The notes beneath the pieces are model-generated. The model worked only from the letters and a program-made list of their open reading frames with translations. It did no database searches and had not been told where the DNA came from. Source: Apibacter raozihei (GTDB taxonomy: Bacteria > Bacteroidota > Bacteroidia > Flavobacteriales > Weeksellaceae). From it: 64,000 bases of DNA. The position numbers were made by a program, and so were the translations under genes. Shown in pieces: positions 1 to 64,000 of this stretch. The stretch lies in NCBI RefSeq assembly GCF_004014855.1, contig NZ_CP034930.1, positions 372,001-436,000 of the forward strand. The letters run 5' to 3'. Numbering within the stretch: position 1 is the stretch's first letter; the number at the start of each line of letters is the position of its first letter.

Positions 1-564
1 CCAAGATATGATGAAGATTTAGCTACCTCTGGAAATCTTATAATTCTTCCGGAAAATCATGGCTGGATTGCTGATATTAAAAGAAATGAAGATCTTGATT
101 ATTTACGGTATATAACTACCCGATTAATTGCTGAACAATATTTAAAAAGGGGAAATTTTTCCCGTGTACAAGGATATCCATTTCTTACCCAATCTATACC
201 CGGTTATCTGGCTCTTGTACAGCTTGAATCTTACTACGGTAAAAATTCTACAGAAAAGTTTCTTAAAAAAAATCATGATAAATATTCTCAAGGGAGAGCA
301 GTTGCAGGAATTCCTGAACTTCCTGTTTTATTTTGTGATGAAAATCAAGAGTATTTATCCAACCACAAAGGAATAGAAACTCTCTATTCAACAGAAGCCA
401 AAATTGGTACTCAGAATCTTCTTAATCAAATTCATTCGTTTTATAAACAATCTTTAATATCTAAGAAGAAACTTACTGCTATCGATTGGTATAACGGGTT
501 AGTGTCTCAGGAAAAATCTACTCATAATGATTATTTGAAAAATTTATACTTTTCATTAAATTAA
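1..564 (+). CDS. C-terminal part of a degenerate M1-aminopeptidase-like protein (5' end outside window)
   Basis: The reading frame is open from base 1 and stops at 562-564, leaving about 187 residues. The visible part resembles the C-terminal gluzincin domain of large Bacteroidetes proteins annotated as ABC permease/M1 aminopeptidase. In those, a GFIADI-type strand precedes a HExxH helix (AHEVAHQ type), followed 18 residues later by a glutamate in a SES-type motif. Here the corresponding segments read GWIADIK, then TRLIAEQYLK, then LTQSIPGYLALVQLESYYG. Both zinc histidines and both glutamates are therefore replaced and the domain should not bind zinc. The family assignment rests on this motif alignment by eye and is moderate. 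The N-terminal portion, which may hold ABC-2 type membrane segments, lies outside the window. A strong terminator follows directly. Confidence 0.45.
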   Translation, partial: PRYDEDLATSGNLIILPENHGWIADIKRNEDLDYLRYITTRLIAEQYLKRGNFSRVQGYPFLTQSIPGYLALVQLESYYGKNSTEKFLKKNHDKYSQGRAVAGIPELPVLFCDENQEYLSNHKGIETLYSTEAKIGTQNLLNQIHSFYKQSLISKKKLTAIDWYNGLVSQEKSTHNDYLKNLYFSLN

Positions 565-610
565 AATACCGGAGTATGAATCTCTGGATTCGTACTACGG
601 TATTTTTTTT
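565..610 (+). terminator. Rho-independent terminator of the left-edge gene
   Basis: An 18-nt imperfect inverted repeat (two mismatches; arms AATACCG... and ...CGGTATT) begins right after the stop codon at 564 and runs into eight T residues at 603-610. Confidence 0.85.
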
Positions 611-649
611 AAATATTTTTATTTATGATAAAATTAAAACTAAGCTTAC

Positions 650-1633
650 TTAGCTCAACTGTCTTATTCCCTTAGGAGTAATTCCAAAATTCTTTTTAAA
701 TGCAGCAGAAAAATGAGTGTGGTTTTTATATCCCAATTTTTCACCAATGGTTGAAATGTTATGTTCCGTGTTTCGCAATAAGCTATAAGCCTTATCCATT
801 TTAGATTTTTTTACAAATTCAAAAACAGGGATACCAAAAACTTCTTTAAAGCCCTTTTTCAGTGAACATTCATTGGTTCCTGTTTTACAAGCTAATTCAG
901 AAATGGTATACCATTGATTGAGATTATCTGTTATTATCTTCCTCACTTCATGCATTCTTTTATATTCAACTTTTTTCAATGAACAAAAAACCTTGCAATC
1001 GTGATTTTCAATTTGTTCAAAATGCAGCATTACCAGTTTAAGCATGAGAGATTCCAGATGAAGTTTTAGCAGGAAACCTTCCCTGCCCGAATGAAACATT
1101 TCTTCAATACAATTGCGCATAGAGAATGTTATCGGCAATAAATGGGCATGAAAGGGAAGTCTTCCCTCCTTTTCAAAATGAGAAGCCCATGAATTTTCCA
1201 TATTGGTGAAATAACTCATCGTATTTTCATTCGTAGTTATAAGTAAACAACACTCAGAATCAGCATCCAAAGCAAATGAAATATTTTTATTTTCTGAAAA
1301 ATAAATGTTTTGTTCGTCAGATTTTAAAAGTAATTTTCCGAAATATCCGCTAACTTCAACTTTGCCAGAAAATTGATAATGGAAAATAATTGTGTCTTTT
1401 GTTTGAGGAATAGTAAATTTATAATCTATTGGAGACCGGTTTTGCAAATGCAAAATTTGTAAATCTTCGAATACCCGTTCACTTTTAATTATCTCGTTAT
1501 TCACTTTTTCTCTGTAAACCTCTGAATACGCTAATGAAAACAGATTATGTACATTTATCCTTTCAATTCCTGAGATCTGATTTTGTATATTTAATGTACC
1601 TTCCATCCATGTGATTTTTGTTGAATTTCCCAT
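650..1633 (-). CDS. AraC-family transcriptional regulator (PchR-like), last gene of the siderophore-type operon
   Basis: This is a 327-residue protein with a C-terminal double helix-turn-helix of the AraC/XylS family over about residues 225-327, including GTNECSLKKGFKEVFG and GYKNHTHFSAAFKKNFGITP. The N-terminal 200 residues form the sensing domain. It is a clear paralog of the protein at 7488-8471: the HTH segments share LKKGFKE.FG, and GYKN..HF..AFK..FGI. It overlaps the end of the upstream ABC transporter gene by 43 bp with this start, or by 16 bp if Met10 (position 1606) is used, so translation is probably coupled. AraC proteins of this type beside ABC/SIP genes are usually iron-siderophore activators (PchR/YbtA type). 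The ligand is not known. The family is certain; the role is inferred from the neighbours. Confidence 0.8.
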   Translation of the reverse strand: MGNSTKITWMEGTLNIQNQISGIERINVHNLFSLAYSEVYREKVNNEIIKSERVFEDLQILHLQNRSPIDYKFTIPQTKDTIIFHYQFSGKVEVSGYFGKLLLKSDEQNIYFSENKNISFALDADSECCLLITTNENTMSYFTNMENSWASHFEKEGRLPFHAHLLPITFSMRNCIEEMFHSGREGFLLKLHLESLMLKLVMLHFEQIENHDCKVFCSLKKVEYKRMHEVRKIITDNLNQWYTISELACKTGTNECSLKKGFKEVFGIPVFEFVKKSKMDKAYSLLRNTEHNISTIGEKLGYKNHTHFSAAFKKNFGITPKGIRQLS

Positions 1634-3318
1634 AACCGTGCATAGGTTCCATTTTGAGTTAACAACTGCTGATGAGTTCCTCTTTCTTCTATCTTTCCTT
1701 CTTTTAAAACCAGTATTTGTTGTGCTTTCTGAATGGTAGAAAGCTTATGAGCAATTACAACAACGGTTTTTGATTTTACCAGTTCCTGTATGGCTTGTTG
1801 TATATATATTTCATTTTCAGGATCCAGGCTTGCAGTTGCTTCATCCAGCAAAACGATAGGTGCGTTTTTAAGCAAAGCCCTTGCTATACTTATGCGCTGC
1901 TTCTGACCTCCGGAAAGTTTTCCACCCCCTTCTCCTACCCGGGTATCCATACCTTCCGGAAACTCCTCTACAAAACTTAATACCTGTGCCTTACGTGCAG
2001 CTTCCCATATTTCTTCTTTTGCAGCCTCCGGATTCCCAATTTTTATATTATTGTAAATCGAATCATCAAAAAGGTACACTTCCTGAAATACCTCTGCTAT
2101 CATTTTATAAAAATCTTCCTGATTTATGGAACGAATATCGATCCCCCCTATTTCAATACTACCCTGAGTAACATCCCAAAAACGAGCTATTAAAGAAGCT
2201 ATGGTGGTTTTTCCGGATCCGGAATGCCCTACAAGTGCCAGCATTGATTTTTCAGGGATTGAAAAGTTTAAATTATGAACGGTTAATTTTTCCTGATACC
2301 CAAAACTTACTCCTTTAAATTTTATATTAAATTTTTCAGGAATTAAATTTTCCTGCGTTTCCATTGTAGGTTCTTTTAAAACGCTTATTACTCTTTTTAG
2401 ACTTTCGTTCATATAGCGAATTGTCAGATAATCAACCATTAAGACTTTTAAAGGATTATACAGGTTGTAGCCCATTATTAAAAAGGTGATGAGCACAGGA
2501 ATTGTTATAGAGCCTGCGGAAAGATAATATAATCCTAAAGCAATCATAGAAAGAAAACCGATTTCAAAGACAATACTTGCTGTTACGAGAAAAGGTCCGG
2601 GTAAAGCTTCCATACGTATGCTTCTTTTACGCAAATCATCAAAAGCGTTTTCTAATGTTTTATGCCTTTCTCCGGTAAGTCCGTAAGATTTTAAATGACG
2701 AATGCCCTGAACATATTCCAGAAATTTAGCTCCCACCTGATTTCTTGCAGCTATCTGTTTTTTTCCCAAGCGACCCAGCAAGTAATTTGCAAATCCTAAG
2801 AAAGGAAGAATTAATGGAATAGCAGCCAGCAGACATAATGCCAAACGCCAATCGTAGATGAAAAGAAACAGGGAAAGAACAAAGGTTCCAAATCCGGCTG
2901 ATGCAATATTACCGATACTATGTCCGAAAATACCTTCAAAATTAGCTACATCCTGTAATATTACGGAAGCTATTTCTCCGGGGTCCCGTTGTTTAAAAAA
3001 AACCAGGGAAAATTTCTGAATACGATTCCCCAGATTAATTCGTAAGCGATGAGATAATCCATACACCCAGATATTGGAAGTGACCATTGCTTTAGATGCC
3101 ACTGCAAACTGTATAAGAAGCATCAGAAACATGATCCCTACCACCGTCCATATTCTTGAAATATTTAGATGACTTGAAAATAACTCCCATACAATCACCA
3201 ATAAAATTCCGGAAGGAGCAGCTACGAAAATACTATGAATTATTTCCAACAGCATAACTATTCGTGTATCCTTTTTATTATAGGAGGTTACGTACTTTAA
3301 ATTTTTAATCATACTCAT
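1591..3318 (-). CDS. ABC transporter, fused permease-ATPase half-transporter (YbtP/Q- or IrtA/B-like), subunit 1
   Basis: A 575-residue type IV ABC half-transporter. The N-terminal transmembrane domain (about 1-310) has six predicted helices. The nucleotide-binding domain has Walker A GHSGSGKTT (about 364-372), Q-loop EVFQEVYLFDDS, signature LSGGQKQRISIARALL, Walker B IVLLDEATASLDP and an H-loop histidine in VIAHKLSTI. All ATPase motifs are intact. It probably pairs with the 591-residue half-transporter at 5581-7356, five genes upstream in the same operon. Such pairs next to a SIP-domain reductase include the siderophore importers YbtPQ and IrtAB, although the fold itself is exporter-like. 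Direction and substrate cannot be settled from sequence. A 22-bp gap separates it from the upstream membrane-protein gene, and its 3' end overlaps the AraC gene. Confidence 0.85.
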   Translation of the reverse strand: MSMIKNLKYVTSYNKKDTRIVMLLEIIHSIFVAAPSGILLVIVWELFSSHLNISRIWTVVGIMFLMLLIQFAVASKAMVTSNIWVYGLSHRLRINLGNRIQKFSLVFFKQRDPGEIASVILQDVANFEGIFGHSIGNIASAGFGTFVLSLFLFIYDWRLALCLLAAIPLILPFLGFANYLLGRLGKKQIAARNQVGAKFLEYVQGIRHLKSYGLTGERHKTLENAFDDLRKRSIRMEALPGPFLVTASIVFEIGFLSMIALGLYYLSAGSITIPVLITFLIMGYNLYNPLKVLMVDYLTIRYMNESLKRVISVLKEPTMETQENLIPEKFNIKFKGVSFGYQEKLTVHNLNFSIPEKSMLALVGHSGSGKTTIASLIARFWDVTQGSIEIGGIDIRSINQEDFYKMIAEVFQEVYLFDDSIYNNIKIGNPEAAKEEIWEAARKAQVLSFVEEFPEGMDTRVGEGGGKLSGGQKQRISIARALLKNAPIVLLDEATASLDPENEIYIQQAIQELVKSKTVVVIAHKLSTIQKAQQILVLKEGKIEERGTHQQLLTQNGTYARLWEIQQKSHGWKVH

Positions 3319-3340
3319 TTTGTTTACGCTTACTAGTTCA

Positions 3341-4066
3341 TTATTCCTTTCTGGCTAACAATTTATTTCTGAATAGAACCAATAGTAAAAGGAAAAACAC
3401 TAAATAAGAAATATTAAATCCGGCGGCATTTACCCAGCTTTTTAATTCCGATGATGGCATAAGTAATTTTATAGGCTGTTGGTATAATGTAAGGAATACC
3501 GGACTTATAAAACCTGCCCACCGAGGTAATACGGTTTTTTTCATAAAAACCAATAGAGAATATAATAACCAGCCGATAAATAAAATAATTATTGCCGGAG
3601 CCCAGGTGATATAAAACACCTTCATAAATCCTGCGGCTGTTTCCAATAAGTACGGATGTGCACTTGCATCGGTATGGTAAATTGCCTTATAAATTTCTCC
3701 GGTAAAGAAAAATACCGCATGTCCTAAGGGCATCAGCATAACACTTAAGATTAGAATAAAGTATACTATATAGACATACCATTTGGTTTTATCTTTAACA
3801 AACTGAAAAGCCAACCATATCCCGGGCAAAAACAAAGAGGCTGTCATAGCTGCAATTAAGGCTCCTGCCATGAGCCGCTCTGTTGAACCCTGTAGCATTA
3901 GCATAGCAATACCAGTATCCACTTTATCTGCATAAACTTCTGAAAACAACGGATAATCTTTAGGATTTACACTAAATCCCGCAATAAGAATATCTCCTGT
4001 AACCCAGCATAGGGATGCTATAATTGCTGATAGAAAAGATAAGTTAATTTTAGTCGGATAGTTCAT
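3341..4066 (-). CDS. Integral membrane protein of unknown function (possibly DUF6796-like)
   Basis: A 241-residue, very hydrophobic protein with about seven predicted membrane segments, for example around residues 12-32, 65-85, 97-120, 150-175 and 215-235. I recognise no catalytic motif. The N-terminal region with GDIL followed by a Pro-Leu-rich loop, and the overall length, recall DUF6796-type membrane proteins, but this is a weak assignment. It is the fourth cistron of a minus-strand operon: 18 bp downstream of the SIP reductase gene and 22 bp upstream of ABC half-transporter 1. That position suggests a role in the same transport or reduction process, for example electron or heme handling at the inner membrane. 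This is inference only. Confidence 0.55.
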   Translation of the reverse strand: MNYPTKINLSFLSAIIASLCWVTGDILIAGFSVNPKDYPLFSEVYADKVDTGIAMLMLQGSTERLMAGALIAAMTASLFLPGIWLAFQFVKDKTKWYVYIVYFILILSVMLMPLGHAVFFFTGEIYKAIYHTDASAHPYLLETAAGFMKVFYITWAPAIIILFIGWLLYSLLVFMKKTVLPRWAGFISPVFLTLYQQPIKLLMPSSELKSWVNAAGFNISYLVFFLLLLVLFRNKLLARKE

Positions 4067-4084
4067 ATCTTCATAATTAGACGT

Positions 4085-4897
4085 TTAGAATTCTTTTTTT
4101 TCATTTTGACGATCTACTACAGACCTGTCTTCGGATATTCCTGCTTTCCAATAAGAATAAGCGTACAATTCTTCCTGTTTCCATTCTTTTTCTTTTCGTA
4201 AATAATGACGAATTTCTTTTACTGAGGAAAATTCAGCAGCTACGTACCCCGAACGAGAGCACTCGGGCAATGGTTGCTGTTTTACGATTTCGGCAAGCCT
4301 GCTACCTTTTTTAGGGTGTTCATTATGTAACCAAATAAATTTAATGTCTGCCTGAGTCTGTAAATCCTGTTCATCCTCTTTTCCATAAACTTCCAGGATA
4401 CAGATACCTTTTGCCGTTTCAGGCAAATCTTCCAATATAGATGCAATCAACGGAATTCCGGTTGAGTCGGCAACCAGAAGATAGTTTTCCGCTTTAGTAT
4501 ACAGCTCGGCTTTGCCCTCTTTCATCAATACACCCAGTATATCCCCTTGTTGGGCTTTAATAGCCCAGGCAGATGCCGGTCCTTCATCACCATGAGCTAC
4601 AAAATCTATCCATATTTCATTTTTATCTACATCTATTCCCCGATGTGTATACGTACGAACCACGGGACGAATATGATCAGGCTGGGGAGTCCACTGCATT
4701 TTTTCGTAATCAAATTCCGGAAAATAGATTTTATTACATCCTGGAGGGGGAATTAGTATTTTATTGTTCACTCCGACTGTAGTATTCATAATTTTATTCA
4801 CCTGATCTCCCGTTAGGTAAATCCTTATATAATGAGGTGTTATATATTCTTTTCTGGTCACTGTGAGTTCAAGCTGAATAGGTATAAACTTTTTCAT
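4085..4897 (-). CDS. Siderophore-interacting protein (SIP family FAD-dependent ferric-siderophore reductase)
   Basis: A 270-residue cytosolic flavoprotein. The N-terminal FAD-binding beta-barrel contains the FAD motif RTYTHRGID at about residues 85-93 and an acidic segment IWIDFVAHGDEGPASAWA. The C-terminal SIP/NAD(P)H domain begins near LVADSTGIPLIASILEDLP and ends with the YAYSYWKAG segment. Both are hallmarks of the ViuB/YqjH family. These enzymes release iron from ferric-siderophores after import by reducing Fe(III), using NAD(P)H or ferredoxin. Its place between two ABC half-transporter genes resembles mycobacterial IrtA, where a SIP domain is fused to the transporter, so imported complexes may be reduced directly at the membrane. 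Family assignment is firm; the siderophore is unknown. Confidence 0.85.
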   Translation of the reverse strand: MKKFIPIQLELTVTRKEYITPHYIRIYLTGDQVNKIMNTTVGVNNKILIPPPGCNKIYFPEFDYEKMQWTPQPDHIRPVVRTYTHRGIDVDKNEIWIDFVAHGDEGPASAWAIKAQQGDILGVLMKEGKAELYTKAENYLLVADSTGIPLIASILEDLPETAKGICILEVYGKEDEQDLQTQADIKFIWLHNEHPKKGSRLAEIVKQQPLPECSRSGYVAAEFSSVKEIRHYLRKEKEWKQEELYAYSYWKAGISEDRSVVDRQNEKKEF

Positions 4898-4908
4898 ATC
4901 ATAGATCT

Positions 4909-5568
4909 TTATTTTTGCATAGTTGATATTATATATGGACGAAGCAATTTTTGACCATCTTTACTTACTGCATTATCGCTATAAAACTGATATTCAAAAT
5001 TTTTAAATCCTGCTTTATTACCATACATTTCAATTTCCTCTTTTTCATAAAAAGTAAAACCCTTTTGTGTGAAAGGTAATTTTACACCCAAACTTTTTTC
5101 AATAAATGCTAATGAGAAAAGGCCATTCGGTTTTAAAACACGATATATTTCTTTAAAGAAAAATTCAGGGTTATCTATAAAATAAATAGTATTTACAGTA
5201 AAGCAAACATTAAAATAACTATCTTGAAAATCATATTTATTTTGTCCATCAGCAGCGAAAAATGAAGCCTTATGAAGGGAATGTCTCACCGCATTATTTT
5301 TAAGAGCCTCAGTAACCATAGCTTGTGATATATCAACTCCGTAATACAATATATCAGATTCCCTATCAAACAAATAGTCTAAGTGCTTCCCGTTTCCGAA
5401 ACCTATTTCCAATACCCGCCATCCCGGTTGAAGCGTAAAAGTATCAATGGTTTTATAAATCATCAAGCTATTGCTCTTAAACATATTTTCTGCTGTTTCA
5501 ATTGCCTTTTCACCGTTCGGACATCGAAGCTGATCCGCTAATTCTTCATAATTTTTTTCCTTCTTCAT
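4909..5568 (-). CDS. Class I SAM-dependent methyltransferase
   Basis: A 219-residue protein with a Rossmann methyltransferase fold (Methyltransf_11/25 type). Motif I is VLEIGFGNGKHLDYLF near residue 50, followed by the acidic motif YYGVDISQ, a FFAADGQNKYDF motif and the post-motif CFTVNTIYFIDNPEFFFKEIYRVLKPNG. It lies 11 bp upstream of the SIP gene and 12 bp downstream of ABC half-transporter 2, inside the same operon. The substrate is unknown. Given its neighbours, a siderophore, metallophore or their degradation product is the most economical guess, but small-molecule methyltransferases are too generic to decide from sequence. Confidence 0.8.
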   Translation of the reverse strand: MKKEKNYEELADQLRCPNGEKAIETAENMFKSNSLMIYKTIDTFTLQPGWRVLEIGFGNGKHLDYLFDRESDILYYGVDISQAMVTEALKNNAVRHSLHKASFFAADGQNKYDFQDSYFNVCFTVNTIYFIDNPEFFFKEIYRVLKPNGLFSLAFIEKSLGVKLPFTQKGFTFYEKEEIEMYGNKAGFKNFEYQFYSDNAVSKDGQKLLRPYIISTMQK

Positions 5569-5580
5569 TATACAAATGAT

Positions 5581-7356
5581 TTATATTACAAATTCCTGAG
5601 CTCTGATGTGTGCATTCCACATTCTTTGATATAGCTGGCTGTTAAGCAACAAATCCGCATGTTTACCTTTATCTGTAATTCTGCCTTTGTCAAAAACCAG
5701 TATCTGATCAGCATCTACAATGGTACTCAGCCGGTGTGCAATAATCAAAACCGTTTTATTTTTAATTAATTCACTGAATGCCTGCTGTATTTTGTATTCG
5801 TTTTCAGAGTCAGCAAAGGCCGTCGCTTCATCCAGAATAAGGATGGGAGCCTCTTTTAGTATAGCTCTTGCATGTTGAATTCTTTGCTGCTCCCCTCCGC
5901 TAAGGTGTACCCCCGATTGTCCGAATAAGGTGTTATACCCTTGCGGAAGACTCATAATAAGATCATGTATCTGGGCAGCTTTGGCCGCCTGTTCAACTTC
6001 TTGTAAGGTTTTATTCATACCCATACGAATATTTTCTAACAAGCTGTCCTGAAACATGAAACTGTCCTGAAATACAAATGATACTAATTTCATCAGTTGT
6101 TCTGTCGGATACTCTTTTATATTAATTCCTCCTATTTGCACAGAGCCTTCATTCACATCCCAAAACCTGGATAAAAGCTGTCCTACAGTACTTTTTCCTG
6201 CTCCTGAGGGGCCTACCAATGCTGTAATACTTTTTTCTCTGACCTGAAAACTGACATCTGTTAAAACATTTTGATTTTCTTTATAGCTGAAAGTAACATT
6301 TACAAACTCAACATGATTGGCTTCTGAATTTTGTAAGGTTTTATTTTCAGGTAATACTTCCTGGTAAACCAATTGATCAATTTGTTCTACTCCTCTGTTA
6401 ATAATGGAAAGTTGCATTCCCATATTACTTAGCACAAAGAGAGGTTTTATATATCCGGTCCCTAGTATCAGGAATAATAACAGCACAGGTAAAGTAACTC
6501 CGTTCTTAAAATATAAATACAGCCCCAGTGCTAAAACAGGAAGCATAGCATTGCTTATAAAACTCATAAATACAGCAAATGCAGGCGTACTACTCCGTAT
6601 CCATTCATTTACAAAATGATTATAATTTTTTACTGTATTTCCATATTTATTGAAAGTTTCTGCAGACTGCCCGAAAATCTTCATTACGGGCATTGCTCTT
6701 ACGTACTCTACAATACCGGCATTCATATCTTCCAGAGATTGATGATATTGCTTGATTAAAGCTTTATTCCTACCTCCGTACAAAACAGGAATCCAGACAG
6801 CCAGTATGGATAAGGGTAAAAAACTGATAAGCGCCAGCCTCCAATCCTGACTAAACAGATAACCAATGGTTATAATCGGCAAAGCAATCCCTTTAATAAA
6901 ATCGGGTATTTGATGAGCTATAAAATTTTCAATCCTTTCCACATCGTCTGAAAGTATTTTTTTAAGTGATCCGGAATTGTTGTTATTGAGAAATCCCATA
7001 GGAAGCCTCCCCACTTTTTCTGTAATATGCTTGCGAAGTTCAAACAAAATACTAAATGCAGCAATATGAGATAATATAACTGAACCATAGAATACGCACA
7101 TACTTATAATTGCTGCTATTACAGCATAGACTATATATTCCTTAATTATTTCAAAATTAATCGATTCCTGAGCTAATTCTTTTATGATGTAGAATACAAG
7201 TATATAAGGTATCATACTCAGCAAAGCATGAACAATTGCTAAAAAATCTGAAATAAAAAGAAGACCTTTTCTTCTTCCAGCAATTTCAAGCAATCGTAAA
7301 ATCCCGTTTTTCCTGTTTTTATCTTTATCCATATTCAAAAGATCTTTGATTATCAA
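5581..7356 (-). CDS. ABC transporter, fused permease-ATPase half-transporter (YbtP/Q- or IrtA/B-like), subunit 2; first operon gene
   Basis: A 591-residue ABC half-transporter with an N-terminal six-helix membrane domain and a C-terminal ATPase: Walker A GPSGAGKST, Q-loop FVFQDSFMFQDS, signature LSGGEQQRIQHARAIL, Walker B ILILDEATAFADSENE and switch His in LIIAHRLSTI. The D-loop reads AFAD rather than SALD/SLD, a small difference from its partner. It is the first cistron of the six-gene minus-strand operon running to 650, and a Bacteroidetes -7 box lies at 7394-7387. It likely forms a heterodimer with the 575-residue subunit at 1591-3318. Together with SIP and the AraC regulator this suggests ferric-siderophore import. 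Export of a metallophore is the alternative. Confidence 0.85.
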   Translation of the reverse strand: MIIKDLLNMDKDKNRKNGILRLLEIAGRRKGLLFISDFLAIVHALLSMIPYILVFYIIKELAQESINFEIIKEYIVYAVIAAIISMCVFYGSVILSHIAAFSILFELRKHITEKVGRLPMGFLNNNNSGSLKKILSDDVERIENFIAHQIPDFIKGIALPIITIGYLFSQDWRLALISFLPLSILAVWIPVLYGGRNKALIKQYHQSLEDMNAGIVEYVRAMPVMKIFGQSAETFNKYGNTVKNYNHFVNEWIRSSTPAFAVFMSFISNAMLPVLALGLYLYFKNGVTLPVLLLFLILGTGYIKPLFVLSNMGMQLSIINRGVEQIDQLVYQEVLPENKTLQNSEANHVEFVNVTFSYKENQNVLTDVSFQVREKSITALVGPSGAGKSTVGQLLSRFWDVNEGSVQIGGINIKEYPTEQLMKLVSFVFQDSFMFQDSLLENIRMGMNKTLQEVEQAAKAAQIHDLIMSLPQGYNTLFGQSGVHLSGGEQQRIQHARAILKEAPILILDEATAFADSENEYKIQQAFSELIKNKTVLIIAHRLSTIVDADQILVFDKGRITDKGKHADLLLNSQLYQRMWNAHIRAQEFVI

Positions 7357-7378
7357 GAATGATTCTAAATAATTTATC

Positions 7379-7394
7379 TATTTTTGCAAATATA
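7379..7394. promoter_or_regulatory. Overlapping divergent -7 boxes between the ABC/SIP operon and the second AraC gene
   Basis: The 16-bp segment TATTTTTGCAAATATA reads TATTTTTG on the plus strand (7379-7386) and TATATTTG on the minus strand (7394-7387). Both match TAnnTTTG. The minus box would give a leader of about 25 nt to the gene starting at 7356. The plus box would give about 95 nt to the gene at 7488. No convincing -33 TTG was seen for either. Confidence 0.4.
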
Positions 7395-7487
7395 TCAGAT
7401 TGAAGGATTCATTGAGGGACGCTAAACGGAGTAATAGTTCCGCGATAAGGATAATTAGAATATCTGGCAGATAAAAAATGAAACTAT

Positions 7488-8471
7488 ATGGCTCTACGAT
7501 TGTATAATAAAGACGGAACCAAACTTTTTATGGAAAGCGAATTCCCTTGTATATCTCATACCTCAGATGGGGTTATCTGTGAAAATATTATTAGTATTGA
7601 ACCTCCTTTTGGAAGAGGATATTATAAGGAAATTTATTTTGAAGGGATACATATCGGCTTTGGTGCTGCTTCTCTAAATGAAAATACTGTCTTTTACTTT
7701 GAAAGTGATGATGAAACTGTAGAAATGCATTTTTCGTTGAAGGGTAAAAATACGGCTTTTTCTGATAAGTTTTCTTCTAGTATAGGGTTTGAGGCAAATC
7801 AGCATAATCTAATTTATGCCAATCAGATCAATGGAAAAATGCAATGGGAAAGCACGGAATTTCATCTGTGTGAAATTAATTTTAATCCAAATGTTTTCAA
7901 GCGTTTTTTACCTGATGAAAAACTTTTCAACGATTTTAAAAATTCTATGGAAAATGGAAAATCAGGTTCTTTTAGTCCAAACAATTTCTGTATGAAGCCT
8001 CAAATGTATCAAATAATAAAGGAAATTATAGGATGTGAGAGAAAAGGGATCTATAAAAAAATGTTTCTCGAATCTAAAATTATTGAGTTATTATTAGTAC
8101 AGCTGGAACAAATCACCACTCAGGAAAACCAAATCCATTCCCTTAAGAAAAAGGATATAGACAAGATCTATGCTGTTAGAGAAATAATTATCAACAACCT
8201 TAATAAAAACATATCTCTCATTGAATTAGCACATCGGGTAGGCACGAATGAATTTATGCTAAAAAAAGGTTTTAAAGAACTATTCGGAACTACTGTTTTT
8301 AATTTTTGGAATGACACAAAAATGGAACAGGCAAAATCTATGATTATCCATCAGGATGTAAATATCAAAGAAATATCAGATTTGATCGGTTATAAAAATC
8401 AAAGACATTTTACCACTGCATTTAAACGCAAATTCGGAATACCTCCTAGCCAGCTGAAGAATAAATTTTAA
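7488..8471 (+). CDS. AraC-family transcriptional regulator (PchR-like), divergent to the siderophore-type operon
   Basis: A 327-residue protein, the same length as its paralog at 650-1633. Its C-terminal double HTH (about 225-325) includes GTNEFMLKKGFKELFG and GYKNQRHFTTAFKRKFGIPP. The N-terminal domain (1-200) is a sensing domain with little similarity to cupin types recognisable by eye. It is divergently transcribed from the ABC/SIP operon, with 131 bp between start codons, so it is well placed to control that promoter. Two paralogous regulators bracketing one operon suggests separate inducers or heterologous control. Family assignment is certain; target and ligand are inferred. Confidence 0.8.
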   Translation: MALRLYNKDGTKLFMESEFPCISHTSDGVICENIISIEPPFGRGYYKEIYFEGIHIGFGAASLNENTVFYFESDDETVEMHFSLKGKNTAFSDKFSSSIGFEANQHNLIYANQINGKMQWESTEFHLCEINFNPNVFKRFLPDEKLFNDFKNSMENGKSGSFSPNNFCMKPQMYQIIKEIIGCERKGIYKKMFLESKIIELLLVQLEQITTQENQIHSLKKKDIDKIYAVREIIINNLNKNISLIELAHRVGTNEFMLKKGFKELFGTTVFNFWNDTKMEQAKSMIIHQDVNIKEISDLIGYKNQRHFTTAFKRKFGIPPSQLKNKF

Positions 8472-8603
8472 AAAAATTTATCTATAAAACCTTATTTTTT
8501 ATCCGCCAATTATCTTATTTAACCAAATTCGATACTCCTGAAATTTCAGTATTTTTTAACCTCTCTATTACAATTTTCCCGTTTTCTTATCCTAGATCAA
8601 GAA

Positions 8604-8631
8604 TTTGTATTACTAACCGGTATTACCTTTG
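8604..8631 (+). promoter_or_regulatory. Candidate promoter of exported yceI
   Basis: TACCTTTG at 8624-8631 fits TAnnTTTG, with TTTG at 8604-8607, a 16-bp spacer that is slightly short for the consensus. The predicted start near 8638 gives a leader of about 16 nt before the ATG at 8654. Confidence 0.5.
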
Positions 8632-8653
8632 TTTCAATAAAAAAATAAAAAAC

Positions 8654-9223
8654 ATGAAAAATTTATTATTGACTCTGACATTAGCATTTGCTACATTATT
8701 TGTAAACGGACAAAAACTAACTATGGATCCTTATCATGCTAAGCTACAATTTGCTGTAACTCACATGACCATATCTTCAGTTGATGGGGAATTTAAAAAG
8801 TTTAATGTTAAGCTTGATCATACGAAATCTGATTTTTCTGATGCCAAATTTACTGTTACTGCTGAAACTAATTCTATTGATACAGGAATTGAGGCCAGAG
8901 ATAATCATTTAAAAAGTGCTGATTTTTTTGATGTTGAAAAATATCCATCTCTTACATTTGTTACTACTTCTACAACTAAAGGAAAAAGCAACAATTATAT
9001 ATTGAAAGGAAATCTTACAATACATGGCATAACCAAACCTGTTACTCTAAACTTAAAATATAACGGAACTACTGTTAACCCAATGTCTAAGAAACAAACC
9101 TATGGATTTACCGTTACCGGAACTTTCAAAAGATCAGATTTTAGTGTAGGTACTAATTTCCCGGAAGCCGTAGTAAGTGATCAGGTAAATCTTCTATCTA
9201 ATTTGGAATTTGTAGCTGAGTAA
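8654..9223 (+). CDS. YceI-family protein, exported (lipid-binding beta-barrel)
   Basis: A 189-residue protein with a Sec signal peptide (residues 1-19, hydrophobic core LLLTLTLAFATLF, cleavage after NG before Q). The YceI domain follows from about residue 22: DPYHAKLQFAVTHM, KSADFFDVEKYPSLTF and a closing VNLLSNLEFVAE strand. YceI barrels bind polyisoprenoid or amphiphilic ligands in the periplasm; the physiological role is generally unknown. It is related to the cytosolic-type copy at 10868-11383, with shared HLKSADFFD and LTI..(I/V)TK segments. A promoter-like box lies directly upstream, and the next gene starts 75 bp downstream. Family assignment is firm, function weak. Confidence 0.88.
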   Translation: MKNLLLTLTLAFATLFVNGQKLTMDPYHAKLQFAVTHMTISSVDGEFKKFNVKLDHTKSDFSDAKFTVTAETNSIDTGIEARDNHLKSADFFDVEKYPSLTFVTTSTTKGKSNNYILKGNLTIHGITKPVTLNLKYNGTTVNPMSKKQTYGFTVTGTFKRSDFSVGTNFPEAVVSDQVNLLSNLEFVAE

Positions 9224-9298
9224 AATCATATTGCATAAATAACGCTAATTCTTATATTTAAGCATTACATTCTTTCAAATCATAAATACCTGAATATA

Positions 9299-9952
9299 AT
9301 GAAAATAGCTATAATCGGAACCTCTGGTTTTGTAGGTTCCGCACTTTTAAATGAGGCATTACTTAGAAATTTGGATGTTTTATCAATTACCCGAAATAAA
9401 GATAAGATTTCAAATAAAAATTTACCTTCAGTCTCATCTTTATCAATAGATATATACAATGTAGAAGCTTTAACCAAAGCGTTAAGCGGTGTAAATATCG
9501 TAATCAGTGCTTTTAATGCAGGATGGAGAAACCCTAATTTATATAATGATAATATGCAGGGATTTCAGGATATTGAAAATGCATCTAAACTAGCTGATGT
9601 GGAGAGGCTTATCATGATTGGTGGAGCCGGAACTTTAAAAGTAGACGGTAAACAGCTGGTTGACAATTCTGACTTTCCTTCGTCCATAGTATCAGGTGCA
9701 AGATCTTGCAGAGATTATTTTAATGTCCTGAAAAATGACATTTATCTTAATTGGACTTATTTTGCTCCAGCTCCTGAGATGAATCCAAATGTAAATACAG
9801 GAAGGACGGGTAACTATCGACTGGGTTCTGATAGTCCTGTAACGGACGAAAACGGAATAAGCCGAATTTCGGTAGAAGATACGGCAGTAGCGGTTTTAGA
9901 TGAAGTTAATAATAAACAATTTATAAAAAAACTATTTACTGCTGCTTATTAA
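9299..9952 (+). CDS. NAD(P)-binding (NmrA/SDR-a type) oxidoreductase
   Basis: A 217-residue Rossmann protein starting with the dinucleotide motif MKIAIIGTSGFVGSALLNEAL. It continues with VVISAFNAGW, LIMIGGAGTL and a late YLNWTYFAPAPEM segment typical of atypical short-chain dehydrogenases such as YwnB/NmrA-like proteins. It has no canonical YxxxK catalytic pair, so it may be a redox sensor or quinone-type reductase rather than a classical SDR. The following YgiD-like gene starts 11 bp downstream, so the two are probably co-transcribed within the YceI-flanked cluster. Substrate unknown. Confidence 0.8.
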   Translation: MKIAIIGTSGFVGSALLNEALLRNLDVLSITRNKDKISNKNLPSVSSLSIDIYNVEALTKALSGVNIVISAFNAGWRNPNLYNDNMQGFQDIENASKLADVERLIMIGGAGTLKVDGKQLVDNSDFPSSIVSGARSCRDYFNVLKNDIYLNWTYFAPAPEMNPNVNTGRTGNYRLGSDSPVTDENGISRISVEDTAVAVLDEVNNKQFIKKLFTAAY

Positions 9953-9963
9953 AATAGTATATC

Positions 9964-10785
9964 ATGAGTCTGAATTCATTAAACATATTAAATCAACCAT
10001 TTAAAAACTCCCACAAAATGCCTGCATTATTTTTAGGGCATGGCAGCCCTTTAAATGCAATTGAAGATAACGAATTTACTCAGGGATGGAAAAAAATCAA
10101 AGAAAAAATCCCTCAAAAACCGCGGGCAATTTTATGCATTTCTGCTCATTGGGAAACAAACGGAACCTGGGTTACTTCAATGAAAACTCCACGGACTTTA
10201 CATGATTTTTATGGATTTCCGAAAGATTTGTATGAATTCAGTTATCCTGCTCATGGAGATCCGGAATTAGCTTTAAATATACAGCAAAAGTTTACCTCGG
10301 CTTCTATTGGGCTAAATGAAAACTGGGGATTAGATCATGGATGCTGGAGTGTTATTAAACATCTATATCCTGAAGCAGATGTGCCTATCTTACAAATGAG
10401 TCTGGATTATTCTAAAAATAGTAAAGAACATTTCTTTATAGCTAAAGAGCTATCATTTTTAAGAGAAAAAGGCATATTGATTATCGGAAGTGGAAATATA
10501 GTTCATAATTTACAAAAACTAAAATGGAATTCACCTACAGAATGTTATGATTGGGCATATGAAGCAAATAACACATTAAAAGAGCTGATAGTAAATGAAA
10601 ATTATTCTTCTTTAATCGAATACCAAAAATTGGGTAAAGAAATTTTGTATTCTATTCCAACTCCGGAACACTATTTGCCACTTCTTTATATAATGGCAGT
10701 AAAAAATAAACAGGAGAAATTAGAATTTTTTAATGATAAGATTGTTTTGGGGTCTTTATCCATGACTTCATTCATTATTCAATAA
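9964..10785 (+). CDS. ygiD: 4,5-DOPA dioxygenase-type extradiol ring-cleavage protein (LigB family, YgiD-like)
   Basis: A 273-residue protein of the class III extradiol dioxygenase/DODA superfamily. Expected motifs are present: LFLGHGSPLNAIEDN near residue 23 (first metal His), ICISAHWET near 60 (second His), TLHDFYGFPKDLYEF, LDHGCWSVIKHLYPEADVPI, a IIGSGNIVHNL His near 175 and HYLPLLYI. The family length is 260-275 residues, so it is complete. E. coli YgiD is a zinc-dependent 4,5-DOPA dioxygenase, but the in vivo substrate in flavobacteria is unknown. It forms a two-gene unit with the preceding NAD(P)-binding gene, and a second yceI follows. In other bacteria YgiD-like genes also sit beside redox and YceI genes. 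Confidence 0.85.
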   Translation: MSLNSLNILNQPFKNSHKMPALFLGHGSPLNAIEDNEFTQGWKKIKEKIPQKPRAILCISAHWETNGTWVTSMKTPRTLHDFYGFPKDLYEFSYPAHGDPELALNIQQKFTSASIGLNENWGLDHGCWSVIKHLYPEADVPILQMSLDYSKNSKEHFFIAKELSFLREKGILIIGSGNIVHNLQKLKWNSPTECYDWAYEANNTLKELIVNENYSSLIEYQKLGKEILYSIPTPEHYLPLLYIMAVKNKQEKLEFFNDKIVLGSLSMTSFIIQ

Positions 10786-10807
10786 ATAAACACACTATAA
10801 TGAAATT

Positions 10808-10815
10808 TATTTTTG
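10808..10815 (+). promoter_or_regulatory. Candidate -7 box of the cytosolic yceI gene
   Basis: TATTTTTG at 10808-10815 fits TAnnTTTG. The predicted start near 10822 excludes translation from a TTG at 10826 and supports the ATG at 10868. No -33 TTG was seen. Confidence 0.45.
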
Positions 10816-10867
10816 TCTGCCCTTTTTGAAGAAGATGAAAATTAAACCTTTTAAAAACTTTAAACAT

Positions 10868-11383
10868 ATGACAACAAAATGGTCAATAGACAAATCACAT
10901 TCAGAAGTATTCTTCAAAGTTAAACACATGGTAATTTCAACTGTTACCGGAGAATTCACTGAATTTGACGGCTCAGTAGAATCAGACTCTGATGATTTTT
11001 CAAATGCAGAATTTCAATTTTCAGTAGAAATTGAATCCATAAATACTAAAATGAAAGATAGGGATAACCATTTAAAATCTGCTGACTTTTTTGATTCGGC
11101 TCAATATCCAAAATTATCATTTAAAAGTACTTCTGGTTTGCAAAATGGAAAAATATCGGGCAATCTAACCATTAGAGACGTTACAAAAGAAATAATTTTA
11201 GATGCAGACTTTGGTGGTATTATTAAAGATCCATGGGGTAATAGAAGAGCCGGTTTTGAACTATCTGGCAAAATAAACCGTAAAGACTTTGGTCTTAACT
11301 GGAGTCAGTTAACTGAAGCAGGTGGGATGGTTGTAGCTAATGATGTTAAACTTTTAGTAAATCTTGAATTTGTTGCTCAGTAA
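10868..11383 (+). CDS. YceI-family protein, cytosolic type
   Basis: From the ATG at 10868 this is a 171-residue YceI barrel without a signal peptide, starting MTTKWSIDKSHSEVFFKVKH. That is the usual beginning of cytosolic YceI proteins in this phylum. In-frame upstream starts (ATG 10835, TTG 10826) exist but lie at or near the predicted transcription start. Conserved segments are EFTEFDGSVES, NHLKSADFFDSAQYPKLSF, GNLTIRDVTKEI and LLVNLEFVAQ. It is a paralog of the exported copy at 8654, and the pair brackets the oxidoreductase and ygiD genes. A strong terminator follows at 11409. Likely a binder of isoprenoid or quinone-like ligands; role unknown. Confidence 0.85.
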   Translation: MTTKWSIDKSHSEVFFKVKHMVISTVTGEFTEFDGSVESDSDDFSNAEFQFSVEIESINTKMKDRDNHLKSADFFDSAQYPKLSFKSTSGLQNGKISGNLTIRDVTKEIILDADFGGIIKDPWGNRRAGFELSGKINRKDFGLNWSQLTEAGGMVVANDVKLLVNLEFVAQ

Positions 11384-11408
11384 TTAAGATATATTTACTA
11401 TAGTTAAT

Positions 11409-11439
11409 AATAAAAGTGAGATATAATCTCACTTTTATT
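11409..11439 (+). terminator. Strong hairpin terminator after the yceI cluster
   Basis: A perfect 14-bp stem (AATAAAAGTGAGAT and its complement) with a 3-nt loop. The right arm ends in TTTTATT. It follows the stop codon at 11383 by 25 bp and looks bidirectional, since A and T runs flank both sides. Confidence 0.8.
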
Positions 11440-11556
11440 GTTGTTACAGTGAATATTCATTAATGATATTTTTATACCTTAAGCCTGAAAATTATTTTGA
11501 ACTTGTCAACGATTTTTATTGAGCTTTACAGAAATAAAACAAATAAAAAATTCTCT

Positions 11557-11564
11557 TAATTTTG
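11557..11564 (+). promoter_or_regulatory. -7 box 9 nt upstream of an AraC start codon (candidate near-leaderless transcript)
   Basis: TAATTTTG at 11557-11564 matches TAnnTTTG and ends 9 nt before the ATG at 11574. If used, the mRNA leader would be only a few nucleotides long. No -33 TTG at proper spacing was found. Confidence 0.4.
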
Positions 11565-11573
11565 TTAAAAAAA

Positions 11574-12383
11574 ATGAATACATCAGAAACATTGAATTAT
11601 TCAGGTGTCTTCTTATCCTGCTTTTACGATAATGACACCAGTTGTGTTCATGCAACCAAAGACCATACACTGGTTTACCTGTATTCGGGAAAACTTATAA
11701 TCGAAGAATACAATAAAGAAACTATTGTTGGTGCTGGAGAATGCGTATTTATTAGACGTAATCACAGAGTTAAAATGAGAAAAGTTTTTTCAGGAAAAGA
11801 TCAGTATAAAGGGATCTCTATGACTTTTAAACGAAACTTTCTGCTAAATTTTTTTAAAAAAATTGATAAAAAATATATTCCTGAAGATATTAAAGCTCCT
11901 GAAAAAAATACATTCAGAATACCTACCCGACCAGATGTTACAAGTCTTTTCCTGTCTTTGACTCCTTACTTTAACTCTTCGGTTTCGCCCTCTACTGAAA
12001 TTATAAATTTAAAAGAGCAGGAAAGTCTTCATTGCCTATTAAGAACCGATGCTGTTTTCTTCCCTATACTATTTGATTTTTCAAATCCCTGGAAAATTGA
12101 TATTTTGGATTTTCTTAATGAAAATTATACGGATGATCTTACCATGAGTGAAATTGCCGCTTATACAGGAAGAAGCCTGGCAACTTTTAAAAGGGATTTT
12201 GCTAAAATCAGTAAGGTTCCGCCTCAGAAATGGATTATCAATAAAAGATTAGAAACCGCTTATGAAAAATTACAGGATAAAAACAAAAAAGTAAGTGAAA
12301 TTTATTCTGAAGTCGGATTTAAAAATTTATCTCATTTTTATTCGGCTTTTAAAAAGCAATATGGATATTCTCCAAAGAGATGA
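11574..12383 (+). CDS. AraC-family transcriptional regulator (ExsA-like N-domain)
   Basis: About 269 residues from the ATG at 11574. An upstream in-frame TTG at 11562 lies inside the -7 box and is unlikely. The N-terminal half looks like the cupin-like ligand/partner domain of ExsA-type regulators (LVYLYSGKLIIEE, GECVFIRRNHRVKMRK). The C-terminal HTH pair starts near residue 180: LTMSEIAAYTGRSLATFKRDFAKISKVPPQKW, with a second helix pair in VSEIYSEVGFKNLSHFYSAFKKQYGYSP. It precedes the acetyltransferase/lipoprotein pair by about 150 bp on the same strand and may regulate it. This is a common arrangement but not proven here. Confidence 0.8.
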   Translation: MNTSETLNYSGVFLSCFYDNDTSCVHATKDHTLVYLYSGKLIIEEYNKETIVGAGECVFIRRNHRVKMRKVFSGKDQYKGISMTFKRNFLLNFFKKIDKKYIPEDIKAPEKNTFRIPTRPDVTSLFLSLTPYFNSSVSPSTEIINLKEQESLHCLLRTDAVFFPILFDFSNPWKIDILDFLNENYTDDLTMSEIAAYTGRSLATFKRDFAKISKVPPQKWIINKRLETAYEKLQDKNKKVSEIYSEVGFKNLSHFYSAFKKQYGYSPKR

Positions 12384-12487
12384 TTTTTTAGAAATATCTT
12401 ACAGTGATTTACCCCCACTTGAAAATCATGAGCTTTTAAACAAAAAACATTGAGCTTATAAACAAAGGCGTATAGCATTATCTCCAT

Positions 12488-12495
12488 TAATTTTG
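12488..12495 (+). promoter_or_regulatory. Candidate -7 box of the acetyltransferase-lipoprotein unit
   Basis: TAATTTTG at 12488-12495 fits TAnnTTTG and lies 35 bp upstream of the ATG at 12531. Confidence 0.4.
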
Positions 12496-12530
12496 TGATA
12501 AATTAATTTATTAATAATACAAAAATTAAT

Positions 12531-13094
12531 ATGGACATATTTGAAAGAATGCGAAAAGGAGAACTTATACTTGACAGTGATCCTGAATATCCAGAATTGT
12601 ATAAAGCATTGATTCGCGGCATGCGAATTACGGGAGAACTTAATTCCTCGTATCATACCAAAGAAGAAACACGGGTTATTATAGAAAAGCTTACAAAACA
12701 AAAAATAGATAAGTCAACATGGATAGTCCCTCCTTTCTACAGTGATTTCGGACAATTCATACGCTTAGGTAAAAAAGTTTTTATTAACAGTGGATGCATT
12801 TTTATGGATCGGGGAGGAATAACTTTAGAAGACGGAGTTTTTGTCGGTCCTAATGTAAATATTATTACTGAAAATCATTCGGAAATTCCTGAATTAAGAT
12901 CAAACGTTTATGCCAAACCTATTCTCGTGAAACCCAATGCATGGATCGGTGCAGCTGCCATACTATTACCCGGTGTAACCATAGGGGAAAATTCCATAGT
13001 TGCCGCAGGTTCTGTAGTCACAAAGGATGTACCCGATTCTACTATTGTAGCAGGAAATCCTGCAAAAATAATTCGAAAAATTAAATCTGAATAA
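12531..13094 (+). CDS. Maltose/galactoside O-acetyltransferase-like enzyme (LbH hexapeptide family)
   Basis: A 187-residue protein with the N-terminal helical Mac domain (MDIFERMRKGELILDSDPEYPEL) followed by left-handed beta-helix hexapeptide repeats from about residue 75. These include VFINSGCIFMDRGGITLEDGVFVGP, the catalytic His in IITENHSEI, IGAAAILLPGVTIGENSIVAAGSVVTKDVPDST and the closing VAGNPAKIIRKI. Length and motifs fit maa/lacA-type acetyl-CoA-dependent sugar O-acetyltransferases. The acceptor is unknown. It is followed after one base by a cyclophilin-like lipoprotein gene, so the two are surely co-transcribed. Confidence 0.85.
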   Translation: MDIFERMRKGELILDSDPEYPELYKALIRGMRITGELNSSYHTKEETRVIIEKLTKQKIDKSTWIVPPFYSDFGQFIRLGKKVFINSGCIFMDRGGITLEDGVFVGPNVNIITENHSEIPELRSNVYAKPILVKPNAWIGAAAILLPGVTIGENSIVAAGSVVTKDVPDSTIVAGNPAKIIRKIKSE

Positions 13095-13095
13095 C

Positions 13096-13575
13096 GTGGT
13101 TAAACCATTTATCTGCTTAATTACATCATTGTTTTTATATTCATGTGTTGACTTAAAAAACAGGAACAGGGAAAATTTTACTTCATTTACTTCAACTTCA
13201 AAAGACCGTCAAAAAATGTTTTTTACTATTACCATTAATGATCATATTTTACAGGCTACTTTATCAAATACTGAAGCTGCTAAAGAACTTATAAAGCTAT
13301 TACCTTTAACTATCAAAATGAATGATTTGAACGATAATGAAAAATATGGAAATCTTCCTCTTGAAATTCCTACCTCAGATTATTATCCCAATATTATAAG
13401 CGAAGGAGATATCATGCTTTATGGTACAAAAACTTTAGTTATTTTTTATAAAACTTTTCCAACAACCTATCAGTATACTTTACTAGGAAAAATTAATAAA
13501 CCTTCTCAACTTAAAAAAATTATGGGTTCCGGTCCTGTTACTATTAAACTATCCCATCCTATGTCCGAAAAATAG
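13096..13575 (+). CDS. Cyclophilin-like-fold lipoprotein (Cyclophil_like family)
   Basis: A 159-residue protein starting at GTG one base after the preceding stop. The N-terminus is a lipoprotein signal (MVKPFICLITSLFLYSC, lipobox cysteine at about residue 17). The mature part matches the bacterial cyclophilin-like fold: ITINDHILQATLSNTEAAKELIKLLPLTIKMNDLN, then NEKYGNLPLEIPT, GDIMLYGTKTLVIFYKTF and YTLLGKI. The family has no shown prolyl isomerase activity; these proteins often sit near redox or sugar enzymes. It probably faces the periplasm. Its co-transcription with the acetyltransferase suggests a shared context, but no function is established. Confidence 0.75.
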   Translation: MVKPFICLITSLFLYSCVDLKNRNRENFTSFTSTSKDRQKMFFTITINDHILQATLSNTEAAKELIKLLPLTIKMNDLNDNEKYGNLPLEIPTSDYYPNIISEGDIMLYGTKTLVIFYKTFPTTYQYTLLGKINKPSQLKKIMGSGPVTIKLSHPMSEK

Positions 13576-13681
13576 TTTTGTATTCCTATGAGTTTGCTTA
13601 AATATGCCCTATTCATTTATCCGGCTATAGAGCTATCAATAGAGTATATGATACATATAAATTTTGCATCTACAGATTATG

Positions 13682-13689
13682 TATATTTG
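13682..13689 (+). promoter_or_regulatory. Candidate -7 box of the homocysteine methyltransferase gene
   Basis: TATATTTG at 13682-13689 matches TAnnTTTG, with the ATG at 13710. A TTTG at 13663-13666 lies 15 bp upstream, short of the usual spacing. No cobalamin or SAM riboswitch structure was seen in this leader. Confidence 0.5.
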
Positions 13690-13709
13690 TATAACTGATG
13701 TTATAGCAA

Positions 13710-14705
13710 ATGAAAATTGAAGATCTGATTAAAGATAAGATACTTATTTTGGATGGTGCCATGGGAACCATGATCCAACAGCATAAACTGAAAGAAGAAG
13801 ATTACAGAGGTAAAGAATTTAAAAACTGGCATAAAGATATTAAAGGTAACAATGACTTATTATCTATTACCCAGCCTGAAATAATTAAAGATATTCATTT
13901 AGAATATTTTGAAGCTGGAGCTGATATAGTTGAAACCAATACTTTCAATGCTAACAGAATTTCAATGGCTGATTATGATATGCAGGATTGGGTAAATGAA
14001 CTCAATATATCTTCTGTTAAAGCAGCAAAGGAAGCAAGAGATGAATATTACGATAAACATACTTTTCGCCCTTTGTATATTGCCGGCTCTATAGGACCTA
14101 CTTCTAAAACTGCTTCTATTTCCCCTGATGTGAATGATCCGGCATACAGAGAAGTCGATTTTGATTTTCTTGCCCAAATATATAAGGAACAAGCTATAGC
14201 ATTAATTGATGCGGGCTCGGATCTTCTTCTAGTTGAAACAATATTTGACACTTTAAATGCTAAGGCTGCATTTTTCGGTATTGAAGAAGCTTTTGACTCA
14301 ACAGGCAAATCACTTCCATTAATGGCTTCAGGCACTATTACAGATGCTGCCGGAAGAACGTTATCCGGACAGACAACAGAAGCATTCTTAGTATCATTAT
14401 CTCATTTACCTTTGCTATCGATAGGTCTGAATTGTGCTTTAGGAGCAGACCAATTATATCAATACCTGGAAATTTTAGCTAAATATTCACCTTTTTATGT
14501 TAGTGCTTATCCAAATGCAGGATTACCAAATCCATTGGGTGGATATGACGAAACCCCTGAAATGATGGCGGAAAAGGTAAAATTATATCTGGATAGCGAA
14601 TTAGTAAATATTTTAGGTGGTTGCTGTGGCACCACACCATCTCATATTAAATTATTTGCAGAAATGGCTTCAAATTATACCCCGCGAGCAATAAAGGTAA
14701 GTTAA
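13710..14705 (+). CDS. Homocysteine S-methyltransferase domain protein (N-terminal module of split MetH)
   Basis: A 331-residue protein equal to the homocysteine-binding barrel of cobalamin-dependent methionine synthase. It starts with ILDGAMGTMIQQH and contains DIVETNTFNANRISMADY and AGSIGPTSKTASISPDV. The zinc-binding cysteines are present in IGLNCALGADQ and GGCCGTTPSHI. The rest of MetH (pterin-binding, cobalamin and reactivation domains) is absent. The protein ends cleanly and the following 140 bp show no continuation, so this is the split form common in Bacteroidetes rather than a truncation. The partner subunit is not in this window. metF, which supplies methyltetrahydrofolate, is at 37964. 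Confidence 0.85.
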   Translation: MKIEDLIKDKILILDGAMGTMIQQHKLKEEDYRGKEFKNWHKDIKGNNDLLSITQPEIIKDIHLEYFEAGADIVETNTFNANRISMADYDMQDWVNELNISSVKAAKEARDEYYDKHTFRPLYIAGSIGPTSKTASISPDVNDPAYREVDFDFLAQIYKEQAIALIDAGSDLLLVETIFDTLNAKAAFFGIEEAFDSTGKSLPLMASGTITDAAGRTLSGQTTEAFLVSLSHLPLLSIGLNCALGADQLYQYLEILAKYSPFYVSAYPNAGLPNPLGGYDETPEMMAEKVKLYLDSELVNILGGCCGTTPSHIKLFAEMASNYTPRAIKVS

Positions 14706-14846
14706 TCGTTTTGTGTTTTCTTACATAAAGAATATGAAAAAACAAATTAACTGTCCGATATTAACTATTATAAAAAGAAATATTAAAATAAAGTATCCTG
14801 CAGAAAATAAATCCAATTAATTAAACCCAATAAATAATAAGTTAAC

Positions 14847-15536
14847 ATGAAAATTAAAACCATTTTTCTGACGACACTACTACTATTTGCATTAAAAATT
14901 TCTGCCCAATTCAGTCTTCCAAAATTAGATTATTCCTATGATGCTTTACAGCCTCATATTGATTCTACTACCATGCGTATACATTATACTAAGCACCATG
15001 CTGCTTATGTAAATAACCTGAATGCAGCAATTCAGAAATATCCGCAGTACTCTAAAAAAACGGTTGAAGAACTGATTATGAACTTGAACAATTTACCCGA
15101 TGATATTCGTACGGCGGTAAGAAATAACGGAGGAGGTCACTATAATCACTCTTTATTCTGGACCGTTTTAACACCTGAGAACAATTCTAAGCCTGAAGGA
15201 GAAGTTGTTAAAGCAATTGAAAAACAATTCGGCTCATTAGATACTTTTAAAGCAGAATTTGACAAAGCTGCTGCTAGCCGTTTCGGTTCTGGATGGGCAT
15301 GGCTGATTGTGGATAAAGACGGGAAATTAAAAGTAACATCTACAGCTAATCAGGATAATCCATTAATGGATATTGCTGATCTCAAAGGTGTACCTGTTCT
15401 TGGGCTTGATGTTTGGGAACATGCCTATTATTTAAGTTATCAGAATAGAAGAGCTGATTATATTAAATCCTACTGGAGTATTGTAAACTGGAAAGAAGTC
15501 AATAAAAGATATTTAGCTGCTTTAAAGAAGAAATAA
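14847..15536 (+). CDS. Exported Mn/Fe superoxide dismutase
   Basis: A 229-residue Fe/Mn superoxide dismutase with a clear Sec signal peptide (residues 1-20, TIFLTTLLLFALKISAQ), so it should act in the periplasm or outside the cell. Metal ligands are His46 (in MRIHYTKHH), His101 (in GGHYNHSLFW), Asp188 and His192 (in GLDVWEHAYY). The Gln in TANQDNPL near residue 169 is at the position typical of Mn-type or cambialistic enzymes. The gene stands alone between metH and hsp20. The family is certain; metal preference is inferred. Exported SODs are less common than cytosolic ones. Confidence 0.92.
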   Translation: MKIKTIFLTTLLLFALKISAQFSLPKLDYSYDALQPHIDSTTMRIHYTKHHAAYVNNLNAAIQKYPQYSKKTVEELIMNLNNLPDDIRTAVRNNGGGHYNHSLFWTVLTPENNSKPEGEVVKAIEKQFGSLDTFKAEFDKAAASRFGSGWAWLIVDKDGKLKVTSTANQDNPLMDIADLKGVPVLGLDVWEHAYYLSYQNRRADYIKSYWSIVNWKEVNKRYLAALKKK

Positions 15537-15557
15537 AAATTATAAATTTTGCTAAAA

Positions 15558-15588
15558 AAAGGCCGGAAAATATAAATTACCGGCCTTT
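15558..15588. terminator. Bidirectional terminator between sod and hsp20
   Basis: The stem AAAGGCCGG pairs with CCGGCCTTT around a 13-nt AT-rich loop that can add more pairs. On the minus strand the stem is followed by seven T residues, serving hsp20. On the plus strand the T tract is short. The convergent genes fit a shared terminator. Confidence 0.8.
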
Positions 15589-15643
15589 ATACTTGTTATC
15601 CTTAACTCAAATTATCTTCTCAATATTTGTCATATTGATTCTA

Positions 15644-16060
15644 CTATTTTACTTCAATTTGTTTAGGAGCCATTTCGGTGTGTTCTTTTTTAGGTAAAAT
15701 AAGTTTTAACACTCCATCTTTATAAGAGGCATCAACTTTAGTTTCATCAATATTATTTTCATCTAAAGTAAAGCTACGTTTAAAACTTGTATGATAATAT
15801 TCTACTCTATGAGCCTTTTTCTCGCTGGTTTCAGACTTTTTATCGTAGCTGATAGTCAAAAGTCCTTTTTCAAGACTCACTTTAAAATCATTTTTATCCA
15901 GACCGGGAGCAAATAAATCTACAAGATAACTATCTTTATCTTCAGATATGTTTACGGGTGGAAATTTCACTTCAGTTCTGTTCCATGCAGGAGCATTTGA
16001 AAAAATTTCATCCAATAAATTCCCAAAACTCTTGTTGTTTGTTTTAACTATATCAGTCAT
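15644..16060 (-). CDS. Small heat-shock protein, Hsp20/alpha-crystallin family
   Basis: A 138-residue sHSP. The N-terminal arm (1-40) includes FGNLLDEIFSNAPAW. The alpha-crystallin domain runs from about residue 42 (VNISEDKDSYLVDLFAPGL) through the signature ASYKDGVLKLILPKKE near 110-125. The C-terminal extension ends with an IxV-type anchoring motif (QIEV). It is an ATP-independent holdase that keeps unfolding proteins soluble in the cytosol. It is transcribed convergently to sod. No CIRCE or ROSE-type element is obvious upstream, although a hairpin lies about 115 bp upstream at 16175-16199. Confidence 0.9.
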   Translation of the reverse strand: MTDIVKTNNKSFGNLLDEIFSNAPAWNRTEVKFPPVNISEDKDSYLVDLFAPGLDKNDFKVSLEKGLLTISYDKKSETSEKKAHRVEYYHTSFKRSFTLDENNIDETKVDASYKDGVLKLILPKKEHTEMAPKQIEVK

Positions 16061-16174
16061 AATTTTTTTATTTTTTAAGATTTACAAAACAAAATATTCA
16101 AAACTCAGACCAAATAAGACAAATAATATTATAATTAATTGATTATTAATAAATTAAAATATTAACAAAAAAAC

Positions 16175-16199
16175 CCAACAAGACATATTGTCTTGTTGG
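16175..16199 (-). terminator. Orphan terminator-like hairpin upstream of hsp20
   Basis: A perfect 11-bp stem CCAACAAGACA/TGTCTTGTTGG with a 3-nt loop. On the minus strand it is followed by a run of seven T residues (16167-16173), the layout of an intrinsic terminator. No minus-strand gene precedes it, so it may end a small RNA or attenuate a long hsp20 leader. Confidence 0.5.
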
Positions 16200-16269
16200 A
16201 TTGCGTAAATATCTAAAAAAAAGGAATTTTTGTCATAAAAATATTACAGATTCACCAAGTTTCATTTAC

Positions 16270-16296
16270 TTGTACTCAATGATTTTATTATCTTTG
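16270..16296 (+). promoter_or_regulatory. Candidate promoter of dedA
   Basis: TATCTTTG at 16289-16296 fits TAnnTTTG, with TTG at 16270-16272, a 16-bp spacer. The ATG is at 16382. Confidence 0.45.
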
Positions 16297-16381
16297 CTGA
16301 TAATACGAAAGTTCATTTTTATAATTTTAATATTATAAACACGCCTTATTACTAATTTAAATTCAATTAATCTGAATATTC

Positions 16382-17029
16382 ATGGAACATTTATACTCTT
16401 TACTAGATTTCATTCTTCACATCAATAAGCATCTTGACAACTTAATGCTAATGTACGGAGTATGGGTCTATGCTATATTATTTTTAATTATTTTCTGCGA
16501 AACCGGACTGGTAGTTACTCCTTTTCTTCCAGGTGATTCTTTGCTTTTCGCAGCAGGAGCTCTTGCAGCATCCAGTAACGAACTCAATGTTTATTTTTTA
16601 GCGTTGTTATTAATTTTAGCAGCTATACTTGGAGACTCGGTAAATTTTGAAATAGGTAAATATTTCGGTCATAAACTTTTCAGTAACCCGAATTCAAAAA
16701 TTTTTAAACAAAGTTATCTTCAAAAAACTCATGATTTTTATGAAAAACATGGTGGTAAAACCATTATACTCGCACGTTTTGTTCCTATAGTAAGAACTTT
16801 CGCCCCCTTTGTGGCCGGAATGGGACGCATGAGTTATAAATACTTTTTTTCCTATAACATCATTGGAGCAATTATCTGGGTTGTCCTATTCCTATTTTTA
16901 GGCTATTTTGTAGGAAATATACCTTGGGTTCAAAATAATTTACCTTTGGTTATGGTTATTATAATCATCGCTTCTGTTGTTCCCGGTATTTTTGAAATAG
17001 TCCGGAATAAATTAAAAAAAAGCAACTAA
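16382..17029 (+). CDS. DedA-family membrane protein
   Basis: A 215-residue inner-membrane protein with the DedA/SNARE-associated fold. It has an N-terminal re-entrant segment with [18 protein letters not shown] near residues 40-57, [13 protein letters not shown], and the conserved arginine motif [22 protein letters not shown] near 135-156. Helices follow to the basic C-terminus KKSN. DedA proteins are proposed undecaprenyl-phosphate or phospholipid flippases/scramblases, or proton-dependent transporters affecting envelope stress and antimicrobial-peptide resistance. The gene appears monocistronic. Family certain; substrate not assignable from sequence. Confidence 0.9.
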
Positions 17030-17030
17030 C

Positions 17031-17071
17031 ATAGTGTATTACAAAACTTTGTAATCACTTCAAAACACTAT
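17031..17071. terminator. Hairpin downstream of dedA
   Basis: The inner perfect stem ATTACAAA/TTTGTAAT (17038-17055, 2-nt loop) is flanked by a second pair ATAGTGT/ACACTAT at 17031-17037 and 17065-17071. There is no T tract, so termination is possible but not certain. Confidence 0.4.
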
Positions 17072-17080
17072 AGTTATATT

Positions 17081-17102
17081 TATCAAATATTTGATATATT
17101 TG
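17081..17102 (+). promoter_or_regulatory. Symporter promoter with overlapping 16-bp palindrome
   Basis: TATATTTG at 17095-17102 is a TAnnTTTG box. The perfect palindrome TATCAAATATTTGATA (17081-17096) overlaps its first two bases, a position suited to repressor binding. The ATG follows at 17189. Confidence 0.45.
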
Positions 17103-17188
17103 CTACTGCCACTTTTGGCTATACACTTAAAACCACGCCTTTGACAGGCATTCAAACTAATAAACCATTAAATTATTAAGTAATTAAT

Positions 17189-18580
17189 ATGAAAAAATCT
17201 CACTTATTCACCTTATTTCCTATACTACTTTTTACCTTAACAGCAATTATCTATGCCATCGACTATTTATTTGGAGGTATTTCCAGTAACGTATTATTTA
17301 TTTCCAGATGGGCTTGCGTCGCTGGATTAATTATTTATGGATTCGGAAAAAAAAGTCTAACTGCTTGGATATTTATAGCTTTAGTAATGGGAGCTTGTCT
17401 GGGTTATGATTTTCCTTATTTAGGCAAAAATTTACAGGTATTGAGTAAAGTTTTCCTTAAACTTATAAAAACTATTATAGCTCCTTTAATATTTGCCACA
17501 TTAGTTCATGGAATTGCCGGTCATTCCGATTTAAAGCAAGTAGGAAGGATGGGATGGAAATCACTTCTATATTTTGAGGTGGTTACAACCATTGCTCTAT
17601 TTTTAGGCTTAGCTGCCATCAATATAACAAAAGCAGGTGTAGGAACTAAACAAATAGCCAGTCATAATGGAGAGTTACCTCAGGTAGCAACTCAATCATG
17701 GGAAGATATTATATTACATATATTCCCTGAAAATATTGCTAAATCAGTAGCTGAAGGACAAGTATTACAAATTGTTATTTTCAGTATTATTTTTGGTATA
17801 GCACTAATTATGGTAAGTGAAAAAAAACGAACTTTATTAGTTAATTTCACAGATAGCCTGGCAGACACTATGTTTAAGTTCACCAATATTATTATGTATT
17901 TTGCACCACTAGGAGTTTTAGGAGCTATGGCGCATACTGTTGCTGAAATGGGACTAGATGCTTTTCTTCCTTTATTAAAACTTTTAATGACCTTATACGC
18001 AGCGTTAATCGTATTTATTCTTTTAATTTTTATACCCATAGCATTACTTATTGGAATGCCTATGAAAAGATTTTTCTCTGAAATCGGTGAAGTGGCTTCC
18101 ATTGCCTTTTCCACTGCAAGCTCTGAGGCGGCTTTACCTAAGGCTATGACTGCTATGGAAAGATTAGGTGTGCCCAGAAAAATCGTGGCTTTTGTAATGC
18201 CTACAGGATACACTTTTAATTTAGACGGGACTACTTTATATTTATCTCTTGCAAGTGTATTTGTAGCTCAGGCAGCAGGTATTCATATGTCTTTTTCACA
18301 TCAATTAATCATGGTATTAGTTTTAATAGTAACCAGTAAGGGGGTTGCCGGGGTTCCTCGTGCATCATTGGTTATTTTGATGGGTACAGCATCTTCTTTT
18401 GGACTTCCTGAATGGCCTATTTTAATGATTCTGGGAATCGATCAACTTATGGACATGGCAAGAACCACTGTAAATGTTGTTGGAAATTGTTTAGCTTCCG
18501 CAGTTGTTGCCAAATGGGAAGGAGAATTTGATCCTAAAGGAGCTTTAGAAAATTACACTAAAGGTGAAAACCTTGAATAA
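17189..18580 (+). CDS. Dicarboxylate/amino acid:cation symporter (DAACS family)
   Basis: A 463-residue transporter with eight or more membrane segments and two re-entrant hairpins. The signature serine-rich loop is AFSTASSEAALPKAM near residue 310. The substrate-binding motif appears as GYTFNLDGTTLY near 345 (NMDGT in most homologs). GVAGVPRASLVIL and the Asp in GIDQLMDMARTTVNVVGN match the GltP/GltT/DctA ligand-binding helix. It likely imports glutamate, aspartate or C4-dicarboxylates with Na+ or H+. The N-terminus carries about 60 extra hydrophobic residues before the core, a feature of some Bacteroidetes members. A palindrome over the promoter suggests repression. Confidence 0.88.
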   Translation: MKKSHLFTLFPILLFTLTAIIYAIDYLFGGISSNVLFISRWACVAGLIIYGFGKKSLTAWIFIALVMGACLGYDFPYLGKNLQVLSKVFLKLIKTIIAPLIFATLVHGIAGHSDLKQVGRMGWKSLLYFEVVTTIALFLGLAAINITKAGVGTKQIASHNGELPQVATQSWEDIILHIFPENIAKSVAEGQVLQIVIFSIIFGIALIMVSEKKRTLLVNFTDSLADTMFKFTNIIMYFAPLGVLGAMAHTVAEMGLDAFLPLLKLLMTLYAALIVFILLIFIPIALLIGMPMKRFFSEIGEVASIAFSTASSEAALPKAMTAMERLGVPRKIVAFVMPTGYTFNLDGTTLYLSLASVFVAQAAGIHMSFSHQLIMVLVLIVTSKGVAGVPRASLVILMGTASSFGLPEWPILMILGIDQLMDMARTTVNVVGNCLASAVVAKWEGEFDPKGALENYTKGENLE

Positions 18581-18625
18581 ATGCATTTTTCACTAATTTT
18601 ATAAGTCTATTTTTATATAAAACAT

Positions 18626-19438
18626 ATGCGACAAATAAGCAATAAAAGATTCTGTCTGGTAGTTTTTGCTATGCTTTTAACCTTTTCTGCTGAACTTCAT
18701 GCCTGGGGACTAACCGGACATAGGGTTGTGGCTGAAATAGCCGAAAGAAATTTAAATCGTAAGGCAAAAAAAGAAATAAAAAAACTGTTGGAAGGATCTT
18801 CTATGGCTTATTGGGCAAACTGGCCCGATGAAATAAGATCTGACTCTACCCTTAGCTGGCAACATACTTTTAACTGGCATTACGTAAACTTTCAATCAGG
18901 ACTTACCTTCGAGCAACTTTCTGTCAATCTTGAAAACTACCCGGTAGAAAATATATATTCCGCCATCAATCTAAATACAACAAAATTAAAAAATGAATCA
19001 CTTTCTTTAAGCGAAAGAAGGGTTTCCCTTTATTTCTTGATTCATTTAATAGGAGATCTGGAACAACCTCTTCACATAGGTCGCGAGGAAGATTTAGGGG
19101 GCAACAAGATTGAAGTAAACTGGTTTTCATCAAAAACTAATTTACATTCTGTATGGGATTCCAAATTAATTGATTATTATAAATATAGCTATACTGAATA
19201 TTCCTCCTTACTTGATATTCATTCAAAAAAAGTAAATAAAAATTTAGCTAGTGGTGATTTAAAATACTGGATATATGATTCGTATTTGTTGGCCGATAAA
19301 GTGTATGATGAAATAAAAACCTACGAAAAACTGGATTATCAATATGCATATTATCATAAGGAAATACTGGATCTCCAACTTCTAAAAGGCGGCCTTCGCC
19401 TGGCAAAGGTACTGAATGAAATATTTTCAAATTATTAA
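18626..19438 (+). CDS. S1/P1 nuclease family protein, exported
   Basis: A 270-residue protein with a signal peptide (FCLVVFAMLLTFSAELHA), after which mature Trp-Gly (WGLTGHRVV) would supply the N-terminal tryptophan zinc ligand typical of P1 nuclease. Other ligands are visible: His in GHRVVAEIAE, Asp in WPDEIRSD, His in FNWHYVNF, His/Asp in FLIHLIGDLEQPLHIG and His/Asp in NLHSVWDSKLI. All three zinc sites appear complete. It is a secreted or periplasmic phosphodiesterase degrading single-stranded nucleic acids with 3'-nucleotidase activity, probably for phosphate or nucleoside scavenging. It follows the symporter by 45 bp but no coupling is evident. Confidence 0.9.
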   Translation: MRQISNKRFCLVVFAMLLTFSAELHAWGLTGHRVVAEIAERNLNRKAKKEIKKLLEGSSMAYWANWPDEIRSDSTLSWQHTFNWHYVNFQSGLTFEQLSVNLENYPVENIYSAINLNTTKLKNESLSLSERRVSLYFLIHLIGDLEQPLHIGREEDLGGNKIEVNWFSSKTNLHSVWDSKLIDYYKYSYTEYSSLLDIHSKKVNKNLASGDLKYWIYDSYLLADKVYDEIKTYEKLDYQYAYYHKEILDLQLLKGGLRLAKVLNEIFSNY

Positions 19439-19576
19439 CCTTAAAATTCAGTAAACTTAAAAATCTTTTTCAATACTTTATATGTACAACAAATAATTAA
19501 GTGATGATAAATTAAATATGAATCATAGTTATTAATTGCTTTTATTTTATTGTTTTATCCATTTAATTCCATACAA

Positions 19577-21511
19577 TCAAGTCAAACGGGACATAGGCCT
19601 TTGGGAATCCGGAACATCAACTCCCATGGCCATCCATACCAATACTCCATATGCTAAGGAGGTAAATAAAACATCATTTCGCCAGACAAAATGAAGATTC
19701 ATTTCAGGCGAAGAAAACATACTGAGAATAATACCTGCCATTGCAAAACCTACCGCTAACCATTGATAAACAGACAAATGTGAATACGAAGGTGTTTGAG
19801 GCTCTCCGCGGAAAGCTTCTTCAAAAAAACGAAAACAGGCACTAAAAAACAGATACAACCCAATGATCAGGGAAGCAGGTAAACCATGAAATGCTAAAGT
19901 CCATAACAAAATTATAAGGAATGAATTACCTATAATGGAATATAACTGAGTAGGATAAACCGGTCGATTGTACAGTCCGGCAATACGCACCACCCGGTTC
20001 AGCGGTTTCCGGTAATGTACTCCGTGTTTTTCATTACATACCCTGCCGTGGCAACACCCTTGCACAAAACAGCGCAAACGTCCTACTGCCTGAACCCAAG
20101 GAGCTACACAGGCAAAAGCCGCACTTAACTGCCAGAAATCCTGAAATCCTACCAAAATCATCGCAACGGAACCTCCGAATACTCCTCCATAGTAACCGAA
20201 AGGACGCATCAATTGACTGGATGCTTCCAGCCATTGCCCCCAGATTCCGGCTCCTACCAATCCTGCCAGACTGACTACTGCAAGTTTCCAGAAAGGAATC
20301 TGAGGTAAGAAAAGGCCCATCAGCAACAATCCAAAACCAGAAGCCAAACCTACATACACTCCGTGATTTATAATCCGAACCTTACCTACTTTCCATTCCT
20401 GCCAGCTATTTGCCAGTTTTTCACAATAAAGCAATATCATTTTGTAAATCTGTGAATATTGAAGAGATACAAGCATCAGTATAAATCCGGAAACTACGTC
20501 CAATACTGAATGAACTCCGGTAAGGATACAACTTATACTTATAAGCATTGCTATTCCCCAAGATATCCATTTTGATATAATTTCCTTCCATACAATCACA
20601 GACAGACAAGCCCAGAATACATGAAGGGAAGGAAATGCACAGGCCGACGTATCCATCTCCCGTTGTATTTGCAGCCATTCTCCCCAAACATCCCGTACAA
20701 TGAACGGACGCGGGGTTGCTCCTAATGGAAAAAGTACAAAACAGGAAAATCCGATCATGCTACCTAAAATTCCGGCAAACATAAACCTTCGTAATGACTT
20801 TTGGCTTTTAGCTACTAACGGGACTATGGCTACCCAAAGATAGGTTACTAAATATGGAATTACGGCCCAAGTTTGTACTTTCCAGGTATATTCTACAGAA
20901 AAATACGTATCATGTAAATTTTCAACTGGAAGCAGTTCTGACAAATACAGATAAATTAACAGCCAGGGAATCAATATAAAAAAATAGGCTGCCAGACGAT
21001 TTCCTGCTGTTGGTTTTTTGTTACTGAAAGCTGGAAAAACCGTTTCGGCTTCTTTATATTCTTTGCCGAATCTTCTCTGCAAATCAGGAATTTCATATCC
21101 AAATAATAAAACAAAAATTCCCACGATAAAACAAGGTATTATGATCCATACTCCGGAAGCTAATCCAAATAAAAAAAAGATTCCGGCTAAAGTAAGTACA
21201 CTTCCCAAATAAATTGGATGGGAAATCCAGCGGTAAACTCCTTTTCGCACAAATTCGGAAGGGGGAAATGCATTCATAGGCAATCCTTTTCCATCTTTCC
21301 ACAAATGCCACATTCCTTTAATCATAAACCAAATTCCAGACACAATAAAAAGAACCGGAAGATAAATCCCTGTTTTTACTTTGGGTAATCCGGGAATCAA
21401 AATATCCAGTCGATAAGCCCAAAACCCTAAAATAACCGGAAGCACAAAACAAAACATTGCTCCATAAACTATTTTACCTATTGTACTGTCTTTAGAAAAT
21501 AACTGTTTCAT
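19577..21511 (-). CDS. Triple-domain membrane protein: ICMT/PEMT-like methyltransferase + PAP2 (AUR1-like) + Lgt-like
   Basis: A 644-residue polytopic protein with three recognisable lipid-enzyme modules. Residues 45-162: isoprenylcysteine methyltransferase/PEMT-like (GVYRWISHPIYLG with His98-Pro99, then GYEIPDLQRRFGKEY). Residues 170-350: PAP2 superfamily of the AUR1 type (ATPRPF at 265-270, FPSLH at 293-297, TGVHSVLD with His334 and Asp338). Residues 380-605: Lgt-like (YYGG at 440-443, GRLRCFVQGCCHG from 477, YPTQLY from 519, RFFEEAFRGE from 561). In the Lgt part the loop usually reading HGG is YYGG and HPTQLY is YPTQLY, so it may not be a standard prolipoprotein transferase. It overlaps the upstream gene by 20 bp, implying translational coupling. 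Domains are seen in the sequence; a lipid-remodelling role is inference. Confidence 0.75.
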   Translation of the reverse strand: MKQLFSKDSTIGKIVYGAMFCFVLPVILGFWAYRLDILIPGLPKVKTGIYLPVLFIVSGIWFMIKGMWHLWKDGKGLPMNAFPPSEFVRKGVYRWISHPIYLGSVLTLAGIFFLFGLASGVWIIIPCFIVGIFVLLFGYEIPDLQRRFGKEYKEAETVFPAFSNKKPTAGNRLAAYFFILIPWLLIYLYLSELLPVENLHDTYFSVEYTWKVQTWAVIPYLVTYLWVAIVPLVAKSQKSLRRFMFAGILGSMIGFSCFVLFPLGATPRPFIVRDVWGEWLQIQREMDTSACAFPSLHVFWACLSVIVWKEIISKWISWGIAMLISISCILTGVHSVLDVVSGFILMLVSLQYSQIYKMILLYCEKLANSWQEWKVGKVRIINHGVYVGLASGFGLLLMGLFLPQIPFWKLAVVSLAGLVGAGIWGQWLEASSQLMRPFGYYGGVFGGSVAMILVGFQDFWQLSAAFACVAPWVQAVGRLRCFVQGCCHGRVCNEKHGVHYRKPLNRVVRIAGLYNRPVYPTQLYSIIGNSFLIILLWTLAFHGLPASLIIGLYLFFSACFRFFEEAFRGEPQTPSYSHLSVYQWLAVGFAMAGIILSMFSSPEMNLHFVWRNDVLFTSLAYGVLVWMAMGVDVPDSQRPMSRLT

Positions 21512-22265
21512 CTATAATCCATCCTTTATGTATATTCCCAGATTCTGTTTTTAATTCCCCTGGTGCCAAACGTTTGTATTCATTTATATTTAAAACACTT
21601 TCAGGAAAGAGCATTTTTAACATGGGTGTCCGTTTAAATGCAGTATCCTTTAACAATCCGTTTCGTATTGTATGTCCCTGCTGAATTTCCAGTCTTCCTG
21701 CTTTGTATTCAATAAATGAATCCTTTATTTTTATATTTTGTTGCAAATTTCCATCTAAAAATAACCATTGTTTTTCACCGCTATCTTTTAATTTCCAGTG
21801 AATCCAGACCAAAGCAATCTGTTCCGAAACAAATCGTCCCCAACGCAGAATTTTTATTGGAAGTTTCCAAGGAGGTAAATCTATACTCATACATTCCACA
21901 TATCCTAACCCTGTATAATTTTGTCCTGAAATTTTTGCCTGTGCTCGTGCTCGTGGAAGTATGTTATTCCAGATTACTTCTCCTTCTCCGGATTTCCAAA
22001 GGCTGACAGGAGTAGTTCTACTCTCTCCGGATTTCCATATAATTTTACTATTAAATTCGTCTGAATTCCAAAAATACTCAGCCTGATTTTCTTCAGGAAA
22101 TTCATATTTGAGACTGTATTTTTCAATAAATGATTCTTTCGGACTTCCTTGTAAAAATGCAGAGTAACCCAGAGGAATCCCCATTAATTTTAATTTTGCA
22201 GCATATGCTATACATGTCATTCCTTTATCATCGATAAAATCCATGTACCACTTTACAAGTTTCAT
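21492..22265 (-). CDS. Conserved protein of unknown function, coupled to the triple-domain lipid enzyme
   Basis: A 257-residue soluble-looking protein without a signal peptide or membrane segments. It is rich in beta-strand patterns and Trp, with the notable segment NYTGLGYVECMSIDLPPWKLP followed by RWGRF and ALVWIHWKL. The tandem SGESRTTPVSLW and SGEGEVIW strands suggest a beta-barrel, perhaps lipocalin/AttH-CrtC-like, but I cannot assign a family with confidence. It is translated just ahead of the triple-domain gene with a 20-bp overlap, so the two products are likely made together and may act on the same lipid substrate. Function not established. Confidence 0.7.
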   Translation of the reverse strand: MKLVKWYMDFIDDKGMTCIAYAAKLKLMGIPLGYSAFLQGSPKESFIEKYSLKYEFPEENQAEYFWNSDEFNSKIIWKSGESRTTPVSLWKSGEGEVIWNNILPRARAQAKISGQNYTGLGYVECMSIDLPPWKLPIKILRWGRFVSEQIALVWIHWKLKDSGEKQWLFLDGNLQQNIKIKDSFIEYKAGRLEIQQGHTIRNGLLKDTAFKRTPMLKMLFPESVLNINEYKRLAPGELKTESGNIHKGWIIDETVIF

Positions 22266-22501
22266 AATAATATAAATAGTTTTATATATTAACCTTTGTT
22301 ACTTTTTTTATTGTTTATTTTTTTTAATATAAACAATAAATTAAATTCTTTTAATTAAAAAAACTATTTAAATATGTAAATTTATTCAAAAACTGTTTAT
22401 TGAATTCAAATAATGGGATAATAAATAATTTATCCAGTTATTAAAGGTTAAAAAATATGAAATTAGAGTTTATCCCTGTAAAATACTTAAAACAAAATTT
22501 G

Positions 22502-22521
22502 TAAGATAATTTTTTATCTTA
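22502..22521 (-). terminator. Weak hairpin downstream of the transporter-thioesterase gene
   Basis: An 8-bp perfect stem TAAGATAA/TTATCTTA with a 4-nt loop, 36 bp beyond the stop at 22557 on the minus strand. The rest of 22266-22556 is AT-rich and shows nothing else. Confidence 0.3.
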
Positions 22522-22556
22522 ATTTTAATCACAAACAAAAGTACTTATTTTATTAA

Positions 22557-24431
22557 TTACATATAAGGCATAAAAGCTTTAATTACTTCCGGCGGAATAT
22601 CCAGAATTTTATAATCTTTAGGAGAAACAAATATTAATTGTTGTTTGCCCTTTCCTAATAAATTTCCAGCAGAGTCAAAAACCTGATGTTCTAAAGTTGC
22701 AAACTTTCGGTTGTACTCTGATGCACGTATTTTAACACTGATTTTTTCAAATTCCCTGGTTTCATTAATATATTTGTGCTCGAATGAACGGGTAAGAATT
22801 AAAAAAGTAGTATCCTTTAAATTAAAATCTGGCAATACGTAATTAAAAAACAATTCCCTTGTTTTTCCTACCCATAATGCATATACTCCGAAATAAACAT
22901 TCCCTACAGAGTTAGTATCTGCATAAGTCGCCATAAAAGAGTGTACAAACCATTTTCCTTCAAAATGACTGCCTGTGCTTACTTCTTCAGTTTTACCATT
23001 TATAACCGTTTGAGTAGCTTTTGAAAGAGTCCTTAACACTGGTATCTCTGATGCTGCATCCATAACTTCTTCTACTTTTTCCTTAACAACTCTAAGTAAA
23101 TCTGTATTAAGAACCAGCCAGATAACGTAAAATATAGGTAAAATAGACCCCATAATCATTACCCACGCTACCTGCATAAAATATCCACTGGCAAAAACCA
23201 CTAAAGAAAACGCTCCTATTGAAAAAAGTTTAACCTGAGGAAGTGAATGCTGTGAATTAGGTACAAAACACCGTGCAATTCCCAAGGCAGCATAAGCAAC
23301 AAAAAACGTTGCATAAAACACCATAAAATATTCAATTTCACAGTCGGTAAGAACCCCGAAAACAGCTATAAGTGCTGCTGTAAGATATGTAACTATTGGT
23401 GAGTCTATAATATTAGATGGAATCATAGAAAGCACCGGGTTATTACTGGTTTTGGAATTCTCTTTAAGAAACCATTTAGTAGCAACATAGCCACTATCAA
23501 GGGTAGTCAAAACGGCAAGTGCTATAAAACAATAATAACCTGCAGGAACCCACCAGGGCATTACAGAATGAAAATACACCATATAGTTTACAATCATTTC
23601 GTGACCATAGGTAAGTCCTCCTAAGCCAACGGATGCCATATCCTGAGAGAACCAGTCACTATTGAATACGTAACTGGCTAATACTCCATGAAAAATGAGA
23701 AATAAAAAAAACAATAAAGCTCCAAAAAAATATCCGGAGGCTATATTTGTATTCTCTTTTCGCATTTGTATAGCTCTCTGCCACTGCTGTAAATCGAGCC
23801 AGGGACCTACAAAAAAACCTATGAGAATAGGTATCATATATCCCCAAAATATAGGTTTACTGTTATTTTCAGTTATCCATGCTGCAGGGTCATTAAGCAC
23901 CTGCGGTTGTAAATATAAAAGTAAAGCACTAGCTATAACGGCTATAAGAATTCCTACTAATAAATGCCAGTATTTAATAGATTTTATGGTAAACTCTTCC
24001 CCCACCAGACATGCTGCGGATAATACCAGAGCAACAACTAAAAGCAAAGTAAATAATTGAAGTATGCTTCCCTGTTCATCCCATCCTGGCCAATAGGATA
24101 TGAGTAACGGACGAAGTAAATAATTTACAATGGCAAATATAGTAAGTGCTACAGCTAAAAGCTGATATAGATATAAACTTAAACGAAAAGGTTTGGACCA
24201 TCTCTTAAAAAATCTTTCCAGAGATTCTTGCCCCTTATCTCTCTGTGCTATCTTTTGTGTTCCGTATCCAAACATAAATAATCCGAGTGCATTTAAAAAT
24301 GCAAAACTAAACAGACCTGTCAGACCAAATAAAAAGGTCATTTGCACTGAAAAAAATAATCCTAATCCCCACAACCAGGATAAAGCTACTGAATTACCCC
24401 AAAAAAAGGAGTTAACTAATTTGTATTTCAT
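22557..24431 (-). CDS. Transporter-like membrane domain fused to a C-terminal hotdog acyl-CoA thioesterase domain
   Basis: A 624-residue protein. Residues 1-440 contain about 12-13 hydrophobic segments and resemble sodium:solute symporter (SSS/APC-fold) proteins, with the stretch FFVGPWLDLQQWQRAIQM near 200-220 and VLTTLDSGYVATKWF near 310. After a charged linker (about 440-488), residues 490-620 form a 4-hydroxybenzoyl-CoA thioesterase-type hotdog domain: TYADTNSVGNVYFGVY with Asp505 at the usual catalytic place, then TRELFF and EYNRKFATLEHQVFDSAGNLLGKGKQQLIFVS. I do not know this fusion as a described family. It could couple uptake or sensing of an acyl compound to hydrolysis of its thioester. 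The domains are clear in outline; the activity is inferred. Confidence 0.7.
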   Translation of the reverse strand: MKYKLVNSFFWGNSVALSWLWGLGLFFSVQMTFLFGLTGLFSFAFLNALGLFMFGYGTQKIAQRDKGQESLERFFKRWSKPFRLSLYLYQLLAVALTIFAIVNYLLRPLLISYWPGWDEQGSILQLFTLLLVVALVLSAACLVGEEFTIKSIKYWHLLVGILIAVIASALLLYLQPQVLNDPAAWITENNSKPIFWGYMIPILIGFFVGPWLDLQQWQRAIQMRKENTNIASGYFFGALLFFLFLIFHGVLASYVFNSDWFSQDMASVGLGGLTYGHEMIVNYMVYFHSVMPWWVPAGYYCFIALAVLTTLDSGYVATKWFLKENSKTSNNPVLSMIPSNIIDSPIVTYLTAALIAVFGVLTDCEIEYFMVFYATFFVAYAALGIARCFVPNSQHSLPQVKLFSIGAFSLVVFASGYFMQVAWVMIMGSILPIFYVIWLVLNTDLLRVVKEKVEEVMDAASEIPVLRTLSKATQTVINGKTEEVSTGSHFEGKWFVHSFMATYADTNSVGNVYFGVYALWVGKTRELFFNYVLPDFNLKDTTFLILTRSFEHKYINETREFEKISVKIRASEYNRKFATLEHQVFDSAGNLLGKGKQQLIFVSPKDYKILDIPPEVIKAFMPYM

Positions 24432-24485
24432 TTAAATATAATTTGGATGCTCTATTTTTATTTATTTTGTACTTTTCTAGCTCTT

Positions 24486-24504
24486 TAAACTAAAGTTTAG
24501 TTTA
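24486..24504. promoter_or_regulatory. Palindromic operator candidate upstream of the transporter-thioesterase gene
   Basis: A perfect inverted repeat TAAACTAAA-G-TTTAGTTTA (9-bp arms, one central base) lies 55 bp upstream of the start codon at 24431. It sits between that start and the -7 box TATTTTTG at 24540-24533, a natural repressor site. Confidence 0.4.
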
Positions 24505-24532
24505 TAAATTTCCAGATTTTAAATCATAGGTA

Positions 24533-24540
24533 CAAAAATA
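24533..24540 (-). promoter_or_regulatory. Candidate -7 box of the transporter-thioesterase gene
   Basis: Minus-strand TATTTTTG (24540 to 24533) fits TAnnTTTG and would give a leader of about 95 nt containing the palindrome at 24486-24504. No -33 TTG was seen. Confidence 0.35.
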
Positions 24541-24560
24541 AAACCAATTTTATTTAAATT

Positions 24561-25661
24561 TTAATTAGTTTTTTTATAGCTTACAATAGCACCAAGATTA
24601 AGAAATATAGCAAACCCCACAATTACTGAAAGTTGTGGAAATATATCCCTGAGTGTGCTACCTTTCATGTATACCAATCTCATTACATCGATAAAATAAC
24701 GAACAGGATTTAGTAAGGTTACTTTCTGTGCCCAGGAAGGCATACTGCTGATGGGAGTATATAAACCGCTTAAAAGAAAAAATATTATCATGGCAAAAAA
24801 TACCACAAACATAGCTTGCTGCTGCGTAGAAGAATAATTAGAAATGATAAGACCAAAACCCGTAAAGGCTAGTAAATAAAAAAAGGCAAATAAATAAATT
24901 ACTAATAGATTACCTGCCGGAAACAAACCATAAATCAGCCAGGCTAAGCATATTCCGGCCGTAAGTATAAACATACCGATAACCCAGAAAGGTATGACTT
25001 TAGCAATTATAAATATATATTCCGGAACCGGAGAAACATTGATTTGTTCTATAGTACCGTCTTCTTTTTCTTTAACTATATTTAATGCCGACATAGCTCC
25101 TCCTATTATACTCAGCAGCATGACCAATATACCCGGCACCATAAAATTACGGTAATTCATTTCTTTGTTGTATTTATAATACGATTGAATAGTTATAGGA
25201 GAATTTGTAATTACCTGTCCTTTCATTTCTTGATTGTACGAAGCCAGAATCTGTGCCATATATGAAGCACCCAGCCCTGCCTTTTGTCCATTAACAGCAT
25301 TAACTGAAAGCATAACTTCAGCTTTTTGATCGCGGATAAAATCAGATTCAAAATTACGGGGAATCTCAAGAATTAAATCAGCCTGATTTTTTTCAATTGA
25401 CTTAATTGCCTGATTATAAGAGGATGAATAGTCTGCCAATTTAAAATAGCCGGAAGCTATTACTTTTTCAACGAGTTTTTCCGATACGGGACTATGATCG
25501 TTATCGATGACACTTAAAAGTATATTTTTCTGTTCAAAAGTTGCCGCCCAGGGTAAAAGCATTAATTGTAAAACAGGCATCATAAATATCATTCGTAACA
25601 TGGTCTTATTCCTGAAAACCTGAATGAATTCCTTTTGTAATAAAAATTTAAGTATTTTCAT
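24561..25661 (-). CDS. ABC-2 type efflux permease (YbhR/YhhJ-like)
   Basis: A 366-residue permease: one N-terminal membrane helix (about 20-40), a large periplasmic domain (about 45-170), then five C-terminal helices with the conserved cytoplasmic loop EDGTIEQINVSPVPEYIFIIAKVIPFW near 200-225. This is the ABC2_membrane_3 architecture of YbhS/YbhR and YhhJ. It is the last gene of the minus-strand efflux operon and overlaps the preceding permease gene by 4 bp (ATGA type), so the two permeases are made in equal amounts and likely form the heterodimeric channel for the two ATPases encoded upstream. Confidence 0.9.
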   Translation of the reverse strand: MKILKFLLQKEFIQVFRNKTMLRMIFMMPVLQLMLLPWAATFEQKNILLSVIDNDHSPVSEKLVEKVIASGYFKLADYSSSYNQAIKSIEKNQADLILEIPRNFESDFIRDQKAEVMLSVNAVNGQKAGLGASYMAQILASYNQEMKGQVITNSPITIQSYYKYNKEMNYRNFMVPGILVMLLSIIGGAMSALNIVKEKEDGTIEQINVSPVPEYIFIIAKVIPFWVIGMFILTAGICLAWLIYGLFPAGNLLVIYLFAFFYLLAFTGFGLIISNYSSTQQQAMFVVFFAMIIFFLLSGLYTPISSMPSWAQKVTLLNPVRYFIDVMRLVYMKGSTLRDIFPQLSVIVGFAIFLNLGAIVSYKKTN

Positions 25662-26764
25662 AATCTGTTTTTAAACATTCGTACGCTCACCAATAATAGA
25701 AATGCTGTCATTCCAATAAGAATAAGACATTCTTTAAGTATAGAATATAATCCCAATCCTTTGATCATAACGTCCTTTACAGCAGTTATAAACCAGGTAA
25801 CCGGTAACAAATTAGAGACAATTCTCAAAGGTAATGGCATATTTTCTACTGGAAAAATAAGTCCCGAAAGTAATAAAGTGGGTAACATTAATCCCATACC
25901 TGAAATCATCATGGCGGTTTGCTGGGTTTTAGTTACAGATGATATTAATAACCCCAGTGAAAGCGTTGACAAAGTAAATATTGTACATAAAAAAAGAAGT
26001 AAAACTAAGTTTCCTGCAATAGGCACATCCAACACATAGACAGACAATACTAAAATGGAAATTATATCAATAATGGAAATAAGCAAATAAGGTACAGCCT
26101 TTGCAAGAACAATACTGATAGGTCTTAGTGGAGAAACTAAAAGTATTTCCATAGTACCCTGTTCTTTTTCTCTTACTATTGAAATTGAAGTCATCATAGC
26201 ACATATAAGCATTAAGACCAAACCCATAATCCCTGGTACAAAATTATAGGCACTTTTAAGCTGAGGATTGTATAACATTTTCACCTGACCTTCTAATGTG
26301 TAAGGTACCCGGTCAACATTGGCTATTTGCTGTTGCTGATATTGAAAGATTATTTGTTGAGCATAGTTGGTTACGGTTGAAGCCTCATTAGGGTTAGATG
26401 CATCAGCTATAAGCTGTATATCTGTATTTCCTGAATGATACAAATCATCTGCAAATCCAGCGGGAATTACAATTGCCAGCTTTGCTTCTCCTCTTCGAAA
26501 ACTGTTTTCAATATCAGAGACTTCACTAAAGTATCTCTTCAAATTAAAATATTTACTCCCGTTGAATCGTTCAATCAATTGTTGAGATTGAATAGTTTGA
26601 GATTTATCCAAAACAACAAAGGGGATATTATTTATTTCCGTTGTGATTGCAAAACCAAAAATCATAAGCTGGGCTACGGGCATAAGCAGCAGCATACACA
26701 TTGTTCGTACATCCCGTGTAATATGATAAAGTTCTTTTTTTATAAAGCTTAAAAATTGTTTCAT
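25658..26764 (-). CDS. ABC-2 type efflux permease (YbhS-like)
   Basis: A 368-residue permease paralogous to the downstream one: N-terminal helix with CMLLLMPVAQLMIFGFAI, a periplasmic domain to about residue 175, then helices containing the loop REKEQGTMEILLVSPLRPISIVLAKAVPYLL. It belongs to the same ABC2_membrane_3 type. It lies 42 bp downstream of the second ATPase gene and overlaps the next permease by 4 bp. It should pair with that protein in the inner membrane, with the HlyD-type adaptor and TolC-type channel encoded in the same operon completing the envelope route. Substrate likely a drug or toxic hydrophobic compound, by analogy with YbhFSR. Confidence 0.9.
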   Translation of the reverse strand: MKQFLSFIKKELYHITRDVRTMCMLLLMPVAQLMIFGFAITTEINNIPFVVLDKSQTIQSQQLIERFNGSKYFNLKRYFSEVSDIENSFRRGEAKLAIVIPAGFADDLYHSGNTDIQLIADASNPNEASTVTNYAQQIIFQYQQQQIANVDRVPYTLEGQVKMLYNPQLKSAYNFVPGIMGLVLMLICAMMTSISIVREKEQGTMEILLVSPLRPISIVLAKAVPYLLISIIDIISILVLSVYVLDVPIAGNLVLLLFLCTIFTLSTLSLGLLISSVTKTQQTAMMISGMGLMLPTLLLSGLIFPVENMPLPLRIVSNLLPVTWFITAVKDVMIKGLGLYSILKECLILIGMTAFLLLVSVRMFKNRL

Positions 26765-26806
26765 CTGTCCATTAGCTATTTAAGGTGATTTTTTTTATAA
26801 ATGAAA

Positions 26807-27541
26807 TTATTCATCTCTTTCTGCTTTTCTTGCAAGTAGCTGAAAAACTTCATCCATAGTATTTGCCTGATATTTTTCCCGCAGATGAGCAGGTGTATCT
26901 AAGGCTTCTATTTTTCCATCAACCATGATAGAAACACGATGACAATATTCTGCTTCATCCATATAATGGGTAGTTACAAAAATGGTCATTCCTTGCTCCG
27001 ATGCTTTATAAATCATTTCCCAAAAGGTTCTTCGAGCTATGGGATCTACTCCGCCGGTAGGTTCATCAAGAAATACAATTTTTGGAGAATGAAAGGTTGA
27101 AACTGCAAAAGATACCTTCTGTTTAATACCCAAAGGTAGAGAACTTATCAATGTGTTTTTGTCTGAAAACAACCCCAGTTCAGCCAAAGCATGTTCTGTT
27201 TTGTTTTTAATATCTTTAGTTTCCATTCCATAAATCCCACCGAAAAGCCTCATATTTTCACGTATTGTCAAATCTTCATAAAGTGAAAATTTCTGACTCA
27301 TATACCCGATATTTTGCTTAATCTTATTGGCTTCCTTATAAATATCAAAACCAGCTACTTTACCTTCTCCCGATGTTGGATACAAAAGTCCGCAGAGCAT
27401 TCTCATGGCTGTAGTTTTTCCTGCTCCGTTAGCTCCAAGGAACCCAAAGATTTCACCTTTGGAAACTTCAAAAGTAATACGGTCTACAGCAATAAAATCT
27501 CCGAATTTTTTAGTTAATTGACTGGCTGTTATGGCTTTCAT
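26807..27541 (-). CDS. ABC transporter ATP-binding protein (second half of a split YbhF)
   Basis: A 244-residue ATPase with Walker A FLGANGAGKTT, Q-loop YMSQKFSLYEDL, Walker B IVFLDEPTGGVDP and switch His in VTTHYMDEAEYC. The signature motif is degenerate (LPLGIKQK instead of LSGGxxQ). The same deviation is known in the second nucleotide-binding half of E. coli YbhF, which is a fused dimer. Here the two halves are separate genes, and this one overlaps the 3' end of the other by 32 bp. Operation as an obligate heterodimer is therefore likely. It energises the two permeases encoded just downstream. Confidence 0.9.
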   Translation of the reverse strand: MKAITASQLTKKFGDFIAVDRITFEVSKGEIFGFLGANGAGKTTAMRMLCGLLYPTSGEGKVAGFDIYKEANKIKQNIGYMSQKFSLYEDLTIRENMRLFGGIYGMETKDIKNKTEHALAELGLFSDKNTLISSLPLGIKQKVSFAVSTFHSPKIVFLDEPTGGVDPIARRTFWEMIYKASEQGMTIFVTTHYMDEAEYCHRVSIMVDGKIEALDTPAHLREKYQANTMDEVFQLLARKAERDE

Positions 27542-28424
27542 CTTTCTTCATTAAATAAATAAAACAATCTTCAATACCTGGCTGTATTTCTTTTACTTCT
27601 GCTCCAGGTATTTCTACTTTATCATTTTTAAAGGTTATGTGCAGATATTCTCCGAAAATATAACAGGAAGAAATTTCTTCCTGTTTACGAAGCTTCTGTA
27701 GCATCTGATAGTTATTTTTGGACTTTAAAGAATACAGATGATAGGGATATTCCTTCACAATTTGTTGAGGGGTGTCAACCGATAGTATTTTTCCCGATTG
27801 TATTAAAGCAATCCTATCACACAAACCGGCTTCGTCCATATACGGAGTGGACACCATAATTGTAATACCCTGTTTTTTCAATCTTTCTAACATTTCCCAG
27901 AATTCTTTTCTGGAAACCGGGTCTACTCCGGTCGTAGGTTCATCTAAGAATAAAACTGTCGGCTTATGTATTAATGCACAACATAAAGCTAGCTTCTGCT
28001 TCATACCTCCTGATAATTTGCCTGCTCTTCTTTTTTTGAATGGTTCTATTTGTACATAAATGTCTTTTATTAAATTATAATTTTCTTCTACTGAAGTATT
28101 AAATACATGAGCAAAAAAATTAAGATTTTCTTCTATCGTTAAATCCTGATATAAGGAAAATTTTCCTGGCATATATCCTACTTTATCTCTTATTTCCCTG
28201 AATTTATCTACCGTATCATAACCTTCTACACTTGCCTTTCCTTCCTCAGGAACCAGCAGAGTGGTCAGAATACGGAAAAGAGATGTTTTTCCTGCACCAT
28301 CGGGGCCTATAAGTCCGAATAACTCTCCTTTTTTAATTTCCAGATTTACGCAATCCAAGGCTTTTACGGGTGGCTTACCCGGATAAATTTTAGTTATATT
28401 TTGAATTGATATAGCACTACTCAT
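27510..28424 (-). CDS. ABC transporter ATP-binding protein (first half of a split YbhF)
   Basis: A 304-residue ATPase with canonical Walker A GLIGPDGAGKTS, Q-loop YMPGKFSLYQDL, signature LSGGMKQKLALCCALI and Walker B VLFLDEPTTGVDPVSRKEF. The switch region reads VSTPYMDEAGLC, where the usual His is a Pro, again as expected for the asymmetric YbhF halves. A C-terminal extension of about 70 residues follows the ATPase core. It overlaps the second ATPase gene by 32 bp. Together the two proteins correspond to fused YbhF of E. coli and would form an asymmetric ATPase dimer. Confidence 0.9.
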   Translation of the reverse strand: MSSAISIQNITKIYPGKPPVKALDCVNLEIKKGELFGLIGPDGAGKTSLFRILTTLLVPEEGKASVEGYDTVDKFREIRDKVGYMPGKFSLYQDLTIEENLNFFAHVFNTSVEENYNLIKDIYVQIEPFKKRRAGKLSGGMKQKLALCCALIHKPTVLFLDEPTTGVDPVSRKEFWEMLERLKKQGITIMVSTPYMDEAGLCDRIALIQSGKILSVDTPQQIVKEYPYHLYSLKSKNNYQMLQKLRKQEEISSCYIFGEYLHITFKNDKVEIPGAEVKEIQPGIEDCFIYLMKKDESHNSQSIN

Positions 28425-28456
28425 AAATTTATTTTAAGAAATAAAAGTTAATCTTA

Positions 28457-29350
28457 TTAAAAATTTACATCTCCGTACATTCCGATTTTAATAAGTCCAT
28501 CCGTATTTTTTACTGCAATTTTTACAGCATATACCAGATTCTGTCTTTCATCTTGTGTTTGGATTGTTTTTGGTGTAAATTCAGCTTTATCTGATATCCA
28601 GCTGATAGTACCGGGATAACTTTTCTGCTTATTTTCGGAAAGAGTTATATAAACGGTAACTTTTTGTCCTATTTTTACTTTTTCCAGCTGTCCGGCAACT
28701 ATATATGCCCTTAAAAAAAGATTTTTGGTATCAGCTATTTTGTATAAGGGCTTACCCTGAGTTACAATTTCTTTTTCTTCAATATATTTATTTAAAACCG
28801 TACCTTCAATAGGATTGATAATCTTACTTTTTTGCAGCTGATCTTCAATTTGAGAAATTTGTACTTTGTTCGTGTTGGTTTCTTCATCGAGCCCTTTAAC
28901 AGAGGTTGATAAAGTATTCACCTGAGCATCTATTGATTTTTTAAGCACGGCTATCTGTGAATTGGCATCATCCAGCTGCTTTTGAGTAGCTGCATTATCT
29001 GCCAGTAGCTTAAGTATTCTCTCTTTTTCAAATTCTGCTTTAGATAGCTGCTCCTGTAACGAGGATACTTGTACGGGTATATCTGGTCGCTTAACCTGAA
29101 TTGCTTTATTTGCAGCCATTAACTGCATTTTTTTAAGAAAGAGCTGTGTACTATCTACATAACCCACATATTGATTTTTTTTCAATACATCTCCTTCTAC
29201 TAGTTGTAAAGACTCCAGTTTTCCGCTAGCTTCAGATGAAACTATTATTTCCGTTGCTTCAAAAGTCCCAGAAGCATCATGTTCAAAAGTATTTCGGTTA
29301 CAGGATATGATCGTTGAAAATAATCCTGCGAGTAAGATGCTGTTTTTCAT
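28457..29350 (-). CDS. HlyD-family periplasmic adaptor lipoprotein (YbhG-like)
   Basis: From the ATG at 29350 (297 residues) the product begins with a lipoprotein signal, MKNSILLAGLFSTIISC, with the lipobox cysteine at about residue 17. Starts further upstream lie inside the tolC gene and would mask this signal. Next come a lipoyl-like half motif (GTFEATEIIVSSEASGKLE), a long helical hairpin (about 80-170, KAEFEKERILKLLADNAATQKQLDDAN), the second lipoyl half (IINPIEGTVLNKY) and a beta-barrel domain to the end. It links the inner-membrane ABC pump to the outer-membrane channel. The start is one base after the tolC stop, indicating tight coupling. Confidence 0.88.
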   Translation of the reverse strand: MKNSILLAGLFSTIISCNRNTFEHDASGTFEATEIIVSSEASGKLESLQLVEGDVLKKNQYVGYVDSTQLFLKKMQLMAANKAIQVKRPDIPVQVSSLQEQLSKAEFEKERILKLLADNAATQKQLDDANSQIAVLKKSIDAQVNTLSTSVKGLDEETNTNKVQISQIEDQLQKSKIINPIEGTVLNKYIEEKEIVTQGKPLYKIADTKNLFLRAYIVAGQLEKVKIGQKVTVYITLSENKQKSYPGTISWISDKAEFTPKTIQTQDERQNLVYAVKIAVKNTDGLIKIGMYGDVNF

Positions 29351-29351
29351 T

Positions 29352-30617
29352 TTAATTACCCTGTACATATTTATAATTGTATATTGTTTGTAAGTATTGC
29401 ATTTTATGTAATGCCTGAGTGATTCTGGCTCGGTTTTCCGCATTTATGTCTCCTATCCAGTCATTCATCTGATATATTCCATTTTTATATTTACTTTCTC
29501 CTGCTAATTTTACCCGGTTTCTTAATTGGATAATTTCATTATCTTTTTCCAATAATTTCTGATATTTTCCAATTTCATTTTTTATCTGTGTCAATTGTAC
29601 CTGAGTATTAAAAAGAAAAACTTCTTCCTGAACATTGACTTGTTGTCGGTTATTTTCTATTAGTTTTCTTTCATTTTTTCTTGTATAAAGATTTCCGAAG
29701 TTCCAGTTTAATCTCAAACCTCCTATAGCAAATGTTTTAAAATCAGGTTCCAGCATATTAAGTCCTGGTTTTCCGTATCCTCCTTGTGCAAATAGAGAAA
29801 ATTTTGGAGAATTTTTAGCCTTTACAGAGGATTCCTGTGCTTTATACAAACCTCTTTGACTTTCGTAAAAAGAGAGCTCCGGACGACGAATCTCATGTTC
29901 CCAGTCTAAAATATCTCCAGGTTGTTCCAGTTTTGTGGAAGGATCTAAGCTTTCATGAACAAATAAGGACAGCATTTCCAGATAAGCTTCACGCATGGTT
30001 TGCATCTCAATTTTATTTTGTTCAGCATTTAAAAGCTCCACTTTTACCAAATCCAAATCTGAAACCATTGCCACACCATTTTTAAGCATAGCTGCCACCC
30101 AATTATAATTCGTTTGTAAATCCGAAGTCAAAACATCCAATTGCTTTAATTGTTCATCGAGAGTCAATATTCCAAAATATAATTGGTTAACCTTATCCTG
30201 CACGGCATATAGCGAAACATCTGTTTTTGATTTTTCAAGAGCAGCATTGGCTTTGGTTATGACTGACTGAGAACGTATGGTCCCCCCATCCCAAAGAACC
30301 TGTGAAACATCCAGAGTTATTTTATATTGATCTTTATCCATGGTGGGAACATTCATTCCGGGTATTTTTATAGGCATTTTGGTCACATCCGACTGATAAG
30401 ATGCCTGCCCGTTTAAAGATATTTGCGGATAAAAATTTTTAACCAGATTCTCAAGATTATATTTTTCAGTTAAAGAAACTAAATCATATTGACGAATCAG
30501 TGGATAATTTTCCTTTGTTTTTTTTTGGCATTCTTCCAATGTAATTAGCATATTCTGCGCCATGCCCCCTAATGAAAAGGATAACATGCCTAAAAATAAA
30601 TAAACTTTCTTTTTCAT
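29352..30617 (-). CDS. TolC-family outer-membrane efflux protein
   Basis: About 421 residues from the ATG at 30617, chosen because it gives a proper signal peptide (KKKVYLFLGMLSFSLGGMAQ). The alternative ATG at 30635 would add six residues and overlap tetR by 14 bp. Two outer-membrane efflux repeats are visible as long helical coiled segments, including LEECQKKTKENYPLIRQYDL near the N-terminus and IGKYQKLLEKDNEIIQLRNRV in the second half, with beta-strand segments between. It forms the trimeric outer-membrane tunnel for the ABC pump encoded by the next five genes. A dedicated TolC inside the operon is usual in Bacteroidetes. Confidence 0.9.
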   Translation of the reverse strand: MKKKVYLFLGMLSFSLGGMAQNMLITLEECQKKTKENYPLIRQYDLVSLTEKYNLENLVKNFYPQISLNGQASYQSDVTKMPIKIPGMNVPTMDKDQYKITLDVSQVLWDGGTIRSQSVITKANAALEKSKTDVSLYAVQDKVNQLYFGILTLDEQLKQLDVLTSDLQTNYNWVAAMLKNGVAMVSDLDLVKVELLNAEQNKIEMQTMREAYLEMLSLFVHESLDPSTKLEQPGDILDWEHEIRRPELSFYESQRGLYKAQESSVKAKNSPKFSLFAQGGYGKPGLNMLEPDFKTFAIGGLRLNWNFGNLYTRKNERKLIENNRQQVNVQEEVFLFNTQVQLTQIKNEIGKYQKLLEKDNEIIQLRNRVKLAGESKYKNGIYQMNDWIGDINAENRARITQALHKMQYLQTIYNYKYVQGN

Positions 30618-30621
30618 TAAA

Positions 30622-31257
30622 TTACGTGTTTTCAAGTTGCAACATAGCTTTTAACCATATAGGAATCATTATTTTACGCTCTTCTATAAATTGAAGGTAT
30701 TCGCTTTCTTCCATCTTATGTATGTTGGATAGTAATGGCTTTGACATAATAGGAAATATAGATAATGATACAAGATTAACAAAAAGATGAAGCGGCGTAA
30801 GATCCAGATTTTTTTTGTCTATTTGATCCTGCAACTGACTATACATGGAACTATGAGCTATTAATTGATCAGGAATTCCTAATTTATCAAGTAACTTAAC
30901 CGGATTAGCCTGTAATTCACTAAAAACAAATACCGGTAAATGCGGATTTTCCATTAAACCATCAATATATCTAGCTACGCCAGCATCAATTTTTTCCGAC
31001 AAGGAAGTATTCTCATCATTTATAATTGTACTTATATAAGAAAGCATCTCTCTCATACTATCCTGCATAACAATCTCAAATAACTTTTCTTTACTACGAT
31101 AATAATAATTCAGTAAGGCTAGATTAATATCCGCCTCTTCTGCAATATCTCTTGTACGGGTTAAACCAAAACCTTTTTTCTGAAAAACTTTTTTAGCTGC
31201 TTTTTTTATTTTTTCTTCAGTCGAAATATCTTTATCCATAACTGTTTCTGTAATCAT
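30622..31257 (-). CDS. TetR-family transcriptional regulator (CecR-like), autoregulator of the efflux operon
   Basis: A 211-residue repressor with an N-terminal HTH (about 12-60): KKVFQKKGFGLTRTRDIAEEADINLALLNYYYRSKEKLFEIV. The recognition helix LALLNYYY is typical of the TetR family. The C-terminal helical domain binds the inducer. It is the first gene of an operon that continues with tolC, the adaptor, two ATPases and two permeases, the same set and order as cecR-ybhGFSR in enterobacteria apart from the added tolC. A palindrome at 31328-31342 over the promoter -33 box is a strong candidate operator for autoregulation. Confidence 0.9.
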   Translation of the reverse strand: MITETVMDKDISTEEKIKKAAKKVFQKKGFGLTRTRDIAEEADINLALLNYYYRSKEKLFEIVMQDSMREMLSYISTIINDENTSLSEKIDAGVARYIDGLMENPHLPVFVFSELQANPVKLLDKLGIPDQLIAHSSMYSQLQDQIDKKNLDLTPLHLFVNLVSLSIFPIMSKPLLSNIHKMEESEYLQFIEERKIMIPIWLKAMLQLENT

Positions 31258-31311
31258 ATGTATGTTGAATATTTAACTCGATATAATTTCAATCTTTAAA
31301 CAAATGAATAG

Positions 31312-31342
31312 CAAATGTAACTAATTTTTTGTTTTAAACAAA
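31312..31342 (-). promoter_or_regulatory. Promoter and palindromic operator of the tetR efflux operon
   Basis: On the minus strand: TTTG (31342-31339), a 19-bp spacer, then TACATTTG (31319-31312), an exact match to the Bacteroidetes promoter. The palindrome TTTGTTT-T-AAACAAA (31328-31342) covers the -33 box. The leader would be about 48 nt. Confidence 0.65.
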
Positions 31343-31393
31343 TGATTAAATATTTTTTTTAAAACTAAATTTTAATTTTTTATTGCTGTTTTG

Positions 31394-31401
31394 TATCTTT
31401 G
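31394..31401 (+). promoter_or_regulatory. -7 box 4 nt before the crp/fnr start codon (candidate leaderless mRNA)
   Basis: TATCTTTG at 31394-31401 matches TAnnTTTG, and the ATG begins at 31406. Transcription would start about at the start codon. No -33 TTG at normal spacing was found. Confidence 0.4.
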
Positions 31402-31405
31402 ATAA

Positions 31406-31966
31406 ATGCTAAATTATTTTCAAAGCCTAAATCTTTTAACATCTGAAGAATTACTCTATCTTGAAGAGAAATCCTATACCAGACAATTAAATAAAGGAGA
31501 TTATTTTATCCGAGAGGGAGAAATTAACCACGAAATTGCATGGATTAAAAAAGGAATAATCCGATCATTTTATACTACTGAAAAAGGAGATGAATTTACT
31601 TATTGTATTTTGTTTGAAAACACCTTGATTACTGCTTTATCTTCATACATCTCAGGAAAACCTACAACTGAAAATATGCAGGCTGTTTGCAATACTCAAC
31701 TGGAGGTCATAAAGAAAGAAGACATTGTATCATTTATGAAAAGCAGCGTAAATTTTATGAAAGTTGAGAAAATGCTTATAGAAAAAGAATACATTGAACT
31801 GGAAAAAAGAATGTTTTCGTTTCAAAAAGAAAATGCTGCAGAAAGATATAATGAACTTTTAAAAAATCAATCCGAGTATATTAAACAGATCCCATTGCAA
31901 CATTTAGCCTCTTACCTTGGAATATCTTTACGACATCTGAGCCGGATTAGAAAATCTGTTTTATAG
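31406..31966 (+). CDS. Crp/Fnr-family transcriptional regulator
   Basis: A 186-residue protein with a cyclic-nucleotide-binding-type jelly roll (about 10-120): LNKGDYFIREGEINHEIAWIKKGIIRSFY, then EFTYCILFENTLITALSSY. A short C-terminal HTH follows (about 145-186): IPLQHLASYLGISLRHLSRIRKS. It lacks the Fe-S cysteine cluster of Fnr. The family in Bacteroidetes responds to unknown small ligands and often controls adjacent oxidoreductase genes. It is divergent to the tetR efflux operon and just upstream of two redox-type genes (32023 and 33034), the more likely targets. Confidence 0.85.
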   Translation: MLNYFQSLNLLTSEELLYLEEKSYTRQLNKGDYFIREGEINHEIAWIKKGIIRSFYTTEKGDEFTYCILFENTLITALSSYISGKPTTENMQAVCNTQLEVIKKEDIVSFMKSSVNFMKVEKMLIEKEYIELEKRMFSFQKENAAERYNELLKNQSEYIKQIPLQHLASYLGISLRHLSRIRKSVL

Positions 31967-31999
31967 ACATTTGTCCTATATATTTTTTTTAATTGACGT

Positions 32000-32022
32000 A
32001 TACTTTTGTATGAAAAAAGTAT
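32000..32022 (+). promoter_or_regulatory. -7 box and inverted repeat upstream of the saccharopine dehydrogenase-like gene
   Basis: TACTTTTG at 32001-32008 fits TAnnTTTG. It is part of an inverted repeat ATACTTTT-N7-AAAAGTAT (32000-32022) that ends at the ATG at 32023. Possible target of the adjacent Crp/Fnr regulator. Confidence 0.4.
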
Positions 32023-33033
32023 ATGTCCAAAAGAATTTTACTTGTAGGTGGTTCGGGGTTTATTGGAAAAAAAATTGAAAAAATTCTGAAGCAAAGAAAT
32101 CCTGATTTCCATGTGTATATTGGTAGCAGAAAACCCGAAAAAAGCAATCATATATTAATTGATTTAGATACGCCGGAAACTTTAACTCAAATAATTAAAA
32201 ATTCTATAGAATTGGTTGTTTTATGCACAACAGACAAAAAAAACATCCTATTAGAGTACTGCATAAATTATCAAATTAGTTATATAGATATTACTTACCC
32301 TTCAGAACAACTAAAACTTTCTTATGAACTTGCAAAAAATAAAAATATTAATAGCCGTATTATTTTTAGCTCAGGATGGATGTCTGGAATTATTGGAGGT
32401 TTAATAAATCAAAACAACATTAATAAAATAAAAAAAATTAATATATACATCTATTACTCTTCAAAAGATGATTCTGGTAAAAGCTCTTCTCATTTTATTG
32501 CAGAAAATATAACCAAAAAATACCCCGTTTACCTTGATAATACAAAGAAACAAATTAAAAATTTCCAATATCCTGAAAATTATGAGTTTATAATTCTCAA
32601 AAAAAAATTTAAAACCTATTCTTTTGAAATACCGGATTTATATATCCTTAATCATATAGAACAAATACCTACAGTAACTTCTAAAATCACTTTTGAATCA
32701 AACATGACTACACTAGGAGTTGCTTTATTACAAAAATTACATGTATTCAGGTTACTTCCGCTTAATTTAAGAAAAAAAATTTTCTTATCCGATAAGAAAG
32801 GAGATCAAACTTCATTCGATATAGTTGTTACAAAACAAAACGATAGTATTGAAACCATTTCTGTTCAATCAGTAAATGGACAGGGCGATTTAACGGCATT
32901 TTCAACGGTTTTACATATCGAAAAATTATTTTCATTTCCCTCCGGAACTTATTTTAGTCATCAGCTATATGATAATTTTGAATTAGCAAAATCTTTACAA
33001 CAAAACACATCAATAAAAATTAAAATAAATTAA
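32023..33033 (+). CDS. Saccharopine dehydrogenase-like NAD(P)-binding protein
   Basis: A 336-residue protein with an N-terminal Rossmann motif KRILLVGGSGFIGKKIEKIL, a charged strand IYIGSRKPEKS and LVVLCTTDKKNILLEYCINYQISYIDITYPSEQ. That pattern (a VN.....Y....CI.....YvDi series) resembles the saccharopine dehydrogenase-like family. It is not a lysine-pathway enzyme by length or context. The next gene, a flavodoxin-fold quinone reductase, begins at the base following its stop codon, so they form one unit. Its base composition is very AT-rich even for this window. Function unknown. Confidence 0.7.
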   Translation: MSKRILLVGGSGFIGKKIEKILKQRNPDFHVYIGSRKPEKSNHILIDLDTPETLTQIIKNSIELVVLCTTDKKNILLEYCINYQISYIDITYPSEQLKLSYELAKNKNINSRIIFSSGWMSGIIGGLINQNNINKIKKINIYIYYSSKDDSGKSSSHFIAENITKKYPVYLDNTKKQIKNFQYPENYEFIILKKKFKTYSFEIPDLYILNHIEQIPTVTSKITFESNMTTLGVALLQKLHVFRLLPLNLRKKIFLSDKKGDQTSFDIVVTKQNDSIETISVQSVNGQGDLTAFSTVLHIEKLFSFPSGTYFSHQLYDNFELAKSLQQNTSIKIKIN

Positions 33034-33612
33034 ATGAAAAAAATACTTATAATTAATGGTCACCCTTCTCTAAAAAGCTTAAATAGCGCATTGGCAGAAT
33101 CTTATTTTAAGGGAGCAAAAGAATCTGGAGCTGATGTAGAATTAATTAATATCGGAGAATTAAATTTTAATCCAAATCTTCAAAATGGATATCAGAAACG
33201 AATGGATTGGGAACCGGATTTACAACATGCTTGGAAAAGTATAGAAAAAGCGGAGCACCTTGTCTGGGTGCACCCGGTATGGTGGGGTGGATTTCCGGCT
33301 ATAATGAAAGGATTTATTGATCGTGTTTTTCTTCCTGGGGTAGCCTTTCAGTATAGAAAAAATTCTGTCTGGTGGGATAAATATCTGAAAGGGAAAACTG
33401 CACGGATTATCACAACTCTCGACCAGCCTCAATGGTATTACAGACTATTTTATGGAAATCCAAGCATCAATCAATTAAAAAAATCAATTCTGGCATTCTG
33501 TGGAATAAAGAGGGTAAAAACAACCTTTATTGAATTTGTGAAAAAATCCGATTTAAATCAAAGGAAAAAATGGATTCAAAAAATATATACTCTTGGAATA
33601 AAACAAAAGTAA
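33034..33612 (+). CDS. NAD(P)H-dependent oxidoreductase, flavodoxin-like fold (MdaB/KefF/NQO1 type)
   Basis: A 192-residue flavoprotein: ILIINGHPSLKSLNSALAESYF forms the FMN/FAD phosphate loop. WVHPVWWGGFPAIMKGFIDRVFLPGVAF is the signature segment of the NQO1/MdaB family, near residues 75-105. It likely catalyses two-electron reduction of quinones or other electrophiles in the cytosol. It is fused end to end with the preceding saccharopine dehydrogenase-like gene (no intervening base), and a hairpin terminator follows at 33727. The neighbouring Crp/Fnr gene suggests control by a small-molecule or redox signal. Confidence 0.85.
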   Translation: MKKILIINGHPSLKSLNSALAESYFKGAKESGADVELINIGELNFNPNLQNGYQKRMDWEPDLQHAWKSIEKAEHLVWVHPVWWGGFPAIMKGFIDRVFLPGVAFQYRKNSVWWDKYLKGKTARIITTLDQPQWYYRLFYGNPSINQLKKSILAFCGIKRVKTTFIEFVKKSDLNQRKKWIQKIYTLGIKQK

Positions 33613-33726
33613 AGTTTGGTACTATATGTCTGCATGCTTAAATACACACATAGACTTTTTGACTTTAACATACTACTAAGTCGTACAACTTATCTCATCT
33701 AACTTAATATTATAGTATCAAAATGT

Positions 33727-33748
33727 AAAAAGATTTAACAATCTTTTT
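33727..33748 (+). terminator. Terminator hairpin after the oxidoreductase gene
   Basis: A perfect 9-bp stem AAAAAGATT/AATCTTTTT with the 4-nt loop TAAC, the right arm ending in five T residues. It lies 115 bp after the stop at 33612. Confidence 0.6.
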
Positions 33749-33779
33749 GATAAGATAACAACTTATTTTAGCATATTCA

Positions 33780-33826
33780 TATAAATTACAATTACCCAAA
33801 CGCTGTACAGGTAATTGTAATTTATA
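33780..33826. repeat. Long perfect inverted repeat (17-bp arms) upstream of pdhA
   Basis: The arm at 33780-33796 (TATAAATTACAATTACC) pairs perfectly with 33810-33826 across a 13-nt loop. It may be a second terminator, since T-rich sequence follows, or the end of an unannotated small RNA. Confidence 0.6.
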
Positions 33827-34039
33827 GTTTATCTTTTATTATATAATTGTTTTAACATAACTAACAATTAAAATCTAACGTTAAAAAATATTTCTTATAA
33901 CATTGCATTTATTCTTACGAACCTATTAAATTTTTATGAAAATTATCAATTTCAAAATCTACTACCTCCCTGAGCAAATACCTCTTAAATATTCAATATA
34001 AATACGCCAACGTAATTATTTAAACTTATAATTCTAAAT

Positions 34040-34071
34040 TTTGTTATTTAAACGGATTTAATGTAAATTTG
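34040..34071 (+). promoter_or_regulatory. Promoter of pdhA-pdhC
   Basis: TTTG (34040-34043), a 20-bp spacer and TAAATTTG (34064-34071) match the Bacteroidetes consensus. The predicted start near 34078 gives a leader of about 12 nt before the ATG at 34090, with GAAAAGG just upstream of it. Confidence 0.65.
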
Positions 34072-34089
34072 CCTCACAAATAGAAAAGG

Positions 34090-35094
34090 ATGAAAGAATT
34101 TAGCAAAGAAGTGTATCTCAACTGGTTTGAAGAGATGACTAAATGGAGACGGTTTGAAGAAAAAGCCCGTTCTCTCTATTTAAAAGACAAAATTAGAGGT
34201 TTTTTACATCTTTATAACGGACAGGAAGCTATTGCAGCAGGGTTTACCCATGCTATGGATATCAAAAAAGATAAAATTATAACATCGTACCGATGCCACG
34301 TTCATGCCTTGGCCATGGGAGTAACTCCAGAAGTTGCCATGTCTGAACTTTGCGGAAAAGCTACAGGTTCTTCAAAAGGTCTGGGTGGTTCTATGCACTT
34401 ATTCAGCAAAGAACATAACGTATACGGTGGACATGGTATTGTAGGTGGACATATTCCTTTAGGTGCAGGTATTGCATTTGCTGACAAATACTTTGAAAGA
34501 GATGCTGTAACAATTTGCTATATGGGTGACGGAGCTGTACGACAAGGTACATTACATGAAACCTTTAATATGGCAATGAACTGGAAATTGCCTGTGGTAT
34601 TTGTTTGTGAAAATAATCAATATGCAATGGGTACTTCCGTAGAAAGAACTACGAATAACCTGGATATTTATCAATTGGGATTAGGATATGAAATGCCTTG
34701 TGCTCCTGTAGATGCTATGAATCCGGAAACTGTTGCTGAAGCTGCATTTGAAGCTATTGAAAGAGCACGAAGAGGTGATGGGCCAACTTTCCTGGAGGCA
34801 AGAACCTACCGCTATAGAGGACACTCAATGTCCGATGCTGAACCTTACCGTACTAAACAAGAAGTAGAAGAACACAAAAAAGAAGATCCTATTCTTTTTG
34901 TAAAACATAAAATACTTTCTAATGGCTGGTCCACAGAAGAAGAGTTGGATGCTATGGATAAAAAAATTAAAGAGTACATGAATGAGGTTGGAAATTTTGC
35001 AGAAAATGCTCCTTTCCCTGAACCGAATGTTATGTATGACTACATTTATTCAGAGCCTAATTATCCTTTTTTAGACAAATTTGAAAATCAATAA
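34090..35094 (+). CDS. pdhA: Pyruvate dehydrogenase E1 component, alpha subunit
   Basis: A 334-residue thiamine-diphosphate enzyme subunit. The ThDP/Mg motif GDGAVRQGTLHETFNMAMNW...ENN spans about residues 148-178. The active-site region TSYRCHVHALAMG, KGLGGSMHLFSKEHNVYGGHGIVGGHIPLGAG and the phosphorylation-loop-like TYRYRGHSMSDAEPYRT are all present. It catalyses decarboxylation of pyruvate and reductive acetylation of E2 together with the beta subunit. pdhB is not adjacent: pdhC follows after 25 bp. The pdhA-pdhC pair with a distant pdhB is usual in flavobacteria. Confidence 0.93.
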   Translation: MKEFSKEVYLNWFEEMTKWRRFEEKARSLYLKDKIRGFLHLYNGQEAIAAGFTHAMDIKKDKIITSYRCHVHALAMGVTPEVAMSELCGKATGSSKGLGGSMHLFSKEHNVYGGHGIVGGHIPLGAGIAFADKYFERDAVTICYMGDGAVRQGTLHETFNMAMNWKLPVVFVCENNQYAMGTSVERTTNNLDIYQLGLGYEMPCAPVDAMNPETVAEAAFEAIERARRGDGPTFLEARTYRYRGHSMSDAEPYRTKQEVEEHKKEDPILFVKHKILSNGWSTEEELDAMDKKIKEYMNEVGNFAENAPFPEPNVMYDYIYSEPNYPFLDKFENQ

Positions 35095-35119
35095 AAAATA
35101 AAAGAATCATAACCGAATT

Positions 35120-36733
35120 ATGGCTGAAAAAATAACAATGCCCCGTCTGAGTGATACGATGACTGACGGAAAAGTTTCCAAATGGAATGTGAATGTTGGT
35201 GATCCTGTAAAAGAAGGGGATGTCTTAGCTGAAATAGAAACCGATAAAGCGGTTCAGGATTTTGAATATGACGGTGAAGATGCTATTCTCTTATATCAGG
35301 GAGTAAAAGAAGGGGAATCTGCCCCTGTAGACTCTCTTTTAGCTATTGTTGGACAAGAAGGAGAAGACATAAGCACCCTATTAGGTGGTAGTGCAACAGC
35401 AACAGCTGCCACTCCTGCTCCTGCAACAGAAACGCCTGTGGCTACTCAGAGTACTGCTCCTGTAGCTGTACCTGAAGGAGTAGAAATCATAACTATACCA
35501 AGACTTAGCGATACCATGACTGACGGTAAAGTTTCCAAATGGAACGTAGCTGTCGGTGATGCTGTAAGCGAAGGAGATATACTAGCAGAAATAGAAACCG
35601 ATAAAGCGGTTCAGGATTTTGAATACGACGGAAACGGAGGAGTCTTATTATATCAAGGAGTTCAAGAGGGAGAATCAGCTCCTATTGATTCACTTCTTGC
35701 AATTATCGGACCTGCAGGAACAGACGTAAGTGCTATTGTAGCCAATGGAGGCAACGTATCTTCAGCTCCGGCAGCAAGTACTTCTTCTGATACCAAGAGT
35801 ACACCAGCACCTGTTCAGTCTGAGCAACATGTAACTACTCCCAGTAATGGAAGAGTCTTTGCTTCTCCTCTTGCTAAGAAAATTGCAAAAGATAAAGGCA
35901 TTGATCTTTCCCAAGTAAAAGGATCAGGAGATCAGGGGCGTATTATCCGCAAGGATGTGGAAGGCTTTACTCCTTCAGCATCAACTACTACTACAGCGGC
36001 AAGCTCTAAACCACAGTCGTCAGCTGCACCGGTAGCATTGCAAATAACTCCTGGGGTTGATTCAGAAACTCCTAATTCTTCAATGAGAAACGCAATTGCC
36101 AGAAGTTTAAGTCACAGTTTATTTACTGCGCCTCACTACAATCTGGTATTTGAAATAAATATGGATAATGCCATTCAGGCAAGAAAAGGTATAAACAGTT
36201 TACCTGACACCAAAGTATCTTTTAATGATATTGTGATTAAAGCAGTTGCTGTGGCCTTAAGAAAACATCCGCAAATTAACAGTTCATGGACGGATACTAA
36301 AATCGTTCATCACGGTAACATTAATATAGGTGTTGCTGTAGCTGTTGAAGACGGACTGGTAGTTCCTGTAATTAAAAATACTGATTACCTTTCTCTTACG
36401 CAGATTTCAGGACAGGTTAAAGACCTGGCCGGACGTGCAAGAGATAAAAAATTAAAAGCAAATGAAATGGATGGTTCAACCTTCACTATTTCCAATCTGG
36501 GTATGTTCGGAGTAGAAACATTCAATTCAATTATTAACCAGCCGAATTCTTGTATTCTATCTGTAGGAGCTATTAATCAGAAACCTGTAGTTAAAGACGG
36601 ACAGGTGGTTCCCGGGAATGTAATGCAAATTTCACTGGCCTGTGATCACAGAGTGGTTGATGGTGCTACTGGTGCTCAATTTTTACAAACTCTTAAATTG
36701 TATCTTGAAAATCCGGTTTCATTATTGGCCTAA
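35120..36733 (+). CDS. pdhC: Pyruvate dehydrogenase E2, dihydrolipoyllysine acetyltransferase (two lipoyl domains)
   Basis: A 537-residue E2. Two lipoyl domains occupy residues 1-80 (lipoyl Lys43 in ETDKAVQDFE) and 121-200 (Lys162 in the same motif), joined by Ala/Thr/Pro-rich linkers. A peripheral-subunit-binding domain follows at about 245-280 (FASPLAKKIAKDKGIDLSQV), then the catalytic domain from about 315 to the end with the active-site CDHRVVDGATGAQFL. It transfers acetyl groups to CoA and forms the core of the complex. The two lipoyl domains are nearly identical and share a 38-bp exact DNA repeat. It ends at a strong terminator (36762-36799). Confidence 0.94.
   Translation: MAEKITMPRLSDTMTDGKVSKWNVNVGDPVKEGDVLAEIETDKAVQDFEYDGEDAILLYQGVKEGESAPVDSLLAIVGQEGEDISTLLGGSATATAATPAPATETPVATQSTAPVAVPEGVEIITIPRLSDTMTDGKVSKWNVAVGDAVSEGDILAEIETDKAVQDFEYDGNGGVLLYQGVQEGESAPIDSLLAIIGPAGTDVSAIVANGGNVSSAPAASTSSDTKSTPAPVQSEQHVTTPSNGRVFASPLAKKIAKDKGIDLSQVKGSGDQGRIIRKDVEGFTPSASTTTTAASSKPQSSAAPVALQITPGVDSETPNSSMRNAIARSLSHSLFTAPHYNLVFEINMDNAIQARKGINSLPDTKVSFNDIVIKAVAVALRKHPQINSSWTDTKIVHHGNINIGVAVAVEDGLVVPVIKNTDYLSLTQISGQVKDLAGRARDKKLKANEMDGSTFTISNLGMFGVETFNSIINQPNSCILSVGAINQKPVVKDGQVVPGNVMQISLACDHRVVDGATGAQFLQTLKLYLENPVSLLA
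35231..35268 (+). repeat. Intragenic direct repeat in pdhC, copy 1 (lipoyl site)
   Basis: 38 bases around the lipoyl-lysine codons are identical to 35588-35625, encoding EIETDKAVQDFE-type residues of lipoyl domain 1. Confidence 0.8.
35588..35625 (+). repeat. Intragenic direct repeat in pdhC, copy 2 (lipoyl site)
   Basis: Identical over 38 bases to 35231-35268, 357 bp upstream. It encodes the same segment of lipoyl domain 2. Confidence 0.8.
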
Positions 36734-36761
36734 TAATTATATAGATACGATACAAAACAAT

Positions 36762-36799
36762 AAAAAACACTCAATTCTTAACCGAATTGAGTGTTTTTT
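36762..36799 (+). terminator. Terminator of pdhA-pdhC
   Basis: A perfect 16-bp stem (AAAAAACACTCAATTC and complement) with a 6-nt loop, ending in six T residues. Confidence 0.9.
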
Positions 36800-36836
36800 A
36801 TTATATTTAATCCTCAATCAACTTTAATCAAAGAAA

Positions 36837-37262
36837 ATGTCAGATATTACACTTACTATGATAAAACCCGATGCTGTATCAAAAGGATTAATAGGTACTA
36901 TCCTGAAAGATATAAGCGATGCCGGTTTTGAGATAACAGCTTTAAAGTTAACTCAGCTCACCAGAACAGATGCAGAAAAATTTTATTCGGTTCATCATGG
37001 AAAACCTTTTTTTGAAGATTTAGTTAGTTTTATGATTTCAGGACCTATAGTAGCCGCCGTTTTAAAAAAAGAAAATGCTGTAGAACATTTCCGTAAATTA
37101 ATAGGTGCTACGAATCCTGATAATGCAGAAGCAGGCACACTTCGAAAAAAATATGCTGAAAGTATGCAGAGAAATGCTGTTCATGGCTCTGACAGTAATG
37201 AAAATGCTTATATAGAAGCACATTTTCATTTTGCAGATAAAGAAATTTTCACTTTAAAGTAA
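36837..37262 (+). CDS. ndk: Nucleoside diphosphate kinase
   Basis: A 141-residue enzyme of standard length: [18 protein letters not shown] at the N-terminus, [29 protein letters not shown] in the middle and the catalytic phospho-histidine in [21 protein letters not shown] near residue 117. It balances NTP and dNTP pools by transferring the gamma-phosphate between nucleotides in the cytosol. It starts 37 bp after the pdhC terminator and is therefore expressed independently. cdd, another nucleotide enzyme, follows on the same strand after 131 bp. Confidence 0.95.
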
Positions 37263-37393
37263 CGTACAATGTATATTATTCTTACCGTATAGGATTAAGT
37301 TCTTTATTTTAACAAATTTTATATAAATTTCCGGTTTATTATAAAAGCTATTACGCATTTAATTAGTAATTTAGAACCCCTTCAAAAAAATAT

Positions 37394-37870
37394 ATGGTAA
37401 AGACATTACAAATAGGATATGAGGAATATTCTACATGGGAAGAACTAGATAAGGAAGATTTTCAGTTGATACAGGAAGCGAAACGTATACGAGAAACTGC
37501 ATATGCTAAATATTCAGATTTTCGGGTAGGTGCTGCTTTACTATTGGACAATGGTAAAATTATTGTAGGAAACAATCAGGAAAACGCAGCTTACCCCAGC
37601 GGCCTTTGCGCTGAACGTACAGCTATTTTTTACGCTATAGCTAATTATCCTGATGCGCAAATAGTAAAAATGGCTGTAGTGGCCGGAAAAGATGAAAATA
37701 CGGATAATCCTGTTGCTCCATGTGGAGCCTGTAGACAAGTTTTATTAGAATATGAAACACGACAGAAAAAACCTTTTGAATTTTTATTTACCGGGATGAA
37801 AGGCCGGGTAATCAAATTTCATCAGACAGCACAGCTTTTGCCTTTTTGTTTTGACGGAAGCCAGCTATAG
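37394..37870 (+). CDS. cdd: Cytidine deaminase
   Basis: A 158-residue zinc deaminase. The active-site CAERTAIFYAI near residue 74 carries a zinc cysteine and the catalytic Glu, and PCGACRQVLLEYE near 110 holds the other two zinc cysteines. YSDFRVGAALLLDNG and NQENAAYPSGL bind the nucleoside. It converts cytidine/deoxycytidine to uridine forms for pyrimidine salvage. The protein has about 20 extra N-terminal residues (METLQIGYEEYSTWEEL-like) relative to the shortest family members, as is common in Bacteroidetes. Confidence 0.93.
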   Translation: MVKTLQIGYEEYSTWEELDKEDFQLIQEAKRIRETAYAKYSDFRVGAALLLDNGKIIVGNNQENAAYPSGLCAERTAIFYAIANYPDAQIVKMAVVAGKDENTDNPVAPCGACRQVLLEYETRQKKPFEFLFTGMKGRVIKFHQTAQLLPFCFDGSQL

Positions 37871-37963
37871 TTGTTTCTAAATTTATCACCATTAATATAT
37901 TTCAAAATATTTAACGATATTTGCCTGAATTTTGCGCAGCCGGTTGCGCGTTAATAATACATT

Positions 37964-38917
37964 ATGAAAGTTACTGAACATATAGAAAAAGCACAAGGGA
38001 AAACCCTATTCTCTTTCGAAATTCTTCCTCCCAAAAAAGGAGATAACCTCCAAAGCATTTTTTCAAATATAGATCCTTTAATGGAGTTTGATCCTCCATT
38101 TATCGAGGTAACCTATCACAGAGAAGAATATGAATATAAAGAGACACCTGAGGGATATATACAAAAAATTGTTACGCGTAAACGACCGGGAACGGTAGGT
38201 ATTTGTGCTGCTATACAACACAAATATAACATTGATGCTGTTCCGCATGTTATATGCGGTGGGTTTGACAAGGAAGAAACTGAAAATTTATTAATCGATC
38301 TTAATTTCCTTGGGATAGATAATGTTTTGGTACTAAGAGGTGATCCAATTAAAAGTGAGGGCGTTTTTAAACCTGTGCCTCACGGGCATTCCTATGCCAA
38401 TGAACTTACCCGTCAGATTTCGGATATGAATCATGGAAAATATCTCCATGAGGAATATGCCGATGGTGCTACAGATTTCTGTATAGGTGTGGCCGGATAT
38501 CCGGAAAAACACTTCGAAAGCCCTAACATGGATACGGATTTACACTATCTTAAGAAAAAAATAAACGCAGGCGCCAATTACATCGTCACTCAATTATTTT
38601 ACAACAATCAAAAATATTTTGATTTTGTGAAACGATGTCGTGAAATTGGAATTACTGTTCCGATAATACCTGGTATTAAGCCTATATCTATAAAAAAACA
38701 TTTAACCATACTTCCTAATATATTTCATATTGACATGCCACAGGAATTGGTTTTAGAAGTTGAAAAATGTAAGACAAACAAAGAAGTATATGAAGTAGGT
38801 ATTGAATGGGCAGTAAATCAGTGTAAAGAATTGATGGATCATGGAGTGCCGGTTCTTCATTTTTACTCTATGGGCAGAAGTGAAAATATTCGAAGAATAG
38901 CAGAAAAATTATTTTAG
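37964..38917 (+). CDS. metF: Methylenetetrahydrofolate reductase [NAD(P)H]
   Basis: A 317-residue FAD barrel enzyme. SFEILPPKKGD at the N-terminus contains the catalytic Glu, FIEVTYHRE follows, then VLRGDP near residue 120, FCIGVAGYPEKHFESP, GANYIVTQLFYNN and the C-terminal HFYSMGRSENIRRI. It makes 5-methyl-tetrahydrofolate for methionine synthesis and thus supplies the methyl donor used by MetH, whose homocysteine module is encoded at 13710. A short GC-rich hairpin (GCGCA/TGCGC, 37934-37949) lies in its leader, but no known riboswitch was recognised. folB follows with no gap. Confidence 0.94.
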   Translation: MKVTEHIEKAQGKTLFSFEILPPKKGDNLQSIFSNIDPLMEFDPPFIEVTYHREEYEYKETPEGYIQKIVTRKRPGTVGICAAIQHKYNIDAVPHVICGGFDKEETENLLIDLNFLGIDNVLVLRGDPIKSEGVFKPVPHGHSYANELTRQISDMNHGKYLHEEYADGATDFCIGVAGYPEKHFESPNMDTDLHYLKKKINAGANYIVTQLFYNNQKYFDFVKRCREIGITVPIIPGIKPISIKKHLTILPNIFHIDMPQELVLEVEKCKTNKEVYEVGIEWAVNQCKELMDHGVPVLHFYSMGRSENIRRIAEKLF

Positions 38918-39280
38918 ATGCAGAAAATAGAATTAAAAAATATAAAAATATACGCCTATCATGGATGTATGGAGGAAGAAGCAATAGTTGGTTCTTTTTA
39001 TCTGGTAAATTTAATCGTATGGCTTGATTTGTCAGAGGCTGGAAAAACCGATAATCTTGAACAGACAGTTAATTATGGAGAACTCACTCAAATAGTAAAA
39101 GACCAAATGGCTATTCGTTCTAATCTTTTGGAGAATCTTGCCTATCGTATTCTGACAGAAATTGAAAACAAATATAAAAGTATTAAAAAAGCCCGGGTTT
39201 CAGTTTCAAAAATTAATCCACCGGTGAACGCAGACTTAGATGAAGTAAAAGTTACATTTGAAAAGAATTTTTCAATATAA
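38918..39280 (+). CDS. folB: Dihydroneopterin aldolase
   Basis: A 120-residue protein. IELKNIKIYAYHGCMEEEAIVGSFYLVNLIVWLDLSEAG matches the N-terminal strand with the active-site region. TVNYGELTQIVKDQM and LLENLAYRILTEIENKY bear the conserved Tyr and Glu, and ARVSVSKINPPV ends the fold. It cleaves dihydroneopterin in folate synthesis. The ATG directly follows the metF stop, so these folate genes are co-expressed. Length 115-125 is normal. Confidence 0.92.
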   Translation: MQKIELKNIKIYAYHGCMEEEAIVGSFYLVNLIVWLDLSEAGKTDNLEQTVNYGELTQIVKDQMAIRSNLLENLAYRILTEIENKYKSIKKARVSVSKINPPVNADLDEVKVTFEKNFSI

Positions 39281-39306
39281 TATATAGTTTAATTAAAAAA
39301 TAATTG

Positions 39307-39314
39307 TAAATTTG
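39307..39314 (+). promoter_or_regulatory. Candidate -7 box of the tRNA-Cys gene
   Basis: TAAATTTG at 39307-39314, 16 bp before the mature 5' end of the tRNA. Confidence 0.5.
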
Positions 39315-39330
39315 CAGTCCTATTAAACAA

Positions 39331-39401
39331 GGCTTCGTGGCCGAGCGGCTAGGCAGAGGTCTGCAAAACCTTGTACAGCGGTTCGAATCCGCTCGAAGCC
39401 T
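39331..39401 (+). tRNA. tRNA-Cys (anticodon GCA)
   Basis: A cloverleaf can be drawn by eye. The acceptor arm GGCTTCG pairs with CGAAGCC and a T follows as discriminator (U73, the Cys identity base). The D arm is GCCGAGCGGCTAGGC. The anticodon stem is GAGGT/ACCTT with loop CTGCAAA (GCA at 39363-39365). The T arm is GCGG-TTCGAAT-CCGC. The CCA end is not encoded. Confidence 0.95.
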
Positions 39402-39407
39402 CAGAAG

Positions 39408-39436
39408 AAACCACCTATAAAAAGGTGGTTTTTTTA
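39408..39436 (+). terminator. Terminator of tRNA-Cys
   Basis: The perfect stem AAACCACCT/AGGTGGTTT with a 6-nt loop is followed by a run of T residues ending at 39435. Confidence 0.9.
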
Positions 39437-39575
39437 TTATATTTCTTATCTAAAATATGACTAAATTTAAATTAGTTTATCCACGGTTTCTTTTAGATTT
39501 CTTTCTGAACAAGTATTTTTCTGCTTCTAATAACAGAGCTTCTTTTATTGATTACAGTTCATTTTTCTGCATTCC

Positions 39576-40042
39576 TCAGCTTATTGCAATAATAAATTTA
39601 TACGTTTTTTAAAAGTACAACTGCTTCATTTGCTAACTCATCTGTCAGGCCAATCAGAGAACTGTTAGAATTAATCTTTTTTTCAGTTCAAAAGGTAATC
39701 CATTAAGTGATTTATCATCATCAATAATTATAAATTGATTATCATACTTATTATTCTGACATTCAATCAATATTTCTTGTTTTCTACTTAACTTTCAAAT
39801 CTATCAACAGATACAAAAATATTTCTGGATGCAAAGACCTTATTCCATTGTTCAAGTGTGAATCTAAACCTATGAGAAGTTGTTAATATTATTGAAGCAT
39901 TTGTTGCCTTAATAATTTTATTTAAGGATTCTACTGCAATATCTTTAAATATATAAAAACCATCATTTGAAACTTCAGGTTTCTTCCAAGAAGCTGCTGA
40001 AACCATTACTCCGTCAATATCCAATAAGATATGCATACACAA
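39576..40042 (-). pseudogene. Frameshifted HAD-domain gene (HAD_SAK-like)
   Basis: The intact first part (84 codons, 40042 to 39788) starts MCMHILLDIDGVMVSAA, a HAD phosphatase motif with Asp8 and Asp10, and continues to TTSHRFRFTLEQWNKVF. Beyond the stop at 39788 homology resumes in another frame as SRKQEILIECQNNKYDNQFIIIDDD. After a 7-nt A/T run at 39677-39683 it continues in a third frame as KKINSNSSLIGLTDELANEAV up to the TGA at 39576. Joined, these give a normal HAD domain of about 150 residues, like those tied to RNA-repair (Swiss Army Knife) proteins. Two frameshifts suggest a dead gene, but homopolymer sequencing errors cannot be excluded. Confidence 0.75.
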
Positions 40043-40129
40043 AGATATGTATTTTATGTATGTTATAAGTATAAATATATAAAAACCAGATTTTAAGCGA
40101 ATATAAATTATTTCTTTTTGACAAAAAAC

Positions 40130-40158
40130 TTGTTATAATTAAAAATGTATTAACTTTG
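40130..40158 (+). promoter_or_regulatory. Promoter of the xrtK/MSEP-CTERM pair
   Basis: TTG (40130-40132), an 18-bp spacer and TAACTTTG (40151-40158). The leader is about 37 nt to the ATG at 40202, with a small ACTTTG/CAAAGT hairpin at its 5' end. Confidence 0.55.
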
Positions 40159-40201
40159 TTTTTCAAAGTGCTTTATAAATTTAATTTCTTTTAAACAAAA
40201 T

Positions 40202-40750
40202 ATGATGAAACATAGAAATTTTACACACTATCTTATAGTACTAATAATCATAACTATATTAAAATTAATATATAAATATTCGGAAATGGATGATCTTCAC
40301 TTTCTTCTGGAACCAACAAGCAAAATCGTCGGTTTCCTCAACAATTCATCTTCAATTTTTATCAAGGACGCCGGATATTACCACGAAAGTTTAAATATAA
40401 TAATCAATAAATCCTGTTCCGGATTTAACTTTTTAATCTTATGTTTTGCTATCCATATATTCTCAATAATTCCTTTACTATATACTGCTCAACAGCGAGT
40501 GTATGCATTTTTCATATTGTTTGTAGGTAGTTATTTTTTAACGATAGTTATTAATTCTTGCCGAATAGTACTTATTATTTTACTAAATAAACTCTTGGTT
40601 GCTTACGGATTTTCCATCAACTGGATGCATCAGGCTGCCGGAACTTTTGTATATCTATTTTTCCTCATAGTTATTTACTTAACTTTTAATCACTTAATCG
40701 CTCGATTCGCTTTTATTAAATCAATGAAAAACGATGAAAAATTTGCTTAA
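40202..40750 (+). CDS. xrtK: Exosortase K (XrtK), dedicated membrane transpeptidase/protease
   Basis: A 182-residue integral membrane protein with five or six hydrophobic segments and the exosortase catalytic triad in order: Cys72 (NKSCSGFNF), Arg121 (NSCRIVLI) and His143 (NWMHQAAGTF). Exosortases cleave and transfer proteins at a C-terminal PEP-CTERM-like sorting signal on the periplasmic face. Its start codon is followed at once by a second Met codon. The downstream gene begins 17 bp before this stop and encodes an MSEP-CTERM protein, the known sole partner of the XrtK subtype. The XrtK label rests on this pairing and on the short length. Confidence 0.88.
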   Translation: MMKHRNFTHYLIVLIIITILKLIYKYSEMDDLHFLLEPTSKIVGFLNNSSSIFIKDAGYYHESLNIIINKSCSGFNFLILCFAIHIFSIIPLLYTAQQRVYAFFILFVGSYFLTIVINSCRIVLIILLNKLLVAYGFSINWMHQAAGTFVYLFFLIVIYLTFNHLIARFAFIKSMKNDEKFA

Positions 40751-43580
40751 TCCTAAGTGGCTTTTGTTTATAAACAGCCTACCTGTAATTATATTGTTTA
40801 TTCTTCTGAAAAATAACTATGATACAATTCTAAGCCTTCTTGATGAGTCATCAATAAAAACGGCTCATTATATAGGCACATTCTTATTACTCATAGGAAT
40901 AGTAAATCTGATTTATGCACTATTCAGCATTTTCAAAAAAAAGAAAGTTTCTTTATATTGTGGTATTTTCTCACTTATAATCAATATTTTGTTTCTATAT
41001 ATTTTCACACAATACTTCAGGGATATTTTCCTGTTTTCAATTCCCCAATGGATGATTTCTGAATATATACAACTTTATCCCTGGACTTTTCTAATGCCTT
41101 CTCTTTTTTATTCTTTATTAGTAATTGTGCTACGACTTACACCTGAAAATAAAACTTACAGTGTTTGGCAAAGTTTTTTATATGCTGTACTGATTCCTGT
41201 TTTCTGGTTTTTAATTATTCAAGTAATTATTCCTCTACGACTAAATTTGCCTTACAATTTCAGCGAACATCTTACCATAGTCTTTATCATTGTTACTATA
41301 CTTTTATTCTTTTTTTTACTGATACGGGGAATTTATATTCTTACCTTAAGAAAAAATGAACTATGGAAAAAATATGAATTACTATGGAAAATTCCTGTCG
41401 CTTTAATTTTACCTCTTCTAGGGTTGTATATTAATAATTCTGAATTTAAACATTGGAATTGGACCTTATTTAATCAAAAAGGAGGTATTTTTGGAGATTT
41501 CAATAGTCTATGGTTTTATATTCTGGCAATCATTAATGGATCTTTGATTTGTATTCCTGATGCAAAAAAAACCAACACCCGATTGCTTCTTTTTCTAGGA
41601 AAAAGTATAACCTTTGCTTATACCTTGTACTTTTTTCTAGTATTTATTCCTTTTCTCCCTTTATCCATATTTGCTATAGTCATTTTGGGTCTCGGTTTTT
41701 TACTACTCACTCCTCTTATTTTATTTATTCTCTATATTCATGAACTATCTAAAGATTTCCTATTTCTACAACAATATTATTCAAAAAATATTCTTCGAAT
41801 AACTTCTTTCTTAGCATTCTTACTCATACCCACATTCATTACTATTGTTTACCTAAACGACCGTAAAAATCTAAATGAAGCACTAGATTATGTATATCAT
41901 CCGGATTATTCACAAGAATACTCTATTGATACTCAATCTTTATCTAAATCACTTCAAACAATCAAGTATTATAAACAAAAAAACAACAATACATTACTAA
42001 GTACTAGCAATATACCCTATTTATCTTCTTATTTTAATTGGTTGGTATTAGATAATCTTACACTTAGTGATACTAAAATCGATTATTTAGAACAAATATT
42101 TTTCGGATATAATAAAGATGAAAACAGGGGTATTGCACAAAACACTTTTATCCCTACTCTATCTAAAGACTCTGTAAAAATTTCAAATATTGAAGTCAAG
42201 AGCCATTTTGATATTCAACAAAAAGCATGGAAAAGCTCAGTTGACTTTAAAATTACCAATTATACAAATTCTAGAACGGCAGAATACCAAACCTTTTTTG
42301 AACTTCCAGCTGGTTGTTGGATAAGTAATTATTATCTATATGTAAACGATCGAAAAGAATCAGGGATTTTAGCTGAAAAAAAATCTGCTTTATGGGTTTA
42401 TTCGCAAATTGTTAATTATAGACAAGATCCGGGGATTTTGTATTATCTTACAGGAAATAAAATTGCTTTTCGGGTTTTTCCATTTTTAGAAAATGAAACA
42501 CGAAAAACAGGGATAGAGTTTATACATAAGGACCCCATACAATTGTCTATTGACGGACATGCTATTCAGTTAGGGAAAGTTCAGTATAACAACCAACTTA
42601 TTGAAAGTGCTAATAAAAATATTCTATACATTCCTGCCGAAAGAAAACAGTTTCTTTCTAAGGTGCAAAGAAAACCTTATTATCATTTTATTATTGATAT
42701 TTCCTCGGACAGCAAACAGGCTAAAAACAACTATATACAAAGAATTGAATCTTTGCTTTCCAGAAATTATTTAGACGTATCTAAGACTCGAATATCTTTA
42801 GTAAACAGCTATATTTCTCCAGTATATTCTGCTAATGATAATTGGCCAAATGTCCTAAAAAATGAACATAATAAAGGGGGATTTTTTTTAGACAGGGCTA
42901 TTAAGAGTCTTCTTGTTAATACTTACCTGAAAACAGAAGAAATATATCCTATCATAGTGATAGTTACAGACAGTTTAGAAAATGCTATTATTGAAAATAA
43001 TTTCGCAGATCTATCTTTTACTTTTCCTGAAAGTTCTATTTTTTATCATTTAGATAAAAATGGAGTTTTAAATTCCCATTCATTAATTTCAAATCCTAAA
43101 ATTATCTTAGAAAGAAATATTTATCCTGATTTTACCGCTGAAGTACTTGCTTACCCAAACGTTGAAAAACCGATTGGTTATTTGACAGATGATGATTCTG
43201 CCTGCTATTTATTAAAGAAAGAAATGATTTCACTTAATGAAGCTGAACTTAAAGCAAAAGACTGGAACTCTTCTCTGGAGATCCAAGGAGTGTGGATGTC
43301 ACAGATAATAAACCCTAAAGCATTTAAAGAAAACTCGACTCAACTTGTAAAATACAGCTTTCTCGCTAAAATTATGAACCCCGCCACCTCTTTTATAGTT
43401 GTAGAAAACGAGGCTCAAAAAGCAGTATTGAAAAATAAACAAAATCAGGTATTAAAATCAAACCAAGCTCTTGACTTTGATGATGAAACCGAACGTATGA
43501 GCGAACCAGGAATCATTTTACTTTTTATTTTTCTATTAATTTTTATATTGATCAAAAAAAAGAAAGTCAGACTCAATTGA
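40734..43580 (+). CDS. MSEP-CTERM sorting-signal protein with VIT domain (XrtK substrate)
   Basis: A 948-residue protein. Residues 1-380 hold roughly ten membrane helices. Residues about 470-620 form a vault/inter-alpha-trypsin (VIT)-like domain (ASPKDSV-type strands; YNYRQDPGILYY-like loop; IAFRVFPFLENETRK). Next is a vWA-like region (YHFIIDISSDSKQAKNNY) whose usual DxSxS metal site is altered. The C-terminus is the sorting signal: MSEP at residues 922-925, a hydrophobic helix IILLFIFLLIFILI and the basic tail KKKKVR. The gene overlaps xrtK by 17 bp and ends inside a 42-bp palindromic terminator. Family recognition is firm; its physiological role is unknown. Confidence 0.88.
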   Translation: MKNLLNPKWLLFINSLPVIILFILLKNNYDTILSLLDESSIKTAHYIGTFLLLIGIVNLIYALFSIFKKKKVSLYCGIFSLIINILFLYIFTQYFRDIFLFSIPQWMISEYIQLYPWTFLMPSLFYSLLVIVLRLTPENKTYSVWQSFLYAVLIPVFWFLIIQVIIPLRLNLPYNFSEHLTIVFIIVTILLFFFLLIRGIYILTLRKNELWKKYELLWKIPVALILPLLGLYINNSEFKHWNWTLFNQKGGIFGDFNSLWFYILAIINGSLICIPDAKKTNTRLLLFLGKSITFAYTLYFFLVFIPFLPLSIFAIVILGLGFLLLTPLILFILYIHELSKDFLFLQQYYSKNILRITSFLAFLLIPTFITIVYLNDRKNLNEALDYVYHPDYSQEYSIDTQSLSKSLQTIKYYKQKNNNTLLSTSNIPYLSSYFNWLVLDNLTLSDTKIDYLEQIFFGYNKDENRGIAQNTFIPTLSKDSVKISNIEVKSHFDIQQKAWKSSVDFKITNYTNSRTAEYQTFFELPAGCWISNYYLYVNDRKESGILAEKKSALWVYSQIVNYRQDPGILYYLTGNKIAFRVFPFLENETRKTGIEFIHKDPIQLSIDGHAIQLGKVQYNNQLIESANKNILYIPAERKQFLSKVQRKPYYHFIIDISSDSKQAKNNYIQRIESLLSRNYLDVSKTRISLVNSYISPVYSANDNWPNVLKNEHNKGGFFLDRAIKSLLVNTYLKTEEIYPIIVIVTDSLENAIIENNFADLSFTFPESSIFYHLDKNGVLNSHSLISNPKIILERNIYPDFTAEVLAYPNVEKPIGYLTDDDSACYLLKKEMISLNEAELKAKDWNSSLEIQGVWMSQIINPKAFKENSTQLVKYSFLAKIMNPATSFIVVENEAQKAVLKNKQNQVLKSNQALDFDDETERMSEPGIILLFIFLLIFILIKKKKVRLN

Positions 43581-43597
43581 GTCTGACTTTCTTTTTT
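43556..43597. terminator. 42-bp perfect palindromic bidirectional terminator
   Basis: Two 21-nt arms (core AAGTCAGACTCAA/TTGAGTCTGACTT) meet without a loop and are flanked by A and T runs on opposite sides. The stop codon of the MSEP-CTERM gene (43578-43580) lies in the right arm. It serves the convergent thiolase gene as well. Confidence 0.9.
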
Positions 43598-43614
43598 ATT
43601 GCATAAATGTTTAT

Positions 43615-44796
43615 CTATAAATTTTCAATAATAATAGCACTCGCTCCTCCTCCTCCATTGCAGATAGCTGCAGCTCCGTATCGGGCATTATTTTGCTTTA
43701 ACACATTGATAAGAGTAACTATTATACGGGAACCACTATTTCCTAATGGATGCCCTAATGATACAGCTCCTCCATTTACATTAACCTTTTCAGAATTTAA
43801 ATTCAGCAGATGTGTATTTGCCAAACCTACTACAGAGAAAGCTTCATTAAATTCAAAATAATCTATATCTTCTAATGACAAGTCGGCTTTTTTAAGAGCT
43901 ACAGGAATTGCTTTGGAAGGAGCTATAGTAAATTTATCGGGCGCACACGATGCATCGCCGTATCCAACTATTTTAGCTAAAGGCTTTAAATTTAATTCCT
44001 TTGCTTTTTCCGCAGTCATTAAAACTAACGCAGAAGCACCGTCATTTAATGTTGACGCATTGGCTGCTGTAACCGTTCCTTCTTTTTGAAAAGCTGCCGA
44101 TAGTTGTTTTAATTTTTCAAAATTAACATTTTTATATTCTTCGTCTTCAGACACAATCACAGGTTCTTTCTTTTTCTGAGGTACAGTTACAGGAATTACC
44201 TCTTCATTAAAACATCCGTTATCCCAGGCATTTTTAGACCTCGTATAAGAAGCAATTGCAAACTCATCCTGTTCTTCTCTTGTAAAATTATATTCTGTAG
44301 CACAGGCATCAGCAAACATACCCATATGAAGCTGGTCATATACATCTACCAATCCGTCTTTCAACAAACCATCTATCATTTTTTGGTCTCCAAATTTATT
44401 ACCGGTTCTGCCATTAGTAACATAGTAGGGAACATTTGACATTGATTCCATTCCTCCGGCAACTACAATTTCGTTATCTTCAGACTGAATAGATTGAGCT
44501 CCGATAATAACAGCTTTCATTCCTGAGGCACAAACTTTATTAACAGCAGTACATGGAACCGTATCCGGTATTCCTGCAATTAAAGAAGCTTGTTTTGCAG
44601 GAGCTTGTCCCAGATTAGCCTGCATGACATTGCCCATAAAAACTTCCTGAACCAACGATTTATTTAATTGTATTTTATTTAATGCACCTTCTATAGCTAC
44701 TGCTCCCAGTTGAGTCGCTGAAAGAGAAGACAAACTTCCTAGAAAACTTCCAATTGGAGTTCGTACAGCTGATACGATAACAATATCTTTTTTCAT
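43615..44796 (-). CDS. Acetyl-CoA C-acetyltransferase (thiolase)
   Basis: A 393-residue biosynthetic-type thiolase. The nucleophilic Cys is in NKVCASGMKAV near residue 88. The His of GGAVSLGHPLGNSGSR lies near 349, and the second catalytic Cys in AAICNGGGGASA near 379. VVSAVRTPIGSF starts the protein. It condenses two acetyl-CoA to acetoacetyl-CoA or runs in reverse in fatty/amino-acid degradation. It is monocistronic and convergent with the MSEP-CTERM gene, sharing its terminator. A -7 box lies at 44844-44837. Confidence 0.93.
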   Translation of the reverse strand: MKKDIVIVSAVRTPIGSFLGSLSSLSATQLGAVAIEGALNKIQLNKSLVQEVFMGNVMQANLGQAPAKQASLIAGIPDTVPCTAVNKVCASGMKAVIIGAQSIQSEDNEIVVAGGMESMSNVPYYVTNGRTGNKFGDQKMIDGLLKDGLVDVYDQLHMGMFADACATEYNFTREEQDEFAIASYTRSKNAWDNGCFNEEVIPVTVPQKKKEPVIVSEDEEYKNVNFEKLKQLSAAFQKEGTVTAANASTLNDGASALVLMTAEKAKELNLKPLAKIVGYGDASCAPDKFTIAPSKAIPVALKKADLSLEDIDYFEFNEAFSVVGLANTHLLNLNSEKVNVNGGAVSLGHPLGNSGSRIIVTLINVLKQNNARYGAAAICNGGGGASAIIIENL

Positions 44797-45116
44797 TTTT
44801 ATTACTTATTTTACCAATTTTTGAGAATAGTTATAACAAATATACAGTATTTAATCAGAAATAAGTAGTACTATTATTAAGAACTCAAAGGTTTACATAA
44901 CTTATTTTACTCTATTTGATTTTAATTATGAATTTTAATCCTATTGAATTTGTTCTCTAAATTGATTAAGTAAACTTAAAATGGTTCACCACTAAAAAAG
45001 AAAATTTTAAATATAAAATAGATCAAAAAATATATAGCGATTCAGATAAAAAATCTTTGATTTATGAATCTATAATTTTATAAATTTATAGTCAGTAACT
45101 TAAAATACATAAATAA
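44797..45116. other. 320-bp intergenic region between thiolase and the DUF981-like gene
   Basis: AT-rich. It holds the thiolase -7 box near 44840 and, near 45041-45072, an imperfect GATTCA/TGAATC inverted repeat. No gene was recognised. Confidence 0.5.
44837..44844 (-). promoter_or_regulatory. Candidate -7 box of the thiolase gene
   Basis: Minus-strand TATATTTG (44844 to 44837) fits TAnnTTTG, 40 bp from the ATG. No -33 TTG was seen. Confidence 0.45.
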
Positions 45117-45825
45117 ATGGATCATTTACATATTGACTGGTCACAACTGCCAACGTATAATACAATTATGGCATTATTCTCCGGAGCTTCTTTGATTTCT
45201 GTTGCTCATACTGGTAAAAAAATGTTAACCGGGGAAGTAAACCCTAAAGGGTGGAGCATTAATTTTTTTGTATTAGGATTTGTTCTTACTTTAACCGGAG
45301 CTCATATGACACTTACCTGGCCGCTAGCTAGATATTTCCCATTCGATAATATCATTTTTGGAGAACCAGTTCTAGCCCTTGGTGTTCTAAATTTAGTACT
45401 TTCTTTTCTCTTTTGGAACAAAGCGGATGAGATACTTCACAGTATTTATCCTTTGCAATATATTTGTAAACTTTTATCTCCTCTAAAAATTATTTTCTAT
45501 GGATTAGGCTTGATGTTAATTAGTATCAGCATAGCGGGTGTAAATTTTGAATTCTTTGCAGCTCCTAAAGAAGAACCTGTATCAGGATATTTTGCAGACT
45601 ATCCATGGCTGGAGGCCTGGGGATTATCTTCTGTTTTCTTTGGAGTGGGTATAGCCGCTTTTTTATCTGCTTATTTTATTACTCATTATCAAAAGCAAAC
45701 AATACAAACCAGCTGGATTGCAATGTTGAATTATCGCTCTTAATGTTACGGGATGGTTCTTCCTGATTTTCGGGGCATTAAACTATTATACTCATATTGG
45801 ATTAATTCTGAAAACCGGCCAATGA
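45117..45825 (+). pseudogene. DUF981-family membrane protein with a frameshift near its C-terminus
   Basis: The first 208 codons (to the stop at 45743) encode a membrane protein of the DUF981 type: YNTIMALFSGASLISVA, GFVLTLTGAHMTLTWPLARYFPFDNIIFGEP, then more helices. Right after TSWIAM the frame is lost. In the +1 frame, through to a TGA at 45823-45825, the sequence reads IIALNVTGWFFLIFGALNYYTHIGLILKTGQ, a natural final membrane helix. Removing one A around 45729-45733 (TTGAATTATC) restores a continuous protein of about 235 residues. So either the gene has a recent 1-bp insertion or the base is a sequencing error. Function of DUF981 proteins is unknown. Confidence 0.75.
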
Positions 45826-45890
45826 TAAAATATTTTTTTTATTTAAAATATAAATATCAATAAATTAAAATATTTTATTTTCAGTAATTA

Positions 45891-45919
45891 TTGAAAGTTT
45901 AGAATTTTTCGTATATTTG
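45891..45919 (+). promoter_or_regulatory. Promoter of gbsR-like gene; -7 box 4 nt before ATG (leaderless mRNA candidate)
   Basis: TTG (45891-45893), an 18-bp spacer and TATATTTG (45912-45919), with the ATG at 45924. Transcription should begin at or next to the start codon. Confidence 0.55.
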
Positions 45920-45923
45920 ATTC

Positions 45924-46424
45924 ATGGAATTAAATGAAGCAAAAGAAAAATATATCAAGACTTGGGGAACTTTAGCCTCACAATGGGGTACTAACAGAAC
46001 CATGGCCCAGATTCATGCACTTTTACTTATAAGTTCCAAAGTCTTATCTACAGAAGAAATAATGTTAGAGCTTAAAATATCCAGAGGGAATGCTAATACA
46101 AATATTAGGTCTTTGATGGATTGGGGACTCGTAAAAAAAGAATTGATTGCTGGAGACAGGAAAGAATATTTTAAGGCGGAAAAAGACGCTCTTGAAATGT
46201 TTAAGCGAATAGTTAAGGAACGTAAGAAAAGAGAATTAGAATCAATCATTCAGACTATGGATGAACTTCAAATCATTGATGATCAATCAGAGGAAGGAAA
46301 AGAGTTTAAAAAGGTTATTGGAGATATTCATAGCGTTACTAAGAAGTCTAACCGTATTATTGAAATAATATTGAAACTAGACAATCACTGGCTTTTTGAA
46401 AGAGTAGTAAAAATACTCAAATAA
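45924..46424 (+). CDS. GbsR/MarR-type transcriptional regulator
   Basis: A 166-residue winged-helix protein of the GbsR/MarR-like family. GTLASQWGTNRTMAQIHALLLISSKVLSTEEIMLEL leads into the recognition helix ISRGNANTNIRSLMDWGLVKKELIAGDRKEYFKAEKDALEM. The C-terminal part is a coiled dimerisation segment (KRELESIIQTMDELQIIDDQ). In Bacteroidetes this family often precedes and controls membrane or DUF2071-type genes. Here a DUF2071 gene starts 30 bp downstream, likely under the same transcript. Confidence 0.82.
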   Translation: MELNEAKEKYIKTWGTLASQWGTNRTMAQIHALLLISSKVLSTEEIMLELKISRGNANTNIRSLMDWGLVKKELIAGDRKEYFKAEKDALEMFKRIVKERKKRELESIIQTMDELQIIDDQSEEGKEFKKVIGDIHSVTKKSNRIIEIILKLDNHWLFERVVKILK

Positions 46425-46454
46425 ATTAATTTATTTAACATTAAATATTACATT

Positions 46455-47162
46455 ATGAGCTTTTTAACCGCAGAATGGAGAAAACTAATTATGGCAAATT
46501 ATATAATTCCTAAAGAATTAGTTACTCCTTATCTTCCTAAAGGAACAGAAATAGACACCTGGAATAACAACTGCTACGTAAGTTTGGTTGGCTTTATGTT
46601 TTTAAACACTAAAGTTTTAGGTATAAAAATACCTTATCACATTAACTTTGAAGAAGTAAACTTACGTTTTTATGTAAAACGCAAAGAGGATAATTCAATA
46701 AAAAGAGGTGTTGTTTTTATAAAAGAAATTGTACCCAAAGCCGCTATAACGCTAGTAGCTAATAATTTATATAAAGAAAACTACGAAACACAAAAAATGA
46801 ATCATCAATGGGATATTTCAGATAAATTAAATATTTCTTATCAATGGAAAGCTAAAAAAGAATGGCAAAGTATGGAAGTTACGGCATTGAATACACCACA
46901 AATTATGGAGAAAAACTCTGAAGCTGAATTTATAGCTGAACATTATTGGGGATACGCAGAAATTAACAAAAATAAAACCATGGAATACGAAGTGACTCAC
47001 CCCAGATGGAAAACTTACCCTATAGAAAACTATTCTATTCAAGTTGATTTTACTAAAGTTTACGGCAATGAGTTTGCCCTGCTGAATTCTATACAACCAG
47101 CATCTGTATTTCTTATTGAAGGTTCTGAAATTACAATAGAAAAAAATAAAATTACATCTTAG
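46455..47162 (+). CDS. DUF2071 family protein (YqjF-like)
   Basis: A 235-residue cytosolic protein starting MSFLTAEWRKLIMANYIIPKELVTPYLPKGTEIDTW, followed by YVSLVGFMFLNTKVLGIKIPYHINFEEVNLRFYVK and PRWKTYPIENYSIQVDF. These are conserved segments of the YqjF/DUF2071 acetoacetate-decarboxylase-like barrel. No biochemical function is established. It is probably co-transcribed with the GbsR-like regulator. Its 3' end overlaps the convergent DUF4184 gene by 11 bp, leaving no room for a separate terminator. Confidence 0.82.
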   Translation: MSFLTAEWRKLIMANYIIPKELVTPYLPKGTEIDTWNNNCYVSLVGFMFLNTKVLGIKIPYHINFEEVNLRFYVKRKEDNSIKRGVVFIKEIVPKAAITLVANNLYKENYETQKMNHQWDISDKLNISYQWKAKKEWQSMEVTALNTPQIMEKNSEAEFIAEHYWGYAEINKNKTMEYEVTHPRWKTYPIENYSIQVDFTKVYGNEFALLNSIQPASVFLIEGSEITIEKNKITS

Positions 47163-47871
47163 CTGGCTTAATAAATTTTGAATAACAGCCAATAACTATG
47201 GTCCCAATAAAAGCAACAAAAATAGGTGTAACTATCATATTTCCAATGGCTAATTTTTCAGGTTCCAGTACAAAGCGTATGCATGTAAAAATAATTGTCC
47301 ATAGGATTAAAAAATGCCAATAATTATTTTCGGATTTTAAATTTAAACACTTATTATCAGGAAGAATTATTATTGACCAGCAAATCAGAATAGCTCCTAA
47401 CAAAGTACTTATATGCTGAAGTAATTTATATACAGGAATATGAGAAACTTCTCCTTGTAAGATACTTAATTTAGTTACAAAATATCCATCAAAATGGGTA
47501 AATGCATCCCAGAACAAATGTGAAAATGTTCCTAACAAAATTGAAAAAATTACTTGAATTTTATGATTTTTCCAATATACAATCCAATTGAAAGATCTAA
47601 ATTTATATACTTTTGATTTGATAAATAAAGGTAAATGATCTATCAAAGGGTTACGAATTAATTGATGATACAGAAAAGCAAACAACAAACATAAAGGTAA
47701 ATCCATATAGAAAATCCCAGCCAGGGTATGACCTTGTTTACCTATCACCTGCATTGATATAAAATACTCAAAATCAGGGCTCATACTTCCCAACACTAAC
47801 CCTGTAAATGAAAAATACTTACAGCTTTTCAAAGGTAAAATTAAAGCCGGATGGCTAAAAGTAAAGGGCAT
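47152..47871 (-). CDS. DUF4184 family membrane protein
   Basis: A 239-residue integral membrane protein. It begins MPFTFSHPALILPL and continues FTGLVLGSMSPDFEYF, both with the His/Asp pattern of the DUF4184 family (metal-dependent hydrolase-like membrane proteins related to YdjM). LLGTFSHLFWDAFTHFDG near residue 115 contributes further His/Asp residues. The function is unknown. It begins one base after the stop codon of the ferredoxin-reductase gene upstream, so they form a two-gene operon, and it overlaps the convergent DUF2071 gene at its 3' end. Confidence 0.82.
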   Translation of the reverse strand: MPFTFSHPALILPLKSCKYFSFTGLVLGSMSPDFEYFISMQVIGKQGHTLAGIFYMDLPLCLLFAFLYHQLIRNPLIDHLPLFIKSKVYKFRSFNWIVYWKNHKIQVIFSILLGTFSHLFWDAFTHFDGYFVTKLSILQGEVSHIPVYKLLQHISTLLGAILICWSIIILPDNKCLNLKSENNYWHFLILWTIIFTCIRFVLEPEKLAIGNMIVTPIFVAFIGTIVIGCYSKFIKPAKM

Positions 47872-48936
47872 TTATTGTTCATCCATATTAATAACCAAAG
47901 CTTCTGACTTAGGCTGAGCTACACAAGTTAATATTTTACCTTCAGAAATATCTTCTTCTGTTAATATTAGATTTTCACCTAGTACTACATCTCCAGAAAT
48001 TTTAATACATTGGCAGGTACCGCAAACTCCGCCTTTACAGGAGAACGGAGCATCAATCCCGCTGTCAAGAAGAGCATCCAGTAAAGAAGAACCATTATTT
48101 ATCCAGTTCATACTACGGGTTTCACCTTCATAAGTGTACGTAACTTTTACCTCTTTCACTGTAGATCTTTGAATTTGTTCATCATAAAAAACTTTCTCAA
48201 TTGGCTCATATAATTCGTAATGAATATTTTTCTTGGGAATCCCATTCCCATAGATAGCATTAGCCAGAGTAACTATCATCTCTTTGGGGCCACAAATCAA
48301 AGCTTCATCCACCTCATCCCAATCCATGATTTGATTAATGATTAGCTCAACTTTGTGTTCATCTAAAATTCCTTTATATAATTTATCTTTAATATCTTGT
48401 TCAGAGTAGAAATGGTGAAGAAAAAAATTTTCAGGATAAGCCTGATGCAATTCTTCTAGCTCATGCTTAAAAATAACTTCTTTTTCGTGAGAATTACCAT
48501 AGAACAAATAAAAATTAACTCCTTTTTCCTTATAGAGTGTATCTTTAATTATACTCATGATAGGAGTAATACCACTGCCTGCAGAAAAAGCTACAATAGT
48601 CCTTTTTTCATTGGGACGGGAAGGTATTCCAAAAGTTCCCATAGGGGCAGAAACGTTTAAAAATGTGCCATTTCTCACATTATCCTGAATATATCCCGAC
48701 ACTAGAGAATGAGAAGTTTTTTTGACTGCTATGGATATATAATTTTCATACGGTGCCGTACATATAGAATACTCCCGCTCTATTATTTCTCCATCAATAG
48801 TAAATTGAAATCTTAAAAACTGACCGGGCTTCCATATAAATACATGTTTTAAATGCTCCGGAACTAATAGGTCAATTTGTAAAGTACTTGAAGTCAACTT
48901 TTTTACATTATGTACTACTAACGAATAAAATTTCAT
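47872..48936 (-). CDS. PaaE-like flavin/2Fe-2S ferredoxin reductase
   Basis: A 354-residue electron-transfer enzyme. The FAD-binding barrel has the EREYSICTAPYEN motif near residue 54. The NAD(P) domain includes IVAFSAGSGITPIMSIIKDTL near 112 and ALICGPKEMI near 222. A C-terminal plant-type 2Fe-2S domain has CKGGVCGTCQC near 300 and a fourth Cys in ILTCVAQP. It would pass electrons from NAD(P)H to an oxygenase or desaturase. No other paa (phenylacetate) genes are visible, so its partner is elsewhere, perhaps a fatty-acid desaturase or hydroxylase. The DUF4184 gene is co-transcribed downstream. Confidence 0.88.
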   Translation of the reverse strand: MKFYSLVVHNVKKLTSSTLQIDLLVPEHLKHVFIWKPGQFLRFQFTIDGEIIEREYSICTAPYENYISIAVKKTSHSLVSGYIQDNVRNGTFLNVSAPMGTFGIPSRPNEKRTIVAFSAGSGITPIMSIIKDTLYKEKGVNFYLFYGNSHEKEVIFKHELEELHQAYPENFFLHHFYSEQDIKDKLYKGILDEHKVELIINQIMDWDEVDEALICGPKEMIVTLANAIYGNGIPKKNIHYELYEPIEKVFYDEQIQRSTVKEVKVTYTYEGETRSMNWINNGSSLLDALLDSGIDAPFSCKGGVCGTCQCIKISGDVVLGENLILTEEDISEGKILTCVAQPKSEALVINMDEQ

Positions 48937-49060
48937 AATTTAACTAAACATTTTCTTTATCCGCTAAAATTAACTATAAAAACAGGTAACAATCAACAAA
49001 TAATAATTAAGTTTTTAAATAAGTCTATAAATGATACATAAAGTTAACATCTGCATCTTA

Positions 49061-49468
49061 TTAATTCTGAGAAGGCATATCCTCTATTGAGATAATACTA
49101 TCTACAATATATTTGGTATATCCTCTCCAAGGCAAAGCTCCAAAATATTCTTTATAATGTAATTTTACATCCTTTCCTGTAACACTCATTAATTTTTGTG
49201 CCAATTCTTTATTTTTTATTGAAAATTCAAATTCATTGGACTGAACACCCCCTGAAACCGGAGATTTGAACCCTGTCTGAATTAGCTTTCCTTCGTAGGT
49301 TTTAAAGAATATTCCTTTATGCATAACATAATTTAATTGGCCTGCTTTGACGCTACTATCTCCATAAGGAAGATAAAAGTACACAAAAAAAGCTCCTATG
49401 CTTACAATGATAATTCCAACTATTATTTTTATTATAGTACTTTTCCAAGTACCCGACTTTTTTTCCAT
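49061..49468 (-). CDS. Small membrane-anchored protein of unknown function
   Basis: A 135-residue protein with one N-terminal membrane helix (IIKIIVGIIIVSIGAFFVYFY, about residues 11-31) after a basic start. An extracytoplasmic domain follows (KTYEGKLIQTGF, EFEFSIKNKELAQKLMSVTGKDVKLHYKEYF). Similar small proteins are conserved in flavobacteria, sometimes mis-annotated as 6-phosphogluconate dehydrogenase. The mature part may form an OB-fold-like beta domain, judging only by its strand pattern. No operon partner is within 120 bp on either side. Confidence 0.65.
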   Translation of the reverse strand: MEKKSGTWKSTIIKIIVGIIIVSIGAFFVYFYLPYGDSSVKAGQLNYVMHKGIFFKTYEGKLIQTGFKSPVSGGVQSNEFEFSIKNKELAQKLMSVTGKDVKLHYKEYFGALPWRGYTKYIVDSIISIEDMPSQN

Positions 49469-49730
49469 ATTATATTTTTAAAAGTATTTAACACAAAATT
49501 CCTGCTATTTTTATTGATAAATAAATAAAATGCAAGATAAGAAATATACTAACTTCTTTAATTCTTTTTAGACGACTATAAAGTAATAAAAAAGTAGCTT
49601 TGAAGAGTTATGGAAGTAGCTACCATATATTATATATTTTGTTGTAAAATCACAGCTCAACACCTTTTATAAAACATTGCAATTTATTTATATACAATAT
49701 AACCAGAATTATCATTTAATATGGCATTAC

Positions 49731-50708
49731 CTACTTGACAATTGCAAGAGATTGAGTTTTAACTGTAAGTTCATCATCATCAAAAACGCTGTATCGGATA
49801 ATCACATTACCTTCTTTCTGCTTATCTACCTCTATGGGTACTACTCCATTTTCCCATTGACTACAATGCGTAGAAAATGGCTCAACTGCATACACCCAAG
49901 CTCCGTTTTTAAATGTCCAGACATAATAACTATGCCAACAACTGGTAAACCACTCAGGCAAAAATCCAATCTCATCACTCCCATTATTATTTAGATCGCC
50001 TTCGTTAACCAAGGTTCCACCAATACAATTTTTAACGGGTATTGAGGGTAAGTCCTGAGTTGAAAAACGTATGTAGCAAATGCACTCTCCTAAACAATCG
50101 GCTTCTTCTTCTTTGATTTGAGGCTTTTCTATCCACATATATTCTGACAGACCATCTCCATTGTAATCACCCTTAACCGCATTTTTAGGAATACGATTCT
50201 CTCTGTTTGAATGTTCCTTACCCAAAACTTTATCCGTAAGTAAATCGCCCTCTACTTTAATTTTCCAGTTTTTACCTGCTTTTTTAAAAATCAGATAGGA
50301 AGGATATTTAAGTTTCTTACCTCTAATTACCACTTCTTTTTCAAAACTGCATTTAACTTCATTATCATTTAAGTTTTCCAGACTGATATCATTTACAATA
50401 ATTTGATTAAAATCAGGATATTTTCTAAAAAAAATCAATTTATCCTCTATACACGAATTTTTATCTTTATATGCCCCATAATACATCACAGAATCTGAAT
50501 ACAGAGCGGCAAATATCCCTACATCTTTCAAAATATGAGCTCTATTCCAGTTCCAAACCAGATGATTAAAATCAATTTGCTGATTCACTTCTTCTGCTAT
50601 AGTTTCTTTATTTTTTGATTTACACCCTATCATTATAAGCTGTAAGAATATTAACAACCATATAGCGGATATATATCTATATTCTTTATTAATTTTATAC
50701 TTTTTCAT
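49731..50708 (-). CDS. Lipoprotein with NTF2-like and FG-GAP/VCBS-like segments
   Basis: A 325-residue protein with a lipoprotein-type signal (LLIFLQLIMIGC, Cys at about residue 29, following a long basic N-region). Residues 45-155 look like an NTF2-like domain (LVWNWNRAHILKDVGIFAALYSDSVMYYG). The second half has repeated Asp-rich turns, DYNGDGLSEYMWIEKP and DLNNNGSDEIGFLPEW, typical of FG-GAP/VCBS calcium-binding propeller blades, and several Cys that could pair in the periplasm or outside. It may be surface-exposed. Function unknown. A -7 box lies at 50764-50757. Confidence 0.7.
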   Translation of the reverse strand: MKKYKINKEYRYISAIWLLIFLQLIMIGCKSKNKETIAEEVNQQIDFNHLVWNWNRAHILKDVGIFAALYSDSVMYYGAYKDKNSCIEDKLIFFRKYPDFNQIIVNDISLENLNDNEVKCSFEKEVVIRGKKLKYPSYLIFKKAGKNWKIKVEGDLLTDKVLGKEHSNRENRIPKNAVKGDYNGDGLSEYMWIEKPQIKEEEADCLGECICYIRFSTQDLPSIPVKNCIGGTLVNEGDLNNNGSDEIGFLPEWFTSCWHSYYVWTFKNGAWVYAVEPFSTHCSQWENGVVPIEVDKQKEGNVIIRYSVFDDDELTVKTQSLAIVK

Positions 50709-50756
50709 TATCAGATTAAAAAAAACTATACTAGTCTTATTTTATTTAACTATAAA

Positions 50757-50764
50757 CAAAAATA
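50757..50764 (-). promoter_or_regulatory. Candidate -7 box of the NTF2/FG-GAP lipoprotein gene
   Basis: Minus-strand TATTTTTG (50764 to 50757) fits TAnnTTTG, about 50 bp from the ATG. No -33 box was seen. Confidence 0.35.
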
Positions 50765-50856
50765 AGAACTCAAATCAATTAATCATAATTAATTATAAAA
50801 ATAATTGATTAAATTTTTATTGTTAAAAAATATTGAGAAAAAATTCAACTAACTGC

Positions 50857-51312
50857 TTAGATTTTACCCCTGTAATTTAAGGAATCAATTACTTTATATT
50901 CGTTATGATTTTGATCATAATAAAAGTAAATATGATGCATCCCATTAGTAAGCATTAAGAAATCAGCTTTTATTTGTAAATTATATCGGGCTGCCTGTTC
51001 AAAAGTTTCACGAGTCAACAATATTTCCGGAGCTTTACATTCTACCAGTAACCATGGCTGTAATTTATTATTTATTAAAATGTCTATACGCTTGGTTTGC
51101 CTGTTAAGCTCTATTTTCTTTTCAATTACAAATGCTGAATCTGTAATTTGATTTTGTTTTTTTAAAAAACGAATCGTGTGTTGTCTCACCCATTCTTCAG
51201 GTGTCAGGATTAACCATTTTTTCCTAACTTCGTCAAAAATATACCAAAGAGAATTACTCTCTTTGATTTGAAATTTATACTTTTCAGGAAAATTTAAAAT
51301 TGGCAGTTCCAT
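50857..51312 (-). CDS. HSDR_N-type nuclease-fold protein (restriction-enzyme R-like N-terminal domain)
   Basis: A 151-residue protein from the ATG at 51312. A longer frame from 51363 is possible but would overlap holA. TPEEWVRQHTIRFLKK and KRIDILINNKLQPWLLVECKAPEILLTRETFEQAARYN show the PD-(D/E)xK-like core of the HSDR_N_2 family: Asp in RIDILI, then ECK. Such stand-alone proteins are widespread in Bacteroidetes beside holA, and the function is unknown despite the type I restriction name. No hsdM/hsdS is nearby. Start codons of this gene and holA are only 10 bp apart, so each promoter lies in the other gene. Confidence 0.8.
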   Translation of the reverse strand: MELPILNFPEKYKFQIKESNSLWYIFDEVRKKWLILTPEEWVRQHTIRFLKKQNQITDSAFVIEKKIELNRQTKRIDILINNKLQPWLLVECKAPEILLTRETFEQAARYNLQIKADFLMLTNGMHHIYFYYDQNHNEYKVIDSLNYRGKI

Positions 51313-51322
51313 TATTCTGATT

Positions 51323-52333
51323 ATGAAAGAATACAATAATTTGGTCAAAGATATTAAAAACAAAAAGTTTTTACCTATTTATTTTTTAGAAGGCGAAGAA
51401 CCTTTTTATATAGACAAAATAAGTACCCTTCTTGAAGAAAATGTATTAAATGAGGACGAGAAAGCCTTTAACCAGAATATTATATACGGCACGGAATCCG
51501 ATTTGGATCAGATTATTTCTCTGGCCAAGCAGTTCCCTATGGGATCTGATAAACAACTGGTTATAATTAAAGAGGCAAAGGGGCTTGCCTTTGATAAATC
51601 AGATACTTTTGAAAATTACATAAAAAACCCTCAGCCTTCCACCGTGTTGGCTATCAATTATAAATATAAATCGCTTGACAAAAGAAAATCCTTAACCAAA
51701 TTACTTAATAAACAAGGATACCTATTTTCCAGCGAGAAGCTTTATGACAATCAGGTTCCTGCATGGATAGGCTCTTTATGCCAGTCATTAGGGTTGGACA
51801 TTGATGAGAAATCAAAAGCACTTCTTTCTGAGTTTTTAGGAACTGACCTTTCCCGCATTGATAATGAAATACATAAGCTAAAGCTTATACTGGGAAATTC
51901 AAATAAAATTACTCCGGAAATAATCGAACGTAACATTGGAATAAGCAAAGAATATAATAACTTTGAATTAAGGAAAGCCATAGTAGAAAAAAATTTAAGC
52001 CAGGTGTATAAGATTGTGGATTATTTTGAAAAAAACCCAAAAGCAAATCCTATTGTATTAACTTTTGGAACCTTAATTAGTCTTTTTACCAATATTCTTA
52101 TTGTACATACGCTTCCAATTAAAACACCTCAAAATATAGCGAAAGAATTAAGAATCAATCCTTTTTTTGCCAATGAATATTTAACCGCCATTAAAAACTA
52201 TTCGTTAAAAAAAACAACAGCCTGCATAGCTTTTTTGAGAGATGCAGATATGAAATCTAAGGGTGTGGATGTATCTTCACAAGCAACTACCAAAGACATA
52301 CTAATGGAAATGCTTTACAAAATTTTACATTAA
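51323..52333 (+). CDS. holA: DNA polymerase III subunit delta
   Basis: A 336-residue clamp-loader subunit. IYFLEGEEPFYIDKISTLLEENVL forms the degenerate AAA+ N-domain strand. QVPAWIGSLCQSLGLDIDEKSKALLSEFLGTDLSRIDNEIHKL is the conserved helical region, and ANPIVLTFGTLISLFTNILIVH lies in the C-terminal collar. It opens the beta sliding clamp within the gamma complex. It is divergent from the HSDR_N gene, and the epimerase-like gene follows after 8 bp, likely co-transcribed. Confidence 0.88.
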   Translation: MKEYNNLVKDIKNKKFLPIYFLEGEEPFYIDKISTLLEENVLNEDEKAFNQNIIYGTESDLDQIISLAKQFPMGSDKQLVIIKEAKGLAFDKSDTFENYIKNPQPSTVLAINYKYKSLDKRKSLTKLLNKQGYLFSSEKLYDNQVPAWIGSLCQSLGLDIDEKSKALLSEFLGTDLSRIDNEIHKLKLILGNSNKITPEIIERNIGISKEYNNFELRKAIVEKNLSQVYKIVDYFEKNPKANPIVLTFGTLISLFTNILIVHTLPIKTPQNIAKELRINPFFANEYLTAIKNYSLKKTTACIAFLRDADMKSKGVDVSSQATTKDILMEMLYKILH

Positions 52334-52341
52334 ACACACGT

Positions 52342-53157
52342 ATGAATTTACCTCAAAGCTCTCATAAAATCGGAATTATTGGATGCGGATGGCTTGGATT
52401 TCGTTTAGCTAAATATCTGTCTGCTCAATATGCTTTAACTGTTACTACCACGACTCCATCAAAAGTCCCTTTATTGAATAGTGAAGGTTTTTCATCTCAT
52501 CTGCTGGATTTATCGAGCATTTTTTTTGAAAATAACACACATTTAAAAAATGAATTATCAGAAACGACTCATATAATTCTCAGCATTCCATTCTCTAAAA
52601 ACGCCCTCTTGTCTGAGATAAAAATAAAAATTAAAAATTTACTTACTCTTTTAGAAGGATATAGGGGTATTGTTATTTTATTCAGCAGCATTGGCATATA
52701 TCCGGATACAGGGCAACCCATATCAGAAGATACCATTGATCCTTGCTTATTAAATAAAAACCTACACTATGTCGAAAATTCTTTGCAAAGTGCTTTCTCT
52801 GATCTTTTAATTTTACGATTAGGAGGATTAATGGGCGATGATCGTTTCTTTTCAAAGTACTTTAAAAATAAGCCTATTCCCAATCCTTACAGCAGAGTCA
52901 ATCACATTCATTATACTGATATCTGCAGGCTTGTGAAAAAATTGATTGAATATAATTACAATAAAAAAACTTACAATCTGGTTGCTCCTTTACACCCAAC
53001 CAAAGTTGAGTTATTTAATTTCCAAATGAATAAAAAAGAAAATGATATTGTTCAATCAGAAAATACTTTTCAATCCGGAAAAATCGTTTCTTCAGAAAAA
53101 ATAACTACGGAATTAAACTATCAATTTACTTATCCGGATCCACTTAACTTCAAATAA
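52342..53157 (+). CDS. NAD-dependent epimerase/dehydratase-like (atypical SDR, YeeZ type)
   Basis: A 271-residue Rossmann protein: KIGIIGCGWLGFRLAKYL is the dinucleotide motif, VILFSSIGIYPDTGQ holds an SSxxxY-type segment without the following Lys, and RLGGLMGDDRFFSKYF matches the YeeZ-type atypical SDR family. The reaction is unknown. It is 8 bp behind holA on the same strand. NAD-binding is confident; substrate is not. Confidence 0.75.
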   Translation: MNLPQSSHKIGIIGCGWLGFRLAKYLSAQYALTVTTTTPSKVPLLNSEGFSSHLLDLSSIFFENNTHLKNELSETTHIILSIPFSKNALLSEIKIKIKNLLTLLEGYRGIVILFSSIGIYPDTGQPISEDTIDPCLLNKNLHYVENSLQSAFSDLLILRLGGLMGDDRFFSKYFKNKPIPNPYSRVNHIHYTDICRLVKKLIEYNYNKKTYNLVAPLHPTKVELFNFQMNKKENDIVQSENTFQSGKIVSSEKITTELNYQFTYPDPLNFK

Positions 53158-53302
53158 TATACATATAATTTCATCACAGAAATAAGTTGATGTTTTTGTC
53201 CCCTAATAAAGATTTAATATAAAGCATTGCGGTTTACGAAATTAATTGTGTACATGTAAAATATTAGTATATTTACTGAGAACACAAATAATTTAAAATC
53301 AC

Positions 53303-53593
53303 ATGTCCGAGTTAAAAATCATAGCAGGAATCCTTTTAAAACCTGAACATAAAGAAGAAGTAAAAAAAGCACTTTTTACTATTGTTGACGAAAGCAGAAA
53401 AGAAGAAGGAAATATATCTTACGATCTTCATCAAGACACCAAAGAACCTCTTAAGTATATATTTATAGAAGTCTGGAAATCTCAGCAAGCTATTGACTCA
53501 CACAATACAAGTATCCATTTTCGAAATTTCGTCAAAAGTATAGAAGGTAAATTTGATAGCCTTGAAATAGATATTATAAAAAAAGTATATTAA
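53303..53593 (+). CDS. Putative quinol monooxygenase / ABM-domain protein (YgiN-like)
   Basis: A 96-residue ferredoxin-like dimeric alpha+beta barrel protein of the antibiotic biosynthesis monooxygenase (ABM) family: MSELKIIAGILLKPEHKEEVKKALFTIVDESRKEEGNISYDLHQ and FIEVWKSQQAIDSHNTSIHFRNFVK include the conserved Trp and His residues. It may oxidise quinols or polyphenols without cofactors. It is monocistronic and just precedes the his attenuator region. Length and motifs are standard. Confidence 0.85.
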   Translation: MSELKIIAGILLKPEHKEEVKKALFTIVDESRKEEGNISYDLHQDTKEPLKYIFIEVWKSQQAIDSHNTSIHFRNFVKSIEGKFDSLEIDIIKKVY

Positions 53594-53722
53594 ACAAAAA
53601 ACCTAATCAGTAAGTAAATAAAATCGGATTTTAATTTAAGAGTTGATAAACAAATACGAGACAAAAATATATTTATTTATAATATTTTTATCAGATTAGT
53701 ATGGCCATTTAATATTTTTTTA

Positions 53723-53739
53723 TACATTTGTATACAAAT
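53723..53739 (+). promoter_or_regulatory. his operon promoter with overlapping palindrome
   Basis: TACATTTG (53723-53730) fits TAnnTTTG. The 14-bp perfect palindrome ATTTGTATACAAAT (53726-53739) overlaps the box and the likely start point (about 53737). No clear -33 TTTG was seen. Confidence 0.5.
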
Positions 53740-53749
53740 AAAGAAAGAA

Positions 53750-53806
53750 ATGACTTTTACACATTTACATCATCATCATTTAAGATCTTGCAAGCAGGCG
53801 AGCTAG
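53750..53806 (+). CDS. hisL: his operon leader peptide (five His codons)
   Basis: An 18-codon reading frame ATG...TAG that translates to MTFTHLHHHHLRSCKQAS. One His is followed by Leu and then four consecutive His codons (53762-53779). Upstream AAAGAAAG could act as ribosome site. It lies between the promoter and an intrinsic terminator and precedes hisG. The codons at 53795-53800 (CAGGCG) are complementary to CGCCTG at 53851-53856, the left arm of the terminator. This is the expected design of a leader-peptide attenuator. Confidence 0.9.
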   Translation: MTFTHLHHHHLRSCKQAS

Positions 53807-53844
53807 ATGTTGATTTTGTATATGTAATAACAAAATAGATAAAT

Positions 53845-53876
53845 AAAAACCGCCTGAGTAATCCGGCGGTTTTTTT
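53845..53876 (+). terminator. his operon attenuator terminator
   Basis: AAAAACCGCC (53845-53854) pairs with GGCGGTTTTT (53865-53874), followed by further T residues to 53876. The alternative antiterminator pairs 53795-53800 with 53851-53856 and breaks this stem. hisG starts at 53913. Confidence 0.9.
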
Positions 53877-53912
53877 ATTGGGGATTATTCAGGTCTAAAA
53901 AAATACAGAAAA

Positions 53913-54770
53913 ATGAACAAACTGAAAATTGCTATTCAGAAAAGCGGTCGCCTAAGTGATAAATCTCTGGAATTACTAAGAGAATGTGGTATCAAAATAT
54001 CTAATGGAAATCAAAAACTTAAGACGGTATCTTCCAATTTTCCCATTGAAATACTTTTTTTACGTGATGATGATATTCCGCAGTATGTTGAACAAAACGT
54101 TGCTGATGTCGGAATATTAGGTGAAAACGAAGTTTGGGAAAAAGAACGAAAAGTGGAAACCATAAAAAAAGTGGGTTTTGGAAATTGCAGGTTATCTTTA
54201 GCTATTCCTAAAGATGAAAACTATACCGGCATTTCCTATTTTAATCACAAAAAAATTGCTACCAGCTATCCTAAAATTTTAAGTAAATTCTGCAAAGAAA
54301 ATAACCTGAATGTAGAAATTGAAGAGATAAGCGGAAGCGTTGAAATAGCACCCGGTATAGGACTTGCCAATTGTATTTTCGATATTGTTAGCACCGGTAG
54401 CACTCTCTTAATGAATGGATTAAAAGAGGTTGAAACTATTACAGAAAGTGAAGCTGTCATCATTAAATCTACTAATCTTTCCAACGAAAAACAGCAAATA
54501 CTGAATCAATTACTTTTCAGAATTCAATCGGTGCTATATTCAAGAGAAAATAAATACATACTGCTTAATGCACCCAATGATAAAATAAAAGATATTATTT
54601 CTCTACTTCCCGGAATGAGAAGTCCGACAGTTCTACCTTTGGCTGAAGAAGGCTGGAGCAGTATCCATTCGGTAATTAAAGAAGATGATTTCTGGGAAAT
54701 TATTGATCAGCTCAAAGAAATAGGTGCACAGGGAATTTTAGTTATTCCGATTGAAAAAATGATTCTTTAA
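53913..54770 (+). CDS. hisG: ATP phosphoribosyltransferase (long form)
   Basis: A 285-residue long-form HisG with N-terminal catalytic domains (LKIAIQKSGRLSDKSLELLRECGIK) and the PRPP-binding segment GLANCIFDIVSTGSTLLMNGLKEVE near residue 150. The C-terminal ACT-like domain (about 215-285: SLLPGMRSPTVLPLAEEGWSSIHSVIKED) binds histidine for feedback inhibition. No hisZ is needed for the long form. First committed step of histidine synthesis. It follows the attenuator and starts the operon; hisD begins 24 bp downstream. Confidence 0.95.
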   Translation: MNKLKIAIQKSGRLSDKSLELLRECGIKISNGNQKLKTVSSNFPIEILFLRDDDIPQYVEQNVADVGILGENEVWEKERKVETIKKVGFGNCRLSLAIPKDENYTGISYFNHKKIATSYPKILSKFCKENNLNVEIEEISGSVEIAPGIGLANCIFDIVSTGSTLLMNGLKEVETITESEAVIIKSTNLSNEKQQILNQLLFRIQSVLYSRENKYILLNAPNDKIKDIISLLPGMRSPTVLPLAEEGWSSIHSVIKEDDFWEIIDQLKEIGAQGILVIPIEKMIL

Positions 54771-54794
54771 TTGATGCTTTTAAATTCATAAATA

Positions 54795-56078
54795 ATGAAA
54801 ATTGTAAATTATCCCGATAAAGAAGTATGGACCGATTTAACAAAGCGGCCGGAAAATGAAAAAAAATTTTTACAGGAAACCGTACAAAATATATTTTCTG
54901 AAGTTGAAAAAGACGGAGATTCTGCATTACTAAAATTTACTCTTCAATTTGATCAGGCAGAAATTAATGAAATTAAAGTAAATCAGACAGAATTTACTGA
55001 AGCAGAAAAATTAGTGTCTGTAGAACTTAAAGAAGCAATTAAACAAGCTATTCTAAATATAGAAAAATTTCATAGTTCGCAACAGGAAAAACCTAAAACT
55101 ATTGAAACCCAATCAGGAGTTGAATGTTGGAGAGAATCCAGGGCAATAGAGAAAGTAGGCTTATATATACCCGGAGGAAGTGCTCCCCTGTTTTCCACCG
55201 TATTAATGTTGGGGATTCCGGCAAAACTGGCTGGATGCAAACAAATAATTTTATGTACCCCTCCGGACAAAAACGGAAATATTCATCCCGCTATCCTATT
55301 CGCTGCACAATCTGTCGGAATTTCGGAAGTTTACAAAGTTGGTGGAATACAAGCTATTGCAGCACTTACTTTAGGCACCGAATCCATACCTTCTGTATAT
55401 AAAATATTTGGACCCGGAAACCAATATGTTACCGCAGCCAAACAATACGCTCAGGAATTTAAAGTCTGCATTGACCTTCCCGCTGGTCCGAGTGAAGTAT
55501 TGGTGATTGCCGATTCTCAGGCAAACCCGGAATTCGTTGCGGCAGATTTACTTTCTCAGGCAGAACATGGTGCAGACAGCCAGGTTATTCTCCTGAGTAC
55601 TGATGAATCAATCTTAAAGCAAACCGTAAATGCTGTAACAACTCAGTTAGAAAAACTCCCACGAAAAGAAGTTACACAAAAAGCACTCAATAACAGTAGG
55701 GGAATTTTATTTAGTTCTTTAGATGAATGTTTCAATTTCAGCAATTTATATGCTCCCGAACATTTAATTTTAGCTATTGGTAAAGCTAAAGAATATACAC
55801 AGAAAATAGAAAATGCGGGGTCTGTTTTTTTAGGAAATTACAGTTGTGAAAGTGCCGGTGACTATGCAAGCGGAACCAATCATACCCTTCCCACCAATGG
55901 ATATGCCCGAAATTATAGCGGAGTTTCTTTGGATAGTTTTATTAAAAAAATAACTTTTCAGGAATTGAGTAGAGAGGGACTTCTGAATATTGGACAAACC
56001 ATTGAACTAATGGCAGAGGCAGAAGAACTATTTGCTCATAAAAATGCGGTAAGCATAAGATTAAAAACTTTAAAATAA
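54795..56078 (+). CDS. hisD: Histidinol dehydrogenase
   Basis: A 427-residue enzyme with expected motifs: IEKVGLYIPGGSAPLFSTVLMLGIPAKLAG, KIFGPGNQYVTAAKQ, IDLPAGPSEVLVIAD, LLSQAEHGADSQVIL and the zinc/active-site ends NYSCESAGDYASGTNHTLPTNG and SLDSFIKKITFQELSREGL. It performs the last two oxidations of histidinol to histidine. Second gene of the operon, 24 bp after hisG and 25 bp before hisC. Confidence 0.95.
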   Translation: MKIVNYPDKEVWTDLTKRPENEKKFLQETVQNIFSEVEKDGDSALLKFTLQFDQAEINEIKVNQTEFTEAEKLVSVELKEAIKQAILNIEKFHSSQQEKPKTIETQSGVECWRESRAIEKVGLYIPGGSAPLFSTVLMLGIPAKLAGCKQIILCTPPDKNGNIHPAILFAAQSVGISEVYKVGGIQAIAALTLGTESIPSVYKIFGPGNQYVTAAKQYAQEFKVCIDLPAGPSEVLVIADSQANPEFVAADLLSQAEHGADSQVILLSTDESILKQTVNAVTTQLEKLPRKEVTQKALNNSRGILFSSLDECFNFSNLYAPEHLILAIGKAKEYTQKIENAGSVFLGNYSCESAGDYASGTNHTLPTNGYARNYSGVSLDSFIKKITFQELSREGLLNIGQTIELMAEAEELFAHKNAVSIRLKTLK

Positions 56079-56103
56079 ACTATTATATTAACTTTAATTC
56101 AAG

Positions 56104-57132
56104 ATGAGAGATATAAAAAAATTAGCCCGCCCCAATGTTATCGCTATGCAACCCTACTCTTCTGCACGAGATGAGTCCGGCGGTGTAGAGGGTATTTTTC
56201 TAGATGCCAATGAAAATCCTTTTGGGGAAAACAACCGATATCCCGATCCTTATCAACAGCAACTCAAACAAAAATTAAGTCAGGTTAAAAATATTTCTCC
56301 CGATAAGATTTTTGTAGGTAATGGAAGTGATGAAATTATTGATCATATTTATCGGGTTTTTTGTAATCCCGGAAAAGACAAAGTTATGTTTTTCAGCCCT
56401 ACCTTCGGAATGTATCAGGTTGCCGCAGAACTTAACGAAGTAGAGATTATAGACATTCCCTTAACTTCCGATTTTCAAATTAATTTAGAGGAAGCTCAAA
56501 AATATTTTGCAGACCCTCACTTAAAAGTAATAGTAATTTGTACCCCTAACAATCCTACCGGAAATAACATCAATCCTAAAGACATTGATTTTATTTTAGA
56601 TAATTTTAAGGGAATTATTGCGATTGATGAAGCTTATATTGAATTTACCGATCAAAATTCCTATTTAGATAAAGTAAACAATTTTCCGAATCTTATTATT
56701 TTCCAAACTTTAAGTAAAGCTTGGGGTATTGCGGGTGCCCGCGTAGGAATGGCCTATGCTAATCCAGAAATTATTCAGTTATTAAATAAAGTAAAGCATC
56801 CGTATAATATTAGTGTTTTAAATCAAAAAGCAGCGTTAGAGTCGTTAAGCCATAAGGAAGAGTTCGAAAAAAGAAAAAAAATAATTCTTGACGAAAAGGA
56901 AAAAATACGTCAAGAACTTGAGAAGTTATCTATGGTTACTAAAATATTTCCTTCGGATACGAATTTTTTTCTGGTTGAGTTTACCGATGCCAATCAAGTT
57001 TTTCAGAAACTTCTAGACCAGGCTATAGTGGTTAGAAATCAATCTTCTAAAATTAAAAACTGCCTGCGAATCACAGTAGGATCTCCTGAAGAGAATGAAA
57101 AATTAATTGCTGCTTTAAAAAAACTAAACTAA
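56104..57132 (+). CDS. hisC: Histidinol-phosphate aminotransferase
   Basis: A 342-residue PLP enzyme, fold type I. FLDANENPFGENNRYPDPYQQQL at the substrate end, GNGSDEIIDHIYRVF, CTPNNPTGNNINPKDI, IAIDEAYIEF and the PLP lysine in FQTLSKAWGIAGARVGMAY near residue 200. It transaminates imidazole-acetol phosphate with glutamate. It sits between hisD and hisB with 6 bp to hisB, so translation is closely spaced. Confidence 0.95.
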   Translation: MRDIKKLARPNVIAMQPYSSARDESGGVEGIFLDANENPFGENNRYPDPYQQQLKQKLSQVKNISPDKIFVGNGSDEIIDHIYRVFCNPGKDKVMFFSPTFGMYQVAAELNEVEIIDIPLTSDFQINLEEAQKYFADPHLKVIVICTPNNPTGNNINPKDIDFILDNFKGIIAIDEAYIEFTDQNSYLDKVNNFPNLIIFQTLSKAWGIAGARVGMAYANPEIIQLLNKVKHPYNISVLNQKAALESLSHKEEFEKRKKIILDEKEKIRQELEKLSMVTKIFPSDTNFFLVEFTDANQVFQKLLDQAIVVRNQSSKIKNCLRITVGSPEENEKLIAALKKLN

Positions 57133-57138
57133 CTGACT

Positions 57139-58233
57139 ATGAAAAAAGTATTATTTATAGACCGGGACGGAACGTTGGTAATTGAACCTCCTGTAGATTA
57201 TCAGCTGGATAGTCTGGAAAAACTTGAATTTTATCCGGGAGTATTCCAGAATTTAGCTAAAATTGCGACGGAAATGGATTATGAACTGGTTATGGTAACT
57301 AATCAGGATGGTTTAGGCACTGATTCTTTTCCGGAAGAAACTTTCTGGCCTGCACAAAATAAAATAATTCAGGCTTTTGAAAATGAAGGAATTAAATTTT
57401 CTGAAATTCTCATTGATAAAAGCTTTGAACATGAAAATCTTCCTACCCGAAAACCTGAAACCGGAATGCTCACGCATTATATAAAAGGAAATTACGATTT
57501 AGCCAATTCATATGTGATCGGAGATCGTCTTACGGATGTTCAGCTGGCAAAAAATCTAGGGTCAAAATCCATTTATATGGGGAATGAAAAAAATTCGGAA
57601 GCTACATTACAAACTCAAAACTGGGCGGAAATTTATCAGTTTCTTAAAAAACAACCTCGTAAAGGAAAGGTAGTACGAAATACCAACGAAACCAAAATAT
57701 CAGTAGAAATAAATCTGGATGGTTCCGGAAAAAGTTCTATTCATACCGGTTTAGGATTCTATGATCATATGCTGGAACAAATTGCCAAACATGGAAACAT
57801 GGACTTATACATACAAGTTAATGGCGATTTATACGTAGATGAGCATCACACGATTGAAGATACAGGGATTGCCTTAGGAGAAGCTATTCTACAAGCATTA
57901 GGTAGTAAAAAAGGTATTGAGCGCTATGGATTTCTTCTACCAATGGATGATTGTCTGGCACAGGTAGGCATTGATTTTGGGGGACGCCCGTGGATTGTCT
58001 GGGATGCTGAATTTAAACGCGAAAAAATTGGCGAACTTCCTACGGAAATGTTCTATCATTTCTTTAAGTCTTTTAGTGATAATGCCAAATGCAATCTGAA
58101 TATAAAAGCAGAAGGTGAAAATGAACATCATAAAATAGAAGCTATATTTAAGGCTTTTGCCAAATCAATAAAGATGGCTGTAAAACAAACCGATGATAAT
58201 TTTTCCTTACCCAGCACCAAAGGGGTATTATAA
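57139..58233 (+). CDS. hisB: Bifunctional histidinol-phosphatase / imidazoleglycerol-phosphate dehydratase
   Basis: A 364-residue fusion. Residues 1-165 are a HAD phosphatase ([13 protein letters not shown] with the two Asp; [17 protein letters not shown]). Residues 170-364 are the dehydratase with metal-binding [61 protein letters not shown] and [17 protein letters not shown]. The E. coli-type fusion is also standard in many Bacteroidetes. It carries steps 6 and 8 of the pathway. hisH follows 15 bp later. Confidence 0.95.
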
Positions 58234-58248
58234 TTAAATCCAAAATTC

Positions 58249-58827
58249 ATGATAGCTATAATCAAGTATAACGCCGGAAACATCAAATCTGTACAAAATG
58301 CGCTTTCCCGATTAGGGGTTGAATCGGTAGTTACAGACGATGAAAAAACCATTCGGAATGCCGATAAAATTATCTTTCCAGGAGTTGGAGAAGCCGGTAG
58401 TGCCATGTCTTACTTACGGGAAAGAGGTATGGATACTTTAATTCGATCTCTTACCCAACCTTTCTTGGGAATTTGCTTAGGTCAGCAATTAATGTGTAAA
58501 CATTCCGAAGAAGGAAATACGGACTGCCTGGACATTTTTGAGGTAGAAGTACGAAAATTTCCACCCACGGATATTGTTCCGCACATGGGCTGGAATACCA
58601 TTTGTGATTTGAGGAGCGAAATTTTTAAAAATAATTCTGAAAATGAAGATGTTTACTTTGTACATAGTTATTATGCCGATATATGCATAAATACGGCAGC
58701 AACATGTAATTACATTTTACCATTTAGCGCTGCCCTGCATAAAAATAATTTTTATGCCACCCAGTTTCATCCGGAAAAATCCGCCGATGTGGGAGAAAAA
58801 ATACTGAAAAGTTTTGTTGCATTATAA
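58249..58827 (+). CDS. hisH: Imidazole glycerol phosphate synthase, glutaminase subunit
   Basis: A 192-residue class I glutamine amidotransferase: IIFPGVGEAGSAMSYL, the nucleophile Cys in PFLGICLGQQLMCKHSEEG, PHMGWNTI, YFVHSYYAD and the catalytic His-Glu in FYATQFHPEKSADVG. It delivers ammonia from glutamine to HisF through the barrel. It starts 15 bp after hisB; hisA follows after 48 bp. Confidence 0.95.
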   Translation: MIAIIKYNAGNIKSVQNALSRLGVESVVTDDEKTIRNADKIIFPGVGEAGSAMSYLRERGMDTLIRSLTQPFLGICLGQQLMCKHSEEGNTDCLDIFEVEVRKFPPTDIVPHMGWNTICDLRSEIFKNNSENEDVYFVHSYYADICINTAATCNYILPFSAALHKNNFYATQFHPEKSADVGEKILKSFVAL

Positions 58828-58875
58828 CAGAAATAAAACCAATATTTAATAAATCCATATTTAGAATCTTTTATT

Positions 58876-59598
58876 ATGAGAATTATACCCGCCATTGATA
58901 TAATTAACGGTAAGTGCGTACGACTCACCAAAGGTGATTATTCTACGGAAAAAATATACAGGGAAGATCCTTTAGATGCTGCCAAAGAATTTGAAGATGC
59001 TGGAATCAGCTATTTGCATCTAGTTGATTTGGACGGTGCAAAATCCAGCCGAATTATTAACTATAAAACCTTGTATAAAATAGCTTCTCAAACTTCTTTA
59101 AAAATTGATTTTGGAGGAGGGTTGAAAAGTGATGAGGATCTGAAAATAGCATTTGAAAACGGTGCTTCACAAATAACAGGCGGAAGTATTGCCGTAAAAA
59201 ATTCTGAGATATTTAAATCCTGGCTGACAACCTACGGGAATGACAAGATTATTTTAGGAGCCGATTGTGATAATCGTATGATTGCCACTCAAGGTTGGCT
59301 GGAATCTTCATCTTTGGAGGTCACGGATTTTATTCAAAAATATGAAACCCTGGGGGTAAAATATGTAATTTGTACAGATATATCTAAAGACGGAATGTTG
59401 GAAGGTACGTCTAACGAACTATATAAGGAAATTTTAGATAAAACTTCTGTAAAACTTATTGCCAGCGGTGGGGTTTCTTCTATGGATGATTTATACACAC
59501 TTAGAGAAATGGGATGCGAAGGTGCCATTGTAGGTAAAGCAATTTATGAAGGTAAAATCCGTATTCAGGATCTAAATTCATTTAATACGAAACAATAA
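58876..59598 (+). CDS. hisA: ProFAR isomerase (phosphoribosylformimino-5-aminoimidazole carboxamide ribotide isomerase)
   Basis: A 240-residue beta/alpha barrel: [25 protein letters not shown] with the first catalytic Asp, [35 protein letters not shown], then the second Asp in [14 protein letters not shown] and [12 protein letters not shown]. Steady length and motifs. Fourth pathway step. hisF begins 30 bp downstream. Confidence 0.95.
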
Positions 59599-59628
59599 TT
59601 AGAATTAACAACTTAATACTCTTAGATT

Positions 59629-60387
59629 TTGCTAAAAAAACGTATTATACCCTGTCTGGACATAAAAAACGGAAGAACGGTTAAAGGAATCAATTTTGTT
59701 AGCCTTATTGATGCCGGAGATCCGGTAGAACTGGCAAAAGCGTATGTTAATCAGGGAGCCGATGAATTGGTATTCTTAGATATAACCGCTACGATAGAAA
59801 ACCGCTCAACCTTATTACATCTGGTAGAAAGAATTGCTCATGAAATTAATATACCCTTTACCGTAGGTGGAGGAATTAATTCTGTCGATGATGTTTCTTC
59901 TCTTATAAAAGCTGGAGCCGATAAAGTAAGTATAAATTCTTCTGCTGTAAAAAGGCCTGAATTGATTTCTGAAATTGCCTCGCAATTTGGTAATCAGTGT
60001 GTAGTAGTAGCCATTGATACCAAACATGAAAATGACGGATGGAAAGTTTACACTCATGGCGGGCGTACTCCCACTCCTTTATTTACTATCGACTGGGCTA
60101 AAAAAGCGGAAGAATTAGGCGCAGGTGAAATACTGCTCACTTCCATGAACAATGATGGCACTAAAAATGGATTTGCTATTAATATAACCGGAGAAGTTGC
60201 CTCACAAGTCAATATACCAGTAATCGCTTCGGGAGGTGCAGGTAGCGAAGAACATTTTTCTGATATATTTATTCGAACAAGTGCATCGGCAGCACTTGCT
60301 GCCAGCATTTTTCATTTTAATGAAATTCCGATTCCCAGATTAAAAAGTTTCCTTGCTTATAAAAACATCCCGGTGCGTCAAAGCTAA
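59629..60387 (+). CDS. hisF: Imidazole glycerol phosphate synthase, cyclase subunit (TTG start)
   Basis: A 252-residue barrel homologous to HisA. Its natural start aligns with a TTG codon at 59629 (protein [22 protein letters not shown]); no in-frame ATG lies at the proper place, so TTG is the likely start. Catalytic Asp residues are in CLDIKNG and in the [13 protein letters not shown] motif. Phosphate-binding loops are [13 protein letters not shown] and [12 protein letters not shown]. It works with HisH. The next gene in line is not hisI but a YjbR-like gene 83 bp later. Confidence 0.94.
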
Positions 60388-60470
60388 TAATGAATTGAAA
60401 TAAAGATCTCATAACAGATAATTTTCAATGGAACAATAAATAAATTGATAACTTACTTTATATTTTTAAA

Positions 60471-60842
60471 ATGGATATTGAAGCGTTCAGAGATTATTGC
60501 TTATCCGTAAAAGGGGCTACTGAAAGTTTTCCTTTCAATGATAATACTCTTGTATTTAAAGTAATGAATAAAATGTTTGCTTATGGCTCTATTGACCCAA
60601 AAGATGGTGAACTTAATTTTAATATGAAATGTAATTCTGACATGAGTATTGACTTGAGAGAAAAATATTGCGGAATATGCAAAGGAAAACATACGACTTC
60701 TAATTTATGGAATGCAGTATACCTGAATAGAGATGTACCTGATTCACTTATCAAAGAACTTATACAACATTCAGTGGTAGAAGTAATAAAAAAATTACCT
60801 AAAACAAAACAAGCTGAATATCGCCAATTAAATCATAAATAA
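60471..60842 (+). CDS. MmcQ/YjbR family protein inserted in the his operon
   Basis: A 123-residue protein with the CyaY-like fold of the MmcQ/YjbR family: IEAFRDYCLSVKGATESFPFNDNTLVFKVMNKMFAYGSIDP, then FNMKCNSDMSIDLREKYCGICKGKHTTSNLWNAVYLNRDVPDSLIKELIQHSVVEVIKKLPKTKQAEY. A DNA-binding role has been proposed for relatives, but no function is proven. It lies between hisF and hisIE on the same strand with short gaps (83 and 23 bp), so it is likely transcribed with the pathway though not a histidine enzyme by family. Confidence 0.85.
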   Translation: MDIEAFRDYCLSVKGATESFPFNDNTLVFKVMNKMFAYGSIDPKDGELNFNMKCNSDMSIDLREKYCGICKGKHTTSNLWNAVYLNRDVPDSLIKELIQHSVVEVIKKLPKTKQAEYRQLNHK

Positions 60843-60865
60843 CTTATATTATTATTATTAATCAA

Positions 60866-61465
60866 ATGAATATAGATTTTACTAAAAGTAACGGATTAGT
60901 TCCTGTAATTATACAGGATTATTTAACATTGCAGGTGCTCATGCTGGGCTATATGAACGAGGAAGCCTTTGAAAAGACAAAAAATGAAGGTAAAGTAACC
61001 TTTTTTAGTCGTAGTAAAAACCGTCTTTGGACTAAAGGAGAAACATCTAAAAATTTCCTATGGGTTAAAGATATAAAACTTGATTGCGATAAGGACACCC
61101 TTTTAATTAAGGTTTTACCAGACGGTCCCACCTGCCACACAGGAAGCTATTCTTGTTTTGACGAACAAACTTCACAAGGATTTGTTTATGAATTACAAGA
61201 TATCATAAACCGTAGAATTAATGAAAAAACAGAAAATTCTTATACTTATAAGTTGTATCAGCGTGGAATAAACAAGGTGGCTCAAAAAGTTGGAGAAGAG
61301 GCTGTGGAAGTTGTAATTGAAGCTAAAGACAATGACGATAATCTTTTTAAAAATGAAGCGGCTGATTTATTATACCACTATTTAATATTACTAAAAGCTA
61401 AAGGTTTTAAACTCGAAGATATTGAAAATGTATTAATGAACAGACACAGGGATAAAAAAAGATAA
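60866..61465 (+). CDS. hisIE: Bifunctional phosphoribosyl-AMP cyclohydrolase / phosphoribosyl-ATP pyrophosphatase
   Basis: A 199-residue fusion. HisI (1-105): VIIQDYLTLQVLMLGYMNEEAFEKTK, VTFFSRSKNRLWTKGETSKNFL and zinc-site DGPTCHTGSYSCF. HisE (about 110-199): ELQDIINRR, then YTYKLYQRGINKVAQKVGEEAVEVVIEAKD and EAADLLYHYLILLKAKG. Steps 2 and 3 of the pathway. It is the last his gene, and its stop codon overlaps the arm of a hairpin at 61463-61496. Confidence 0.95.
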   Translation: MNIDFTKSNGLVPVIIQDYLTLQVLMLGYMNEEAFEKTKNEGKVTFFSRSKNRLWTKGETSKNFLWVKDIKLDCDKDTLLIKVLPDGPTCHTGSYSCFDEQTSQGFVYELQDIINRRINEKTENSYTYKLYQRGINKVAQKVGEEAVEVVIEAKDNDDNLFKNEAADLLYHYLILLKAKGFKLEDIENVLMNRHRDKKR

Positions 61466-61496
61466 GCTGTAAAGGGATATGGGCCTTTACAGCTTA
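61463..61496 (+). terminator. Hairpin at the end of the his operon
   Basis: A perfect 13-bp stem (TAAGCTGTAAAGG and complement) with an 8-nt loop includes the hisIE stop codon. There is no U tract, so it may stabilise the 3' end rather than terminate by itself. Confidence 0.6.
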
Positions 61497-62021
61497 CTAA
61501 AGTAGTAACTTAAAAAGATAGTTTTTTTGAAAATTCAATGTTTAGTTTTTATTATTTTATCTATATCTTGTGTTCATAATTACATTCAGTAAGTCAAAAC
61601 ATTGAATTCAATTTTAAATTATACCAAATTAATTAGTGCTAACATTACCTGTTTTTCTATAACACAAAATTAGACTTATTTCTTTGGGTTTAATTACATA
61701 AAACTTCCCGATGTTTACATAAATCCGCCTTTTTCAAAATAAAAAAAGTAAAAAGAAAGAGCTACATCTATGAGCCTGATTAAAAAAACCAAACTGATAG
61801 ATGTAGCTCTTAGTAATTCAATGTATTCTAATTATTAATATAATTTATACCCTTTTTAATTATACTAGATTATAAATTCATTGAATAGTTATATATAGAT
61901 GATTAGTGTTAAAATCTATAATAAATCAAACCTCGTTTTCATTCATTCTGACAAAATTCATCTTACATTTAAACACTTTATGGTCTTATTATCTTATTTA
62001 ATACTCAACACTTATATTGAC
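61497..62021. other. Intergenic region after the his operon
   Basis: 525 bp of AT-rich sequence with one notable inverted repeat (61757-61811). No gene was recognised. A short plus-strand frame near 61899 is antisense to the araC gene end and has no coding character. Confidence 0.55.
61757..61811. repeat. 15-bp perfect inverted repeat in the gap after the his operon
   Basis: The arms AAGAGCTACATCTAT (61757-61771) and ATAGATGTAGCTCTT (61797-61811) enclose a 25-nt A-rich loop. There is no T tract on either side, so it does not look like a simple terminator. Confidence 0.7.
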
Positions 62022-62891
62022 TTATTTAGCGATATTTTCTTTTCTTATTTTCCCAGGTGTAATTCCAAAATAGGATTTACAAAATTCATTGAGATGTGCC
62101 GGTGAGGCGAAACCGAATTCTAAACTTATTTCTTTTAAAGTTTTATGAGTACAGTTTATCTCATGATAGATATTCTTAGCTCTTTGTTCCTTTAACCATT
62201 GGGATGGAGGAACATTAAAAGCTTTTTTAAATCTTTTTTCAAATCCCGAGACACTATAATGGGTCAAATCTGCCAAATCCTTGACCGTTTTAGCCTTGTA
62301 ATGATTTAAAAGTATCTGATTAGAGAAACTGGTATCATTAGTCAGCAAAGGATAAAAAAACCCCAACAACTCTTTCTTAGGATAATAGCCTCTTAAAATA
62401 AAAAACAATTCTTTAAGTTTTATTTCAAATAACGAGATACATTTTAGTCCGTCTTTTACTATAATGTATAACAGCTGCATATAACTTTGTAAAATTTCGT
62501 TGCCTTGAAGTGTGGTTTGTTCTTCCAGATCGGAAACATTTTCATCTTTCAGAAGTCTTTCAATTGAATATCTGTCGCACAATTTTATATGCGATCGGAG
62601 TCTAAGTACACAAATAGATGTATCTTTTTCCGCTTTTGATACAAATTTTGTTCCAGCCGGAAGAATTATAGCTTTCGACTGTGATAAATTTTCTCCCGAG
62701 AAGCCGTTAAACAAAAATTTAATTTTTCCTTTAACAACGTATACTATTTTATTTTCCTGAGTTGAAATATCCCAATTTTCATTCTTATGTAAATCCACCA
62801 CTTCTATCAAAGGGTTAGCTCCGTCATCGTAGTTACGACAAGAAATATGCTCCTTTGTATAAAGTAATTCAATATCTTTACTTCCCTGCAT
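62022..62891 (-). CDS. AraC-family transcriptional regulator (cupin-type N-domain)
   Basis: A 289-residue protein. The N-terminal sensing domain has the cupin-like strand NKIVYVVKGKIKFLFNG and AIILPAGTKFVSKAEKDTSICVLRLRSH. The C-terminal HTH pair (about 190-289) has TVKDLADLTHYSVSGFEKRFKKAFNVPPSQWLKEQRA and LKEISLEFGFASPAHLNEFCKSYFGITPGKIRKE. Such single AraC genes in Bacteroidetes control nearby or distant transport or metabolic operons. No neighbour suggests the target: a 687-bp gap lies upstream and the his-operon end is downstream. It ends six codons after the AraC signature. Confidence 0.82.
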   Translation of the reverse strand: MQGSKDIELLYTKEHISCRNYDDGANPLIEVVDLHKNENWDISTQENKIVYVVKGKIKFLFNGFSGENLSQSKAIILPAGTKFVSKAEKDTSICVLRLRSHIKLCDRYSIERLLKDENVSDLEEQTTLQGNEILQSYMQLLYIIVKDGLKCISLFEIKLKELFFILRGYYPKKELLGFFYPLLTNDTSFSNQILLNHYKAKTVKDLADLTHYSVSGFEKRFKKAFNVPPSQWLKEQRAKNIYHEINCTHKTLKEISLEFGFASPAHLNEFCKSYFGITPGKIRKENIAK

Positions 62892-63578
62892 TAGTTTTAT
62901 CTCAACTTATAGTATAAACTATTATCGTTTAAAATATTTCAATAATCCACATTCTTTATTCTATAATAAAAATTCAAACAAATTATTTAAATTTTTATTA
63001 ATATATCTTAATATTTACTAAATAGCTATTTAACAAACACTAAAATTACAATCAGGCAATTAAATTAATTATAAAAAAAATAGTTATACACAATAATGTA
63101 GACAAAAGTAAACAAAAAGCCTATACGAAACAAGCATATAGCTAACAATTTGTAATAAAATCTAAACATTTTCAAAAAAAATGACAGATAAATTATCATA
63201 TTTTACTCTCATTTATTTCATTAATTAAATATATTAAAATACAACTAAGCTTCTAATTACATATTTAATAAAAAAAAATAACAAAAATTTCTATATTGGC
63301 AACTAAATATTTTAACATATATTCAATATTATCTGCATAAAAAACAAATTAATTTAATTACATCCCCTAATTAATTAGAACTTTTACAAAAAATTCAATC
63401 ATTTAATACGTTACACTACTAAAAAAACACCTCATTTACGAATAATTTATATTTTAAAGAAAAAATAAAAAAATTACGAAAATATAAATATTACATAAAA
63501 TTCAACTTATCCGTAAAATATTATAAATTAATATGAAGTTAATATTTTTAATTTATTAAGCTATAGAAAAATTTTATT
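62892..63578. other. AT-rich intergenic gap between araC and ligA
   Basis: 687 bp, visibly the most AT-rich part of the window, with many A and T runs. One DnaA-box match TTATACACA (63084-63092) is present, but no cluster. No gene, tRNA or hairpin terminator was recognised. Confidence 0.5.
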
Positions 63579-64000
63579 TTATTGTTTTATTAATTCAAGA
63601 AACTCGTATTCATCTAAAATTTGAACAGTTCCAAGTTGTTGTGCCTTTTTCAACTTAGATCCGGCTTTTTCGCCAACGATCAAATAATTTAAATTTTTAC
63701 TTACAGACGATACATTTTTCCCACCATGCTCTTCAACCATCTCTTCTGCTCTTTCTCTGGTAAATGCTGTTAGTTTTCCTGTAAATAAAAATGTCTTATT
63801 TTCAAGAACATCCGACACCTGTGAATTTATTTCTTCAGACTCAAATTTAAGGCCAGCCTCTTTTAATTTACGTATAACTTCCAGATGTTTGGGTTCTTTG
63901 AAATACTCCTGAATACTTACAGCTATTTTTTCACCGACATCATCTGTATGTATCAATTCTTCTAACGTTGCTTCTCTTAACTTTTCAATATTTTTAAATC
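63579..64000 (-). CDS. ligA: NAD-dependent DNA ligase, C-terminal part (5' end outside window)
   Basis: The frame is open to base 64000 on the minus strand and stops at 63579. Visible residues are the last helix-hairpin-helix (FKNIEKLREATLEELIHTDDVGEKIA) and the BRCT domain (LENKTFLFTGKLTAFTRERAEEMVEEHGGKNVSSVSKNLNYLIVGEKAGSKLKKAQQLGTVQILDEYEFLELI). Both match the end of bacterial LigA, which seals Okazaki nicks with NAD+. The adenylation and OB domains lie beyond the window. Identity is firm from this domain order. Confidence 0.9.
   Translation of the reverse strand, partial: FKNIEKLREATLEELIHTDDVGEKIAVSIQEYFKEPKHLEVIRKLKEAGLKFESEEINSQVSDVLENKTFLFTGKLTAFTRERAEEMVEEHGGKNVSSVSKNLNYLIVGEKAGSKLKKAQQLGTVQILDEYEFLELIKQ

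Follow-up and report, generated by a model that had tools for sequence, protein, structure and literature searches.

A two-gene cassette encoding a predicted CrtC-fold protein and a triple-fusion membrane protein, a candidate lipid-tailoring system found in at least ten phyla

The window, meaning the whole 64,000-nucleotide stretch of DNA analysed here, belongs to a 3.29-Mb, single-contig genome from the phylum Bacteroidota. Three consecutive open reading frames lie on its minus strand: gene c (19577–21511, 644 aa), gene b (21492–22265, 257 aa), and gene a (22557–24431, 624 aa). All three are real, and the fusion proteins are as the original prediction described them. Gene a joins a membrane domain, for which no match was found in the PDB, to a 4HBT_2 hotdog domain (Pfam, residues 504–620, 7e-9), while gene c is a triple fusion whose Pfam matches to PEMT, PAP2_3, and LGT each exceed the cut-off. 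Full-length homologues of c (34–43% identity) are spread over many phyla; therefore, this fusion is neither a chance ORF nor a frameshift artefact. As also predicted, the ORF coordinates give an overlap of exactly 20 bp between b and c and a gap of 291 bp between a and b. This gap (22266–22556, assigned to no strand), which lies 5′ of b and has a GC content of 13.7%, likely contains the b–c promoter.

It had been proposed that a, b, and c together form one undescribed lipid locus, a reading for which their adjacency on the same strand speaks. However, gene a is present in four of eight congeners (78–80% identity), in every case without b and c, and is kept in congeners between ABC2 genes and dctA. 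In three of these four, dctA is directly followed by a; the remaining one (G003) does not have dctA in the vicinity of a. No gene a homologue was found at any other b–c locus. A single three-gene lipid locus is therefore barely credible: as a conserved unit it is refuted by synteny, although local and recent functional coupling of a with its neighbours is possible. Only b and c go together, a lipid-acting membrane enzyme with an apparently co-transcribed beta-rich partner, and it is for these two that the proposed lipid locus still stands. With gene a outside the cassette, the acyl-CoA/hotdog element of that proposal drops out.

A profile scan for c recovered 188 relatives, spread over at least ten phyla, and the cassette was found in Acidobacteriota, Verrucomicrobiota, Planctomycetota, Bacteroidota, Ignavibacteriota, Calditrichota, Gemmatimonadota, Myxococcota, Zixibacteria, and Pseudomonadota. 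Chitinophaga hostae 2R12 and Actibacterium atlanticum are among its carriers and can be cultivated. At all 80 of the fetched loci, b or its remains lies upstream of c on the same strand: b was matched by HMM at 77, two loci are interrupted by a contig end with the C-terminus of b still there, and one carries a divergent b. The median spacing between the two genes is −4 bp, i.e., a 4-bp overlap. Judged from this gene order, b and c are obligate neighbours and make up an undescribed two-gene cassette; no paper on it was found in the open-access literature searched. Neither gene was found on plasmids, and no defence system was matched in PADLOC. The neighbourhood is thus conserved across phyla but not within the genus, where b and c are absent from the other genomes. 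A segment with approximate boundaries at 18581 and 22556, comprising b, c, and an S1/P1 nuclease gene convergent with c (18626–19438, plus strand), is missing from three of the four a-carrying congeners. The nuclease showed no linkage at other b–c loci and was therefore excluded from the cassette. The window's copy clusters with Verrucomicrobiota (100/96), the GC content of c is 40% vs 32.5% for the window, and the copy was probably acquired horizontally.

Protein b had been called unknown and beta-rich, and both descriptions held: no match was found in Pfam, NCBIfam, PHROGs, or PADLOC, and its structure model is all-beta (pLDDT 96). A sequence-profile search of the PDB gave no match either, and its placement came from fold search only. 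In Foldseek and VIA, relatives were recovered at Z 18–22 over 226–237 residues, including CghA/Fsa2/Phm7, AttH, 25-phosphosteroid lyase, and kievitone hydratase, and the CrtC/AttH/Diels-Alderase double-barrel fold covers the whole chain. HHalign matched b to CrtC-like proteins (prob 94.8, E 5e-8), aligning W99, Y122, and E124 with CrtC residues W241, Y266, and D268, whose alanine mutants are inactive (PMC4717167). Each of the three residues is conserved in 62/62 b homologues, and the two most divergent relatives share the Asp of CrtC at the acid position. None of the 62 members matched the Pfam CrtC family (PF07143) at E ≤ 1. Thus, b resembles the CrtC/AttH/kievitone hydratase/Diels-Alderase/25-phosphosteroid lyase superfamily in its fold, its CrtC-like profile match, and its W/Y/acid set, but differs in being ~100 residues shorter and in always being paired with c. 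Of the CrtC quartet H239/W241/Y266/D268, it keeps W and Y, has Glu (E124) in place of Asp, and lacks the His, with V, I, or L at that position. Taken together, b is predicted to be a cytosolic protein of the CrtC/AttH/Diels-Alderase fold.

Such a protein could also act as a cytosolic carrier that passes a lipid to c, with all chemistry residing in c. The double barrel is a lipid-binding fold, the b–c pair is strictly kept, and a similar carrier role has been proposed for the AttH-like yeast protein Svf1, which is discussed in connection with ceramide transport (PMC10583516). We nevertheless consider this unlikely, as a pure carrier would need no invariant polar triad on the CrtC catalytic positions, nor does it fit the Asp found there in the most divergent relatives.

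The N-terminal part of c (residues 10–151) is a PEMT/ICMT-like methyltransferase domain. The PEMT match (residues 50–150, 6e-9) scores 36.7 bits, above its cut-off of 25, and the ICMT match (21.2 bits) falls below its cut-off of 24. Residues 1–153 are missing from the fold-search results, in which one domain can dominate; this assignment was taken from Pfam. In common with the PEMT/ICMT/MddA/LmtA membrane methyltransferases, c keeps HPIYxG and E140, but differs from them by a GLPMNAxPP loop as well as by the missed ICMT cut-off. The second domain (about residues 154–352; Pfam PAP2_3 at 212–350, 2e-14) is AUR1/SMS-like and matches SMSr, AUR1, and LpxE at Z about 12 in the fold search. Among 67 c sequences, the C2/C3 residues are kept in 64 (H297), 65 (H334), and 64 (D338), while R268 and P269 of the C1 (K/R)x6RP-like motif are kept in 51 and 34, respectively. 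Thus, c resembles AUR1/SMSr/LpxE in fold, in H297/H334/D338, and in a predicted outward-facing site; it differs in an often degenerate first motif and in that its PAP2 domain is flanked by the fused methyltransferase and Lgt-like domains. At least one member (L051) has lost the PAP2 motifs, and this domain would therefore be dispensable in some lineages.

An amphipathic linker helix (residues 352–367) leads into the Lgt-like domain (about 360–630; Pfam LGT, PF01790, at 438–597, 3e-22), which scores 79.6 bits against a cut-off of 24.9 and matches E. coli Lgt (5azb) at Z 17 over 229 residues with 23% identity. Its signatures are GRLRCFVQGCCHGR at 477–490 and RFFEEAFRGE at 561–570, and R478, C481, C486, C487, H488, R561, E565, and R568 are invariant in the 67 c sequences. 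In that alignment, the phosphoglycerol-binding network of Lgt (R143/R239/E243/R246; 5AZB/5AZC) is kept as R478/R561/E565/R568, whereas Y or F stands in place of H103 (RPxG[YF][YF]G). The GRxGNFxNxE signature reads GRLRCLVQGCC, with both N146 and E151 replaced by Cys within a new invariant C-x4-GCCHG. At the sequence level, each of the three membrane-enzyme domains fused in c has conserved catalytic residues.

In its predicted membrane placement, too, c differs from Lgt. Its predicted topology has 18 spans (4+6+8), one of them additional at the C-terminus relative to Lgt, besides the fused PEMT and PAP2 domains. The Lgt signature side carries a net charge of +8.7 vs −0.8 on the other side (67/67 sequences), two PEMT-LGT fusions show the same trend (+10 and +12 vs −1 and 0), and the pattern is reversed in canonical Lgts. 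By helix counting and the positive-inside rule, the Lgt signature face of c appears to be cytoplasmic, upside-down relative to a true Lgt; the SAM site of the methyltransferase is likewise predicted to be cytoplasmic, leaving the PAP2 site alone on the periplasmic side. Lgt-like paralogues that stand alone and carry CxxGCCYG (e.g., L196) share the H103-to-Y change and the Cys-rich signature, but they lack the fusion, and their charge pattern fits the normal Lgt orientation.

Lipobox and MYXO-CTERM processing are periplasmic, and c was rejected as the MYXO-CTERM lipidase on predicted topology. More broadly, c might be an alternative prolipoprotein diacylglyceryl transferase, or a lipidase for another protein-sorting tag, with extra domains: its LGT score is well above the cut-off, its fold matches Lgt at Z 17, the R143/R239/E243/R246 residues are retained, and an Lgt-like lipidating enzyme is still being sought for MYXO-CTERM proteins (PMC11980579). 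This is very unlikely for the following reasons: (i) E. coli Lgt variants H103A/N/Q/R/Y are inactive, and H103Y, the change seen in c, fails to complement (PMC4728403); (ii) N146 and E151 are both Cys, and c scores only 57.7 bits against the NCBIfam lgt equivalog cut-off of 334; (iii) a canonical lgt is encoded separately in this genome; and (iv) the signature face is predicted to be cytoplasmic. Therefore, the Lgt-like label given to c in the original prediction is upheld for fold and Pfam family, but the residue replacements and the predicted inverted orientation indicate that c is not the normal prolipoprotein enzyme.

Clues to the substrate come from few linked genes, as most b–c loci stand alone and no flanking gene is generally conserved at them; UbiA, an ABC exporter, a PLP decarboxylase, a P450, and an SQS-like gene occur sporadically. 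A UbiA prenyltransferase lies directly upstream in six Acidobacteriota loci, an ABC ATPase and permease are linked in three phyla, one locus has a linked P450 most like terpene oxygenases, and one a linked gene with SQS/PSY-like motifs. Fold-III PLP decarboxylases adjoin PEMT-LGT variants in two genomes. The window genome has neither SQS_PSY nor CrtC, and a carotenoid or squalene substrate was ruled out for this organism; the isoprenoid idea thus draws on other taxa and on the fold of b.

PEMT is a phospholipid N-methyltransferase family, and the cassette may tentatively be read as making a lipid, betaine/PC-like or sphingolipid-like, whose headgroup contains an amino or phospho group and whose synthesis involves no isoprenoid. 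The Lgt-like domain would couple diacylglycerol to an amino compound, the PEMT domain would N-methylate it, and the AUR1/SMS-type PAP2 domain would swap headgroups. The family membership of the methyltransferase, the proximity of the PAP2 domain to SMSr/AUR1, the decarboxylases beside the PEMT-LGT variants, and the missing SQS_PSY are in line with this possibility, but it leaves b without an obvious job, and the UbiA, terpene-type P450, and SQS-like neighbours suggest isoprenoids.

We favour, with a probability of roughly 0.5, that b and c form one undescribed lipid-tailoring machine whose product is a modified, possibly isoprenoid, membrane lipid. Here, b would work in the cytosol as an acid catalyst that needs no cofactor. 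It would bind a hydrophobic and unsaturated chain, probably of the isoprenoid type, and protonate a C=C bond, resulting in hydration, cyclisation, or elimination. The inward-facing Lgt-like domain would bind a phosphoglycerolipid via its R143/R239/E243/R246-equivalent network and pass on its (diacyl)glyceryl moiety, with a small molecule or a lipid as the acceptor rather than a prolipoprotein, and the PEMT-like domain would methylate the product on the same cytoplasmic face. The product could then be flipped, in three phyla perhaps by the dedicated ABC exporter, and its phospho-headgroup removed or exchanged by the PAP2 domain at the outer face. The resulting membrane lipid would not be essential, given the patchy distribution of the cassette and its probable horizontal acquisition here.

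We know of no Lgt-fold enzyme that acts on non-protein acceptors; to our knowledge, the fold is associated only with protein lipidation on the periplasmic side. There is about an even chance that an undescribed class of lipids, occurring in at least ten phyla, has b–c at its core, with an inverted, glycerolipid-transferring Lgt fold working alongside a CrtC-type acid catalyst, a methyltransferase, and an outward PAP2 domain. If so, c would be the first known enzyme of the Lgt fold to act on something other than proteins and would show that one membrane-enzyme domain can occur in both orientations. A rewired, cytoplasm-facing Lgt relative with a fixed CrtC-like partner in so many phyla would imply a widespread, unassigned membrane lipid, and the unannotated family b gains a fold and a testable putative active site. 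The cassette itself is small, with its two genes spanning about 2.7 kb.

Three minus-strand ORFs, designated a (22557-24431), b (21492-22265) and c (19577-21511), were recovered with the 291-bp a-b gap and 20-bp b-c overlap first claimed for them, and Pfam matches bore out both the triple fusion in c (PEMT, PAP2_3 and LGT) and the hotdog domain at the end of a (4HBT_2). Gene b had no match in Pfam, NCBIfam, PHROGs or PADLOC. The sole tRNA of the window, a tRNA-Cys(GCA), lies at 39331-39402 on the plus strand.

In a set of 395 genomes sampled across the phylum, matches to c came from eight genomes other than that of the window; seven of the eight were full-length triple fusions, each with a b homologue directly upstream (7/7). 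When 84,980 species genomes were scanned with a profile, 188 loci encoding a c relative were returned. The best 80, fetched for neighborhood analysis, represent Acidobacteriota, Verrucomicrobiota, Planctomycetota, Gemmatimonadota, Myxococcota, Zixibacteria, Calditrichota, Ignavibacteriota, Bacteroidota and Pseudomonadota. By HMM, b was found upstream of c on the same strand at 77 of these 80; at two further loci a contig end cuts b, its C-terminus still being visible, and at L116 b is present but divergent. The median b-c spacing is -4 bp, and no other neighbor gene in the best 80 of the 188 loci was linked to c comparably to b. Genes b and c form an obligate pair. Two Paenimyroides tangerinum scaffolds (L093 and L096) share a 12.9-kb b-c region, either a duplication or an assembly artefact, and two loci have a further c-profile match, its domain not resolved, within a few kb of b-c (L103, 5756-6598; L107, 8006-8830).

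The original prediction had taken a, b and c as one unit, and here it did not hold: the b-c pair is kept across phyla and the trio with a is not. Four of eight congeners carry gene a (78-80% identity). Three of these four keep the order TetR-TolC-HlyD-ABC-ABC-ABC2-ABC2-a-dctA-DedA, with an S1/P1 nuclease, c and b missing, so that the window has an extra segment, bearing these genes, that separates dctA from a. In the fourth congener (G003), none of those genes was found in the 19-kb region fetched with a, nor does dctA lie near it. The other b-c loci all lack a homologue of a. Gene a thus lies outside the b-c cassette. Its membrane part is an unannotated polytopic domain fused to the 4HBT_2 hotdog, with a weak match to phrog_20720 and no relative found in the PDB. 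Within the sets of 79 relatives and of 396 genomes from the order, b is restricted to the window genome, and no full-length relative of c was found in the 79 relatives. The extra segment, the GC content of c (40%, vs 32.5% for the window) and the grouping of the window c with four Verrucomicrobiota in a tree of 67 c proteins (support 100/96) make horizontal acquisition of b-c likely.

Structure and profile comparisons agreed with the PAP2 and Lgt-like domains first proposed for c, while its PEMT part was assigned through Pfam. Its AlphaFold2 model, built from 67 sequences, has a pLDDT of 92; its middle domain resembles SMSr, AUR1 and LpxE in fold (Z ~12), and its last domain E. coli Lgt (Z 17; HMM match to 5azb, 2.4e-8). 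PAP2 residues H297, H334 and D338 are retained in 64-65 of 67 c proteins, the motifs being missing from that of L051, and the PEMT part retains HPIYxG and E140. The c protein encoded at L060 is without PAP2 motifs. In the last domain, R478, R561, E565 and R568, equivalent to R143, R239, E243 and R246 of Lgt, are invariant, whereas Lgt H103, N146 and E151 are replaced by Y/F, C and C beside an invariant GCCHG. In E. coli Lgt, all H103 substitutions tested (including Tyr) and E151A/Q fail complementation (PMC4728403). Assignment of c as a prolipoprotein Lgt was rejected, and a canonical lgt is encoded elsewhere in the window genome, at 707158-707931. Protein c would work like a glycerolipid transferase.

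Two independent lines predict that the Lgt signature face of c is cytoplasmic, the reverse of canonical Lgt. First, the PEMT part has four predicted spans, which leave its SAM loops in the cytoplasm, and the PAP2 part adds six, which place its catalytic loops outside; the polypeptide should thus have returned to the cytoplasm where the Lgt part begins. With a mean hydropathy of -0.14, 4.4 charged residues and a conserved R and E, the intervening helix 352-367 is not a membrane span, which keeps the signature face on the cytoplasmic side. Second, net charge in c is +8.7 on the signature side and -0.8 on the other, and the positive-inside rule fits 67/67 proteins; the same pattern is seen in two PEMT-LGT fusions that lack PAP2 (+10/-1 and +12/0). 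In canonical Lgts the sides are swapped, with -2 to -9 on the signature side and +6 to +11 on the cytoplasmic side, and a stand-alone Cys-rich Lgt-like protein shows this canonical pattern. That protein, at L196 (G556:C14:407500-408800), carries FYG in place of HGG together with GRVGCFMAGCCYG and represents a second uncharacterised Lgt paralogue family.

The AlphaFold2 model of b (62 sequences, pLDDT 96) is all beta and has the CrtC/AttH fold: Foldseek and VIA-align matched 226-237 of its 257 residues to the fungal Diels-Alderases CghA, Fsa2 and Phm7, AttH, 25-phosphosteroid lyase and kievitone hydratase, at Z 18-22 against ~6 for the next group. HHalign against a CrtC-like group whose genes adjoin a glycosyltransferase and an acyltransferase gave a probability of 94.8 (E 5e-8) and paired b W99, Y122 and E124 with W, Y and D of the H-x-W...Y-x-D pattern. 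In CrtC, H239, W241, Y266 and D268 are essential, with D268 the proposed proton donor (Hiseni et al., PMC4717167); residues of b were related to this numbering through the shared pattern, R. gelatinosus CrtC itself being outside the alignment. W99, Y122 and E124 are each conserved in 62/62 b proteins; W and Y are thus kept, but E replaces D and V, I or L replaces His, and the acid is Asp in the most divergent relatives (G751 and L116). Identification of b as CrtC proper was rejected, despite its membership of the fold superfamily. Its hydropathy profile shows no conspicuous N-terminal signal, so b is presumably cytosolic.

The component folds of b and c are all known already. No description of the b-c pair, of the b family or of an Lgt facing the cytoplasm was found in the open-access papers searched or in family libraries, within which they are apparently new; the suggestion of an undescribed lipid locus survives for b-c, with its lipid-type domains, and excludes gene a. 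Protein b may use acid chemistry to act on a hydrophobic chain. In c, the methyltransferase and the Lgt-like site would both work on the cytoplasmic face, and the PAP2 site might finish the product outside. That the chain is isoprenoid, as neighboring genes and the fold of b suggest, has a near-even chance (roughly 0.45-0.5).

Those neighbors are sporadic. Genes for an ABC ATPase and permease occur as a pair at three loci: in an acidobacterium (L124) they separate b from c, in an Opitutaceae genome (L062) they lie upstream of b, and in a Bacteroidota genome (L061) they adjoin a variant cluster with a b-like gene and a PEMT-LGT fusion. The three pairs are mutual best matches among all neighbors. 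A UbiA prenyltransferase precedes b in six Acidobacteriota loci, nearest to geranylgeranylglycerol-phosphate-type enzymes yet below their cut-offs. Two genomes with a b-like gene and a PEMT-LGT fusion without PAP2 have a fold-III PLP decarboxylase downstream of the fusion, accompanied at L061 (6417-12860) by the ABC exporter and a P450 closest to terpene oxygenases, and at L261 (854-5275) by an aldehyde dehydrogenase. Directly upstream of b at L060 (6962-7876), a 304-aa protein with DDIVD and DLEEDIRNGYINI has weak squalene/phytoene synthase (SQS/PSY)-like motifs and is too divergent for Pfam. Neither SQS_PSY nor CrtC was found in the window genome, so squalene and carotenoids were rejected as its substrate. 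By contrast, the congener G003 (L165), which has no b-c, carries a gene of the phytoene-synthase family with a desaturase-like ORF next to it. Elsewhere, CrtC-like genes with the full H-x-W...Y-x-D adjoin a GT2 glycosyltransferase and an acyltransferase at three loci (L154, L155 and L156) resembling carotenoid glycosyl-ester clusters, and at L189 (1-2175, minus strand) a CrtC-family domain and a polyprenyl-diphosphate-synthase-like domain (DDIQDNSELRRGKPT) apparently form a single fusion protein.

What the first reader, a model, noticed from the sequence alone, without database searches (positions are those of the whole stretch)
40202..43580. XrtK exosortase with its single MSEP-CTERM substrate
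Seen: Cys72-Arg121-His143 exosortase triad in a 182-residue membrane protein, overlapping by 17 bp a 948-residue gene whose C-terminus is MSEP + hydrophobic helix + KKKK. The substrate has about ten extra N-terminal membrane helices and a VIT domain. Known: XrtK/MSEP-CTERM pairs are described computationally, with role unknown. Inference: the product may be cleaved between membrane domain and tail to release or anchor a VIT-domain structure; the altered vWA metal site suggests a structural role.
Basis: partly seen in the sequence, partly recalled or inferred. Interest (0 to 1): 0.7.

Follow-up and report, generated by a model that had tools for sequence, protein, structure and literature searches.

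The report
Dedicated exosortase and its single substrate
This bacterium carries a membrane enzyme that appears to exist only to process the C-terminal tag of one large membrane protein encoded next to it; in a group of related bacteria that lost the enzyme, the same protein now wears the tag of a different enzyme, which is strong evidence that the tag is a real and interchangeable address label.

Summary
Confirmed. Window 40202-40750 is exosortase K (TIGR04287, 126.7 bits, cut-off 55). Window 40734-43580 is its MSEP-CTERM partner (TIGR04286, 889.9 bits, cut-off 150). Cys72/Arg121/His143 are invariant in 55/55 XrtK. The 17-bp overlap recurs in 25/48 loci. The tag is M-x-E-P, then a helix and a basic end. 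Exactly one such tail occurs per genome in 19/19 genomes.

New here: among 73 relatives, 12 Hymenobacter genomes lack XrtK, and their orthologous substrate has exchanged the MxEP tail for a PID-CTERM tail. The only exosortase in those genomes is of the XrtX (PID) type. All seven XrtK-bearing Hymenobacter keep MxEP, three despite also having XrtX. The PID group is one clade, so this is one switch event.

The substrate is modelled as 11 N-terminal membrane helices plus an ectodomain folded like inter-alpha-inhibitor heavy chain 1 (VIT+vWA), with a family-wide degenerate metal site. Because the ectodomain stays tethered N-terminally, tail removal cannot release it. Processing or transfer of the C-terminus to an envelope acceptor is more likely, but unproven. 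In 14 loci the pair neighbours an HTH_34 regulator cassette, often with CreD or DUF4153. The window pair itself is an ordinary member of a catalogued family.

The parts
40202..40750 (+). xrtK: exosortase K, 182 aa membrane protein; Cys72, Arg121, His143
   Evidence: TIGR04287 126.7 bits, cut-off 55; triad 55/55 in the family
40734..43580 (+). MSEP-CTERM gene, 948 aa; start overlaps the end of xrtK by 17 bp
   Evidence: TIGR04286 889.9 bits, cut-off 150; same overlap in 25 of 48 loci
40734..41921 (+). N-terminal membrane domain, residues 1-396, 11 helices, N-in by the positive-inside rule (12 K+R in inner loops, 2 in outer); no clear PDB match
   Evidence: AlphaFold pLDDT 88.1, pTM 0.83; Foldseek best E 1.5; loop charges
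42174..42572 (+). VIT domain region, residues about 481-613
   Evidence: Pfam PF08487 33.8 bits at 488-595; beta strands 481-613 in the model
42663..43166 (+). von Willebrand A-like domain, residues about 644-811, with partly lost metal-ion site (D655 and S657 kept; third Ser lost; Phe/Tyr at the GG[FY] loop)
   Evidence: VIA-align Z about 9-10 to vWA domains, residues 644-811; column counts
43497..43508 (+). MSEP motif, residues 922-925, in a flexible linker (pLDDT <50 at 918-926); likely exosortase recognition/cleavage region
   Evidence: M, E and P invariant in 47 aligned tails; low-confidence linker in the model
43509..43577 (+). C-terminal hydrophobic helix and basic end (KKKKVRLN), residues 926-948
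   Evidence: sequence; helix 927-947 in the model

Best explanation
A one-enzyme, one-substrate protein-sorting pair. The substrate inserts in the inner membrane with its N-terminus inside, 11 helices, and an inter-alpha-inhibitor-heavy-chain-like ectodomain (VIT plus vWA-like) outside. Its C-terminus re-enters the membrane through a tripartite tag: M-x-E-P, helix, basic end. XrtK, translated just before it from overlapping genes, recognises that tag and, through Cys72/Arg121/His143, cuts near the motif, probably passing the new C-terminus to an acceptor in the envelope (lipid or glycan head group). Shown here: the pairing, the one-to-one stoichiometry of genes, the conserved triad and tag, and that tag type follows the exosortase available in the genome. 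Inferred from the exosortase/archaeosortase family: cleavage and its side. Speculative: the acceptor. Because the ectodomain stays tethered by its N-terminal helices, the purpose is not release; a second, covalent tether of the ectodomain, or maturation, is the likelier purpose. The loci that carry an HTH_34/CreD/DUF4153 cassette suggest a role in the cell envelope. The confidence given is for recognition and processing of the tag by XrtK; for transfer to an acceptor it is about 0.5.
For: Both curated models. XrtK sits next to the substrate in 54 of 73 loci from a species-wide scan. The other 19 are 12 PID-tail Hymenobacter, 3 Cytophagales with xrtK on another contig, and 4 contig-edge cases. 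Triad 55/55 and recurrent 17-bp overlap. Exactly one tail per genome, 19/19. XrtK and substrate distances co-vary across 49 genomes, Mantel r 0.88, 0 of 999 permutations as high. Tail switch: 12/12 PID-tail genomes lack XrtK and have a single exosortase, which is XrtX at 249-257 bits in the two tested formally and XrtX-like by sequence in the rest. 7/7 MxEP Hymenobacter have XrtK, three with an XrtX-type enzyme as well. Eleven of the 12 PID tails pass the PID_CTERM cut-off. In L111 the aconitase-like gene that lies upstream of xrtK in XrtK-bearing relatives ends about 310 bp before the substrate gene, with no xrtK between. Motif in a flexible linker. Ectodomain like inter-alpha-inhibitor heavy chain 1, Foldseek E 8e-9.
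Against: No processing data exist for this pair. The tail switch is one evolutionary event (one clade, SH-aLRT 89), so the 12 genomes are not independent. L102 and L117 lack a detectable XrtK, but both are draft MAG loci at contig ends. The acceptor and the benefit of trimming an already anchored protein are unknown. The CreD/HTH_34 cassette is not next to the pair in the window's genome.
Confidence: 0.8

Rival explanations
1. XrtK only trims the tail (protease maturation) and nothing is attached; the ectodomain, freed at its C-terminus but held at its N-terminus, changes conformation or partner.
For: The substrate keeps 11 N-terminal helices, so no new anchor is needed.
Against: Archaeosortase A work couples cleavage with lipid attachment (PMC7157517); exosortases are thought to act as transpeptidases (PMC11980579).
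Confidence: 0.3
2. No processing at all: the tail is just a twelfth membrane helix and XrtK is a structural partner or assembly factor of the substrate.
For: The genes are tightly linked and co-evolve, which partnership alone would also explain.
Against: Catalytic Cys/Arg/His invariant in 55/55. Where XrtK is missing, the orthologous substrate carries the sorting tag of another exosortase rather than a decayed tail.
Confidence: 0.1
3. The PID tails in Hymenobacter are neutral drift after XrtK loss, not re-targeting to XrtX.
For: Single clade, one event.
Against: 11 of 12 pass the curated PID_CTERM cut-off. P[ILV]D plus the helix pattern is kept in 13 diverged proteins. The same genomes hold 3-8 PID_CTERM matches in all, and in 8 of 15 XrtX genomes one lies within about 1 kb of xrtX (positions).
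Confidence: 0.12

Closest known systems
TIGR04287 exosortase K / TIGR04286 MSEP-CTERM (NCBIfam)
   Same: Both genes match far above the cut-offs over nearly full length; adjacency, triad, tag
   Different: Nothing essential. The tag in the wider family is M-x-E-P (S, T, A, D or P at the second place), and a Hymenobacter subclade scored as TIGR04286 carries a PID tag instead
XrtN system: TIGR04476 exosortase N / TIGR04477 VIT-domain protein
   Same: Membrane helices then VIT domain then C-terminal sorting tag, with the exosortase gene adjacent; profile homology over 345 columns (prob 99.5, E 1.9e-22)
   Different: Tag is GAVPEPHEWALI; the exosortase model is longer (TIGR04476, 406 positions) and the gene lies downstream; the window protein scores only 43 bits to TIGR04477 (cut-off 250)
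XrtX / PID_CTERM (NF046081 / NF046080)
   Same: Appears to take over the orthologous substrate in XrtK-less Hymenobacter
   Different: One enzyme for several proteins per genome; no PID_CTERM match in the window's genome
Inter-alpha-inhibitor heavy chain 1 (6fpy/6fpz)
   Same: Best fold match of the ectodomain, VIT plus vWA (Foldseek E 8e-9; VIA-align Z 9.7 over 293 residues but rmsd 9.5). Heavy chains are covalently attached to polysaccharide (PMC7170535)
   Different: Animal secreted protein, intact Mg site (Asp298, Ser300, Ser302, Asp403), no membrane domain, different attachment machinery; the analogy in attachment is a lead only
TIGR02921 PEP-CTERM protein (PEP_integral)
   Same: Annotated as a PEP-CTERM protein family; weak match in the VIT region of one distant relative (14 bits)
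   Different: Window protein does not match this model

Membership tests
Exosortase K (TIGR04287) | Full-length match above curated cut-off | tested here: met
   126.7 bits vs 55, profile 2-160 of 163
Exosortase K (TIGR04287) | Cys, Arg, His of the exosortase/archaeosortase active site | tested here: met
   C72, R121, H143; 55/55 in aligned XrtK
Exosortase K (TIGR04287) | Encoded with an MSEP-CTERM protein | tested here: met
   17-bp overlap; adjacent in 54/73 loci
Exosortase K (TIGR04287) | Cleaves its substrate | not testable with these tools
   needs a bench assay
MSEP-CTERM protein (TIGR04286) | Full-length match above curated cut-off | tested here: met
   889.9 bits vs 150, profile 1-918 of 920
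MSEP-CTERM protein (TIGR04286) | Tripartite tail: MSEP, helix, basic end | tested here: met
   residues 922-948; M, E, P invariant in 47 tails
MSEP-CTERM protein (TIGR04286) | Only one such tail in the genome | tested here: met
   19/19 genomes, own genome included
XrtN-system VIT protein (TIGR04477) | Match above curated cut-off | tested here: not met
   43.3 bits vs 250
PID_CTERM (NF046080) | PID tail above cut-off | tested here: not met
   no hit in the window's genome; met by 11 of 12 Hymenobacter orthologues
VIT / inter-alpha-inhibitor heavy-chain fold | VIT domain plus vWA fold | tested here: met
   Pfam VIT 33.8 bits; Foldseek E 8e-9; vWA Z about 9-10
Metal-binding vWA (MIDAS) | DxSxS plus loop Thr and Asp | tested here: not met
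   D655 65/65, S657 61/65, third Ser 5/65, Phe/Tyr at 717 62/65, Asp746 42/65

The most novel reading that the evidence does not exclude
Exosortase substrates can be handed from a dedicated enzyme to a shared one by rewriting only the last 30 or so residues. In one Hymenobacter clade the MSEP-CTERM protein lost XrtK, replaced M-x-E-P by P-[ILV]-D and became a client of XrtX, which also serves several unrelated proteins. With the XrtN system this makes at least three exosortases acting on related membrane-anchored VIT scaffolds, so the scaffold needs C-terminal processing but not any particular enzyme.
Probability: 0.75. Interest if true: 0.65.

Novelty: new member of a known kind. Interest (0 to 1): 0.5.

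Why it matters
Enzyme-tag pairs in the exosortase family rest mainly on co-occurrence. Here the same protein is found with two different tags, each matching the exosortase present in that genome, which is close to a natural swap experiment. It makes a clean test possible in Hymenobacter that hold both enzymes: change the tail, see which enzyme acts. One enzyme, one substrate, one tag per genome also makes XrtK a simple system in which to find what exosortases attach to their substrates.

Tried and rejected
Horizontal transfer on plasmids or phages: no tblastn match in 72,556 plasmids, and no relative confirmed in viral contigs. A known fold for the N-terminal membrane domain: Foldseek best E 1.5, VIA-align Z below 9 on helix bundles, uninformative. 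A second MSEP-tailed protein in the window's genome: none. The genome's second exosortase as an alternative enzyme: it is XrtF with its own partner. The other VIT protein of the genome (L002) matches the marine sortase-target model weakly (95.8 bits vs 551.65) and was not shown to have a sorting tail. The key paper on archaeosortases and exosortases (PMC3256604) is not held. A Bacteroidota-type promoter pattern upstream of xrtK could not be scanned with the pattern tried; the sigma-70 scan was no better than shuffles.

Full report
CHECK OF THE OBSERVATION. The 182-aa protein is exosortase K by TIGR04287 (126.7 bits, cut-off 55) and the 948-aa protein is MSEP-CTERM by TIGR04286 (889.9 bits, cut-off 150). 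Pfam sees a VIT domain at 488-595. In 55 aligned XrtK proteins Cys72, Arg121 and His143 never vary, and the 17-bp overlap with the substrate gene is the commonest arrangement (25 of 48; next commonest 4 bp, 5 of 48).

DISTRIBUTION. The pair is sporadic. In 296 genomes of the order, 5 hold the substrate above cut-off, all with an adjacent XrtK or XrtK-like exosortase: four XrtK above cut-off and one at 40 bits. In 395 genomes of the phylum, 5 hold the substrate and 4 XrtK; the fifth (G474, L165) carries a PID tail and no XrtK. A scan of 84,980 species found 73 relatives, mostly Bacteroidota plus single MAGs of other phyla. In 54, XrtK lies next to the substrate. The rest are 12 Hymenobacter without XrtK, 3 Cytophagales with XrtK on another contig, and 4 loci cut by a contig end. 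One of the 54, in Verrucomicrobiia (L116), has an XrtK-like exosortase below the cut-off (30.9 bits).

ONE SUBSTRATE. A profile of 47 tails found exactly one MxEP tail in each of 19 genomes, with a wide gap to the next hit (4e-10 against 0.014). The tag is M-x-E-P (Ser usual; Thr, Ala, Asp, Pro also seen).

THE TAIL SWITCH. Twelve Hymenobacter substrates have no XrtK nearby. They end not in MxEP but in P[ILV]D plus a helix, yet the three tested still score 750-790 bits to TIGR04286 and two of those pass the PID_CTERM cut-off. A census of exosortases gives one per genome in all 12, and no XrtK. Two of the 12 were tested formally and are XrtX; the others share the CNGLVLYALF-type core by sequence. 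All seven Hymenobacter with MxEP have XrtK; three of them also have an XrtX-type exosortase and still keep MxEP. Genome-wide, 11 of the 12 PID-tailed substrates pass the PID_CTERM cut-off. In 8 of 15 genomes with an XrtX-type enzyme, a PID_CTERM gene lies within about 1 kb of it (positions). On a tree of 68 substrates built without the tail, the PID group is one clade (SH-aLRT 89) inside Hymenobacter. That makes one derived switch, not twelve. The aconitase-like gene upstream and a membrane-protein gene downstream are shared by several members of both groups. In L111 the upstream gene ends about 310 bp before the substrate start with no xrtK between, where XrtK-bearing relatives have it.

ANATOMY OF THE SUBSTRATE. 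The AlphaFold model has mean pLDDT 87.7 and pTM 0.86. Eleven N-terminal helices follow the positive-inside rule with the ectodomain outside (12 K+R inside, 2 outside). Alone, this domain folds at pLDDT 88.1 but has no clear PDB match. The ectodomain matches inter-alpha-inhibitor heavy chain 1 (Foldseek E 8e-9), with vWA folds at Z about 9-10 over residues 644-811. The metal site is degenerate in the family: Asp655 65/65, Ser657 61/65, third Ser 5/65, Phe or Tyr at 717 in 62/65, Asp746 42/65. The MSEP motif lies in a linker of pLDDT below 50 (918-926), as a cleavage site might.

RELATED SYSTEM. The XrtN-system VIT protein is homologous over membrane helices, linker and VIT domain (345 columns, E 1.9e-22) but has a VPEP-type tail and its own exosortase downstream. 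So related scaffolds are paired with XrtK, XrtN and, after the switch, XrtX.

NEIGHBOURHOOD. In 14 loci the pair lies on the same strand as a conserved membrane protein and an HTH_34 regulator within about 4 kb; several of these also have CreD or DUF4153. The membrane protein is single-copy in 16 of 17 genomes that have it, and in 10 of the 19 genomes searched a copy is the one beside xrtK. In the window's genome that cassette, with CreD, is elsewhere (C1:2358264). This hints at an envelope role; it is association only.

MECHANISM. Shown: pairing, triad, tag, single substrate, tag following the exosortase present. From family knowledge: archaeosortase A cleaves its PGF-CTERM substrates and couples this with lipid attachment (PMC7157517), and exosortases are thought to be transpeptidases (PMC11980579). 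Inferred: XrtK cuts at or near MxEP. Since the ectodomain remains fixed by its N-terminal helices, the cut does not release it; joining the new C-terminus to a lipid or glycan, or a maturation step, are the open choices. Heavy chains of inter-alpha-inhibitor are covalently attached to polysaccharide (PMC7170535); the fold match makes this a suggestive parallel, not evidence.

NOVELTY. The window pair is a plain member of catalogued families. No paper in the held library names MSEP-CTERM, exosortase K, or exosortase together with Hymenobacter; subscription papers and model descriptions were not available. I found no report of the tail switch, within that limit.

LIMITS. One switch event; MAG-derived loci from other phyla may be misbinned; SH-aLRT 89 from a quick tree; XrtX in G474 was not checked.

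Noticed in passing
window 43550-43604: Strong hairpin followed by T-run (RNA MFE -27.3 kcal/mol, z -7.9) overlaps the last codons (KKKKVRLN, stop) of the MSEP gene and lies between it and a convergent thiolase gene: a likely bidirectional terminator inside the coding end, so the basic end is partly encoded by the terminator arm.
   Followed up: partly
L003:1029-2001 (genome C1 about 1320770): The genome's only other exosortase is XrtF (TIGR04128, 180.9 bits) with its associated membrane protein TIGR04127. In Flavobacterium johnsoniae xrtF was identified as a surface-colonisation gene (PMC10936215).
   Followed up: partly
L206:3678-6183 (genome C1 about 2358264): Conserved membrane protein, HTH_34 regulator and CreD in a row; the same membrane protein/HTH_34 cassette that neighbours xrtK-MSEP in 14 other loci. 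The membrane protein has no Pfam match.
   Followed up: partly
L206:6382-8508: VgrG-like protein (Phage_GPD and phage base V domains) directly after that cassette, suggesting a type VI secretion island.
   Followed up: no
L116 and L117: The Verrucomicrobiia and Lentisphaerae relatives end in METPEP and VPEP, like ordinary PEP-CTERM; possibly a further tag change, but L117 lies at a contig end and L116's exosortase is below the XrtK cut-off.
   Followed up: partly
window 40734-41921: The 11-helix membrane domain is confidently modelled (pLDDT 88) yet has no clear PDB relative (Foldseek best E 1.5).
   Followed up: yes
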